NCBI RefSeq assembly: GCF_036785885.1
Contig: NC_092317.1
Location: 8,124,501-8,188,500 of the forward strand
DNA: 64,000 bases
Direction: 5' to 3'
Source of the DNA: Coffea arabica
Taxonomy: Eukaryota; Streptophyta; Magnoliopsida; Gentianales; Rubiaceae
The first letter of the stretch is position 1; the number at the start of each line of letters is the position of its first letter. A program made the position numbers and the translations under genes. Shown piece after piece: positions 1 through 64,000 of the stretch. Under the pieces are notes generated by a model. It worked only from the letters and a program-made list of their open reading frames with translations, searched no databases and was not told the DNA's origin.

Positions 1-1170
1 TCCTTGCTAATCAATAGAGGGATGACTAATTAGCTTTTGTAATAATTTATTTTTAGGTTGGTCACATACTTCTGCCGCATTATGTTGCTTTGCTACCTTG
101 TTATTATTTTTAGACTCTCAAGTCTAAAACCAAAATTTAAAATATAACTAACATGCAAGATTTCTTATATTTAATAATAATTTTTCTATTAAAAAATCCA
201 TGGTCGGTAAGTCGTCGTATTGTAAATATATTCTCATATTGATTCCCCATTTTTGGTTATGTAGATTGAATATTTAATCTGGCATTTCACAAGCCATGAT
301 TTTATGATATTTTTACAATCTCAAGTTTAAGGTTTATAGTGCTGGATTTTTTTTTTTATTCTAGAAAAGATGAAACTTTTCTATTGTAACACATTAGAAC
401 TTACTTTATTACAAGACTTATTCATGCTAACTCTGGTACATAAGAAATTTCAATTATTTTGTGATATTTGAATTTAGAAACATCCGGTTAGATGAAAGTT
501 CATGGAAATGGGGCAGGGACGGTCAGCAGTATGACCGTCCCTGAACGGTTAATGGCCACGATCTGGCCTCAAAAATTTGTGCGGCTGAAATTACAAGTTG
601 TAACTCGATTTTCACGTCATGTGTGGGTCCCACAAAAATTTACTCTAAAGTTACGCGATGTGCAATAAAAGTTACACGATTTACAAAGAAAATTACGCGC
701 AGTCGAAAATGGCCAAAACCGTCCGGGCCGAGTCCGAAAGTTCATACATCATACACATGTTAATTCAAGAAATAGACCAAGGCACCTCCCTTTAGCTTCC
801 TAGAAATCATTCAGGCTGTTATGCATGATTTGAATGCATTCATTTAATTTTCTTCATATATATGTATATATAGGGTGAATGCATGTGTGTACTTCAAATT
901 ATATACACATTTTTTTGACCATTTCCTTCTAAATTTTAGAGTATTATCTAAAAAGGATTATGATTAACAATAAAAAAAGTTCAAGAACAGTTGAAAACAG
1001 AGACACCCGACTTCTGCGTCTTGCGCGGAGTTACCCTAGCACTAGACTATAGTTAAATCATGTCTGCCCTGAACAATACACATTGTACAGTAGCAGATGA
1101 AAGCCAGTAACACATGTAATTATTATGTATCAATCTGCATCTGCATAATGCAGTAATAACGTCTTTGTTT
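1..1170. other. Intergenic, no gene seen
   Basis: AT-rich sequence with short A/T runs and no convincing exon on either strand. The only structured part is a slightly GC-richer block at about 510-740, which contains a perfect 10-bp inverted repeat (listed separately). Confidence 0.6.
516..541. repeat. Perfect 10-bp hairpin
   Basis: GGGACGGTCA at 516-525 and TGACCGTCCC at 532-541 are exact inverted repeats around a 6-base loop. The surrounding block to about 740 is richer in CG dinucleotides than its flanks and ends in another CCGTCC string, so it is probably a degraded repeat of unknown family. Confidence 0.5.
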
Positions 1171-1175
1171 GTCGG

Positions 1176-1525
1176 TTGGCCTTGTTTGAATAGAGATTTT
1201 TTACCAAAAATTTTTACATTTACTATCTTAATTATATCAAATCGTTATAATATATTTTTTATAAATATCCTAAAAAATTACAATCAAAACACAATAATCT
1301 ATTTGTTTGGATAGGAGTTTATTTGGATGATTTATTTGAGATAATTACTGTAGCACTTTTTGTGATGTGATGTATGTGAGATAAAAAGGTGGTTGAAATT
1401 TGTGAAGCAAATTATTTTATCTGAAATCAAGTTAATCCAAACAAACCCATATCATCAAATCGCTATAATACTTTTTGTATAAAAATCCTAGAAAATTGCG
1501 ATCCAAACACAATTATCTAGTGTAT
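1176..1525. mobile_element. Cluster of small MITE copies
   Basis: An inner element of about 135 bp runs from TTTGTTTGGAT near 1313 to ATCCAAACAAA near 1445, which are inverted termini. It is flanked by two diverged direct copies of a segment of about 70 bp (about 1236-1309 and 1451-1519). The outer left end reads CCTTGTTTGAAT at 1180. The GTTTGGAT termini and the internal ACTGTAGCAC string are typical of small plant MITEs. A relative lies at 32052-32192. The superfamily is not settled because I could not fix a clean TSD. Confidence 0.5.
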
Positions 1526-1903
1526 AGAATCAGAATGTCTACAGTCTCTCCATTCTCAACTACATAACAGCAATCCCAAAAGCCAATTTTATTACTACTT
1601 CTCATTCCCTTTCATTCTCATCCAAGTGAGTAGACAGTAAAAATTCAGGTCAAAAATAAAAAAAAAATCTCAATGTCTAGTCCGATATCCAACCACAATT
1701 ATTCATTCGCTAATTAGTAATTACCACCAGCAACAGCAGGTGAAGTTTTTAACCACAGTTAAAAAACACTTCTTAACATAAAAAGGTGGCAAAAGGAAAC
1801 CACCACATTAATTTCCCTTCTCTCCTCTGCACGCACAACATTCCACTTTGCCCAGAAAAGATTCAATATCGATTCACATGTCACAACCCACACGCCCCCA
1901 ACA

Positions 1904-2002
1904 ACACACACACACACACACACATTCTCTCATAAATACACACTTTTCATTCATTCATTCATCACTTTGAAACCCCAAAACACACACACACACACACACA
2001 CA
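1904..2002. repeat. CA microsatellites
   Basis: Two runs of CA dinucleotides (about 1904-1924 and 1981-2002) lie in the upstream region of the TPD1-like gene, separated by an A/T-rich stretch. Confidence 0.9.
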
Positions 2003-2367
2003 ACACATACTTCTTCTCTGTTTTCTCACCAAAGGTAATGTGCATACCATCTTATCTTAAACACGCACTATACACGCTCAAAAACACACACATTTTACAT
2101 ATATTCTTCCCTTATTTAGATTCATGAAAACCCAGTGTTTATTTCTCCCAAAAATTCCAAAAGCATGAAAAACGAAAAAACTTACCTCTGTATATCAAAA
2201 TTCAGACGCTGTTGCTGTTTCTCTCATGTAGATGAATATAAATGCTCTCATGGTTTCCATTTCTATTCTCATGCTTATATCCATTTCCATATCTTCTCAT
2301 TTTCCATGTTTGTACCCATTTTTCCATAGTCTCGAAGCTTTCCCTTTTCATTCCTCAAAGTCAAGCA

Positions 2368-2407
2368 TATATAAAAGTAAAACCCCTTTTAAACCCTCCT
2401 ATATAAG
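2368..2407 (+). promoter_or_regulatory. Candidate TATA boxes for the TPD1-like gene
   Basis: TATATAAAAG at 2368-2377 and TATATAAG at 2400-2407 are the best TATA matches upstream of the ATG at 2730. Either would give a 5' leader of about 300 bases. The leader is pyrimidine-rich and has a run of TTC triplets at about 2640-2657. Inferred from sequence only. Confidence 0.35.
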
Positions 2408-2729
2408 AATCCGTTCTTCCCCCTTTTCTTTCTTGCTTGTTTTCTGCTGGATGATATTGTTCTTTTTTCTGGGTTTTCACAGGTAACAACGGGGTCAACT
2501 TTTACCAATGTTGCAGAAGAAGTAGCAGGGTCTAGACTCTGAGAGAGAGCTGGGGTTTTTTCTGGTTCATCCGAGTCAAATCAGTGCTCTCTTTTTCTGT
2601 TTTCTGCTTCGCAATTTTGCTTGAGAAAAGCACGGAAACTTCTTCTTCTTCTTCTTCTTTTTTTTGGTTCCCGAGGGATTGAAGGTGGTTTTTTATTTTC
2701 TTCTGGTTTTTGGTTGGAGGAATAAAATA

Positions 2730-5020
2730 ATGGACGAGTTTAGTTGTAGTTGGGTTAAATCATTGAAGAGGCGGCGAACCTCTGTATTCTCGGCGACGTT
2801 TGCGGTGTTGATTCTCTTCCTTATAATCGTTGCTTTCGCCTCGCCACGGCAACGTTCAGGTCTCTTCTTCAATCATACTTGTATATAATCACCAGTTCCC
2901 AATATGATCTAATATAATAATAGTCCTTTTTACATATGTTTTGTTGATTTTTTAACAAAGAATTATTAGCCTTATCCTACCATTGAACAGAAGCCCTTTT
3001 TTTAATACCAAGGATTGTTTTTGTTGTTGTTTTTTTTTTTTCTTTTCAAAGCATTGATATGTTTGGACCGATTTTGTTTTTGTTCTTGAAAGGGATTAGC
3101 ATTGGCTTAACTTTCAACAATAAGAGAAGCCCTTCTCTTTTGTACTGGGCATTGATGTCTATTTCCATCGTCTTTCTGCTGTAAGTTTTCAGTATTTGAT
3201 TTTGATGGATAAGTGGTTGGAAATGATTCAGATGGGTTGTCTTCAAATGAGTCAAAAAGTGCATTGGATGGGAATGAGCCGAGAAACGAAGGGTTATTGT
3301 CTGCTGCATCCTCCTCACATAGGAAGTTGCTGAAGGTTCAGACTGATAGTGGTAAGCTTTTTTCTTCGTAAAGGCTTTTCTTTAATCAGATAGCATTGAT
3401 TGTAGTTGTACTATATGTTTCGGATTCTAATGCAAAAATGGATAAGGAGCTACCCAAATGACCAAAAGTCTTTTTGATGATAGGCTCTGGACATACCATT
3501 CTGTTGTTTTCAATTAATTTTGTCTCTCAATCTCTCTCTGAATCTGATGAGTTGATATATGGATAGATGGTCTTCTTTTTTTTGTGCTTTTGAGGTGGGG
3601 GATGATAGGGAGTTGGGGTTATTGTCGACGCCATTTTTATGCAAACCCAACACCTACTGTCGCTGCTGCAGCTCCTGCTGCTGCTGCTGCTGCTGTGCAT
3701 GCATAGACTAACACTACTGTACTGTACTGCACCTACTCACACACTCAGTCACTCAGTAGCACTACTACTACTGCTATCTGCCTTGTGGATGTGGGATATG
3801 TGCATATACTGATATACGTATGCGCTGAATTTGCCAGAAATTCCTGCTTTTCCGCCCTCTTGTTGGGTACTATTCTGTTCATGGATCCTGCAGGCAGCTT
3901 GTCTATTGCTAGTAGTGTCTTTTCTTCTCTTTCTTGCCTTTTCTTTTTACACTTTTTTGCCCTCCCTCGCCCCTGCATGGTTCTCTCTGTGTTTAATAAA
4001 GTTTGTTTTTTCTTCGTTACTTGTGTGAATTTTCTGGGCTTTGGAAGTTTATGGAATCAGTAGAATGAAACTGTTGTGACTTTTAAGATTTTGGAAAAAA
4101 AAAAAAATTAGTTTGCTGAAAAGGTACTACTCTGTTATGCACAACGTACAACATAAGGAACTCATATTATTGGGTTAATACTAGATTCTTTTTTTTCCAA
4201 GCCTTTTTTGATCATTTTTATTCCTGTTTCTGCACTCCATTTTGACATTGGTGCAGTTTTACCTCTTTCCTTGTGAATTGTATTTTATTATAGAAGAAAG
4301 GAAGGGGAAAAAGGATTGAAAGCTGAAACCAAGCCTCAATTCCCTATGATTATAGCCCTTTTTTTGGGTTGATTGGTCCCTTTCCCTTTTAGTCTTTACA
4401 AATTGCAACACTTTCCCTATTTTGTCATCTGTGACTTTCTCATTACCTGCTTCATTTCTTTCCCCATTCCATCTGTAGCTTCAATCTTTTCTTTTCTTTT
4501 TTTTTTTTTTTCCCTAACAAATTTTTGTAGTTGGACATAAAATACAATAGAATTCAAGGTAAAATGGTCTGGATTTGACTGGTACTTGCTTGAAATTAAC
4601 TCTACTAGTAATAAAATAGTTCCATTGGCTGATGCGGGTGATTCTAACTTGTCTGCATGTGGCTGTCACTTTTACCACGCAGCAAACGGAGTGGAAACGC
4701 ACCGGATATGGGGGGACAAGTGTTCCAACTCTGATATAGTCATTAATCAGGGCCCCACCGCCCCTTTGCCCAGTGGGATCCCTACTTATACTGTGGAGAT
4801 CATGAACGTCTGCGTCACCGGCTGTGACATTTCCGGGATTCACTTGCACTGCGGCTGGTTCAGCTCGGCTCGGCTCATTAACCCCCACATCTTCAAACGG
4901 CTTCGCTTTAACGACTGCCTGGTCAATGACGGCAAGCCCCTCCTTAACGGCCGTACTGTTTCTTTCCAGTATGCTAACACCTTCCGTTATCCTCTCTCCG
5001 TCTCCGCCGTTATCTGCTGA
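2730..5020 (+). CDS. TPD1: TPD1-like secreted cysteine-rich protein
   Basis: Three exons, 2730-2859, 3232-3351 and 4683-5020, join in frame with GT-AG borders into a 195-residue protein. TPD1 is a small secreted ligand that acts with the EMS1 receptor kinase in anther cell fate; related proteins also act elsewhere. Residues 1-16 are basic and polar, 17-37 are a strong hydrophobic signal segment, 38-90 are a variable linker containing the family's RKLL string (74-77), and 97-195 are the conserved domain. It carries six cysteines (97, 127, 131, 140, 162, 195), [12 protein letters not shown] (112-123), [13 protein letters not shown] (139-151), [10 protein letters not shown] (161-170) and SFQYANTF (177-184). 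Length is close to the family's 175-195. The upstream start at 2664 is TTG, so the ATG at 2730 is preferred. Intron 2 is long (1,331 bp) with a CTG-repeat stretch near 3660-3700. Whether this is the TPD1 orthologue or a TPD1-like paralogue cannot be decided here. Confidence 0.9.
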
Positions 5021-6525
5021 GCTGCTGCAAACTTTCTAGTATTACCAGACAAACAGTTAATATTATTTTTTTTTAAAAAAAAGAGAGACTAATATAACAC
5101 TTAAATACAAGCATATAGGCAACACAAAAATCTAACACTATTGGAAAGGTTAGCTTTAGAGGGAAATGATAAATGCTAAAGTATTTCAAAAAAAAAAATT
5201 TTGTTTTTGGTGTTTAAAGGTTGCAATTAACGTACAGTGTCCTCACTGTACGTTATGCTTCAAAAGTTGTACATTGCCTCGACACAATGTGAAATATTTT
5301 GGCTTTATTAATTTCCCTCTAAGGCTTTTCCTTTTTTTTTTTTTTTTTTTTTCCTTTTTAATATCCTGGGAAGTATTTTGGGAAGAGATGTATGGGTGGC
5401 ACTGGATTTTTGTGATGGATGCTTTTTGGAATTGTATATGGAGTTATATATGGTGGATTAACCTTTTGGGCACTCCATTTTTTGGTGTAATAGTGAATTT
5501 GAGATGTTCTGGTCCTTCTACTCATATTCTGGTTTATGTACGAAAGATTGTGGTAGTTTGCAAGAAATCAATTGCGAAGATGGATATTTCATTTCCATGG
5601 TATTAGTAGAAATCACGGTCAAAACTGATCCCAATTCCATTCTTTTCGATTTCATTTGTTCAATTAATGAATTACGAGTGCTAGTTTTATTCAAAACTAT
5701 TTCCTGAAATTGATACATGAGAAGGGGCCATGAAGTTTAGCCCTGCAGATGAGTTATATTACAGGTTATGGAGATTTTTTTTTTTTTTTTTTGGGTTTAA
5801 ATGGTAACACATTCTTGGCAAATTACAAACATTTCAATTTTATTCCTCTTTTGCATCAACTGATAATTATTTTTCTTACTTGAAATCAAAGCAGCAATAC
5901 CTAGTCATGAACTTCTTATATTTTAAGATGTCCCCAGTTTAGGAGAATATGGGCTGAAAAAAGTACGCTAGTATTCATACATGCGACACGAACTTTTTCA
6001 CTTGAGAAGTGGAGCATTTAGACTTCTGCTCAAGCTGAGAATTTCACTGGAAACCAAAAAAAAAAAAAAAAAAAAAATAAAAAAATCAGGGTTTCTGTAC
6101 TTTATAATTTATATGGATAAGTTTGTCCGAGTATAACAACTATAATCACATGAAGACTTTACCACTTATGCGATTAACTTTGGGCTTGTTTTCAATTGGA
6201 TTTTTAAAACTGATTATAGTTTCTGATTTTGGATGATTAGGTTTTCATTGTGATGTTATCGATTACTTTTGTATTCTGATTATATAATGTTTAGCTTTTG
6301 CAGTATAATTTGTTGGTTGAAAGCATTTGATTTTGATGTTATTAACTTATTATTACAAACTTTTATCCTTCACTGGAAAAAAGGGGGAAAAAAAAATATT
6401 GAGGGGATTTTGGGGCAATTGCGAGTCCGCGTCAGGAATGGATAAGAATTCTTTAAATTTGGGTTGAAGCCCAACCCTCTTATACTAGTTTTATTCACGC
6501 AGGCCTAGCCAGTTTTTGGCTCTTG
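5021..6525. other. Intergenic, 3' side of the TPD1-like gene
   Basis: No gene is supported. It contains homopolymer T and A runs (about 5332-5352, 5769-5792, 6055-6078) and one strong hairpin at 5229-5254. Short open frames at 5166-5718 have no recognisable motif. Confidence 0.6.
5229..5254. repeat. Perfect 11-bp hairpin
   Basis: AACGTACAGTG at 5229-5239 and CACTGTACGTT at 5244-5254 are exact inverted repeats with a TCCT loop, about 210 bp after the stop codon of the TPD1-like gene. It could form a stem in the 3' transcript or be a trace of a small insertion. Confidence 0.55.
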
Positions 6526-7639
6526 GCTTACAAGGTGAAGTAGACGTTCTGATAACTCGGAGGAGCGGATTCTCAGTTTTCAGTCTTGATTGAGAACTCG
6601 ACCACGGGAAAAAAAAAAAGAGAGAAAAATCAGTCATTTAAGCAAAACCTCACAAAGAGAAGTGTTTCAATAGCATAATTTCCCACTATAGGATACGTTG
6701 GCTAATGAGTGAATTAGGTCTGGTTTGATTCGGATGTAATTGCAGTTAGTCAGGTCCATGAGTATTGCAAGATGATTTGTATGTCTCGTACATATAGGGA
6801 TAGTAAAATCCAATATCCGTGGGTAATTTGATTAGATGACTGATGGATTATCTATCGGAGTTTGGTATTGATGAGTAGTTACCAATGCATAACCCGATAG
6901 GATTTGATAAGAGGACTCTAAAAACCTGATATATGAGATATATATAAATATGTGTGTGTGTTCCAATTTAATAGTTCGATAACATGTTTCGTAATTTTAT
7001 TACCCAATAACATATAGTTCTGACCTAACATAAATAAAGATAATCATAATTAAAATAAAAAAAATGTTGATTTAACCCTTCATTGAATGTTGAATTTTTA
7101 TCATGCAAGCTCTGTAGCTTTACACAAATTTAAAACTCAATATATGTGTTTATTTAATATGATGTACATGTATTGATTTTAGTTTAATAAACATTAATTT
7201 TTCTTTTTTAAACTATTCAACTTAGTGGATATAAGGTACTCGATGGGTAATCCAAACCCACGATTAAGAGGATTTGATAATGGAATTAAAATCAGTAGGA
7301 TTACCCTATAGGGCTTAGTAAAATATTTAGATATGCAGGAAGAATTTGGTAAGAAAGATTTTTAGGGTATCCGACCCAATGCTATCCCTAATTACAAACA
7401 ATACATAATCAAAACCTTGTCATTTGTTTACAAAATAAAGCGAAATTGGAAAAAAGAAAGTTGAGGTTGAATTGCAAGAGTAGAAATGACTAATGAGTCG
7501 CACTAAAGCATTTAGTATGATAATACAATTGGTGACATTGCACACTAATTTGACTCATTTTTGGGGTTGAACTCAAGTATCTTATCTTGTTTTTAAAAAA
7601 AAAAAAGTGAATAATGTATTTTATCTTAAAGAGAAGCCA
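6526..7639 (+). repeat. 1.1-kb dispersed repeat, copy 1
   Basis: This segment is repeated at 19538-20689 in the same orientation. The two copies begin at GCTTACAAGGTGAAGTAGA and end at GAGAAGCCA, and align almost end to end with small indels and scattered substitutions. No coding sequence is visible. A hAT-like element (6795-7390) lies inside both copies at the same place, so it was already there when the segment was copied. It may be a larger transposon of unknown type or a segmental duplication. Confidence 0.8.
6795..7390. mobile_element. Nested hAT-like non-autonomous element, copy 1
   Basis: The left end reads TAGGGATAGTAAAATCC and the reverse complement of the right end reads TAGGGATAGCATTGGGTC, terminal inverted repeats of the type common in plant hAT MITEs. 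The flanking 8-mers CGTACATA and ATTACAAA match at five of eight positions, consistent with an old 8-bp TSD. It carries no transposase. Confidence 0.5.
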
Positions 7640-8459
7640 GTAGTAGTACCTGGCAATTGGACGGGTTGATATTAGATTTTCACTTAAATAGGTTATACTC
7701 AATCCGTCAAACTTTAAATTAGGTTAATTTTGTATTGGGTCATCTCACTCCCTTAACCCAAATATGATCCAACATATTAATTAATAGATTTTGATACAGA
7801 AATTCTCTCAAATACATTTTTACATACAAATTTTTTTTTCACACACATAAACATTTTTCACACACACAAACACTTTCACAGATATAAACACACACTCACT
7901 TCTTAAGTTCTTTAGAAATACATTATTTTAATTTTACACGCACAAATACACTAAAATATACACTAATATACTTTTACAATACACACACGTACAACTGTTT
8001 AAACTATTTGGATGAACTCATTATTTTTTATACAAGTAAGGATTTTCAAGCTAGATATAGCTTTGGTCCAAACAAAGAGACCAAAGCAACAATTTTGGTC
8101 CAAGTTGGATATAGCATGAAAAAATGGCATACCAATATACGATTTTCTAAGTCTTGTTACTTGATTTAGCTTTAGCTGTACCAAACATATTTCTAGTCTC
8201 ATAAAAGATCCAATCATGCCTTAAAGAAAGTTATAAACTGAAATTTTGATGCAAAAAATAAACACAAAAGAAACTTATAAACTATTTTCTCCTTGTTGCT
8301 GTGGTTATAAGTTCCTCACTGTTGCTATGGTTATAAACATGCTGCACTAGTATTGCATAATCTTTAGAAACATGATAGATTAATTCAAAATAGTAGTTTT
8401 GTCCATTAGCATAAATTAATAGATACATTCATAGAACAAGAAACAAATTATAATGTTTA
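7640..8459. other. Intergenic, no gene seen
   Basis: AT-rich, with degenerate ACACAC runs around 7800-7990. A short minus-strand frame at 7999-8217 shows no known motif and is not called. Confidence 0.6.
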
Positions 8460-8816
8460 ACTAGTTGTATTATTAAACTCAAAAAGTTCTCATCCTCTCC
8501 GAGCTGCCACGCTCAATGCTTTCAAAGAACTCGCATACATCTCTTGCACCTACCTTCAAAAAAATCTGTCAAATTCATGAATTCAATTTTAGAAGAAATA
8601 CAGTTATAAGCCAGTAAATTAGTAGGAAAATAGATTAGCCAAAAGCTTCTGAGATACAACAAAAAAGCTTTTGGATGGATAAGCATTTAGAAAGTCCACT
8701 ATCATATGACATAGTTAACTGGTCCTTAAACAATGACGAGAAACATAACATCATGAATTTAGTCAGCTCAGTAGCCTCTCAATTCATACTCAAGAGACAT
8801 TTCTTCAATTTTTTAC

Positions 8817-9180
8817 CTCTTATATGATACTCCAGTATCATCAATCATTTCTGCCGTAATTAACTTGTCATTTCTTGCAAGCAAATATTCAAAGGATTTC
8901 CTCAGCCTGTTTATATCAAAAAGTCTCTGAATAGTCATGGCATTTAAAACATAGACTAAAGGCGGGCAACCAGCCAGAGTATCTTGAAACTACCAATTGC
9001 ATTACAATTACCAAAAGTGACAGTCATGGAATCTAGAATTAAAGTATATATTTTAGACAAAAATCTTTCCAAAAGTTATGCTTTCGAATCAAGTCATGAG
9101 AAACACCACCAGTACAATTTGGCTTTGATAAACCATTAGCAGGAGCAAGCTGAAGGAGGCAAAGAACAACTAAATAATAT
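8817..9180 (-). pseudogene. Unidentified gene fragment
   Basis: Two minus-strand stretches look like exons. One (8817-8982) is bounded by AG and GT splice signals and reads without stops, including LVYVLNAMTIQRLFDIN and KSFEYLLARNDKLI, which look like a folded helical protein. The other, about 9048-9180, is open and includes GVSHDLIRKHNFWKDF. No convincing start, first exon or terminal exon joins them, and the obvious downstream splice at 8549 runs into a stop after a few codons. I do not recognise the family. It is most likely a captured or decayed piece of a host gene, though a live gene with exons I missed is possible. Confidence 0.35.
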
Positions 9181-10020
9181 CACGAAATTATAAGTGATAA
9201 GAAGCAACAATAAAGCACATAACTATATTCCAGGTTGTCATAATCCTGTTTGCTGATATAATGTGGCTGTACGAATTGCTACCATCTATTCCGATTTGGC
9301 ATTATGAAGTACTAAATAAAGCTTTGTTCCATTTGACCATTTTAAGATTCTTAAATAAAATCTGCATGCGATAACTCAACAGGATGCATTTGAAACTCTA
9401 TCTTGGTTGTCTTGAGGAGAAATTCCATTTCTTGTAGAATGTTTACTACTGAATTCTGGTTTGGAAATTGAGTTCTAAAGCTGGTGATATTTCTTGTTCT
9501 TTTTTGGTTGGTCTAGGACGGGAAGAAAAGATGGTCATGGAAATTGAGTCATATAACTTGTAGAAACATTTCCATGTTGCTCCAGCTTGATTTTCCTTAT
9601 AAAAAGACACATTCTTCCTCTTTCGTTGTCATAAAGTGGCTAAGATCTTGTTGATGACACAAACATTAGATACTTATCATGTGACCATTTCTAGTATTGC
9701 AGTCATATAATGTTCTCTATCCTTCAAGAAGTGATCAGGTTTTATTAATGTTGATTGACTGACACAAAGTCAAGGCATTGTCTATTTGGCCTGTCTTTTT
9801 TTCACATGGTCTTTAACTAAATCCCTTCATGTTAACTAAATTCTTTCCATCTCCAGTCTCAATATTCAAGGTCTCAAAGAAATCAAACCCATGCATTCAA
9901 ATCAAAGCACAAATCACAACTCTAACTAAAATAACAGTAGAAAGCAATAACAAGTATTCTAAAATAACAATGAGTTCACATGACATACTTCCTAAGTATC
10001 AGCATTTGAAGATGCATCTT
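9181..10020. other. Intergenic, no gene seen
   Basis: No recognisable coding motif. The open frame at 9829-10026 has simple composition and no family resemblance. Confidence 0.55.
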
Positions 10021-10961
10021 GTTTAGCAATAAATCTACTAATATCAATTCCAAGATTTTGTTCCTCATCTTATTGTTCAACTTCAAAATCTTTATCAGGA
10101 CTCTCTGAAAATTTAGCAGATTTAATCAACCAATGAAGAAAAGAATTAAAGAGATCCTAAGCTACTGAAAATTAACAGTCAATGCAACTAAATATCTAAT
10201 TTACCTTCACTGTTATACAACCAATCTTGAGAACACAGTAGTACCTCCACATTATTCGACAACATAGAAGTTTGAAATTTTTCAAGGATTCTCCCACCAT
10301 GACTAAAAGCAGACTCGGATGCTACAGTGGTAATAAGAATACTTAAAATATCTCGAGCCATAAGTGAAAGCTTAGGATATCTAATTCTACTCTCCTTCCA
10401 ATAAATCAAAACATTCAAATCTGGTTATTGCTTACGATCTACTAGTCGCTTCTCAAGAAACAACTCCAACTTAGATTTGTTACCACTTGGCCCTTATTGA
10501 GATTGGTACACATCAAAACCTTGCAAATATCATAAATATTGAACGTTTAAGGTTATATAAATTGAAACAAATACAAAAACATATGAATTGATTTTACTCA
10601 CAACCATGAGATCTCTAGTTTGTCTATCATCACCATTAAAAGTACCCTCCATTGGTGCAGTAGTAGTAGCAGTATTGGCTTTAGAGTACTTTTCGAACAA
10701 ATGAAACAACTTTTGTTTAATATTAAGAATCTTTTCATCCCGTGATTGAGGATTCAACACAAAAAAGCAATATTCCTCAAACTGGAGTTTGTAACAAGGA
10801 TCCAAAATAATGACAAATAATAAGATAACACTATAGCAATCCTAATACTTTTGAAATTTGGTCTCTATATTAGAAGCCATTTCACTAATAAAAAATCTAG
10901 ACCATTGGCCTCTTTATTTAAGAGGCATTGAATCTTCCAAACATTGAAAAAGCATAAGTTA
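10021..10961 (-). pseudogene. hAT transposase remnant (C-terminal half)
   Basis: Minus-strand pieces match the C-terminal part of plant hAT (RICESLEEPER/DAYSLEEPER-like) transposases. In order they are: MASNIETKFQKY near 10831-10879; LDPCYKLQFEEYCF from about 10808 down; and the dimerisation region at 10188-10418 with YPKLSLMARDILSI, TTVASESAFSHGGRIL and NNVEVLLCSQDWLY. A likely acidic tail (SESPDKDFEVEQ) follows near 10070-10120. The family's Trp after KFxKY is a TAG stop here, and the N-terminal BED finger and catalytic part are absent, so it is inactive. A Mutator-like element begins just beyond its upstream edge and may have inserted into it. Confidence 0.8.
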
Positions 10962-10971
10962 GTTGTTATTA

Positions 10972-12720
10972 GGGATAATTGCAGAAACCTCCCCTGAGAT
11001 TTCTGACATTAGCACTGACCTCCCCTCTAGGTTTAGAAATTGCATTCATCTCCGCTGAACAGTAACAATTTGTTGCAGAAACCTCCCTGACAGCTTGATG
11101 TCCCATTAAAAAATTATTTGTAGAAGTGAGATAAAACATTTCTTCCAATTTTGCCCTCATCTTGCTTGACAATTATTATTTGCTTGACAATTGCTTAACT
11201 AATTATCTAATTAGTTAATAGTTAAGCTAATTAACTATTAACTAATTATCTAATTAACTATTAACTAATTAACTAATTATCTAATTAATTAATTAACTAA
11301 TTAACTAATTTCTATTTATCTAATTTACTAATTAACTAAAGCTGTTGTCTGTCTGAAACTAACAAACTATTTGCATGTTAAACTAATTAACTGCTTAACT
11401 AATTAACTAATTAACTAACTAACTGATTAACAGACTATTTGCATGTTAAACTATATGCAGTACACATTACTTATTTAAAGTATCGGTTCTTTATGGGTAT
11501 TTTACTTTCAAACATTTAATTTATGATAAAAACATCAATGTTTGTAAGTAAAATTCAAAAAGTGTTACAGTAATATTCTTACAAAAAAGGAGGGGCATAG
11601 GGCCATAAATTAAATATTTGAAAGTAAGAATATTGATATTTTTTGTAACACTTTTTGAATTTTACTTACAAATATTGATATTTTTATCATAAATTAAATG
11701 TTTGAAAGTAAAATACCCATAAAAGCCGATACTTTAAATAGGTAATGCGTACTGCATATAGTTTAACATGCAAATAGTCTGTTAATCAGTTAGTTAGTTA
11801 ATTAGTTAAGCAGTTAATTAGTTAATTAGTTTAACATGCAAATAGTTTGTTAGTTTCAAACAAACAACAGTTTTAGTTAATTAGTTAATTAGTTAATTAG
11901 ATAATTAGTAAATTAGATAAATAGAAATTAGTTAATTAATTAATTAATTAATTAGATAATTAGTTAGTTAATTAGTTAAGCAGTTAATTAGTTAATTAGT
12001 TTAACATGTAAATAGTTTATTAGTTTCGGATAGACAACATCTTTAGTTAATTAGATAATTAGACAATTAGTTAATTAGATAAACAAAAATTAGTTAATTA
12101 ATTAATTAGATAATTAGTTAGTTAATTAGTTAAGCAGTTAATTAGTTTAACATGTAAATAGTTTGTTAGTTTCGGACTGACAACAGCTTTAGTTAATTAG
12201 ATAATTATTTAATTAGTTAATTAGATAAATAGAAATTAGTTAATTAGATAAATAGAAATTAGTTAATTAGTTAATTAATTAATTAATTAATTAGTTAATT
12301 AGTTAATAGTTAATTAGATAATTAGTTAATAGTTAATTAGTTTAACTATGCAGAAATAGTTTGATTAGTTAATAACTATTAACAATTAGATAATTAGTTA
12401 TTAGTTTAACTATGAAGAAATAGTTTGATTACTTAATTAGATAATTAAATAATTAGTTAATTAGTTAATTAATTTAACTATGCAGAAATAGTTTGATTAG
12501 TTTAATTTGTTTAACAAATTAAACGTTGGTTTTGATGAAAGTACTCAAACCTTTCATCTGGTAAAGTCAAATCCAATAGGGGTACTCTAGTAATTTCACA
12601 CACTTTTACCTTTTAAATTAGTTCCAACTTTTTCTAGGGGAGGTTAATGCAATTTCAAAATTGATAGGGGAGGTCAGTGCAAATGTCAGAAATCTCAGGG
12701 GAGGTTTCTGCAATTATCCC
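10972..12720. mobile_element. Mutator-like fold-back element, family A, long copy
   Basis: A 1,749-bp element bounded by inverted termini beginning GGGATAATTGCAGAAACC, with about 40 bp matching at each end. It is flanked by a perfect 9-bp TSD, TTGTTATTA (10963-10971 and 12721-12729). Nine-base TSDs are the mark of Mutator-like transposons. The arms are near-mirror images centred around 11,600-11,620: the left arm has repeated ATTAACTAATTAACT motifs, the right arm the complementary AGTTAATTAGTTAAT motifs, with about 160 bp of shared unique sequence near the centre. No transposase frame is present, so it is non-autonomous. A 580-bp relative lies at 37020-37599. Confidence 0.9.
11170..12520. repeat. 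TTAATTAG-type satellite-like arms
   Basis: Inside the family A element, degenerate tandem units of 4-8 bases built from TTAATTAG (or its complement) fill about 11170-11450 and 11790-12520. Longer units containing GTTTAACATGCAAATAG recur several times in the right arm, so the repeat has a higher-order period of roughly 150-190 bp there. Confidence 0.8.
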
Positions 12721-12729
12721 TTGTTATTA

Positions 12730-13118
12730 ATCATCTTCCCTTTTCTATTATTTAGTTTTTAATTTATGTATATAAAAAATGACAAAAATGCAAAACGTTG
12801 GACCGCCAGTTGGAGCATATCACTCATGTTAGGGGTGTAAATGAATTGAGAACTTGCAAGCTTCTTGGTTAAAGATCAGCTTGACCTCGGTGATGATTGA
12901 ATTTAAACTTTAAAGCTTGAGCTCAAACAATATGCTATGTGAAACTTGAAAGTTAGTAGAGTTTAATCACAAAGTTTATGAGTTATTAGGATTGGCATCA
13001 GTTGAAACATTCTTGATTAGGTCGTACCCAATCCACCAGGCCAACAAGACATGAGGAGCTGGGCCTGATCGAAACAAAGATTTCGATAAAGATAGGTACT
13101 AATCTATGTCAAAAAAAA
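12730..13118. other. Intergenic with a possible hAT end
   Basis: No gene. TTAGGGGTGTAAATGAATTG near 12828 resembles the end of a hAT-type MITE, but I could not find a partner end. Confidence 0.35.
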
Positions 13119-13866
13119 GTAATGTTATTTGTCCTTCTATTATTCCATTTTTATTTTGACGAGGCCATATTACCTCCTCTCTAATTTCATTTTCTTGTCT
13201 ATGAGTTAACTTTACTAGATTTTCTCTTACATTCTAAAATCAATTAATTATTCCATTACACATTAAAATGGCTAATTTAAAATTGTCACTAATATGCATT
13301 ATGTATTTTTCTACAAAAATTTACGAAATCTTATGATATCAAAGATCTATCTAGCAATGTAATATGAACAAATTCCAAATTTCAAGTCCAAAAAATAAAT
13401 AAATAAAAAAATCCGAATAATCAAAGATGAGCAAAATGTGAGTATAATTACAATGTCTCATAAATAGGACATTAACACTTCAAAAAATCTACTAAGAATA
13501 GCTCATATAGCCACCATAGAGGGAGTGAAACTTTTTAATATGTTTCAACAAAAGTATAACAGCATCTAGTATCCAAATAATGCAATGGAACCTCAATTGT
13601 GCTCATAAAAAAATCTGCAAAATTGAAATTAAAATAAGAATATGAAAAATAAATTAAAAATAGTTATGTAGATTTAGAAAAAAAAGATGCAAAAGTTAAT
13701 TTTTTTTACCTTTTGGATACGTACGACAAGTGTGCCCAACTTCCTTACATATGAACACAAGATAAGGTAGGAAAAAAAATTAGAACGGTAGTAATATGGT
13801 TTCATTAAGATGAAAATGGGGTAGTGGGAGTGCAAATAACATAAAGGCAGTGCAAATAAAATTATT
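13119..13866. mobile_element. MITE with inverted ends of about 57 bp
   Basis: The left end (GTAATGTTATTTGTCC, continuing through CCATTTTTATTTTGACGAG) and the reverse complement of the right end (ATGTTATTTGCACTCCC, continuing through CCATTTTCATCTTAATGA) match along almost 60 bases. The right end carries an extra short duplicate of GCAGTGCAAATAA. No clear TSD and no coding frame were found. Confidence 0.55.
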
Positions 13867-13976
13867 TAAAAAAAACCAATAGAAAAAAAATTACTGAAGG
13901 TATAATTAGCTTGCTCAACTATCTATAATGCTTTGTATCCTGTCTATTGAAATTTATACTAAGATATTATTCTTAT

Positions 13977-14721
13977 TAGTTATGTTAATGGGTAGGGTCT
14001 GGATTGCATTCTTTTGATCTAGATCCAAACCCATTAAATTTGGTTGAACTCAGATCCAGACCCAGACCCTTATGAGTCTGAAAAAATAAGTCCAAATTCA
14101 AACTTTCATGGATCTGGATACCCAATGGGTACCCGCTATATTTTTCTAAATATACTAAAGTAAAAATATATTATATATATATTTCAAAAAAATATAAACA
14201 CCACTCAATTTTTATTTTTAAATAATAAAATTAATATTCAAGAAGTTGAATGCAATATTATGTACTCAAAAAATAACTATTATCTACTGCTTCAATTTAT
14301 TTTTTAAACTTTAACTATATCTACGTCTAATCTTTCATTTATTTGCCTTTATTTTGTCTTCTTTTTATAAAAAAGATTGTACTAATTACAATGACAACTA
14401 GGATTAGTTAAAAAAACAGAAAACAATTAAGAAATCTTTGTATTCGATTCAATGACCATAAAATATTATAATATTTTATAAATTTACTAATATATATATA
14501 TATACATAATTTAATTATGTATACATGGGTTTGGATTAGGTCTGGTATGTGTTTGGATTTGTATATGAATTACAAAAAAACAGACTTTTCCTAGATTCAT
14601 AACTCTTTTACAGGATCTGGGTCTGAATAGGATCTGTATTTAAAAAATTAAATTCAAACGCTATCCAAATACTTTGGATTTGGGTTGAATTTGCAAAAGA
14701 TCCGATGCATTGACATACCTA
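13977..14721. mobile_element. hAT-type non-autonomous element
   Basis: Left end TAGTTATGTTAATGGGT and right end (reverse complement) TAGGTATGTCAATGCAT match at 17 of the first 23 positions. The flanking 8-mers ATTCTTAT (13969-13976) and ATTCTCAT (14722-14729) differ at one base, as expected for an 8-bp hAT TSD. The interior is AT-rich and non-coding. Its right end was later included in the 267-bp tandem duplication that follows. Confidence 0.75.
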
Positions 14722-15205
14722 ATTCTCATGTATAAGCCTTTTAGTTTGATTCTTGATGAACCTAAATCTAAAGGCTTTGTAGCTCATCAAATTGAATTGC
14801 AAGGCTGTTGCAGCTTTTCCAACCGCAGAAGTACAAGAGTCGGCTTGTTTTTCTAGTGGCATTTGGCTATCTTGGAAGGCTTCAAAGATTGGCATTTGGC
14901 TATCTTATTCCGAAATCCATCATCAGCTTAATCTTGGGCTTTGGATAGGGTTTGAATTTGCAAAAGATCCGATGCATTGACATACCTAATTCTCATGTAT
15001 AAGCCTTTTAGTTTGATTCTTGATGAACCTAAATCTAAAGGCTTTGTAGCTCATCAAATTGAATTGCAAGGCTGTTGCAGCTTTTCCAACCGCAGAAGTA
15101 CAAGAGTCGGCTTGTTTTTCTAGTGGCATTTGGCTATCTTGGAAGGCTTCAAAGATTGGCATTTGGCTATCTTATTCCGAAATCCATCATCAGCTTAATC
15201 TTGGG
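14685..15205 (+). repeat. 267-bp tandem duplication
   Basis: Two almost identical direct units, 14685-14951 and 14952-15205, contain the right end of the hAT element plus about 215 bp of flank. Each unit itself has an internal direct repeat of GGCATTTGGCTATCTT. The junction shows shared sequence (CTTTGGAT then GGTTGAATTTGC-like) on both sides, pointing to unequal recombination or slippage. Near-identity suggests a recent event. Open frames at 14792-14980 and 15075-15290 lie in the units but have no known motif. Confidence 0.9.
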
Positions 15206-15943
15206 ACTCTATTCAACAGGTAATCTTGGAAGTCAGTCAATATTACTTGAAGGTGATTTAATCTTGTTTGGTGAGCCTTCAATCCCGTAAACAAAGATTA
15301 TGAGACATACTGTATCATATATGGAGATTTTCTATGGTACATCAGCCCAGAAAATTAATTTGGAAAATTCTAAGTTGTATGCCTCACCCTAATGTTAGTA
15401 GGTAGATCCACTGCTAGAAAGTTGAGTAATAAAATATTGGGCGTTATTTGGGAGTTCCAATCATTCAAGGCAGAATCACTAAGTCGACTTATACATGTAT
15501 TATGTACTTTTGTTGACAAAGTGAGGAGCAAATTATCTAATTAAAAAGAGAAAAATCTTTTCTGGTTTTCTTTGTGAAAACCAAAATCCCAAAAGTTTGA
15601 GTGAGATTATGAATTTGGCGATATTTGTCAAATAAATAAAGCTTTTTAGACAATTATCACAACTCATAATCCAGTTAAAAATTTCAGACAAGAAGAGAGA
15701 TACTGTATGTCTATTTTCCTGAGAACATATCTTCCTCGAAATCACTTCAAAATAGCCCTAGTTTGGACACATGCACGCAGATAAGGTTTAATCAACACTT
15801 GAGTAATCAATTTTCACGGCATTCAACCCTTCATGTTTCATTTTGTCACATCCCAATACTCCATACTTATTGAGAAAGTCTAAAATAAGACATTATTCCT
15901 ACACCTACACGGCAGAATAACTTAGAAAAGGCAATGAGAAGTA
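15206..15943. other. Intergenic, 3' side of the SAUR gene
   Basis: No gene motif in either strand. It probably contains the 3' untranslated region of the minus-strand SAUR gene at its right edge. Confidence 0.55.
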
Positions 15944-16471
15944 CTAATTGATGTTCAGCAATCTGGAGGGAGTGAGAAGTTCGTATGGACTAAAAGGACT
16001 GCGGGAGCCATATGCAAATCCACCACCGGCTGATGAATCAGAATCATCAACCATGGCCTCTTTCCCGCTATCCATCTCAGCCAAAACTTTGTAAAAAAAG
16101 ATCAATATCACATGGAAGCAAAAGAGGGCCTTCATTGCTACATGCATACTCCAATTCAGCATCTTGAACAGCGGATGATTAGCACATTTTGCCTTGATGA
16201 CAAATCTTTGTTTCGCAGGACCAACATACACTGAAAAACAACCTTTAGGGGCAATCTTATACCTTGTTTTGTACTCATCATGATTTTGCTGGGGTTTTTC
16301 ATCTGATCCAACACAATGCCATGATTTACTCTTCGACAAAAAAATGATTGTAGCACCCTCCATTCTTGAAGATTTTGGAGGAAGGCTTTCAAAAGATAAA
16401 GAAACCACTAAATTCTTGATCGTTGAATAGTTCTTCCATTTGCTCTTTCCACTATCCATAAGCCAAGGCAA
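15944..16471 (-). CDS. SAUR: SAUR-family protein with a switched frame
   Basis: Intronless frame of 175 residues; the second Met (residue 5, giving MDSGKSKWKNYS) is an equally good start. SAURs are small auxin-induced proteins, many of which control growth through PP2C.D phosphatases and plasma-membrane H+-ATPases. The family is shown by KSKSWHC (47-53), APKGCFSVYVGPAKQRFVIK (74-93), ANHPLFKM (97-104), FYKVLAEMD (126-134) and the tail GGGFAYGSRSPFSP (149-162) with a final TPSRLL. Between residues 105 and 125 the frame differs from the family. The next frame reads AELEYACSNEGPLLLPCDI, the conserved SAUR core, so a frameshift just after FKM (about 16162) and another in a 7-T run at about 16092-16098 cancel each other. 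The protein keeps its ends but loses the core. It may be a decaying paralogue, a novel variant or a sequence error. Confidence 0.85.
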   Translation of the reverse strand: MPWLMDSGKSKWKNYSTIKNLVVSLSFESLPPKSSRMEGATIIFLSKSKSWHCVGSDEKPQQNHDEYKTRYKIAPKGCFSVYVGPAKQRFVIKAKCANHPLFKMLNWSMHVAMKALFCFHVILIFFYKVLAEMDSGKEAMVDDSDSSAGGGFAYGSRSPFSPYELLTPSRLLNIN

Positions 16472-18197
16472 AAAATTGTTAAGTTGTCAGACCATACAAA
16501 ATTACAAAAACTACCAATCATGAAAATCACAAAATACTAGTACTACTATATACTTGCAATACTCGAGCACTTTGGCTTCGCTTTGACAAATTCTAGTAAG
16601 TAATTTTTCTATCTCTGCTGTCATATATATGGCCCTTGGGAGAAAGTCCCATAAGGGATGAAATCGATGAAAGTGCGCTGCTAATTTGATCTATCCGTCA
16701 GTCGGAGAGGCCGCAAACGCTGTATAGTTCCCCACAGAAGGTAAATACTAATGACCCAAATTATCTAACGTCTTATGTGAACTCATGGACTGGACAGCCT
16801 TGATGTGGTGAACAGATACCTAATTGAATCTGAACAAAAAATTTCAGCCCTTTTTCTTGATTGATTTTTTTTTTCTGTAAAGAGAAATCCATCAAGAAAT
16901 GAGTGAGACAATAATGCCTCGAACAACCGATTGACTTGGGAAAAGATAAAGCATGATTTGTTTTCTTGTGTTTTTGAGAGGTACGCAATTGTTGTTGATA
17001 GGACGGCTGATCCTATTAAACAATTGAGATTATTGTACCATAGAGCTTAATTGTTTTAACAATTCAAAAATGAATCTTTTTTTTTGGTCAATCGACAGTA
17101 ATTCATAAATGAATCATGAATGTGGTGAATTTTCCTCCAATATCCCGTACCTTTCAAGAATCTAAACTATTAGCTTTTTCTTTCTTTCTTTCTTTTTTTT
17201 TTTGTCTTTTTTAGTTTAAGAGAAGATTCCAAACCTTTTCTAGAAAATGAGTTTAAAAGTTGAATCAAGAATTTTATGATCACGTACTAGTATTCCTACC
17301 AACTAAGCTAGATATTGGGTACAAGAATGAGCCTTTTATTCACACCTTTAGGCATGATATATTTGACCCCGAATTTGTTTAAATTTCTGTGTCTTTATTT
17401 TATTGACTATTCAATTTACCAAATATAAGAAATTTCATAGCAGAATCAGGTCTATATACTTTCTTAAACTTTGCGCTTTTATAATTTTAATTATTTGTTT
17501 AGTTGGCAGGATGCAAAATTGGTTTTGTAGTGCCTGTGTACTCTTTAAGCCGGATTACATTTCCTTGTACCTAAGATTCATATATAACGTCCAAGATTCA
17601 CACCCACTTTGTCTTTTCCTTTCAACTTATTTGTGCCTTGAATTATCTTCTGTATTGTTTAAAATTATGTGGGTTTAAAAAATTTCAAGCAATTTGGAAA
17701 TTAATGATCTCATATTTGATCTAATAAACTCGTTTCCATCATTCTTTTTGACACGTAACAAATTTTGAATAGCTAATACTAAATTTCCCTTAGATCGCAG
17801 AACTTTAAAAGTTGTCATTGTACTTCGTGCCTTTAGGATTAATGATGGTCCAGTTAGATGATTAATCCTTGACTTTCTCTCCAAAATTAATAGTACTTTC
17901 TCATGATGCTCTTTGGTACTGATAATATGTAATTTTTGCTTCTTTTGCTCCTTTTTCAATTAATTTTATGATTTTATCGAATCGAAAACAGATGCTTTCT
18001 ATCGTTCACATAACAAAAATTGGGACGAAGAATATAGATTATTACTCGTAAAGTTTGTTGGAATATAGATTATGCATAGAAAAGTTTTCATAGCATATAA
18101 TACTTTCTGTATAAAAACCGAGAAGTCACATATATATTATATAGGCCTTCTCACTTACGGAAATTATCATTGATAATAATAATTAGAGAGAAGGGAG
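16472..18197. other. Intergenic, SAUR promoter side
   Basis: No gene seen. TATA-like strings (TATATAG near 16545, ATATATAT near 16624) lie upstream of the minus-strand SAUR frame. A T-rich run lies at 17177-17215. Small frames at 17403-17678 and 17675-17959 lack motifs. Confidence 0.5.
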
Positions 18198-18723
18198 TCA
18201 AGGGACATAGCACAGGCAGGCGCATCTATGGCCATGTAAAAAGGGACATCTCGCTGTGGAGTTTGGCCACCTCGCGTGGCAATCTCTAACACATTGCGCT
18301 ACGCTTGATCTGAGTCCAAGGTGCTTCAGCGTAACTTTGGAATCCTCGAACCCTCCTGCATTTGGGGCTTCTTCAGCTGTACATGTGAGAAAAATTCTAG
18401 GTTAGTATTAATTCTAAGTTCACAAAAACTCATAATCCAATAACCCTTTTTGCTTTTCTTTTTAATCATATGCATTGATTTCGTTTTTCCCATGCGAAAA
18501 TTTCAGTTTTATATATGTAACTTAAAACTGGTCTAGTTTTCTGTCAGAGAGGCAATGTGTAGCAAGTCTAATTAAGATGGCCATATATGCCAATCCAGCG
18601 TACATTTATCTGTTCTTTTTCATAACAACAAGGATTGAGAGAAGAGAGTGAAAAGGAAAAAGTACCAAGATTCGTGACAAAGAGGAGAGAAAGAATGCAG
18701 CAGAGGAGAAGAACTTTTGACAT
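18198..18723 (-). CDS. Small secreted cysteine-rich peptide
   Basis: Two minus-strand exons, 18666-18723 and 18198-18376, join with GT-AG borders into 78 residues. Exon 1 encodes a classic signal peptide (MSKVLLLCCILSLLFVTNLG). A phase-1 intron falls right at its end, the usual layout of plant cysteine-rich peptide genes. The mature part is a polar segment (AEEAPNAGGFEDSK onward) and a cysteine-rich end with spacing C-x3-C-x10-C-x7-C-x-C-x-C (QCVRDC, ARCPF, GHRCACLCYVP). A TATA box sits 62 bp before the ATG. The GxxC and CxC spacing is loosely defensin-like, but it lacks the eight cysteines of plant defensins and I cannot place it in a named family. The likely role is extracellular signalling or defence, inferred only from architecture. 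The intron is 289 bp. Confidence 0.68.
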
Positions 18724-18784
18724 GTTGCAAGACTGATGGGTGCAAATGCAAGTGTTGGGTACTTGAAACTCTGTCTTGTGGATC

Positions 18785-18791
18785 CTTTATA
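18785..18791 (-). promoter_or_regulatory. TATA box of the cysteine-rich peptide gene
   Basis: TATAAAG on the minus strand (within CTGTATAAAGGATCC) lies 62 bp upstream of the ATG at 18723. This would place the transcription start about 30 bases before the ATG. Confidence 0.55.
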
Positions 18792-18966
18792 CAGGCCATA
18801 GAGTGGTGTGTTCTTTTTAATGATGTCTTCTTAAAGATGAAATGGAAATGAGATATTAACAAAATAAATCAATTCAACCCCCAACTACATTCATCCATCC
18901 TATCCTAGGATAGAAGTTTGAGATAACTCGTAAAGTTTGTTGGGATTACTTTATATGCATTAATTA

Positions 18967-19422
18967 CTGCCTCCGTCCTGTAAAGATAGACCGATTTCTT
19001 TTTTCACATAAATTAAGAAATTTAGCTAATGTAGTTATAATAATTATTTTTTATTCGTACTTTCCTCAAATACCCCTTGTTAATATTAGATCATTCATTC
19101 AAAGTAAGAGGTACATATTACTATATTATTCTTGGAACTTAAAGTAATTTATTAGTTTTTCAATACAAGAGTCAATTACATTAATGTTACATGTTTGACT
19201 AAAATAAATAACAAAAATAAAATTGCCAAACAATCAAACTTTTCAATTTGAACCCATTAGAAGGCAACTAATATGTATTCAAAAATTTGTAATAACTATA
19301 TACATTAAATATGGGTATATTAGTAAAATAACAAATTAACTATTCTTTAAAGAAGGAAATAAGTCGATAATTTGGGACATACACAAAAGCAAAGCGAGTT
19401 TATCTTTATGGGATAGAGGGAG
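18967..19422. mobile_element. Stowaway-like MITE (Tc1/mariner)
   Basis: Inverted ends CTGCCTCCGTCCTGTAAAGA and, in reverse complement, CTCCCTCTATCCCATAAAGA are the familiar CTCCCTCCGTCC termini of plant Stowaway elements. TA dinucleotides flank both ends (18965-18966 and 19423-19424). At 456 bp it is longer than most Stowaways and carries no coding frame. Confidence 0.85.
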
Positions 19423-19537
19423 TATATGTTGACCAACTTTATTCATCCTAATTTTGTTGCTATATTTTATTGAGTTTTCAATTTACCTACATCAAAAATT
19501 GCTACAAGTTAAACCATCAATTCAAGCATATCACCGT

Positions 19538-20689
19538 GCTTACAAGGTGAAGTAGAAGTTCTAATATCTCGGAGTAGCGGATTCTTAGTTTTCAGTCTTG
19601 ACTCGATTGAGAACTCGACCATGGGAAAAAAAAATGAAAAATCAGTCATTTAAGAAAACCTTACAAAGAGAAGTGTTTCAATAGCATAATTTCCCACTAT
19701 AGCATAAGTTGGGCTAATGAGTGCATAAGGTCTGGTTTGATTTGGATGTAATTTCAGTTAGTCAGGTCCATGAGTATTGCAAGATGATTTGTATGTCTCG
19801 TACAGATAGGGATTGAAAAACCCAATATCCATGGGTAGCTTACCGATGATTAATTTGATTAGATGATTGATGGGTTATCGATTAGGGTTTGGTATTGATG
19901 AATAGTTACCAATGTATAATCTGATAGAATTTAATAAGAGGACCCTAAATGCTTGATATTCAATATATATATATATATATATATAATATGTGTGTGTTTT
20001 CCAATTTAATAGTTCGATAACACGTTTGGTAATTTTATGACCCAATAACATATAGCTTTGACCTAACACAAATAAAGATAATCATAATTAAAATAAAAAA
20101 AATGTTGATTTAACCCTTCATTGAATGTTGAATTTTTCTCATGCAAGCTCTATAGCTTTACACAAGTTTAAAACTCAATACAGTGTGCTTATTTAATATG
20201 ATGTATGTATTGGTTTTAGTTTACTGAACGCTAATTTTTCTTTTTTGAACTATTCAACTTAGTGGATACAAGGTACCGATGGGTAATCCAAACCTACGAT
20301 TAAGAGGATTTGATAATGGAATTAAAACTAGTAGAATTACCCAATAGGATTTAGTAAAATATTTAGATATGTGGGATAGAATTTGGTAAAAGAGATCTTT
20401 TAGGGCATCCAACCCGATGCTATCTCTAATTACAAACAATACATAATCAAAACCTAGTCCTTTGTTTAAAAAATAAAGCGAAAATTGGAAAACAAGAAAG
20501 TTGAGGTTGATTTGCAAGAGTAGAAATGACTAATGAGTCACACCACAGCATTTAGTATGATATTGGTGACATTGCACACTAATTTGACTCACTTTGTCAA
20601 TTTTTGGGGTTGAAGTCAAGTATCTTAACTTGTTTCCAAAAAAAAAAAAAAAGAAAAAGGAAGAAGGCATTTTATCTTAAGAGAAGCCA
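19538..20689 (+). repeat. 1.1-kb dispersed repeat, copy 2
   Basis: Second copy of the segment at 6526-7639, in the same orientation and about 13 kb away, with the same nested hAT-like element. This copy has an expanded TA run (19963-19984) where copy 1 has only a short TA stretch. Confidence 0.8.
19807..20428. mobile_element. Nested hAT-like non-autonomous element, copy 2
   Basis: Same element as 6795-7390. The left end reads TAGGGATTG and the right end CTATCTCTA, slightly more decayed than copy 1. The flanks CGTACAGA and ATTACAAA match copy 1, so both copies descend from one insertion. Confidence 0.5.
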
Positions 20690-22050
20690 CGGTTCACGCT
20701 ACTCTAATCCTCCCTCTTTAAAGAGAAGCTAGTATTTATTGAATTTGAAGTGTTCATAGGTTTAATCATGCTTTAGATAACAAGAGATCAATTCAGTTGT
20801 TTCAACGAGAGAGTTTTTGGTTCAAGAACAGCCCTTTAACTTGTTACAGCTCCAAGATAGCTGGAAAAGTTCATCATCCTTGTCCTTCTTCCATCAAATT
20901 CAATCACTTTGTGGACATTGTGGGTGGTAACAGCAAATTCTTCCACGGAAAAAATGTACGTTCCTATGGATAAGCGCTAGTGCTCGTTTGGCAGGCCAAA
21001 GTTGTGTTCCAACTTCCAACAACAATTGGAACGTCTAATAGGCTCCAACGTCAAAATGTGTACCAAAGCGTAGTGTGAAACCAGAATCTTTCAAACTTGA
21101 ACCTTTGTTCAAATAGACATTAATATCATAATGCCATAGATCTACTTCTTAATACTACATTCTTTTATTTTTCCCGGCTGTGACTGATGTGGAAAGGGTA
21201 TTACACACACACGTATATATATATATATATATATTCTCGACCCTTAGCAATTGTCGTAGATTTTGTCCAAATGCACACTACTCAATTATATGCAAAAGTG
21301 CTGCGAAAAGTAATGGTTGACCGAAGTGTTACTTCTTATTGCTTGCCTCTCGATCTTCAACTTAAGATCCTACGTATGAGCCTGAATATTCGCATCATCT
21401 TATTTTGCCACTAGGCATTGGAGATTGAAATGGCGGGCCATGTTGAAGTTGAATTATGCCTACTTTCTAGTCAGTGAACACTATAGACAGAATCAGAGGA
21501 ACGACTTCATATACATCCGTTACGGGATTGTTGGGAGGGATTCTCCTTTTGTTTGGTTACTCTCTGGCCTACACAAATTTATGTCCGAAATGGGAAAAGA
21601 GCACTTGAAATGTCGTCAAAATTAATGACCAAAATGGAAAAAATCCACTTGAAATGTAGTCGAAATTTGCGCATCTAAGGTTACACACAGTCACGCGCAC
21701 AAGTGGCAAGGCTTTTTCAAAAGAAAAGAGTTGCCAGTTCTTCCTGTGTTTTCTTTTCTCTACCCAACAGCAACAATTATACACTTCCAAATAAGTGAAT
21801 ATCAACCGGATGGACATTCTGTATATATACAATTCAATAGCTAAATAGAGCGCAAGTGTTTACTTTTCTTTAAATCTTTAAAATTTTTTAAAAAATCTAT
21901 CTATAGTTAAGTACAATTGCTGCGAAAATAACTAATAAAAACTAAATAAAGGAGCAATAAAACCCTCTTATCTTAATAGAACAAGAAAGAAATTATTGCT
22001 CTTTTATTTTTCAATAACTCTTATACAATAGAACTAACAGTCTTATATAT
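20690..22050. other. Intergenic, no gene supported
   Basis: Contains an AC/TA microsatellite at 21205-21233 and open frames at 21187-21832 that have no recognisable motif. Two diverged copies of CACTTGAAATGT(C/A)GTC-type sequence occur near 21605 and 21650. Confidence 0.5.
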
Positions 22051-23037
22051 CCATTAGTTAGAGAAGCGGGTGCTATAGCAAAATTGATCGAAAGAGAGGA
22101 TAATTCACCGCTAGGGGTGGCCAGGTTCAACCTTGAACTGGAACTGGGGCCGGTGGTTTGTTAGACCGGAATTGGAATCAAATATTGGAAACCAAAATCG
22201 GAACCATAATCGCGACTAAAGGTTCAGATTCAGGTTTATCAAAAATTTGAACTGAACTAGAATAGACGGTTTAGTAAGTCTAGACCCCATATCTAATCTA
22301 AATTCAAGACCAATCCAATCTAATCAATAACAAAATATTTTTTTAATAAAACTTGCATCATTTTTTCTTTTTTCTTACACATAATAATACAATACAATTC
22401 TTATATTTTCTATATTCATTGTCATATTTTTTTTAGAATCAATTTTATAAGAACAAGTGTTTAAACATAATTAAAAGAACTCGAACTATAACAAAAAGAA
22501 ACCAAAACCATAATCGGAATAAAATCGGAACCAAAACTAGACCGGAACAGGACTCAAGAACTGTAACCATAACTGTCCCTATAAGGGTTAGTTCCTATTC
22601 TACCTTTTAGAAGTATTAGAACCGTCGATTTTTACATCAGAAATTGTGGTTTTGGAACCATGGTCATGTTTAATCACCATATTAAAATTACCTTTTGGAG
22701 AGATCTGTTTGACATCAACAACAATCTAATAAGTAGAGAATATTGGGTGAACCAAAAAAGTGTAAGTAGAATTTGACCTAAGCATTGACTAGGTAAACAT
22801 CCTGTAGTAAGGAGAATAATTGTGAACCATGTAGACTATCCTTGTGGATATCAAACATCTTATCCCTTAGTTAGAGTAGCGGTTGCTATAGCGAAACTGA
22901 TTGAAAAAGAGCACATTAAAATTACCCTTTGGGAAGGCCTATTTGATATCCAAAAACAAGTATAGAATATTAGTGTAAACCAGAAAAGTTTAGTAGAACT
23001 GGATCTACGCACTGAATAAGTTTGCATAAAGGTGTAT
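22051..23037 (+). repeat. Old tandem duplication, first unit split by a MITE
   Basis: Unit 1 (about 22051-22110 plus 22671-22805) and unit 2 (about 22861-23037) share TTAGTTAGAG(A/T)AGCGG, TGCTATAGC(A/G)AAA, ATTAAAATTACC and AGAATATT in the same order. Unit 2 is uninterrupted. In unit 1 a 560-bp element separates the GAAAGAGAGG part from ATTAAAATTACC, so unit 2 acts as a natural empty-site reference. Confidence 0.6.
22111..22671. mobile_element. hAT-like MITE inside a tandem repeat unit
   Basis: The left end CTAGGGGTGGCCAGGTTC and a degenerate right end (reverse complement AACATGACCATGGTTCC) frame a GAACC/GGTTC-rich interior typical of TAGGGGTGGC-type plant hAT MITEs. The flanks ATTCACCG and AATCACCA differ at two of eight positions. 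The comparison with the unsplit unit at 22861-23037 supports insertion at this point. Confidence 0.55.
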
Positions 23038-23717
23038 GCATACTAGGTCAGTGATAAATAAGTTAGGATGTCAAACCCGGAGTTAACAGTCAAAAACAAA
23101 ATAATTTAGTGACATACAAGTCAATAGTAATAGTAGTATTTTCTAAGTTGAATGTCAAAATTTACTTAATGGGTCATACTAAACAATATAGTAACCAAAG
23201 TACGAGACACAAATTGCTATGTAATTGCACTTTTCATCTGAGGGGGCATTGCTAATTACGTGGACATCGACATATAGTCAGTTACACAAAAATTCAGTGA
23301 TGCACAGCATTGCTCATAATTAGGGAAAATGAAGTATGAGACGCGAAATATATGCTCAAAATAGTGTTTTACATGCTGTGTAAGTTTCTCAGTTTGATTA
23401 TAAAAATCTGTTTCCTTCAAAATTCTCTGTCTTTCTACACCAATGACTCAGCTATTTTACCCTACAAATCAAATAAAAGAAAGGCCAAATAATTCAATCA
23501 CTATCAGCAAATGACATCACTTGCTAATATGTGTTCTAGACAAAAATTTGAAATGAAAGGAAGATAAATGAATGAAGCGATTTTCTAATAGTGTTCAATG
23601 GGCATTTGTTTAAACAACTAAATTACCCTTAATCTATCACATGAATGCACACATTAATAATTGTCATATTACCTTACATTATAAGCTTCCTCTATTTAAC
23701 TTTTCATTTTTAAAATA
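23038..23717. other. Intergenic, no gene seen
   Basis: AT-rich with no coding motif. Confidence 0.5.
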
Positions 23718-24681
23718 GGGTTATTTTGACTTTACTCCCTTAAACTATATCATTACTATCAGTTTACTCCTAATGTTATTTTTTATTCACTTCACTCCCA
23801 TAAGTAATTCAACTCAACATATTAAGAAATTTTGGACAAAAATACCCTTTTACTCTATAGCATTATTACATTGTTATTATCACTTTATCCCTTTAAATTA
23901 TAGTGATATAATCGCTTTAATTCCTAATATTATTTTCTACATATTTTACCTCGTTGTTAATCTGACTAGTATGGTAAAAATTTTTTAAAATATATTTATC
24001 CTTTTTTATATATAATTAAAAATAAAAAAGTTGGAATGGTTATTCTTCCTTTATTTTTCACTTTAAGAGATCCAAAAACATAAAAATAAATGGGTTATCT
24101 TAAATTTATTTTTCACACTTATTAATACTAGGAAAAGAAAAAAAGATAGGAAAGAAGGAAATAGAAAATTATATTTTGCAAAGAAAAATCTAATATTATC
24201 GTATTACTTTAAGGTTGTTGGGGATTAGGATTGGAATTTGGTAATAAACAGAAAAGTGAAATAATTTTAAAATAATAAAAATATTTAATTCTTTTTTATT
24301 TGTATTTTTTTTAAAAATGAATTGACCTCTCTCTCTCCCCCTCCCCTATCCCCTCCCCATCTTTCTATTTTTTTCAATATTAATAAGATTGCCAAAAAGA
24401 AAGAGATTAATACTTTGGCTTTTTTTTTTAATACTAAAAAGGAGAAGTGCCACTCTAAATTTTTTATTGTTTTGATTATTCAAAGAGGAGGGTAATAATG
24501 AGACTATAGTTTATACGATAAAGTGATAATAATTTTAAGGGCTAAATATATCTTTTCACTTTAATTAACAAATTCAGTTAAGTTTCACCATTAGTTTTGG
24601 GAGTAAAGTGATTAAAAGGTAACGTAAAGGAGGAAATTGATAGTGATACTGAGCGTTAAGGGGATAAAGTGATAATAACCC
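23718..24681. mobile_element. Mutator-like non-autonomous element, family B, copy 1
   Basis: A 964-bp element with inverted ends GGGTTATT...ACTTTA(C/T)CCC at left and GGGGATAAAGTGATAATAACCC-type sequence at right. It is flanked by a perfect 9-bp TSD, TTTAAAATA (23709-23717 and 24682-24690). The outer 250-300 bp of each side pair as diverged inverted repeats rich in AAAGTGATAAT motifs. No transposase. The same family occurs at 32399-33451. Confidence 0.88.
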
Positions 24682-24690
24682 TTTAAAATA

Positions 24691-26290
24691 TTAATACATG
24701 AACTGTATTTTAATGAATATGAGCGTACGGAATCGTTAGACAAATCCATTAATAAAATTTATCTTCCCAATTGCTAGGACGGGTTTCTGGGACCTCTATC
24801 ATGGTTTGAAATGACCAACTGAATCCATCACCAAATTTTGCCAATTCAACCCCAATCAAAACAGCCAGTTGATTGTCTCTGAGTAGCAATTATTCCTATT
24901 CTCAAATAATTTATTGAACCTACATTTAGCATCTAATTCTAGAAAATCAATTATGTAATGTTATCAGCTATTTTTTGAAAGCTGATTAATTTCTTAGAAA
25001 GGCAAAATTAGAAGTTAGAAAGTACTTGCTTTTAAGGTTCTGACTTTGGCTATTTTAAAATATCAGCTTTTAAGAGAATATGTTGAGAACAGGCCGGTAT
25101 ATATGCGGCTATGAGATATCAGGAGTTCTTATCCCAAGACACTCCAAATCCATTCCTCTTCTTCTTTTCCCCCATTTTCTTTAATTTTTTTGGATAGGAA
25201 TTCTAGGAAATGAGAAATAAATTTATTTTGTTTCTTTTATACCAGGAAGGCTCCAAGCCTTACATGGGAATGGCGAAAGGGGCAAGTTACTTTTGAGGTG
25301 CATTCCTGCAGAAGGATCGGCTTCTCAAATGGGGCACTCCTACTGATGGATGGTGCTCCTTATATGCAAAGGAGAAGGAATCTGTTGAACACCTAAAAAA
25401 AATTACTTTTTAGGTGAACAAAGTCACAAAAGATTGGGGTTTCCAAGTAGTTTTTGAAATTCTTCATACTCTTTCTTTCATCTCTCCATTTAAATTTCTC
25501 ATCTATAATTTTTTTTTAATTTACTTGTTTACACTTCGAAGGTGTTATCAAAGATGATGATGCACTGAGGAGAACTTGGATAAACCGAATTATTTTTAGC
25601 ATTTCACTTTGCAAAAATCAAATTAGAATATATTGGTAATTATATATATTTTTTTATTTTCTTGTTTTAATTTGCAAAAGTCAAATTGGAATGTATTGGT
25701 TACCTGTGATGTCAGGATTAATAAAAGAAAATTATAAAAGAACTTAGCTCTTACATAATGATGTTTAGAAAAAGTTAGGAGCACTTGACTTCCAGTTGAA
25801 CTTTACCTATAATTACTTTTCAACATTTTCAAAAGGCACTTCAAGACAAGACTAAGCCACGCTTAACTTTGCTTTGTTACTTTGGGTTTTCGATAACAGC
25901 AATTGCTATTTTACATCAAACCCAAAAAGAGTTGGAAAAGTTTAGATTGTGCAAGATAATATATCTAACATAATCTTTGGCTTCACCTTTGCAGAAGTCA
26001 TCAATATTTGGCGGAAACAGAAGGCATCTGCAATTGCTTTTGCCTTTTCTTCTTGCATGGGCAAGAGGCCCATGACAACATACATAATTCTCTAGGAAGG
26101 AAAAACAACATTAATTGAAAGAGATACTTGCCATATATAGTTAATTAGAGAACATTCATTGCACAATATTGGGATGTTACATGACCAATTTGAGGATAGA
26201 CATTCAATAGCAAACTAATTTTAGAAGAAACACAATTAGAATAAGAGATTCTTGATTTGAGTGCTTGGTTTTTTAAGCACTATGGAAACT
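24691..26290. other. Intergenic, 3' side of the first SWEET gene
   Basis: No intact gene. A short LINE remnant at about 25300-25402 is listed separately. A diverged direct repeat of TGCAAAA(A/G)TCAAATT(A/G)GAAT occurs near 25611 and 25673. Confidence 0.5.
25300..25402 (+). pseudogene. LINE remnant, zinc-finger end of reverse transcriptase
   Basis: One plus-strand frame reads DRLLKWGTPTDGWCSLYAKE followed by KESVEHL. This matches the zf-RVT segment found after the reverse transcriptase in plant LINEs (RLxxWG, CxLC, ESxxHL). The second cysteine of CxLC is Tyr here. Only about 30 residues are recognisable. Confidence 0.6.
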
Positions 26291-27850
26291 TCAGCTTGAA
26301 GGTTCTGTGATCTTCTTAACCATTCCGTTTTCATTATTGAGTTGAGCAGAAATCACTGAAACTATTTCTGGACGTACAAGTGCACTCAACTTTACAACCT
26401 CAATAACTTGCTCTTGCAATTCAGGAAGTTTGTGTTCCTCTAGAACTATAACCTGATTTTGAATTTCAGGAAGCTTTTGCTCAACAGCTTTCTTGGCATT
26501 CTTGTAAATCAAATACAGTACCATTTGAAGGATCCCAAAGAGGAAACCTAGTATATTGGGAATCTATAGACGATCCAAAATAGAAAATAGCATTAGTATT
26601 TGAAACGTAGAATTAAAAACACCAGTGTAAAATATGGAGGATTGTACTTACAGCAATGTTATAATCTTTGCGCAGAAAGCCGTAGAAGAACCACATAATA
26701 GCACTTAATGTGAGGAAAAACGATGGAAGAAATGGCATGTATTCAACGCTCTTGGTTCGTATGACTTGTCTCTGTGGATTAAAAAGTTCAAGGAAAAACT
26801 ATTTGTATCAAAACTATAATCAATATAAAATTAATGAAGGAAAAAAATTGCATGTATATTAGTGAAAATTATGTTTGCAAATACTTACCACTATGGCCAA
26901 AGGTGCCACAAAAACACAAAATGAGAACACTAGACCAATCCATCCAACAATTCTTGCACGGGTTTTGCCAGTTGAAATTAACTGAGTTAGGAGAATTATA
27001 GAGCCAAATCCCATGACAACTAGCAAAGCAAGTAGTTTTGCGGTTTGAATCTGCAATTTAGCACAAAGTAATTAGTCGACCAAGGATTACTAATAACGCT
27101 CGAGATTATGATTAGTAGATAATATAATTTGCTTAGTACCCTAGCTCGTCTTGGTGCATAAAAGAGGTAGTAGCAAAGGTACACAGTTTGAAAGAAACAG
27201 CCAACAGAGTTTATGGTAATGAGGAGAGTTGTGTCTGGTTTGAGGAATGCATAGTATATCCACAGCATTGCACTGAATAAGCTAACCACATAAGGAACGG
27301 ATTGAAACCCTTCAGTCGATTTCTTCTTGTAAATGCAGTAGAATGTTGGCCTGCAGTTAAAAAATAAAATTAAGAGAACATTCTTACAGTTATGCTCAAA
27401 ACAAAATCATGCAGCTAAGCACGTTATTAGCTGCCACAAGGAAAAGGAAGCAAACGATTGACTCACAGCGGTGCAAGGTAGACCATGAATGAAACAATAT
27501 TACCTGCAAAACAACGAAACATGAGCACGAAGTATTAGATGTTTAAACAAAATCCCAAGAAAACTTCATTCTTAATGCAAGAAAATATACAAAATGAAAA
27601 AAGTAAACCAAGATGAAAGCAAAATAACTCATTTCTCATGACATGCAACGTGATAAACTGTTTCCCTCGATGTTGTATGAATCGTAACAATTTAACTACA
27701 TCTTGTTTGTTCACTTTTCTCTCTTCACGACAAATTGTTTTCTTGGGTGCGTTATCAGCCACTTGCTTAAATGTAATACTAGGTTTGACTCATTTTGCAT
27801 ATGTAATTAGTCATACCTAGGAGGCCAAAGATGAAAGCCAATTGAGCCAT
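26291..27850 (-). CDS. SWEET: Clade III SWEET sugar transporter (gene 1)
   Basis: Six minus-strand exons, 27817-27850, 27467-27503, 27140-27350, 26889-27050, 26652-26771 and 26291-26563, give 278 residues with the exon sizes and phases standard for plant SWEETs (37, 211, 162, 120 nt internal). SWEETs are seven-helix facilitators made of two MtN3/saliva triple-helix bundles; clade III members mainly move sucrose across the plasma membrane. Visible signatures are [19 protein letters not shown] (5-23), [20 protein letters not shown] (32-51) with [16 protein letters not shown] (67-75), TKSVEYMPF (154-162), [10 protein letters not shown] (169-178) and [10 protein letters not shown] (189-198). Pocket residues known from AtSWEET13 are all present: V19, S50, W54, N71, the helix-5 Val, S170, W175-equivalent and N191. 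The C-terminal tail is long, with a [19 protein letters not shown] repeat-like part. Looks fully functional. It shares a strand with gene 2. Confidence 0.96.
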
Positions 27851-27981
27851 CTCTCCAGCAAAGAAAGAAAAACTTTTGAGATTTTCTCTTATAAACAAGA
27901 TAAACTACTGGACTGGAATTACTGAACTTATGAGGGTTGTTTTACACCGTTGGACAGAAAATGCAGTATGGCGCACAGGGT

Positions 27982-27988
27982 TTATATA
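27982..27988 (-). promoter_or_regulatory. TATA box of SWEET gene 1
   Basis: TATATAA on the minus strand (in TCTATATAAACCC) lies about 132 bp upstream of the ATG at 27850. Confidence 0.55.
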
Positions 27989-30085
27989 GAGGAGATGGAA
28001 CATTCAGCTGTGCCTAGTTTCGAGGAAGGAAAGCACTGAGGGGAGTCAATGTAACAGTACAAGGCAATACATGAAAAATTTACCTTTTTTTGTCAATCTT
28101 TACAGTTGTTCACGAGTACTACAGTAATCACGATCCAATATGCTTTCACTCTCTAATGCTCCATTTAACCATATTTGGATGGTTTCTGCCTTGCACAAAA
28201 AACCCTTCATCCCTATCCATGTAGTTCTATTTGCTGCAGGTACAATACTCGATAACAAGAGGGTCCCATTTTCACTCTTTATGATGTGTCACCCACCAGC
28301 CAATTGGACTTAAGGGTTACAACTCATACTCACAGTTTCCGGAAGAGTTTGATGCTTTCTTGTTGAAGCCCAAGTTGTGCTTCTATTCACCGAAAACAAA
28401 TTTAGAATGGTGTGCCCATGTCATCACCAATAATACTCTTATGCATGGGGGCCATTTTGTCTCTAGTTGTCAATATTCATCTCTAAGCAATAAACGTGGC
28501 GATTAAGAGGCTAGAGTTTGCCACTTAATCCTTTTGCCTTCTTGGTGTTAGAAAGGTATTATGCTTCTGCACGAGACAGAATTTAGTACGCGAAAAAGGG
28601 TAAAGTTGATACTACTGATTAACGAGCTAGATCAACATTAGGTTGGATTTCACTGCGACAAGTTGAAACCAGCCCAACCCAGTCTGTCAATTATTTCCTT
28701 CTTGAGAGTGGTCAATATTTACAAAACTTTGATCTAATAGCTGGATTGACAATTAAAGAAATAGCTGTAATATGTATGATCGTTGGTGATGCTTCAATTT
28801 TCCTTATCTAATGCAAAATCTATAATACGGGGCTCTAAACCTTAATTACAAAGGAGAATGAGATCTTGAGAATCAAAATATGAATATTACTTGACTAATA
28901 TCCCTTCTAGTTGAATTGGGTTTTGGTACTTATTACACTCTAGTTAATAACGTCCATATAAAGAAAAAAAAAAGTCGTAGTCTTTTACTACGAAAAGAGA
29001 AGTGATAGATCTCCACGACGTTAATAGTTATTTTATCTAATATTTTGCTATACAAGAAAGAGTGATACATATCTTGGGGGAATGATATCCATTAGTTTGG
29101 CTTGAGAAAACACTGGTTTGCAAGTTGAAATTACACTCATCTCTTTTTGTTGATTAGTTACGAAAAGAGAGGAATAAAACGAGTGACAAGGGCTTCGTCA
29201 TCAAGGTGTAATTCGGTAAGTCCTACCCAATTTATGGAAAAATCCTCCAGCTTAGTGTAAGTTGACCAACATCATCCATAAACCAAAGTGATCCAAGATC
29301 TCGTATGGTCCATTTTGTGTTACGTATGGCCTCTTTTAGATTAATTGCTGGGTGGCTTTTGTAAATCTCCTACAGCCGCCAAAAAAAAAAAAAACTAACT
29401 AGAGCTCAAGCAAGAACTGAACACATTTTCTTTTTCTAACTAAGTTTAGGAATAAAAGAACGATTAGGATTGAGATAGAGATAGTGAATTACTGATACAT
29501 ATACGTGGCTCAGGTTTGCATTGCATTTTATGATGGTTAATCTAAAATACCGTACGATTACGTATTTGCACAAGTGATATTAGTCAAACAGCATGTTACT
29601 TGCTAATTTGCTATTAATTTGCATGATCTGCACTGAAAATTAATAGCAGGAAATACATCCCAGAATGCAATCAGTTTTTATCTATAAACGAAGGTACTAG
29701 TAATGCATTTGAAAATCTTAGGTTCCGTTATTAGAGTATGCATTCCGAGTTTATACATGTACACACATACACACACATATATAGCATACACGAGCACTAT
29801 ATTGCTTTTTACTTCATAGGTTTAAGTTCTATTAGCTTTACTTATGATGCATGGTGTTAAATGGACAATAGAAAGTATTGCACTATATCTTTAATCATAT
29901 AACATAAAAAAAAATTGATATAGAAATGCTAATGTAGAAGGCCTTTGGTTTTGAATTTAATAGCATCCATTTTCACTAAATTAAAAAATTAACGATTTTT
30001 GCATTTACTCATAGGCAACTTCATGGATGCTAAAAAAAAAAATTCAGGGAGGCTAATTAATTTGAAAATTTAGACAAATCATATG
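27989..30085. other. Intergenic, upstream of SWEET gene 1
   Basis: No gene is seen. It contains the promoter region of the minus-strand SWEET and an AC/TA-rich microsatellite near 29756-29780. Nothing else is recognisable. Confidence 0.55.
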
Positions 30086-31977
30086 TGTTAAGATCCAAGC
30101 GCGAAACAAACAGCTATTGAAATATCAAGTACACAACAATTTAATGATAAACAAACCACAAGCATAAAAGATAGACAACACACAATATTTAACGTGGTTC
30201 GACTCCTCCATTGACCCTACATCCACGGAGAGAAACCCGATCTTTATTATGAGAGGAAAACCCTATACAAGAATACAATTTTAACCCAAATCCAATCCTT
30301 GTATACCATCTCTTATCTTCCAAGGACCCTCTCTCACACTCCATGTATAAGACTACATGATGTTCTTGTATGTCCTTATATGTCCCTTTGTAGTATCTCA
30401 ATCCACCTATTTATAGAGTACATTACTTGACCAAAAAATCAAATGACAAATAGGAAACCAATTCTAATTTTTAAACTTGTTTAGAATAAGAAATAATTTC
30501 TAATCTTAAACAAAATAGAAAATTCATTGGCTACTATTTCAAGTAACTAAAACCAATTAGAAAATTAGTTACTTCCACACAAAACAAAAAATCTACCTAA
30601 AAGAAATTAAGCTAATTTTCTAACAAATCTTCACCTTAGCAAAAATTTCTTTTAGCAACCATTTGCCTTCAACTACCAAATAATATGGTACCGAACTACA
30701 CACTCGAATCAATACAATCTTGACACCAAATTGATTCAATCGGCAAATGAACATGTGTAATTACCTCGAGTCCAACCTCCAGTTGACTCGTGAGAAGGTG
30801 CCTCAATTTACCATCTTTCTTTGCAGAATTTCTTCTCATCACCACTTGCAATTCGGGATTCCCTTCTATGAGCTCTAACCCTAAACATTGAGGGAACCAA
30901 ATGATAAAATTACCATATTTCTTTCCATCCTCAGGATTGTCTCGCCATGTGTGGTTTCCAAAACTCCACCTAAAACAAAAAACTCGTAACTGTTAGAATC
31001 TTCTGACGTATGAAAATTAGATCTCTTTATTTCTTTGAGACACGTGCCATACCACCCAAAAAATATAACCGAAATCTAAAAGCCACTGGAATGAAATATC
31101 AACCATTGGAGGTGTGAGAAAATCTCCACTAATTCATGTCCAAAATCAACATTGGACTCCACCTTTTTCTTGACTCTTGAATCACCTGTCTAGATTCACC
31201 GTCAAGTATCTCTATACTTTTCAACTTTCCATCCTGCACCATTAATACTTTTTGTCAAGCCATTGAAACAAGGATATCCATTAAATTGGTTAATTTGTAA
31301 CAGCTACCAATCCACTTGATGTCAATAGCTAACCAGGATCCAATCTTGAACAATCAAACTCTTGATCTAACCATTCAGTTTGTTGAGATCAAAGTGCTTG
31401 TGAGCAGCCCAATTTCACAATCAAGCTCTGATACCACTTGTTAGGATCCAAATACGGAACAAACAACTATTGAAATATGAAGTACACAACAATTTAATGA
31501 TAAATAAGCCACAAGCATAAAAGATAGACAATACACAATATTTAAAGTGGTTGGACTCCACCATTGAACCTACGTCCACGGAGAGAAACCCGTTCTTTAT
31601 TATGAGAGGAAAACCCTATATAAGAATACAATTTGAATCCAAACCCAACCCTTATATACCATCTCTCATCTCTCAAGAACTCTCTCTCATACCCATGTAT
31701 AAAGCTACATGACGTCCTTATGTGTCCTTATATTTTCCTTTGTAGTATGCCAAATCACCTATTTATAGAGAACATTATTTGACCAAAAAATCAAATAACA
31801 ACAGGAAACTAATTCTAATTTTTAGACATGTATAAAATAGGAAATAACTTTTATTCCTAAACAAAATAGAAAATTCTTTGACTACTACTTCAAGTAATTA
31901 AAACCAATTCGAAAACTAGTTACTTCCACACAAAATAAGAATCCTGTTCTAAAAGAAATTAAACCAATTTTCTAACA
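30086..31977 (-). mobile_element. Short LTR-retrotransposon fossil (TRIM/LARD-like)
   Basis: Two direct long terminal repeats of about 540 bp, 30086-30625 and 31439-31977, each beginning TG and ending CA, enclose about 813 bp. On the minus strand the 5' repeat is followed by TGGTATCAGAGC, the initiator-Met-tRNA primer site common in plant Copia-type elements, and a purine-rich tract (AAGGTGAAGATT) precedes the 3' repeat. The flanks ATATG and ACATG match at four of five bases. The inside is too short for gag-pol and shows no coding domain, so this is a non-autonomous fossil. The LTRs differ by scattered changes, suggesting moderate age. Confidence 0.88.
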
Positions 31978-32051
31978 ACATGGATATTAGTGGAATTACA
32001 TGGGTGGCATGCGCCCTAATGCTTTCATTGTAGATCTGCCTCTACTTAGAA

Positions 32052-32192
32052 CTTGTTTGGATTGCTATTTTTTGGAGTTCTTATAAAAATAGTATTGTAA
32101 CAATTTGATATACGTAAAATAAAAAGGTGATTGAAAAATATGTTCATGAAAAGCATAAATATTTTTGGAAAAAAATGATAATCCAAACAAGG
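32052..32192. mobile_element. 141-bp MITE
   Basis: Inverted ends CTTGTTTGGATTGCTATTTT and, in reverse complement, CCTTGTTTGGATTATCATTT. The interior AAAATAAAAAGGTGATTGAAA matches the MITE cluster at 1176-1525 (AGATAAAAAGGTGGTTGAAA). TSD not resolved. Confidence 0.65.
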
Positions 32193-32398
32193 CCATATTA
32201 TCCAAAATTTGAAGCTTGCCTTGTTACTTAATTTACAGTCTTAAGTTTCTAAATAACACTAATAATAGTTTCAAATTTTGGTACCTGGCTTGGGACCCAG
32301 AATTGCTATTCTTAATGTTGCAAATGTTGATGAAAAATAAGAAATGACACATGCTAGGACAAGCACATTATCACATATGTGATTTTACATATAATTTA

Positions 32399-33451
32399 GG
32401 GTTATTATCACTTTATCCCCTTTAAACTATATCATTACTATCAGTTTACTTCCTAACGTTATCTTTTAGTCACTTTACCTCCGTAAGTAATTCAACTCAA
32501 CATGTTAAGAAATTTTGGACAAAAATACCCTTTTACTCTATAACATTATTACATTGTTATTATCATTTTATTTCTTTAAATTATAGTGATACAATCGCTT
32601 TAATTTCTAATATTATTTTCTATGCATTTTATCTCATCGTTAATCTAACTAGTATGATAAAATTTTTTAAATATATTTACCCTTTTTTATATATAATTAA
32701 AAATAAAAAATTTTGAATGGTTATTCTTCCTTGTTTTTCACTATAAAAGATCCAAAAACATAAAAATAAAGGGATTTTCTCAATTTTTTTTCACACTTAT
32801 TAATATTAGTGAAAGAAAAAGAGATAAGAAAGAAGGAGACAGAAAATTAGATTTTGCAAGGAAAAAAATAAAGAAGAGTCTAACATTATCGTATTATTTT
32901 AAGATTGTTTGGATTAGAATTGAAATTTGATAGTAAACAGAAAAGTGAAATAATTTTAAAATAATAAAAGTATTTAATTCTTTTTTATTTGTATTTTTTT
33001 AAAAATGAATTGGGTTCTCCCTCTCCCCCTCCCCTTCCCCTTCCCCTTCCCCATTTTTCTATTTTTTTTCAATATTAATAAGGTTGGCAAGAAAAAAGAG
33101 ATTGATACTTTGACTTTTTTTTTTGATACTAAAAAGAAGAAGAACCACTTTATTATTTTTATTATACAAAGAGGAGGGTACTTTCTTCTAAAATTTTTAA
33201 CTTGCTAAGTTGGTTTAATGGTGGGATAAATTGCCTAAAAAATAACTCTATGGGGTAAATTGATAATGAGACTATAGTTTATGGGGATAAAGTGATAATA
33301 ATTTTAAGAACTAAACTTGTCTTTTCACTTTAATTAACAAACTCCATTAAGTTTGACCATTAGTTTTGGGGGGTAAAGTAATTAAAAGATAACGTTAAGA
33401 GAAAAATTGATAGTGCTACCAAACTTTAAGGAGGTAAAGTGATAATAATGC
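32399..33451. mobile_element. Mutator-like non-autonomous element, family B, copy 2
   Basis: A 1,053-bp sibling of the element at 23718-24681, same orientation, with left end GGGTTATTATCACTTTATCC. It is flanked by a perfect 9-bp TSD, TATAATTTA (32390-32398 and 33452-33460). The last bases of the right end have drifted (AATGC instead of AACCC). It contains a C/T-rich run at 33016-33050. The open frame at 33005-33208 is simple sequence, not a gene. Confidence 0.87.
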
Positions 33452-33460
33452 TATAATTTA

Positions 33461-36400
33461 TGTATATCTTTGTAATGTGTAAAGATATGATCTTTGTTTC
33501 AACAAAAAATAAATAAATAAAATTTAGCCAAATGCTGAAAGGAAAACTCCAAGTATTCTATCTACAATAATTGCGCATCAAAAAAAAAAAAGAAGAAAAC
33601 ACTTCATATCTTTTGCAAAGTGAAGGTATTTGGACGCGTCAAAGTAGACCCGTCCAATGTTCTGTCTCAGCCCAAGAAGTCTGAGAAAACAATATATGGG
33701 CTCCTTTAGCAATAGGGTCTAACCCCAAAGACCCAGGCAGAAGACCGAACCAATCATTGGCCCACATTGCGCATTTTTCCGATCGCTTTAACTGACTAAA
33801 CGCAAAACCTCGACAACCCGATTCATTTTTGTTTCTTTTTAAAATTTATTGTTGGCTGATTAAAAACGAGTTGATTTGAAAAGAAAGACAAATAGTATTG
33901 CCACAACCCATTTATTCCCACGACCATTTTGATTAAGATGACAAAAGTATCTATTTACATCCAAATCGTAATTGGACTTGGAGAAGAGCTAGTTTGTCAT
34001 TTTGTCCAAAAATTGGTGTAGAAATAAATGGCATCAACCAGGGGCTAGGCTTTATATTGAATGTCCCTGCAACTTTTGTGCTCTTCTCCAAAAATAATCT
34101 AAATTTCTTGAAAACAAATTTAGAACTATTCTCTCTGCCGATGTTAAACCGCAAAATTTTTTAGTGTAAACTATTCTAAGAATTCTAATTAGGATGGCAG
34201 TCTATTGTGTATCCCTTATTTTCAAGATTTCCTCTCCACTTTAGAGTTATATTTTTTGATTTGTCTAATGGGTGCCTTATTCGTTAATATATATTTTAGG
34301 TGTTATTTTTTTGAAAATTTAAGATTAATTAGGAAAAGTAAATAAATACAAGGGAGGGTAGGCAATATTAAATAGGGAATGCATATAAATGTGAGAGAAA
34401 ATAATAATTATTAGTATATACATATATATGATATATTAAATAAATATTTTTTTACCCTGAAACACCTTCTGTATGCCTTCATTTTATAACAAGTGGTCCT
34501 TCGAAGGGCACACTGCAAGTTACAGTAGAAACCAAATTGCATCCCCTCTGACACTAACAAATTGATACCAGAGCGGGGAGACATATAATTTTTTACTTAC
34601 ATCATCACCAACAAATTGGTTACCTTTTATGCTAAAGTTTCCCAATTTAAACAAAAGACTAGTGGCTGCAAATCATGTCAATTTCAATTCTGGCTCCTTG
34701 CTTTAGACCCCATTTTGAGGACAACTTAATGTTGACAAACTGTTTTTTGTGGCTATGATGAACTAGAATTACAGTGTGAAACATATGCACAATATCTCCT
34801 CTCCTTTTCTTTTCTTCTTTTATCTTTCCCTTTTCCTCCCCTCTGGCCTTTCGTATTCTTGAACTGCATTCTAATAAGGAGCTCTATATTTGTAAAGCAC
34901 GTACAGGAACACAATGGTAAGGACGGATCACTTTTTCACAAAAAATTGTGTATTTGAATCCCACTATTAGTATGACGACTGTGTTAGTAAATAATTTGTA
35001 AAAATTTGTGTAATCGATCCGGAGAGCATGTCCTAATTTGCAGTGATAATCGAAATTGAACCTACTCAAAATTTTTCTTACAAAAAAAAGGCAATCTGCA
35101 AGAACTACTATAATAGACCGATGATCTCAAGAGCATGTCTTGACACATGTGGTAGTGATTGAAACTGAACCCATCCAAAAAAGAAAAGAGTGCTGGAATG
35201 GATTGATTTAACCCAAGAAAGCAAAATCATGTAGACGTGATGAGCACAAGAACTTTTTATCAGCTTGCGTTTTGACAATATTATGAATTGATTAGTAAAG
35301 ATTAAGACACCAAATCCTAGGACAATTAGAGATTAAGATGAACCCACTTGTCGTCTATTTTTAAATGACATGCCAAACGTTATCCCAGGGATGATGGCTT
35401 TTAACTACTGGATCAAAATTGAAGATTATATTTGATTACCTGTTTTACAGATACATGTATCCTTAAAAAAAGCTAAGTAGATAGACAGATAATTTGTGCA
35501 TTGTGGTAGGAACAGTGTGCTCATGTCACTTGCATTTTGAAAAGATTCTTGCCTGGCTAATGGGTTGAAGGATATGGTTGTACTACAAGTCTAAAGCTTA
35601 CCGAAAATTGGTTAATCATACGTGAATGTCTAATTGCGTGACAGGTATAGCCACATTATGTGATGTGAGCATCGTCATGCTTCAAAAGATGGATTCCCAA
35701 AAGGTTGTTTAACTCATAAAAAATTTGCAATAATAAGGATTGATTGAATTGAGGCGGCATATGATAGTTTTAAGCATTGAAATCAAAAGGGTCCATAGTT
35801 GTCGAATCAAGCCACTTAATGAAGTTTCTTATATGAGAATAAAAAGATAACGTATCAATTCTTGACAAATTCTATAAGCAATTCTAGCAAATTGCAAATT
35901 CTGACAGACGTAGTTGCATAGTCTTCTTTCAAATATAAGATCAGGAAAAAAAAGAAAAGAAAAGAAAAGATAGAGGTAGTTCAGAATACAATAATGCTTC
36001 AATTTCAGCTTAGTTCAGTAACCTGCAAAATGTATCTAATTTTGTAGCAAATTGCTAAGATAAATACCAACCCAAAAAAATTGCTAAGATAAATTATCAT
36101 AAAAACCTTACTAATGAAATTGGTCTGCCATTCTTCTTTTTTTTCCCCCCTAAAAGTTGAAGGCGAAACTCCAAGTTTGATAAAGGAGAATGGGAAAGGA
36201 GAGGATTTAAAACGTCAAACAAAGAATCTCCCACTTGGCGTCCTATTTCAGTTTATTTTTCTGACTTTAAAAGCTATGCGGATCACCGTCCATTCTTTTT
36301 TGGCACCTCTTCCAACCTAATAAAGTAAGAGACTTTTTTTTTTTTTTCCGGAAACGATAATAATGGTATAAGTTATTCTATCGTAGATTATAGGGGAAAG

Positions 36401-37019
36401 AAAGCCTAAAAAAATTAGTTTTTAGGGACTATCAGATATATAGACTTTATTAGATCAAAAAAGTATTTTTGCACTAGTTTTAAATTTTTTTGGCTATAGA
36501 CGGAAGTTGAACCTGCGCCCAAGGACTTAACTATTGGATTTTGGTGCAACGTGCAAATAAAGCTTCTTAGAGCTTTCTCTAGTGTACTAATACGAGGGTT
36601 CAAACCCACCTCTCCCCTGTAGTGTATGAATAGTGTAGATTGTTGATATTAGACTAAAAAAGGAACAAAGAGGAAGATACTTAACCAATTATTTGTGAAA
36701 TAGATTTAGTGATATGTGTATGTGTTAGGGAAAATGCATCTAACTGTGTATATGACTCGTTAAGCTATTATTGGTTTGAGTCTCCTTTTTGGAAAAGCCA
36801 GCCATTCAACTATTTAACTATAATTTCTCCAAAATTCAAAACAAAAAAAAAAGAAAGAAATATTTGAGTCCCAGAAAGGCAGAAATCTATCAAATCCACT
36901 CAACTTTTGCTCATAAGATTAGCTTACATCACACTGTCGTTCGTGCCCAGGTATGTGCAAGTACTTTTCAGCCTTATCATTTCCCCAAACTGTATGAAGT
37001 TAAGGAAAATAAAAATATA
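33461..37019. other. Intergenic, no gene supported
   Basis: About 3.5 kb of AT-rich sequence without a coding motif. Possible tRNA-derived SINE traces occur near 34905-34975 (box-B-like TTTGAATCCCAC) and 36590-36612 (GGGTTCAAACCCACC), neither complete. Short frames at 33951-34154, 36114-36320 and 36415-36609 look like chance. Confidence 0.5.
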
Positions 37020-37599
37020 GGGATAATTTCATAAACCTCTCCTGGAGTTTTTGATAATTGCAGCCACTTCCCTTGAGATTTAAAAAATTACACTTACCTT
37101 CCTTGGTGTTATGAAAAGACTATAATAATTTTGATAACTTTACAAATCTTAAATGAAAAGTGGGTGTGAAGGAAAAAAAATCTGCATTTTGTAAATATTT
37201 CTTTATCGAATAGTTTTAACGTCATCTCATTTAATATATTATATTAAATTCCTAGGTTGTTTAAATGGACTTCTTGCTTACTACTAGTAGCAATGCATTT
37301 GTGAAACAGTTTCTTCACAACTTACTTAGCAAGGAAAAAAAAAAGGGAAGTCCAAACATTATAAAATGATGCCTTGAATTTTTTACTTAGCAAGTAATGT
37401 TGATATTTGATTTCTTTTGTCATTTAATTTGTTTCACAAAGCCATAGGGACAATATAGGATGTTCATTAGACTTTTTGTACTTACATCACCATTTGTTAT
37501 CAAAACATATTTTTTAGGGGAGGTTTCTGTAATTTTTCAAACTTTAAGGGAGGTGGATGCAACCATTACAAACCTTAGGGAGGTTTTTGAAATTATCCC
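37020..37599. mobile_element. Mutator-like non-autonomous element, family A, short copy
   Basis: A 580-bp element with ends GGGATAATTTCATAAACCTC and, in reverse complement, GGGATAATTTCAAAAACCTC. It is flanked by a perfect 9-bp TSD, AAAAATATA (37011-37019 and 37600-37608). The ends match the long family A element at 10972-12720 (GGGATAATTGCAGAAACC), but this copy lacks the TTAATTAG arms. Non-coding. Confidence 0.9.
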
Positions 37600-37859
37600 A
37601 AAAATATAATACTCCATTAGATAGGTGCGTAATATATAAATCAATGATCAACTTTTAGTAAAATGAAAACTAGATAGATGAATTGATGGAAAGTCCCTCG
37701 ACTTTTGATTGATTTTAATAAATTGACTAACAACAAGCTAATGTTACACCACGTACAAAACGAAACATATTAATGTAAGAGTCAAGGACATGAAACTTCA
37801 CATCCTTTTCCCTTCGCTGTGCAATAAACTGGAAAATTCAACATTCCTTCAGGCAATAA

Positions 37860-39623
37860 TTAAACTTTAATAGGCTCCATTTGAACATTGAGATCTTTAT
37901 CAGCTTCAAGTCCGCAATTATTTGCTCGTAGAACCACAGGAATTTTCTCCAATTGTCCAAGTTTTGCAATGTCAATGATTTGTTCAGTTATGTCCGAAAG
38001 CTGATTTTCCTCCACGATGATAATTTGGTCTGCCAACTGAGAAACCTTGCCTTGTTTCTCAAGGTCATTGTCTTTCTCCGACTTGCTGTAAATCTTATAC
38101 AGCACCATTTGGAGAACGCCAAAAACGAATCCCAGAACATTGGGAATCTGTGACGAAAGAAGAGAGAAATATTAGCCCGCAAAAATATTTAAAAAAGATT
38201 GATCTTATTAATGTAATGTCAGTATAAGATTTTCTTCATAGGTGTGTCCAAATAACTAGTATAAACTTTAGAAATTGCTAAAGAGCTTACAGCAATGTTG
38301 AAGTCTTTGAGTAAAAGGCCATAGAAGAACCATGCAACTGCATTTAGTGTGAGGAAAGCTGATAAAGGCAAGGGCATGTATTCGGCACTTTTGGTTCGTA
38401 TAACTTGTCTCTGCACAAAATGACAAAATGAAAATTAGTAATCTGAGGGTCATTGAAGATGGAAAAAGGAAGAAGACGAATAGAAGATTTAATGAAAAAG
38501 AAGGAACTCTTTCTTTTTTTCCGCCCTATTTTGTGAACTTACCACTATGCATAAGGGGGCAACGAACACCAATAGCGCGAAAACTAGACAAATCCACCCA
38601 ACAATACGGACACGGGCGGAGTCTTTGGCTAGGAAGTGAGTTAGGAGAACAATAAGACCAAATCCACAAGCCACTAGCAGCACAAGTAGCTTCACTGTTT
38701 CCACCTGCATATATTAATAAAACTAATAAGAATCACTAAATATTTTATTTTCTTAACCTTTTGATATAAAAGTTAGAGAATAAAGGACTGGTTTTGCCGT
38801 GGACCCTCTAAATGTAGGGTTTAGATACATACCCTAGCCTTCTTTGTTGCGTAGAAAAGAAAGAGGCAAATGTAGATAGTTTCTATGAAGCAGCCAAATG
38901 AGTTGATGGTAATGAGGAAAGTGGTTTTAGGCTTGAGAAATGCATAGTATATCCACAGCATGGCACTGAATAGTGCAATTACATATGGAATTGATTGGAA
39001 CCCTTCAGTTGATTTTTTCTTGTAAATTTGGTAGAACGTTGGCCTGTAAATGAAAAAAGAAAAAAAAGAAGAATCCAATTAGCTCGACAAAATGTTTTTA
39101 GAACATTTTAGAGCAATATTAACAAATGGTCAACCAAATATGGACTTACACTGGGGCTAAAAACACGCAAAATGCGACGACGTTGCCTGCGGAAAAAAGG
39201 GAAAAAAAAGTTGTTAGTAATTCATGAGTAAATTCGTGAAAAGTTTATCCGCTTAATACTTGAAAAGGTCATGGAAAAGTAATTATATTATTTATTCAAG
39301 GTGAATGAAAACGATTGCATGGCGTGGAAATGATATTTTGATTGTGCAAAAACAGATCATGAGAGAAAAAGAATACTAGAAGAAATGCTTATGGAGAATG
39401 TTTGGGCAGGATCAGGAGAAATTTACCAGAAGAAATATAGTCTATGAAGAGTGTTTAGTGAGAGCTACAGGAAGCTAATAATTTCCAGAGAATTTAAAAT
39501 AGAATAACTTGATGGGCAGTATGCGAATTAATAGAATATATGCAACATTAGTGAGAAAGATAAAGAGTGATTTGTACCAAGTAGGCCGAATACAAACGAC
39601 AATTGATCAGAAGAAACAGCCAT
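37860..39623 (-). CDS. SWEET: Clade III SWEET sugar transporter (gene 2)
   Basis: Six minus-strand exons, 39578-39623, 39150-39186, 38833-39043, 38543-38704, 38291-38410 and 37860-38147, give 287 residues with the same phases as gene 1. Signatures are [28 protein letters not shown] (17-28), [20 protein letters not shown] then [42 protein letters not shown] and [20 protein letters not shown]. The pocket positions V23, S54, W58, N75, W179 and N195 are kept. The helix-6 Ser of AtSWEET13 (S176) is Asn here (N175), and the usual TKSVEYMPF reads TKSAEYMPL. The C-terminal tail ([20 protein letters not shown]) resembles gene 1's, supporting a tandem origin. Expected in the plasma membrane, exporting sucrose or hexose; the exact substrate cannot be told from sequence. 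Confidence 0.96.
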
Positions 39624-39730
39624 TGGAGTTTTTGTAGCAAAGACTACTAGTTTCTTGCTCTTTCTCAGCCTTAGTTCTCACAAAGTTGTAGCCTGTGAGC
39701 AAACATGCATGGCTCGTTGAGCTATGTACA

Positions 39731-39738
39731 TATATATA
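39731..39738 (-). promoter_or_regulatory. TATA box of SWEET gene 2
   Basis: TATATATA on the minus strand (in ACTATATATATGTAC) lies about 110 bp upstream of the ATG at 39623, a spacing like that of gene 1. Confidence 0.5.
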
Positions 39739-42314
39739 GTAAGGCAACACGACATTGATTAGTGCGAAAGTGCAAAACAAGGAATAAAATGATAAAAAAT
39801 ACAAAGAAATTAAAAAAAAAAAAAGGGAACAGTGCGAAAGTGCAGTAGGAAAAGATCTTTTTGTGCTTGAGGACTGTTTAGATGATTACCATAAAAAGCA
39901 CACTCCTCCCAAGCTAATACATCCTGATTTGCATTGTTTTCGTGGTCTGCTGCATGAACAGTAGAAGATTAGGGGTCCCAACTGGCTTCTTTTATTATGT
40001 CATCCTCCAATCCCGATGGCTATAAGGTGTCCAAGTCATCCTCATATTTTCCGGGAAGGGTTTAATTTCTATATTTTCTATTGCAAAATGAACTCCGATT
40101 CAGCAAGAAACCAATCCGGAATGATTGAAAGAACCACCTCATTGCGTCCACTTGGCAGCAATAATACAAAGGGACATGCCATTGTGGTTCTTGGATCGAT
40201 CGTTAGATGGAAAAGATTAAGGGCAGCAGTAGTGGTGATGGAAATCTAGCGATATGTTTTAGTACGTAGCCTTATCTCGTTATGGTGGATTATGTCATTC
40301 TCTAAAGCAAGGGATGAATTCACCTTTTTCTCGAAAATTAAAGCTGGCATGGTTTGGTTGAATTATTGGATAGTGTTGGAACATAATAATAGAAATGGGC
40401 TTTTAACATCTGGAGCAAATTTCTTGAGATGACTAGCTAGAGACCATTTACCGGCAAATATCTGATGTTCATCTTCCCTGCACCAGGCAAATTGATTTGT
40501 ATGACTTTGTTATCACGAATTAAATATTTTGAGCTTCAGAGTGGCGAAATGTTTGCGTCCATATTCAGTTGGTGCTTGATTAGCTTACCTACTTAAATAT
40601 GAGTAGGAAATTGACTCTTTCAGAAAAAAATAAGTGATTGGGAGAAAAATCAATGAATCCAATTCCAGTTGATTGCATAGTTTCATCGTGCTGAATTCCC
40701 ATCCCTGGTTAAGTTTTGGCGTGGTATATATCTTCCCTTTTTTCTTCAGTACTCTAATTGACAGGATAATAATCAAGCGTATAAAAAAAAAATCGATCCA
40801 TTCAAACAGATCTTTCTCAAAAGCAATACCAAGAAAATTGACAAAATAGATGGATATTTAATTCCAACTCCACTAAGAAGCATTTTTAACTATAGATACA
40901 CAGTTAAATATAGATTGGATTTGTCTTCAGGAGCACGTAGTTTATTAATAAAGTAAAATTAAGTGTCTAAAATATAGGGAGAAACAAAACTTGGGTACAT
41001 TTATGTGATAGTTTTTGTGTACGTACACCCTTGAAAAGATGCTTCAACAGTTGATGAAGTTGCTAATGCTTCAAAAAAGCTAGATTAGGTGTCAGGGCGT
41101 TTGTCTACGAGTATTTGGAGTATAAACAATACGATGAAGAAGCGCCACATAGCACCATGTGTATCGGTCCATGTGTCGCTCACATGTGCAATATCTTACT
41201 TGTCCTACTAATACAAGTTTATGGGTATTTTCTATAGCCGCAACAAATCTCGAATACAATGATTGCCATTTCAACTAAGTTCACAATTGATATTTAGCTT
41301 TTCATTAAGAAACTATAGGAATAGGGAGAAAAATTAAGGATTAGAATGAAAATTGTGGTTGAAGAGACACTACTCTGATTTCCCTCCAAAACTTGGCTCT
41401 TAGGAACGTTTGTGGATTGATATCTTTCTATTTGCATGAGCTCTCCAAAATACAAATCGAATGCTATTTTTAAGACACCCCCCCCCCCCCCGCGGCGGAA
41501 AAGCCAAAAAAAAACCATGAAAGAAAGAAAGAAAAAGCACTTTTGGTTAATCTTAAAACGGAAAATGTTTGATTATTCTTAAAATAATGCATTTTTTTTC
41601 AAAAGAGGATCAATAGTAATTTCTCACTTATCTCCTTTGTTGATTCAAATTCAACAAAGTGTCCAAATTATAAATCAAAGGGTCTAAACTATGTTTTTTA
41701 ACTGTCTTAAAACAAAACAAAAAGAAAAAAGACAGAATTGTTCAAATCTAGAATTCAAGGAACCAAGATTATAATTCCTTAAAATATCTGCATTTAGAGT
41801 GAATTAGACTTTGTTGCACAAAGGGCCTTGGCTAAAAAAAAAATTCTTAGGAGAAAATTATGGATTCAAGAGTTCTCTTGTAGCCTCGTTCTTTCTGTAA
41901 ATCGTACAATAAGCTAATGGAGACCTATTGTTCTAACCATAAACGAAGATACCTTGAGCCTTGAGGAGACCATGGATCATGAGTGAATTGTAAATAGACA
42001 TGGACACTTTTCAATCTCGTATAATTAATTAGAGGCAATACCAACTGTTGATTTGAGATACATTTTATTACCTATATTACTGTGAAAAAGTGGTAACTTG
42101 GGTTATCTGTAACAAAATTTAGGTGTGATTTTCACACTGTATTTGGAAGCTGAGTCATGATATATTTGGAATACTTTACAACTAGTTTGAATGTAGAGTT
42201 TGGTAGGTAATAGTGCTGAATGAAATAAGACTTTTATATTCTTGGAGTATTAAATGGACAGAGAAAACCAAAAAATAATAATAATGGAATAATAAATTGC
42301 CAAAAAGGACACAT
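39739..42314. other. Intergenic, upstream of SWEET gene 2
   Basis: No gene is supported. A poly-C run (about 41478-41491) followed by GCGGCGG is the only compositional oddity. Small frames at 40016-40249 and 40585-40776 carry no motif. Confidence 0.5.
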
Positions 42315-42386
42315 AGGTCCTACCGGGAGTCGAACCCAGGTCGCTGGATTCAAAGTCCAGAGTGCTAACCACTACACCATAGAACC
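42315..42386 (-). tRNA. tRNA-Gln (UUG)
   Basis: A 72-base minus-strand cloverleaf. The acceptor arm GGTTCTA (42386-42380) pairs with TAGGACC, with discriminator T. The D-arm region is TGGTGTAGTGGTTAGCA, the anticodon stem CTGGA/TCCAG has loop CTTTGAA, and the T arm is CTGGGTTCGACTCCCGG. The anticodon TTG (complement of 42351-42353) reads the Gln codon CAA. Box A and box B are intact and there is no intron. CCA is not encoded, as expected for a nuclear gene. Confidence 0.97.
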
Positions 42387-44506
42387 GTCCGTTGGTGTTG
42401 GCAAAAGTTTACCCATTTAATAGCTTAAACCACTTTTAACACCGTGTCTACATTAACTTGTAGGCATAACCTTGTAAAAAAGATGCTTCTAAAAGTTAAT
42501 TGTAACAAAAGGTATTTGAATTTGTCCAAACCAGCTTCAAAACATGTCACTGTTTAAATTTTGCCAGAGTAGCATTTGAGTTTCTCCCAATAAGTTAGAT
42601 GTCACATATAAACAGGTAGAGAATAGTATGCATGAGATGCATCTACACCTATTTCTTCTACTTTTATCTACTTCGAAATTCTAACAAATAGTGGATGGAG
42701 ATATAAACAATTTTTTTTTACCATCGTATGGTTTAACAAAATTATAATTAACTGTACAGTTGGATTTAACCTAACCTTAAAGGGTCTCTATTTTTCATTT
42801 CTAGTAAAAGTTCCTAGTCCACACCTACTAAAAAGTTCATACTGGCAAAGAACTCAAAGCTGCCCAAATAGGTAGAAGTTAGCCTCAACAACCTTCTTTT
42901 TTTAGCCAAAAAGATGCAGTAACATTTATGTGAAGCGAACTCCTAATGAATCAAATTTATAACAAAACTAATTGCTCAAAGTTGCTTTGAGTTTCTCATT
43001 ATACTACTTCAAGTGCTCAAATACGGGGCATCTTCAGCTGCACCTATCCTATTGGCTACACCAGTCAATAAAAATCAGTTTCAAGCAAGACCATCGACTA
43101 AAAGCAGCTCCAAGCAACACCATCAACTAAAAGCAACAGTTAGTTAATATCTCCAGGATCATATGAACAAAAAGAACAAGAGAAACAAACAAATAACCTT
43201 ATAGTTTAGTTTCTTAATCTAAGAGCTACTTATTTTTTTAATCTTTAAAGTAGTTGATGCCTACCCTGAAGCTTGGCGAATGTAAATACTAAGGAACTTG
43301 AGGAAGTGTGATGGATGACATAATTAACCTTTAAATTGCGAGAACAACAATGGGTTCCTATGTGGCTCAGACTGAAGTTTATGAAAGACTAGATTTTGAA
43401 CCACTAAAAGTGTGACATTGGAGTAGGAACTATTTCCTTCTCATTTGTCTTTTACAAATCGCCAGTGGGATTCGATTCTCAGATGAATTCAGATCTTATT
43501 AGCTCTCACAAAAAGTATAAACTAATTTAATAGTTCTCCAAGTTGTGATCAGAGAACTTTCTTGGAACAAGTCATTCAAAGATTCTTGCTTTTGTTGTCA
43601 GAACATAGCATTATTCAGGAGTTGAATGTTGCAATGGACTTGCACCAAATGTAAAAAGTAGCTCGTACTAACGTTGGAGCCTCCAAAATCGAAGTAATCG
43701 AGAGGTTCAGCGTGATCAATGACACCATCAATTTCAGATTGCGAGGACAATATGGATTCCTATATGTCTCGTAGACTTCCAGCTGTAGGGACTATTACAT
43801 TCTGATTTTTCTTCTAAAAGTCGAAGTGGATTCATATATAAGTAGGATTTTTTCAACGGATACTTAATGGGTACTCGTTAGTATATTTAGATTACAACTG
43901 ATTTACTATATGAATTCATATGCTAAAAATTATTATCGTATTTTACATTATATGTTTAACTCCATCTTAATCACCCGTTAGACAGACCACCAGTATAAAT
44001 ATAAGTTCATTAGTTTTAGGTTTAGCATGAAGAATCTAAATTTATTAAAATGTGCTAGAGTTGTAAAAGGAATTTGTTTTATTATCAGAATGTAGCATGA
44101 GTTTGATGGTTGTTATGGTTGGACTACACCAGTGGCAAGCTGGCCTGTGAGTATGAAAGTAGCCATTTTTTGATACGTTAGCTGTGGGGGTAAAGATCCT
44201 AGAATATCTCTTCATTGAGATTATTTCCTTAGTTGGGTTGGATTGTAGCTCGATACGTTAGTTTTTAAGTCTTATTGCATTTGATTAAGCACCTGATGGT
44301 ACAAAAGCGTAAAATATGCTCATATTGTACTATCTCATGTTAATTTGGTGTACTAATTGAAACAAGAAAGTAATCTTTTTTTTTTATTGAATCTAAAAAT
44401 CATCTTAATTGGGTAGCCATATAAAAAAAATGTACATTTTTTATGCATTTTTTTAACGGATACCCGTAGGACACTCGTTAACATGTCTAGCATTCATCTA
44501 AACTAC

Positions 44507-44541
<35 letters not shown>

Positions 44542-47500
44542 ATGTATATACACATACACACATACTAACAATTATTATCTTCCCTTATATTTATATATTT
44601 TTCTTATTTAATCTTACCTACTTTTTCTTATATTTATTTATTTTTTCTAATTAATCTCATATTTTCAAAAATATAACACGTGAAATATATCTTAATGCAT
44701 GCTCATAGAGCACCCATTAGACGGACCTTTTTTTAGTCAACTAAGTTTTGATTCTTTATTTTATTTGAACTAAGCTTCATGCATAAGTGCTAGAAAAACG
44801 GGTATATTCCAACAGAATGATCAAAGGAACAGAGAACCGAAAAAGGTTAAAACTTTTCAGCCGGAGATTTTTAGCCTTAGGTTTTAATGTTCCGAGACAA
44901 AGAATATTTTATACTCCTATTGAATTTGTATTTGATCTCTTCTTGCTTTATTGTGCTTTCATTAACTTTTCACCGAGTCAAATAATACAAGTTGATTAGT
45001 TAATTGGAACAGAAACTTTCTTGTCCTTCTTTATGGTACATTATTTTTTGTATGATTACCTCTAGCATTTTTTATGTCCAAACCTTCTTTTGTTTGGCGG
45101 TTCAAAATCCCTTATTCACTCACTCTATTCTCTAAAATGCACGTAAAAGTACTTTAATTAAAGCAAGAAATTCTTCTCCTCACATATATTTTTTATTTTG
45201 TCATTCATTTATTGAGTTGTCAACATATCCTACGATACCTGTTGCATACCACAGAGTACATCTATGTCATAACCATGAGATTTAATAGTCAATTGGTGTC
45301 CTGATCATACAAGTCTGTCCGACACAAAATCCTACATTGCCTATTTAGAAATACATCTGAGAAAAAGCTACAATAAACGAAGGGTTCAAAGAGGAGTCAA
45401 AGCCAAGAACTAGTTGCCCTCTTTTCTAGCTATGAGCAACATTTGTTTTAGGTTTTGGGATTCTCAAATTATTCTGAGAATCCGTATATAACATTCCACT
45501 ATAAGATAGAGACCAATTTTTTTGTGTCATTTGTAGTCCTTCTGGAAGAAATCAGTCCGAAACGTTTTGCGGCTGGAAACAACATATGCAAATCTAGATC
45601 CACAGACTAGTTTGGGACTTGTCCCATCGATGACGAGCCCAAATATGTCGATGAATTAGTATAAATGTGATGTATATGTAATACGTATTAATAGATTAAT
45701 CATTTGAACATTGAAATGTCCGGAAGTATTGAACATATATATTAAAATGTCTAAGTCGACCCAATAATTAAGAGAGGTTTCTTAGAATCTTTATCACTGT
45801 CAGGTTTAGGAGTCAGATTCTGTGCTTGACAGTTGGGGTTAAAAAAGGTGTGAAGAAAGATGCAAAGATAAAATAAAAGAAAAACTTCAAAGCTATGTAA
45901 AAGAACCCTAGCCTAGATGTACATAATTAGTGCATAGTAAATGAGTCAATTGCATTGAATCTAGTCTAATATTTAGTTGTCCACAGCAAGATCACAAGCA
46001 TATTCGTGGAATGGAAGACATGAGCATATTGGACTGAAATAGTTGTTCAACATGAGGTATCAAATTTCACGCTTGAAGTAATAGGCTGCACGGATTTTAA
46101 CTTTCTCACGTCCTAATTAGTCAACACACTGATATTTATAAATCAAAATATCTTTAAGGGAAATGAAACAATAATCACTCAAAGTGGCATAAATGTTATT
46201 ATAAAAACAAAAAGTTTCACTTTAATTACTTAATTTGACCACTACAAATATCTTCCAAGACCGTAATCACAAGTAACTAATTAAATGTCATGAAAAAAAA
46301 AAGACTAATTAAAAATCATTTGCTGAATAACACCTCAAGTAGCCGGACATCTGGTAGCTTCCCACCTTCTAAGGTCTTCATTTAAAGGTGAATGAAGGAT
46401 GCTTCCTTCATTTCCCCTCGAAACTTTTGAAGTACTTTTAGAAAGCAGAACTGTCACATTAATACTCATCTTCAGTGAGACATCGATCATTTGGCATTCA
46501 GCAACGGCCAAAGGACATACCATCAATTAATTGGACAGAATCCTCCCAAATTATTCGAGTTTCGAATATGATAATCAACTTATCAAGATCAACTAATAAA
46601 TATGTTGGGATAATTTCCTTTTAGGTTCTAATCATTTTAGATAAACTAAATTGGGAAATAAATAGAGAAAAGTACTAGGCTTGGAGATGCAAATCCCCTT
46701 GAAGTTATTAGTCGAATTGGTCTGAATCAGTTTGATCAGCTAAATACGTGGTGAAGATCATTGGTCAAGTACGGACGATGGTGCTGAACCATTTGTGGTT
46801 GGTTTGACGGTTAAAAACTCTTAAAGACTTTTTCTTAAGGTCAAGAATTTGGATCTTCCTTCTTACACGGCTGGATTCGGATTCGTAATCTATATATGCG
46901 CTTAAAAGTATTGTTATTTTGTAAAACAGATTCTAACGTTAAACTTGCCACATAAGTACGGTAGAGTCTCCTGTTATAGTGGCTGATGTAATGCCAGTGT
47001 CAATATTCCCTGTTAAAGAATAGTTAACCTACCACCATTAGTCCATTTCCCTGTCAATTTTGCTGCAGTATTTACTATAAAATGGTCCATTATGCTAGTG
47101 ATAAAAAGATACTTGCATTGTAAAAATTATCCTCCAAAGTAATTAATTAATCTGATACCTATTTTGGTAATTAATTAATCTTATACCTATTTTGATTAAC
47201 TTTCTTATACCTATTTTGCTTAACTTTCTTGAAAGGCACTTGAGATTTTTAAAGTCATGAAGTTGAACGGTTCCATTCTTTTGAGTACGTTGCTTGGTAT
47301 ATGAATACTTCTTAAAAAAAAAAAATAGAATTAACGGTGATCTTTCACTTACCCTTTTAACGATTCGAATCCGTGATGCAGTTATTAGTGACATATGAAT
47401 ACTTTAGAAAACCCAATTTCTTATAGTATCTGTAGTTATTAATTGGATAATTATATTGCTTGGAATTAATTAATTTTGATGATGACCACATTAAGAAGTC

Positions 47501-50094
47501 ATGTATTTTATGGTGCAATCAGGAGCCCACATTAAGAAGTCTGAATCCACTACTGAACTGGCAGGTAAGGGTCAAAAAAAAGGGTGCAGGATAGAGCGCA
47601 ATAGCAAGTTAGCAACAAGTGATGATAATATATTGTACCAATTGGTTGTGAAACCTTTTTTGACAAATGGCGAAAGTTAAACTCAGAGATCGACAGCTCC
47701 TCCAAAACCAAATCATAGGCTGTTTAGTGGAATCATCGGGTTGTGATTTGTCTGCTGCATTTTTCACATGATAAAGAGTATCCATGCTAGCTCATGAAGA
47801 CGTCAATAATGGAGAACATGCTAGGCACAGCCGGAAAGGCGGAAACAAGATAAACATTGCTTTTCCCAAGTAGTCACAATATGTACAGCCCTGCAGATTA
47901 ATGTCCACATTATTAGAACTACTGAATGATTCTCAGCATCAAATGAAATTGTCATTCTTCAATGTGTTTTTATCGTTTTAATTTGTTGTTACACGTTTCA
48001 TGTATTTCCAATCAATATTAGTGCTTAATTTATCTAATCATTAGACCGCTAATTTTTTCCTTGTAAGTTTTGGCATCTTTTTCAAATCAAAGTAACTATT
48101 CATCAACATAAAATTTTCACCTTTAACAAATGATTTCACTGTCAATAGCACTAAATTTTCACGTTCTAAGTAAATTTTTAGTACAGAATTTATCCATCCA
48201 GGTCTTACAAACGTAGATGTTAAACTCAACTGTTAAGCATACACAATCTCTACTAAATTGAAGGATGCAATAATGCACACATGAAACACTTACAAAGCAC
48301 CATCTTTTCTACTTTTAGTTCTTCTTCGCCGCCGCAACACTTTAACAGCCCACATCGCCCATCGCCGGGATCCTTTGCACCACCAAACAGAACCACCCCT
48401 AACCCAAGCAGCCCTCCTTCCACTCACCCCCAATCTCGAGCTGCGCCGCATATTCCTCCTAGTTTTAACATCCATCCAAGCAAATTTACAGGGGTATTGG
48501 TGCAATTCAACTTAAACGATGGAAACCAACAATGACCATTCACGTTCCTCCCCATTTTTTTTTTGTGATACTACAAACACAGGAGAATTTTTACATAACG
48601 AACCCGTTTTGATTAATCTATTGATGAGAAGCACTGAAACAATGATGGCAATCCCTTTATTCTGGTGGTCCATGGAAAGTCTCTATCATCTGATATTGAA
48701 GTTTGACCGAGCGTGAAAGCCGCCATCCACCAGAATGATTTTGGCGCTAGGAATTAAGGTTTCTAATACGTGCGGTTCTGGCTTGGTTTTGCCTTCAGAT
48801 TTCCTTTTTGGAAATCTTTCAAGTCAAAAGGTGCAGTCGAGTGTTTTGCATGGAATTTTGCATGGCTTATTTTGCGGTTGTGGTGGGTTCTGGGAAAAAA
48901 TAAAAGAAAGAAAGAAAAAGGAAGAAGCCCAGAATTGTTTTGTTGTTATTTTTCCTTTACTTTTGTATTGACATGATTAACAGAGGAGAAGTGCAAAAGA
49001 TTGCGATTCTTTAGGGGTTTAATTATGAGTTCTTTTTGAAAGCTAGGAGAATGAGTTTTGTTTGATGGTCAAAACATTTATGATTCCAATGGATCAATAA
49101 ACCTCTCATAAAATATAGTTTGCTCTAAAACTTTTCAGGTGCTCAAACTTTTAAAATTATCTGTTAGTCATTAAATTTTGTCCAATATTTGTTGGTCCTT
49201 TTTGGTCGTAAGAGTAAAATGGTCTTAGTCTTAGATTTTGGTCCTAATTCTTCATCTGCTCATAATACCATAAAGAGCTTTCTAATAATTTTTGAGAATT
49301 AAGAGATAACGTTATTGTAATTCAATCACTTAGATATCCTTTTTAAAAACAGAATATATAGTAAGGTTGGTCTTTATTCTGATGCAAAGTTGTTAGTGGT
49401 GCAACATATTTGAGATATTGAAATCTTTGTGTAATATAACAAGTAAATTGTGTTTGTTTAATTCCAATCCGATAGAGCTAAGTGGTTGCTTACCTAATTT
49501 TGAGTAAGTAGTTGTGGTGTAATAAATGTACAATTTAAATGACTACAATAAAGTAATTTATAATTCAAGGATGAAACATAACTTGTTGAAAAAGTTCGAG
49601 AACTTTTTCAGTAATTCACCATAAAATATTATACTTAAAATCTTATTTTATGAAATTCATGCAGTTCAATTGCTTAAGTGTAACTGATGAGGAGTTGGTC
49701 TAGTGATAAATGTTGAAATCCCAAAAATTAATATCTAAGTTAAGAGATCACAGTATTTGTTGGTTTATACCTATTATTATTGATAATTGTACTGGGTGTA
49801 TTTATAGTTTATTGAGTTATTTTTTCACACCATTTATGAGTTAATTTGTTAGTTATATCAATCCTACCATTGAATTCCTTGTAGTATTATCCCAGCAGAA
49901 CATTTTGCATCTCAAGCCATCATTTTTGATGGACAGCAATCTATTACCCAAGTGTAAGGTAAAATACCATAAGTTGTGGTCGCTTGTCCAACTGTAGTGT
50001 AAGCTTTCTAAGTCGCATACCGTGGAAATTATGGTAAGATTACATACCCCAACTGTTAAAAAGCTTTGTTATAGACTTTTAATTAACGAAAAGT
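42387..50094. other. Large intergenic region, no gene supported
   Basis: Nearly 8 kb without a recognisable gene. It holds two related repeat pieces (43846-44009, 44451-44739) and a TA/TG microsatellite (about 44505-44560). A proline/serine-rich frame at 48281-48535 lies in a GC-richer patch, and a possible SINE box-A-like stretch (GAGTTGGTCTAGTGATAA) is near 49691. Confidence 0.5.
43846..44739 (+). repeat. Two diverged copies of an unknown short element
   Basis: About 43846-44009 and 44451-44739 both begin with a TTTTTTnAACGGATAC-type string followed by ACTCGTTA, and both end with CACCC(G/A)TTAGAC(A/G)GACC. The second copy is expanded by a (TA)n/(TG)n tract. The pattern of GGGTGCNNNTTAGACGGACC ends is seen in plant MITEs, but the TSD and superfamily were not resolved. 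Confidence 0.45.
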
Positions 50095-50186
50095 TGGGGG
50101 AAAGACGAGTTGGATGGTCGAGGAGAAGGAGTATAAGTGACAGATCTCGAGTTTGAGACTTCTCACTTACATTAAAAAAAAAAATA
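50095..50186 (+). mobile_element. Possible tRNA-derived SINE remnant
   Basis: GAGTTGGATGGTCGAGGAG (box-A-like) is followed about 35 bases later by GATCTCGAGTTTGAGACTTC (box-B-like), then CTCACTTAC and an A-tail (50174-50184). This order and spacing fit a short plant SINE or a tRNA-like head. Weak evidence. Confidence 0.4.
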
Positions 50187-50671
50187 CAAAACTAACGAAA
50201 AGTTTGAAGTAGATTTTATCTCTATTAATGATTGTCGTTTTCATTTCTATTTGTGATTGCGGATTCAACAATTCAATTTTCCTTTTGTGTTAGGCCGCAA
50301 ACTCAATCAACACAATATGATAATGATGAGCTAATCTGAACCTTTTGTGTCAAAATTTAAGGACCCCATACCTTAACAACAAATTGTTTAAGCTTAATTA
50401 ATTAGAAATGCAAGTGCTAATCATCCATCGAACTTACAATCAACTTTAGAGACGTCAGGCAATTACGAGGCATATCCTTACCAGAAATCATTACTTCAAC
50501 GCAAGAAAAAGAGGATAATTGAAAATAATTTCATGGATAATGTGGCAGCCTTCTAGGGCTAGTGGTTGCTGATTTGTTGTATGATCAATAATGTGTCCAA
50601 CCTACTATTACTTCACACGTTTACCCTGAATTTTACTTTTTTCCTGTGAAGCAAATATTCAATTCCCACGC

Positions 50672-50682
50672 TATATATATAT
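50672..50682 (+). promoter_or_regulatory. TATA box of SWEET gene 3
   Basis: TATATATATAT lies about 110 bp upstream of the ATG at 50787, a spacing similar to that in the other two SWEET genes. Confidence 0.5.
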
Positions 50683-50786
50683 GCCCAACCCACTGACAAT
50701 GGGTTGCATCAAGAAATCAGGGAAAGTTAGGGGTGTCCTCTAGAGGCCCATTGCCAAAAGGGAAAGATTTCTAGCTTCTCGAAGCT

Positions 50787-52955
50787 ATGACCCTCATCCC
50801 CATCCAAAATCCATGGGTGTTCGCCCTTGGTATTCTAGGTAAAAATAGAAAAGAATAGTTTTCTTTCGATATATTTGATAGCATTATACTTCGCTCTCAA
50901 ATTTTAGGTGCCTTTTCATCCTTCAGTGGAATGAAACATGGCAAAACTTTATATGCGCATGACATTAGGTAGAAAACAAAAAGTTAAACCACATTAAATA
51001 TAACAGCATCGTACGCATAAAATAAACAATATAGCTTTCTGAATTTTTAATTTTTCTGGGCTATGTTGGTTTTGCAACACCGATCATACAAGGATGCATG
51101 GAATGAAAAATGGGAGGACATTGGACAGTGTATATGTGATGCTTACTCAGTATCTTGTGTTCATGTCGAGCAGACATTTTAGGGATTGTATTCATATTCT
51201 TCATTGTTTCTTAACAATCAGTTTTTCAGGCAACTTGGTCTCCTTCTTGGTGTATCTTGCTCCAGTGTAAGTCATATTCTCGTATAGATATACACATTTG
51301 TTGCCCTCTCAGTAATTTTCATGATCAATGACTAACCAAGAAGAATATTTCGACATGATTTTCAGGCCAACGTTTCGTAGGATTGCCAAGAAAAAATCAA
51401 CTGAAGGGTTTCATTCATTCCCCTACGTGGTTTCGTTATTCAGTGCCATGCTTTGGGTTGATTATGCCAGAGTCAAATCAAATGTGCTTCTGGTTACCGT
51501 CAACTCCATTGGCTGTCTCATAGAGACCATCTACATTGCCTTCTTCATTGTTCATGCACCAAAGAAGCACAGAGTACGTAGCATATCTATCAAGAAAAAA
51601 AAAAACATGCAGCAATATTTTCCTTCTTCAAGGGCTTTTTTTTTTCTCCTCACGATTTTAATGAGCTGATTTGAACTTAAACTGGCCTTTGCAGATATTC
51701 ACTTTGAAGCTTGTAATTCTTCTGAACTTCATTGGTTTTGGATCGATTTGCATTCTGACCGAATATCTGGCCAAAGGAGCTCGAAAGACTCAAGCCCTAG
51801 GTTGGCTTTGTGTTGCTTCTTCCGCGATTGTATACATTGCACCTCTAAGCGTAATGGTAAGGATGCTAAAAACGGCTCATTTTATGCTAAATTCTCCTTG
51901 CTAGGCCTTAAATCATGATCTAGTTATCCAACTTGAACGTTTAATTCAATGATTTGTCACTTTTTAATTGCTTGATGCAATGAGGATATTTCACCATGGA
52001 AAATCTGAGGATTGTTCTATCAATTTTGTCGAGTTTTGCTCAACTAATCTTCAACAAGATACTTTGTTGGTAGCAAACTTCGTACGTGTGCTTGTCTTTT
52101 AGTTTTATCTTCTGCTTACTTTTGTTTTTTTTTTTTTTCTTTGTGTTGTGCAATGCAGAAGCAGGTCATAAGTACTAGAAGTGTGGAGTTCATGCCATTC
52201 TGGTTATCATTTTCCCTTGTTTTGAATGCTCTTACGTGGTCCTCTTATGGTTTACTACTTAAGGACATACATATCACGGTAATTAATTTCTTGCTCTTAT
52301 TGAAGATTTATTTACGAGAATCACTAGCAATAATTCCTAATTAAACACTAATGATCTTTTAGAAAGGTTTTATTTCCTTGAGATATTCTTTAGTGCTTAG
52401 GTTAAATCAGATTTAGATTGGGCATTATTTGATTGGTTGACACAAGATTAATTATGTGTCTCAATATATTCCTACGTACTAGTTTTTGTGAATTGCGAGT
52501 ATTCCAATCATTACCTTAAACCTAAGAGAACAGATGATATGTTCTAAATCACAAAGTCATGAAAAAGGTCAATATTGGTTTATAGAAATCATCATTTTTT
52601 TTCTTCAATTTAATCGAGGTTTTTGAAGAACTCATGATTATCGAATTTCATATTCCATTAATTGTCAATTTTTCTCGTTGATCATGCTTTTTCCATTTTA
52701 ATACAGGTTCCCAGCGTAGTGGGATTCATTTTTGGGACGATACAAATGGCCCTATACGTAATATACAAGAATATCAAGATGAAACCAGAAGAGCCAAAGC
52801 TCCCCACTATCATGAAGCCCATCACAATCATCCCATCTGAGATACTACCACTAGGCTCTTTGCCAATTGATGAAACCAATAAGGCTAAGAATGAAAAAGT
52901 GCAAGAACTAATCCAACAAGGAGAAAGGGAACAAGATGCATCCCATCAGGTTTAG
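50787..52955 (+). CDS. SWEET: Divergent clade III SWEET transporter (gene 3)
   Basis: Six plus-strand exons, 50787-50838, 51230-51266, 51366-51573, 51695-51856, 52159-52278 and 52707-52955, give 275 residues. All splice sites are GT-AG with family phases; exon 3 is one codon shorter (208 nt) than in genes 1 and 2. Signatures are [18 protein letters not shown] (13-30), [20 protein letters not shown] (38-57), [19 protein letters not shown] (159-167) and [17 protein letters not shown]. Unusual residues are these: MLWIYYA is MLWVDYA (Asp 62). The helix-6 pocket Ser is Asn 176. The near-invariant Asn of helix 7 (xPNxxGF) is Ser 196. The other pocket residues V25, S56, W60, N76, V145 and W180 remain. 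The tail is shorter and differs from those of genes 1 and 2. The open, splice-clean frame argues against a pseudogene; substrate range may be changed. Confidence 0.95.
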
Positions 52956-54036
52956 TTGAAAAATCAGATGTCAATGGACTTGAATATGCTTTCAATTGGC
53001 CTATGTACAGTTAAGCTCTTGAATGATGGGGAGGCTCTTGATTCTTGAATGTTTTGTGGTTATTTTTCAATGAAGCTGACAAATGTACTCCTCTGCTTGA
53101 ATTTAGAATTTCATGCCTACTCAGTATTTGACAGATCTTTAGATTAATCTTCAATAAATTTAGTTGTTTTATTTTTCTATTGAAAGAACTATTATTCATG
53201 AGATTGGAAGCAATTGAGATTTCTATTTTGTTTTTTTTTTTTTTGGCAGCTGAGATTTCTAGTTAACTTGATTAAGTTGGACGAAAAAGGAACAAAGAAA
53301 AAGAACACACGCAAATATTAATAGATAGAGACAGCACTATACAGGTTATAATTTATATAAAGATATTGAAGAGTTAAGTTAAAGACTCTGGAAACTATTA
53401 GAGGGAGATGTTTGATTTGCTTTATCTTTAATAGCATAAAAAAATAAGAAAGAAGAAGATATTCTACCTTGACCTTAAAGAAAAAAGAAAGAATATATTT
53501 TCTCTATTTCAAGGGTTTATACTTTATAGATGTTACTCTTCTTCAACTGATATTGTCTTTTTTTTATAATTAAAATTTATAAGAGTTTTATAGAAGAGAA
53601 GGAAATTACAAATATGCTATACCTGAAATGGAATTTGAAAAATTGTCCAAGGCCAATTTCACGGAGGAGAAATCATTGTCCAAGGGCAAAAGGAATAAAA
53701 CAAGAAATGGGCCAAAGCTCATCCACAATGGGGTAGTCATTACTGCTATCAATGCTTTCCCCGCCTTTTTTTTTCTGAAAAAAGAAATTAAAAATTTTCA
53801 TTAATCTGAAATACTTTCCGCAGCAAGTGTGGTAACAATAAAATTTGAAGAAATATCCCTCCATTGAAAATCATTATAGATGGAACAAGCATGTTTAGCA
53901 AAACAAAAAAATTTGGAGGATTATCCCTCCATTTAACACCATTTTTTCAGTGCTTTCCCATCCCTCAAGCAGTGGAAGATGTAAAGAACTTTAAAAGGAG
54001 GTATCAAGAAATTCTATTGTTCATAAGCCAAAATTA
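52956..54036. other. Intergenic, 3' side of SWEET gene 3
   Basis: No gene motif. A purine-rich AAGAAAGAAGAAG stretch lies near 53430-53500. Confidence 0.5.
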
Positions 54037-54897
54037 GACCCTGTTTGGGATTTGAGTTTTTTACCAAATTTGTTTGCTACTAATTTTTTAACAATTTTAC
54101 CTACAGTAACCCAAAAATTTTTTTCAAAGTTTTTAACTTACACACTTCAAAATATCTAATACACAAAAAATTTCCCTTCCTCTTTTCTTCTTTTTCCTCC
54201 TCCACCCAACCCACCACGTCCTCTGTCACCGACCACCACCTCTACCGCCGTTTCCGGTGTCGGTCACCTATTCTGGTGCCGATTCCGATGCCGGCCTTCC
54301 TTTTTTTTTTTTCTCCCTCCCCCCCTTCCTCCTCTCCTCCCCTCTCGTTTCCTCCCCTCTCTCCTTTCCCCTTTGACTGATTTGTTAGTGCTCCCCTCTT
54401 TTTTCTTTTTTTTTTCTTTCTCCCTCCCCTCTCCCGCTCTTCTTCCCTCTCCCTCCCTCCTCCCCTCTCCTTCTCTGCCTCTCCTGCCACCCTCCCCCTC
54501 CCCCTAGCTACAATTTGGTCGCGCGACCAGATCGGTCAAAGAGGGAAGGGGAGGGTGGCTAGGGAGAGGAGGAGTGGGGGATAGGGATAGGGAGATGGAG
54601 AAGAGGGAGAGAGAAAAAGCAAAAAAAAAAAAAAAAAAAAATCCATGGTTGCAAGTTCTCTGGCGTCGGGAGGGTGAGGAGGAGTGGGAAAGAAAAAAAA
54701 AACAATTTTCCCATGGCTGCTGGTTCTTCTACGTCAGAGGCAGAGGTGGCGGGGAGGGGAGACGGAGAAGAAAAAAAGAGGAAAGAAAAGAAGAAAGAAA
54801 AAAGTTTTTCATCCTAAAAAATTTCCTACAACTTTTACAGTAAATTATAGTAAAGTTTTAGATAAACACACAAAAAACTTACTTACCAAACGGGGTC
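54037..54897. mobile_element. Harbinger/Tourist-like fold-back element
   Basis: Left end GACCCTGTTTGGGATTTGAG and reverse-complemented right end GACCCCGTTTGGTAAGTAAG form inverted termini. Both are flanked by TTA (54034-54036 and 54898-54900), the 3-bp TSD of PIF/Harbinger elements. The left arm (about 54164-54515) is almost pure pyrimidine with CTCCCC-type motifs, the right arm (about 54535-54820) almost pure purine, and the centre is the palindrome GGTCGCGCGACC. It could fold into a long hairpin. Frames at 54242-54490 and 54574-54843 are low-complexity artefacts of these arms. No transposase. Confidence 0.78.
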
Positions 54898-56930
54898 TTA
54901 GATTATATTTAATGCTAATGCATATATACATGGTTTTCAAACCAGTGACAAACAACTTCAAACATTTTCTTGTGCATGGCCCATAAGTCAATAAAGTATA
55001 GACTTTTGCGGAAAATTTTCCCAAAACATCATTATTAATTCTCTTTTGAAGAGAACTTTTTCCAAAACGTAAACAAACAAACTCTTGCATACTGCTGGCA
55101 CTGCCTTTTCAGTTTTCGTCTCTTTTTTTTCTTGTATCATGCATTTAATCGTGACCGTGATAGTATATATATTATTAATATATACAAAATTAACTCTAAA
55201 ACAATAATATTACATCTAGTTAATAGGGATCTTAATTGGCCACAAAAATCAAAGAGTTGGGTTGCCACCAAAATTTTCATTTTATACACCCATTGTATAA
55301 ATGTACTTTCTTTCTTTTAATTGCGAGGTGATGGTTTAATCTCAATTATACATAAAACCAAATCATATTAACATTTCAGTTTTTTTTTTAATTCCTTCCA
55401 ACAAACTATATGTTTGTTGCGAGGTGATGCTCAGTTATATGTTTTGATCCTCACAAAAAAAAAACACATAAAACCAGACAACTTGAGGGTTAGGTATGAA
55501 TAATTGCTATACAAAAGTTGATTATTGTCTAAACTTATAAAAAGTAAACCAGTTTCAATGGCAGCTATGTTTTGGTAGCTCTCTTTAATATTGAGAAAAT
55601 TAGTTTGAATTCCTTCAGAAAAGACAATGACGTGTATTGTTAGCAATGGGGCCATGAGTTAGTATTAGGTCATAACTGAGCACGTTGTTATTGTTGACGT
55701 CAATAAAAGCTTTCACACAAAGGAAACTTGTACATTTATTACTTGGGCCATATTTTCAGGAGAAAAAAAAGGGGAAGTACTAGTTATATTGTTGAACACT
55801 CACGTAAAGAAATATTCTTCAAAGAAAAACAAAAAGGTTCACCTGGTTGGGATTATTCTACTGGCTTCTTATCATCTTGCAAATTATTTTTTGCAATAGT
55901 GATATGAATTGAGACACTATTGCAAGAAACAAGTCCAGAAAAAAAAAAAAAAAAAACCCACCAATTGTTCATGGGACACTTCTTATTATATATAGATTCT
56001 TGATGCACAAAATGTATATTTTTCAAAAAAAGAAAGAAAAAAGAAAAGAGAAAGAAACTAGTAACTTTGTAATAGTCATATGTTATACTTGTTAAATCTA
56101 AAAGACCTCTCTAATGATATTCTCATTTATTAATCAAATCATTTTGAAGACTTTTTCTTTTCTTATCAACAAAACTTTCGTTCATCTAATTGAACATTTT
56201 TAATTTCACTTCCCCTCCTTCTTCTCTTTTTAGTTGTAAGGTTTAAAATTTCAACCTCGATCATGACTATTTAGCCGAAAAAGTTTGTGTTAAACATAAA
56301 AGAAAAGAAAATAGACATTTCTTCTTTTTTTTTTTCCTTTCTTTTCATTTTCACTTCTAAGGTTTGAAATTTCAATTTCTAATATAATTATTTAGCAAAA
56401 AAAGTATGTTTGAAAAGGAAATAATAGAAATTTCCTTGCTTTCTTACCATTCTTAATTTGAAGTTTTAGAATAAGTCAAATATCCCAAAAAAAAAAAAAG
56501 TATAATTACTCACTATAACAAAATTGCAAAAAGTCCTCCTCTACTTGCCAGCAAGCTAGTGCTAGATTACTTTTCAGTTTCCCCACAGTCCATACATAAA
56601 TTCTGTAGACCTTTGTTCACCAACCTTCCCGGCCGCCGTGGCTGGCTGGTGTTTTGCCGGAATATATCGCAGATTATCTCTCCTACATGGCTTGATATGT
56701 TCTCATAAGCCGTTACAGCCAACCAAGTCAAAACCGTGTAAAGAAATTTTTTATACTAGTATTGATTCTCACTACTTGTTACTATTAGATTATTATATCG
56801 TTGAAAGAGCTGCCTTTTTGGTGGGTTTTGTTTTTTATTTCAATTCCATTTTGAATTTGTGGTTTGTTAAAATTTTAATAGTAATTGTAGTGGAAAAAAG
56901 TTTTGTTTAGTAAGAGAAATAGAGGAAGAG
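54898..56930. other. Intergenic plus 5' region of the acyltransferase gene
   Basis: No other gene is seen. A diverged direct repeat containing AAGGTTT(A/G)AAATTTCAA occurs near 56237 and 56360. The stretch at 56590-56930, including the GC-rich CCCGGCCGCCGTGGCTGG near 56628, probably holds the promoter and leader of the plus-strand gene at 56931. Confidence 0.5.
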
Positions 56931-59900
56931 ATGTATGGGGTGGCTCCGCCGCGGAGCTCGGATTCGGATGGTGCCGCTGCCGATGGTGCAGCCTTCGTCA
57001 GGGCTTATCAGACTTGGAAAGGCAGTAATGTGAGTTCAGAATTCTCTATGCTCATTTTCATATGCATAATTTGGAGAAAAGTCAATCAAAGATTAAGTTT
57101 TTTGTAAAAAAATATGTATATATAAATACATAGTAAGAATTGAAATTCTCTTGAGCTCTTTCAGATTATGCAGAATTGAAAGGTTATCAGTAATGGGATC
57201 TTGTTTATTGCTTATGGTTTGTTTGTGAATTTTATTAGATGTATATATATAAATGAATCATCTTTTATTGGTTTCTTTTTTTCTTTTCAACTTTTTCTAC
57301 TGCTGGGAATTCCAATCTTAACTGTTATGCAGATCATGGATTGGAAGCATAAAGGGGAAAAGTACGAGGGTATTCTCTCTATGGTTCTGAATCAAAATTC
57401 ATGTGTTTAAGCTTGGAAAAAATCCAAATTGCGCTGCCCACATCAATATTCAGATAAACTAATTCCAACACAGACTTGAAAGTGAATATTTGCGCAGAGT
57501 TTTATTGGTTGATTATATGAAGGATGGAACTATCTACAAGTTGCGTGTATAAGTACTTATCCTCATTGTATCAAATTATAGTGAAGATCCTTGCTTCTGA
57601 ATCCATATGCGTGGAAACCTCACTTTGGAATGTATATGCTGAGACATATATAGCAAACTTAATGTACATGCCATGATTGTCACTGATATCACATCTAATA
57701 TAGCATGAAACTACAGTCGCCTAAAGAAGTATGTTTATCAAAAGATTCTGTTGTTGTGCTTAATTCTTCTTGGAAGCAAGAAACCTTGTCATGACTCAAA
57801 GTCATATTCTGTGGTTAGATAACATTGATGAAGTTCCATTGCTTACCAAATTTCCCTTGCAATAAAGAAAAAGAAAAAAGAATCTTTTGTCCTCTATTCT
57901 AGTATGTTTGTGTAGCAGATCCTGAATAGTGCATAATTTGCCTGATCTGGTTTTTCATCTTACCTTGCAGAAATTTTTCCTTTGGGGACGATTCATTTTT
58001 GGGCCTGATGTGAGATCACTGTTTCTAACGATATTCCTCATAATTGCTCCTGTTGCTGTTTTCTGCGTCTTCGTTGCCAGAAAGCTGATGGATGATTTTT
58101 CTGATCATTGGGGCATATCAATCATGGTTGTAGTCATCGTTTTCACGGTTTATGTAAGTCCATATACTCCTTTCTTGTATTCCATGAGAATAAAAATGTC
58201 TGTGGTTGAATGATGGATGTGCTATGTGTAAACTTCTTGGCGTGCCAGACTTCCTAAGATTTCAAACTTTGCGCCCAATCCTGTTGTCTGCATTTGTGTT
58301 GATCAGTAGACAATCCTGTGTCCAATATGATCACATACTTTTCATTACTGTTTTTCATCGATTAAATGGCATGATCCCACATTTCCACTTTTTAGAAATA
58401 CCAAAATACCTTCACCTTGATACTTAAATAATTGACGAAGGATTAATACGGAAGGTACTTAATAGGCTGGAGATACATTAGAGATATTATATTACATGTG
58501 GAGTCTGTTGTAGTGTTGTGTAGTGAAATCTTGCGAAATTCTCTCTTACCCTTTGTGTTTTAGGTAGATGACCTATGAATGAAAAGATTTATTTAGAAGA
58601 ATCATATGGACTAAGTTGGTGTCAATCATTCGATGGCACCATATAAATACTCATATCCAAACTTTGGGGTTCTCTTTCTCAAGTAGCTTCCCTTAGCCAT
58701 GTCATCAAACATTTGCTTCCTCAGTTTTAGGTCTTCTCCTACGTTCTTAAAAACAGAAACTCTCATACTTTATGATTCTTTTTCTATGAATTATTGGATC
58801 TTTTTTCAGTTAGATCTCCTTAAACATTTCATCAATATAATATAGTGGATAATTTGAGGCAATTCTTATTAAACTTGATCTTTTTTCCTTGGGGATTTCA
58901 TGTCGTCTTAACTGTATCTCTACTTTTTATTACTGAAGTTTCTTTATTTAGAAGTGTAGAAGTTCAACTTTAATGATTAGAGGAAATTCGCATTTAATTG
59001 GATTGCTGGAGCTAAAAGCTTGTGCTTGTGATAAAGGAAATGAAGTGAGTTACAGCTGCCAAAAAAACCACCAAGTTCAGTAAATAGATGCTGTGGAAAA
59101 TTACCCATGTATGAATATATTAAACATGAATAGTTTAACATGATGGCTCTTGATTTATATATGCCCTACCTTAATTTATTAAATTTCACTCTCACCTAAT
59201 TTGGCAGTAATTTTGCTGCATGTACTTGAGATGAAGGCATGATCTAATATTGAGAAGGATGTGCATCTGCTCCTTAAAATTGTGACTAATTAATGGATCC
59301 TTTTTCTCTTCGATCTTTTACAGGTGTAAGGATAACTTATTTTGTCCTTTATTTATTGGCTAAATCATGTAGGGTAATTAACTGATGGGTTTTTATTTTT
59401 CTCATTAGGATGTGGTCATTCTCCTCCTGACTTCTGGAAGAGATCCTGGTATAGTTCCTCGTAGTGCACGTCCTCCGGAGCCAGAAGCCTATGAAGGCAG
59501 TCCAGAAATAGAGCCTGGCCAAACTCCACAGTTACGTCTTCCTCGCATCAAAGATGTATATGTGAATGGCGTTGTAGTGAAAGTTAAATATTGTGATACC
59601 TGCATGCTATATAGGCCTCCACGTTGTTCACACTGTTCCATATGCAATAACTGTGTGGAACGATTTGATCATCACAGTCCGTGGGTCGGACAATGCATTG
59701 GATTGGTAAGTATTGTTATGTCTAATTATTGTTTGGGAAAAAAATCCAATGATATAGGCAAATAGTTATTTCAGCTTCGTTTGGACCATGAAGCTGTTTT
59801 TACATTTCTTTTCATTAGGTGATTTTTGATGTTTTGACAAAAAAAAGGTTTACATTCTGGCTGTATATTTTTCAAGAATACAGCAATTAGACACTTATTT

Positions 59901-61789
59901 CTACATTACACTATGAATGGCGTGATTTACTTGTACATGGTTAATTTGTTATAGCAACATATATTGATTTGTTTTGCATCAGAACGCGTATGTTTGTCTA
60001 ACTTAAAAAATCTTAGGAGCAAGCATCTGTAGCTTGTCCTTTATGGCTTGTTTGTTATTTTAATAATAGTTATCTTTAGATAAAAACCGTTTTGAATATA
60101 AATGATATTGTCATTACTCTTGCATTTCTCTGATCTGCCCAAAACTTTTTTGAACCCCAGTGAATAATTGATGAAAGCTTGATTTTTTAGCTCTTATCAG
60201 TCAAATACTTGATTTATTGTATATGGACTAAAGATGATAAGTTTAGTATATGGTTATGGGAGGGGAATGGGAGTAGGAGGGGGGAAAATAAAATTTTTTT
60301 TATCTGGTGGAGGTATTAGTTAGATTCTTGTGGATGATGTTAGGAGGGAAAAGGGTGCAGGGTAGTAATCCGTAGCCTTTTGAATTTTATATTTTTAGTG
60401 TTGTTAACCATGTTTTTCTATTGATCTCAGTGATTTCCGACTCCTAATGTTTACCATTGGAAATAGAAAGCACCTAAATAAATTGGCTTGGCCTGCTCAA
60501 CGTATCATGCATTTTGATTCCCCTGAAACATTTACAGGAAATTGAGAAATGTAACTTTGTGATGGATATTTAACTTTTCGAGGTGGCTGATAACAGATAT
60601 AGCAACTCCAACATGAATGTTACTTTATGCTATCTGCAGTGTGATCTTCAGAGTGCTTGTTCAATTATTCTTTTAAGTAACTAAAACTCATAGTTTGGTA
60701 GCCCTTACGAGTATTGACAAGAAATTTCTTTAACTTTGGGCAATCTTACTTGTATGTTTGACTCTTAATATATCATTTTGTCTTTGGTGCAGCGGAATTA
60801 CAGGTTCTTTTTCATGTTCGTCTTCTCAACAACAATCCTGTGTTTGTACGTACATGGCTTTTGTTGGGTTTACATCAGAAAAATAATGGACAGTGAGAAG
60901 ACAACAATCTGGAAGGCAATGAGCAAGACTCCAGCTTCCATTGTCCTAATAGTTTACACATTTGTATGCGTCTGGTTTGTTGGGGGCCTCTCAGTCTTCC
61001 ATCTTTATCTGATTAGCACAAACCAGGTATAACTGCTTAACTAAAACCACGATTACTTGCCTCCAATTCTTGTTCCCTGAGCTAATGGACATTTGGGAGA
61101 GGCCCCTAATGTTTCAAAATATTGATGATTAAGTCCATTTTCAGAACCCAGTAGTTTATATGGATAACGTGATAAGTTGTTCGTTTGTTTTGCAGTCGAC
61201 ATATGAAAACTTTAGATACCGATATGATCGACGAGCCAATCCATTTAACAAAGGGATTTCTAAGAACTTCATGGAGGTATTCTGCACCAGGATTCCTCCG
61301 TCAAAATTCAAATTTAGGGCGAAGGTGCAGAGAGAGCCCGAGCTCCCACCTCGAGTGGTGGGTGATGGTTTTTCAGTTTCGAAAGTTGGGAAACCCTTGG
61401 GTAATCTGGAGATGGGAAGAAAGCCAGTTTGGGATGAAGGTACTACTAATGCAAATGAATTTGAAAGGCAATATGGACATGATGATGGTCTGGACAAATC
61501 TGGCGAACTGCCAATCGTTTCCCCTGAGCTGAGTAGGATCACTCTTACTGAGAGCACAGAGGGAAGGAGTATTCTACACTCCAGGCGCTCTAGTTGGGCA
61601 AGGACAAGTGGAAGCTTGGATATGCCGGCTGAAGTTGGAAGCATGCCTAAAGAGTTGGACAACTTTCAATTATCCGACCAGCAACCACCCGCTGCTGCCT
61701 CCCCTGAGATTGTCGCAATGGCCTCTCGAATGGGAGACTCAAATCACATTCCTCTAGGCGAAAGATTTACAGTAGAAAATCAGCAATGA
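56931..61789 (+). CDS. DHHC-type protein S-acyltransferase with DHHS motif
   Basis: Five exons, 56931-57029, 57971-58153, 59409-59705, 60793-61026 and 61196-61789, all phase 0 with GT-AG borders, give 468 residues. The family attaches palmitate to cysteines of membrane-associated proteins; this member belongs to the plant group with AtPAT5/6/8-type sequences. Visible in order: YQTWKGSN (26-33), GRFIFGPDVRSL, transmembrane segments at about 43-60 and 70-100, TSGRDPGIVPR (102-112), and the cysteine-rich domain 155-192 ([40 protein letters not shown]). Then RNYRFFFMFVFSTT, two more membrane segments, the STYENFRYRYD motif (272-282, the TTxE-like element) and IPPSKFKFRA. The C-terminal 150 residues are polar and Ser-rich. 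The catalytic Cys is Ser 184 (AGT at 59676-59678), while the zinc-binding cysteines are intact. It may be inactive, use another nucleophile, or act as a regulator. Confidence 0.95.
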
Positions 61790-62841
61790 CAAATCAGTTG
61801 GATACTACAACAAACAGGGGAGAGAAGAGGGGAAATCATAGAAACCTCCTCCCTTTTCCATCAAGGGTAAAAGAAAGAAAAGGAAATGCTTGCGAGTTTC
61901 GAGTTTTGCTTGATTGAAAAGTCTTGAGGTGTGCGTGCTCTCTGTATATCTTCTTTCAACGATTGTGAATGTGCGAGTTTAAGGAATGACTTTTGACACA
62001 AAAAAAAAAAAAAAAGAATGTGCGAGTTTAAGCGTACTCCTTGTTTCTATCATAATATATTTTTACCGACCTTTCTTGTGCTCCCATTTCTTGATGTCTC
62101 CGTATACTTGATTTAACTCAGACCTTCCATCCCCAAGAAATAAAAGCATAGGAGGTTGTCGAACTGAAATGTGGACACCAGGATTTAAAGCAAGCTTTCC
62201 AAATTTCACATCTTTTCTTCTGTTCAAATAGTTTGGAACTTTGGATGCTCAAGAATGCTCGTAATTACACAGTTTGGTGCTTGTCATCACCTAAAACAGT
62301 CCCCCAATTACTGCATGAATTATGGCAGCACGCAGCTGTTGCTGTTTGAATGAGTACTGGAGGGAGTATGACTTGCGGACTGATCACCACATCTTTGCAA
62401 GACAAGATTACGTCTTGCACCCTTAGCCTATTGCATGAAAGAAAAGCGAGCCATGCTCCTTGCCTTTTTATAGTGCTAGTTCTATGAAGTGAGAAGGCAC
62501 GAGGTATTCGAAATTTCGAATGTCCAATAAGAATTTCTTGAAGCTGCTTAGTCAAACCGAGAATACGCAAGTAATTAGCTCGCCAACAACCAGAAAATGT
62601 AATTAATAACTTTCACGATTTAAACCAACTGCAAACAGGAGTAAACTCAAATACAGTAAGCAAAGAACTGAAAAGGTATTAAAGTTAAATAATCGGCATT
62701 TACTGGTCAAAAGTAGCAGCATATGCTATGAACAATATCCTGCTGCTTACAAGGAGGATTAGAAAACAGAACTGACAGAAATTTTTCTTTAATAAAGGGA
62801 AAGCACCATCCTCCAATACCATTAAGATGCCAATCTAATCT
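61790..62841. other. Convergent spacer between the acyltransferase and TIM8 genes
   Basis: It holds the 3' ends of two convergent genes. The hexamer AATAAA is absent close to the first stop, but AATAAAAG occurs near 62139. A short duplication, GAATGTGCGAGTTTAAG, appears at about 61967 and 62016, either side of an A run. A 101-codon minus-strand frame at 62265-62570 has no recognisable domain. Confidence 0.5.
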
Positions 62842-63030
62842 TTAGTGCATGGATTGGAAGCGCTTCATTATTATCATGCTCATATCCATGTAGCGCTGAG
62901 CACAGTTTGTGAGACAAGTGGTTTCGCTAGAGCTAAACTTGCTTCCAGGAGTACTGGTAATGCATTTGTCCCAGCATATGTGAGTAAGCTTTGCAACTAT
63001 TTCATTAGCCATGGCTTTTTCCTTCTCTTT
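62842..63030 (-). CDS. TIM8: TIM8 mitochondrial import chaperone (last exon, partial)
   Basis: The minus-strand exon begins after a CAG acceptor (63033-63031) and ends at TAA (62844-62842), encoding 62 residues. The sequence matches plant small Tim proteins of the Tim8 type: KEKEKAMANEIVAKLTHICW, then DKCITSTPGSKFSSSETTCL, TNCAQRYMDMSMIIMKRF. The twin CX3C motif is intact (CWDKC and CLTNC, 15 residues apart), as needed for the disulfides that hold the helical hairpin. Tim8 works with Tim13 in the intermembrane space, escorting hydrophobic precursors to the inner membrane. The first exon, expected to encode about 15 residues (family MDPS..NNPELLQFL), is not visible up to 64000, so the intron is longer than about 970 bp and the gene is cut by the window edge. 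Confidence 0.92.
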   Translation of the reverse strand, partial: KEKEKAMANEIVAKLTHICWDKCITSTPGSKFSSSETTCLTNCAQRYMDMSMIIMKRFQSMH

Positions 63031-64000
63031 CTGCAGTATTACATGATTAACATTAAATATCTATAGAAACAAAAAGATCTGACATTAATATTTCAATCAG
63101 GTTATGCTCACTAAAGAATAAGGAAAATTCAAGGTATATCACATAGCTCAGCAGGAAAACTTGTACAGACATAAAACCTGACACTAGTTCACCAAAAGCA
63201 CAGATTCGTACATTTTTCTGTCCCTTGTGTAACTTCAGTTTTGACAGGTATGTACAAGGACATAATCATGTGTTTTGCCAGATGACGACCATCTCATTAA
63301 CAACTTATAGCTGCAACGGGTTTCTTCATATAGATCCATTCCATGGATTTGTCAAGGGATCCATAATTATCATTCAATCCTGAGGCAAATTTCCCCTATC
63401 ATCCTGATCCTACTGCACTCCGTCCGAGGATGGTTAAGAGAATAAATACCTACCCATCTAGTTACATTTCTCCAACCATTCCTCAATAAGATACCTCCAG
63501 GACAAGCTCTTGTATCTTTGTCATCTCAAAACCATCTTCATCCCAATAATTGCAAACTAGAACCGTTTCCAAAAGACAATAGTTCAGAATAGAGACACAT
63601 CATAATCAAGAAATATCTAACCCACTCTTTGGAACTTAAACCAAGTACAGAAAAAAGAGAGTTCTAGTAGGAAAGTAAACAAAACAAAAGAACAGCCCAT
63701 TAATTTTGGTTGGGGATTTAGAAAGAATAAAACTTGCTTTCTTACTTCATAAACTTCTGCAATTTTATGTGTTGTATATCCCTTCTGTTCTGTTAGGACA
63801 GTTGAACTGATTAATAAGATTTTAGCTATTATATGCTTTCATCAACTAAAATTTCTTCTTTTTTTTTTTTTTCCCATTTCTTTCCACAAGGGCAGAAAAA
63901 ATAAAAGCCTACTCTGTTCACTATTTTGCTTTTCCTTTTGCAATTCCCAAACAAGAAAAAAGCTTCCTTTCAAACGCTTTTCTTTTCTATATAATTTCTC
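63031..64000 (-). other. TIM8 intron sequence up to the window edge
   Basis: No exon is recognisable on either strand. AT-rich with a T run at 63858-63872. It is treated as intron because the TIM8 exon at 62842-63030 needs an upstream exon. Confidence 0.5.

Follow-up and report, generated by a model that had tools for sequence, protein, structure and literature searches.

A candidate family of defensin-like secreted peptide genes at linked loci on homeologous chromosomes of Coffea arabica

We analysed a 64,000-nucleotide stretch of Coffea arabica DNA (the window; NC_092317.1, positions 8,124,501 to 8,188,500) and found on its minus strand, at 18198–18723, what is probably a real gene of the nuclear genome, coding for a small secreted peptide rich in disulfide bonds; its two-exon structure is a gene model. 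We find strong support for a split gene that encodes a predicted secreted six-cysteine peptide and has its intron at the border of the signal peptide. On balance we take the product to be a divergent defensin-like secreted peptide. Its gene is linked to two others on the same chromosome, and three more lie on the homeologue. Its role is most likely antimicrobial or otherwise defensive, an assignment that we make tentatively.

Gene model and copies in the genome

The model predicts a 78-residue precursor in which a hydrophobic leader and then a segment of 28 residues precede a cationic domain of 31. The parts of the gene and of the block in which it lies are as follows.

18786..18791, minus strand: TATA box TATAAA, read in the sequence; TATAAAGGAT in all six family copies (alignment)
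18666..18723, minus strand: exon 1, which supplies the start codon and the signal peptide MSKVLLLCCILSLLFVTNL; 58 nt in all six copies
18377..18665, minus strand: intron, 289 bp, GT-AG, phase 1, with a GT donor at 18665 and an AG acceptor whose last base is 18377
18198..18376, minus strand: exon 2, running from the linker or pro-region through the six-cysteine domain to the TGA stop; relatives in genome searches
18294..18376, minus strand: linker or pro-region AEEAPNAGGFEDSKVTLKHLGLRSSVAQ, its first codon completed from exon 1; alignment A1
18201..18293, minus strand: six-cysteine domain C-x3-C-x10-C-x7-C-x-C-x-C-YVP, net positive; alignments A1 and A2
18255..18263, minus strand: N-S-T sequon inside PNSTA, invariant in A1 and A2; putative N-glycosylation site
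15947..16486, minus strand: SAUR-type frame (PF02519, E 3.5e-9), in the block shared with the peptide gene
15000..19540, unstranded: duplicated block with the SAUR and peptide genes; its left end is the query start at 15000

Exon 1 opens with the ATG at 18723, about 63 nt downstream of TATAAA, and codes for MSKVLLLCCILSLLFVTNL plus one nucleotide. Exon 2 ends with the TGA stop at 18200–18198, and its product has 58 residues (P0001). The maximum 11-residue Kyte-Doolittle mean of the leader is 3.25 (five copies computed), and the six-cysteine domain has a charge of +2.5 at pH 7.4. Within the linker or pro-region, PNAGG, DSK and LGxR are invariant in the five sequences of alignment A1. A preliminary description of the locus had proposed a 289-bp intron at the signal-peptide border of a two-exon gene, a signal peptide on exon 1, the spacing C-x3-C-x10-C-x7-C-x-C-x-C and a TATA box at a fitting distance. 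The spacing is exactly as claimed and the two-exon gene holds as a model, with an open frame and a phase 1 GT-AG intron; the leader is hydrophobic, and TATAAA is kept in every copy. Seven in-frame AGs lie ahead of the cysteine domain (W18), of which the chosen acceptor is the first; because six more follow, the exact acceptor and start of exon 2 are model only.

The window also holds SWEET-type sugar transporter frames (PF03083) at 27023–27406 (minus strand) and 51325–51666 (plus strand), about 24 kb apart on opposite strands, a DHHC palmitoyltransferase gene frame (PF01529) at 59409–59762 (plus strand) and a tRNA-Gln gene with anticodon TTG at 42315–42386 (minus strand).

In the window, the cysteine pattern is found a single time in its exact form and a single time in its relaxed form; 150 first-order Markov windows contain neither. 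A piecewise scan of the two homeologous regions, about 288 kb with the window counted in, found the relaxed pattern at six places, all of them family members. The family itself was delimited by one DNA and two protein searches of the genome (1,197,963,845 bases, 131 contigs), in which the best candidates only are scored and exons are read singly. It comprises six places: 8142701 (the window gene), 8057291 and 8063987 on C8, and 8628133, 8542566 and 8549371 on C7. There are hence three loci per chromosome on C7 and C8, which we infer to be a homeologous pair. In the same genome, one exon from a Methyltransf_7 cluster on C18 has the coffee xanthosine methyltransferase 2eg5 as its best, though not identical, match. 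Outside the six places nothing among the best candidates scored had an E below 1. An extra row in one protein search was the first half of a duplicated exon (C8 8057244), and a C12 match with an E of 4.2 was rejected as a family member, no cysteine-rich frame of this kind being present there. The window gene is not a chance arrangement, because five further copies exist in the genome.

The six cysteines are retained in all six exon-2 frames. Donor GTACTT, TATA box and 58-nt exon 1 are likewise common to the six copies, each with its donor in phase 1, 58 nt after the ATG, and introns of 289, 295, 289, 278, 339 and 147 bp. Five of the copies are open under the gene model. In the copy at C8 8057244–8057306 (L014, L003), 47 bp of exon 2 are duplicated in tandem, and with the usual acceptor the frame is shifted; splicing to one of several AGs further downstream would leave its cysteine domain in frame. 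The copies align as two subfamilies, one W18-like and one L005-like.

Selective constraint and duplication of the locus

Comparison of W18 with L005 gave a Ka of 0.37, a Ks of 0.88 and a Ka/Ks of 0.41 (Fisher p from rounded counts, 0.0018). The signal peptide is more conserved than exon 2, with Ka 0.14 and Ka/Ks 0.18 for exon 1 (p 0.020) against Ka 0.46 and Ka/Ks 0.50 for exon 2 (p 0.030). Conservation of the cysteines and a Ka/Ks below 1, which the preliminary description had suggested looking for in relatives, were found within this genome in six of six copies and in this pair, respectively. In a neutral simulation, an equal number and the same kinds of base changes were placed at random in 20,000 runs. 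Expected amino-acid changes were 46.4 against 30 observed, and no run was as low; 4.2% of runs were without a stop and 0.1% retained all six mature cysteines.

It is very improbable, given this conservation, five open copies out of six and W18/L005 exons that align without an indel while the intron has many (DNA alignment), that the loci are a decaying pseudogene family or conserved non-coding DNA. Decay would nonetheless account for the frame-shifting 47-bp duplication in one of the six copies. It would also account for the excess of amino-acid over silent changes in the youngest pairs (5.5 versus 0.5 for L005/L006; 5 versus 0 for L002/L004), which fits relaxed constraint as well. Exon 2 has no third-position excess (18, 25 and 24 differences at codon positions 1, 2 and 3), and this counts against a defensin-like secreted peptide, the reading that we favour. 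Relative to W18, exon 2 of L005 begins one codon later and reaches its stop seven codons further on. The segment before the cysteine domain has a charge at pH 6 of −0.4 in the W18 type and +4.0 in the L005 type, and a charge-neutralising pro-region is therefore not conserved. We read the putative secreted peptide as fast-evolving yet constrained.

The block that carries the SAUR and peptide genes has an inverted copy on the same chromosome; a third unit is more diverged. Breakpoints near 17876/18020 and 19540 are shared and suggest a single old duplication. Four close copies were compared (window 17980–19540; C8 8056105–8057680; C7 8541435–8542950 and 8627900–8629480). Of the aligned two-state sites at which they fall into two pairs, 35 pair the copies from one chromosome and 1 pairs the positional counterparts, so that copies are more alike within a chromosome than between matching positions. 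This pattern would be best explained by gene conversion within each subgenome between inverted arms about 85 kb apart, the alternative being independent duplications.

A further SAUR-like fragment lies in the same interval, at C8 8102577–8102774 and at C7 8581704–8581901, and no adjoining peptide gene was found at either. At C7 8604965–8607601 a unit of about 216 bp is repeated in tandem and contains a conserved hydrophobic frame, LLLLVIIASLFVTIL; the searched C8 region yielded no such row.

Comparison with defensins and other peptide families

The full precursor and five aligned family members had no match in Pfam-A at E up to 10, a range in which the HMMER filters drop most matches above 0.1. 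The PDB search with the 31-residue domain returned nothing. Three PDB hits were dismissed as not meaningful (a TYKY chain, E 0.62; a Rubisco small subunit, E 0.63; a protein named PRD-0038, E 2.9). So was an oligopeptidase A model from NCBIfam (prokaryote library), which matched one of two proteins at E 0.29, far under the cut-off. Rfam had no match over 15500–20000. Six peptide fragments did not occur in text searches of the literature, searches on coffee peptides and the cysteine spacing did not encounter the family in the portions of text available, and papers with similar spellings of the spacing concern another array in the texts examined. The earlier suspicion of a poorly catalogued family is therefore justified as far as Pfam-A, NCBIfam (prokaryote library) and PDB are concerned, in none of which a relative was found. 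As the SPADA paper (PMC3924332) points out, annotation readily overlooks small split genes such as this one.

The group III defensin-like consensus has eight cysteines, C-X5-10-C-X4-6-C-X3-C-X9-15-C-X5-12-C-X-C-X3-C, in the part of PMC3756986 that was available. The first five cysteines of the coffee peptide, C-x3-C-x10-C-x7-C-x-C, fit C3–C7 of the consensus given there. The eight-cysteine array as a whole is absent: C1 and C2 are missing, leaving six mature cysteines rather than eight, and the last spacing is x1 rather than x3. Unlike defensins, the coffee peptide has a 27–28-residue segment before the cysteine domain and a conserved NST. The two share a layout, with the leader on exon 1, one intron just after it and a cationic cysteine domain on exon 2, and L005 has FGKCLCY where the coffee defensin L047 has FGKCRCY. 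Hence the preliminary statement that the spacing does not match plant defensins stands for the missing C1 and C2, the shifted last cysteine and the null profile comparison described below, but not for the first five cysteines or the similar intron.

PF00304 matches 35 places in the genome and none in the peptide cluster, which counts against the defensin-like reading. Four of the 35 were modelled. Each allows an open, leader-keeping phase-1 model, with donors 55, 55, 64 and 73 nt after the ATG compared with 58 in the peptide gene. For one of them, no donor but the phase-1 donor yields an open frame with eight cysteines; the remaining three also have phase-2 donors with open leader-keeping joins, so that the choice of phase 1 is a judgement. 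As models, then, the peptide gene and the coffee defensins have the same two-exon layout with a phase-1 intron after the leader. Placing the inner cysteines in every arrangement yielded a defensin core in the first or last five cysteines in 30 of 14,950 cases (0.2%). Alignment of the family with the four coffee defensins by hhalign, a weak test since both alignments are shallow, covered 6 columns with a score of 11.5. This is no better than shuffles: 92 of 200 in which the cysteines stayed fixed, and 72 of 200 in which every column was shuffled, attained the score.

This lack of profile similarity, together with the absence of two defining defensin cysteines and of any relative in Pfam or PDB, would suit a new plant cysteine-rich fold family unrelated to defensins, its spacing and intron being convergent. 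We regard this as less likely, given how rarely random cysteine arrangements contain the defensin core and given the similar intron model of the coffee defensins. A divergent defensin-like peptide remains our preferred reading, in a qualified sense. That the peptide is a defensin is not supported, in view of the Pfam and profile results, the absent C1 and C2 and the shifted last spacing. That it is laid out like one is supported, and that it works like one is plausible.

Three other families of small cysteine-rich peptides invite comparison. EPF/EPFL peptides, likewise small, secreted and with a pro-region, have C-x3-C near the start of their motif and C-x-C near a Y-x-P end, as does the coffee peptide; their middle cysteines differ. 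The family peptides gave no profile match to EPF/EPFL (PF17181), and EPF matches fall at 18 places in the genome, none of them a peptide locus; the peptide does not fit this family. Cyclotides are known from Rubiaceae and combine a C-x3-C first loop with C-x-C, as in the coffee peptide, their other loops differing in length. PF03784 (cyclotide) matched neither the peptides nor the genome, the genome search having been made without a positive control. Coffeetides are, likewise, Coffea cysteine-rich peptides with a signal peptide, pro-peptide and mature peptide; in the excerpted text of PMC10538209, coffeetides and ginsentides have eight cysteines, a tandem cysteine pair and a hevein-like motif. 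With six cysteines rather than eight and no CC in its mature domain, the coffee peptide lies outside the coffeetides as defined in that text.

Proposed maturation and role

The predicted path of the peptide is as follows. The precursor would enter the ER through its signal peptide, lose its leader near NLA|EE and have its cysteines oxidized in the ER, with N-glycosylation possible at the conserved PNSTA. In the passages available from PMC5116183, CxxxC and CxC (C3, C4, C8 and C9 of the reference array) make up the motif of the cysteine-stabilised helix, with a further two cysteines completing the CS-alpha-beta fold. The spacing of this helix motif is present in all six copies, the pairing being predicted. 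In the coffee peptide, C1–C4 and C2–C5 bonds joining CxxxC with CxC would form the cysteine-stabilised helix. In SlD26, as given in part of PMC7557933, two earlier cysteines pair with the cysteine before CxC and with the last cysteine. The counterparts of these last two in the coffee peptide, C3 and C6, lack their usual partners, defensin C1 and C2, and we propose that they pair with each other. The cationic domain would then act outside the cell.

The cationic domain, the quick change of exon 2 and the turnover of copies lean towards defence; given the conserved blocks and the small number of loci, a signalling ligand is also conceivable. We rank after defence, as a possible but less probable role, a secreted receptor-kinase ligand acting in growth, development, reproduction or pollen-pistil signalling. 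The long pro-like segment, the conserved PNAGG, DSK, PNSTA and C-terminal CYVP blocks, the restriction to three loci per chromosome and the joint duplication with a SAUR gene would all be in keeping with such a ligand. Against it, a cationic domain and a quickly changing exon 2 suit defence just as well, and the EPF matches lie elsewhere in the genome, the peptide itself having no Pfam match.

How a defensin-like peptide of this form could have arisen is more speculative. In a scenario that we consider rather improbable in its entirety, the family is lineage-restricted and descends from a defensin that lost its first strand together with C1 and C2, whereupon the orphaned C3 and C6 rejoined into a minimal helix-plus-hairpin scaffold. 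Block duplication would have kept it beside a SAUR gene and gene conversion would have homogenised its copies; it would now work as an extracellular signal or an antimicrobial particular to its clade.

For coffee researchers, the analysis provides a defined family with three loci per homeologous chromosome and an unusual cysteine array. Its products may act in the apoplastic defence of this crop or in its peptide signalling. If its fold is indeed that of a defensin minus one strand, it would illustrate how the defensin scaffold can be reduced and its disulfide bonds rearranged.
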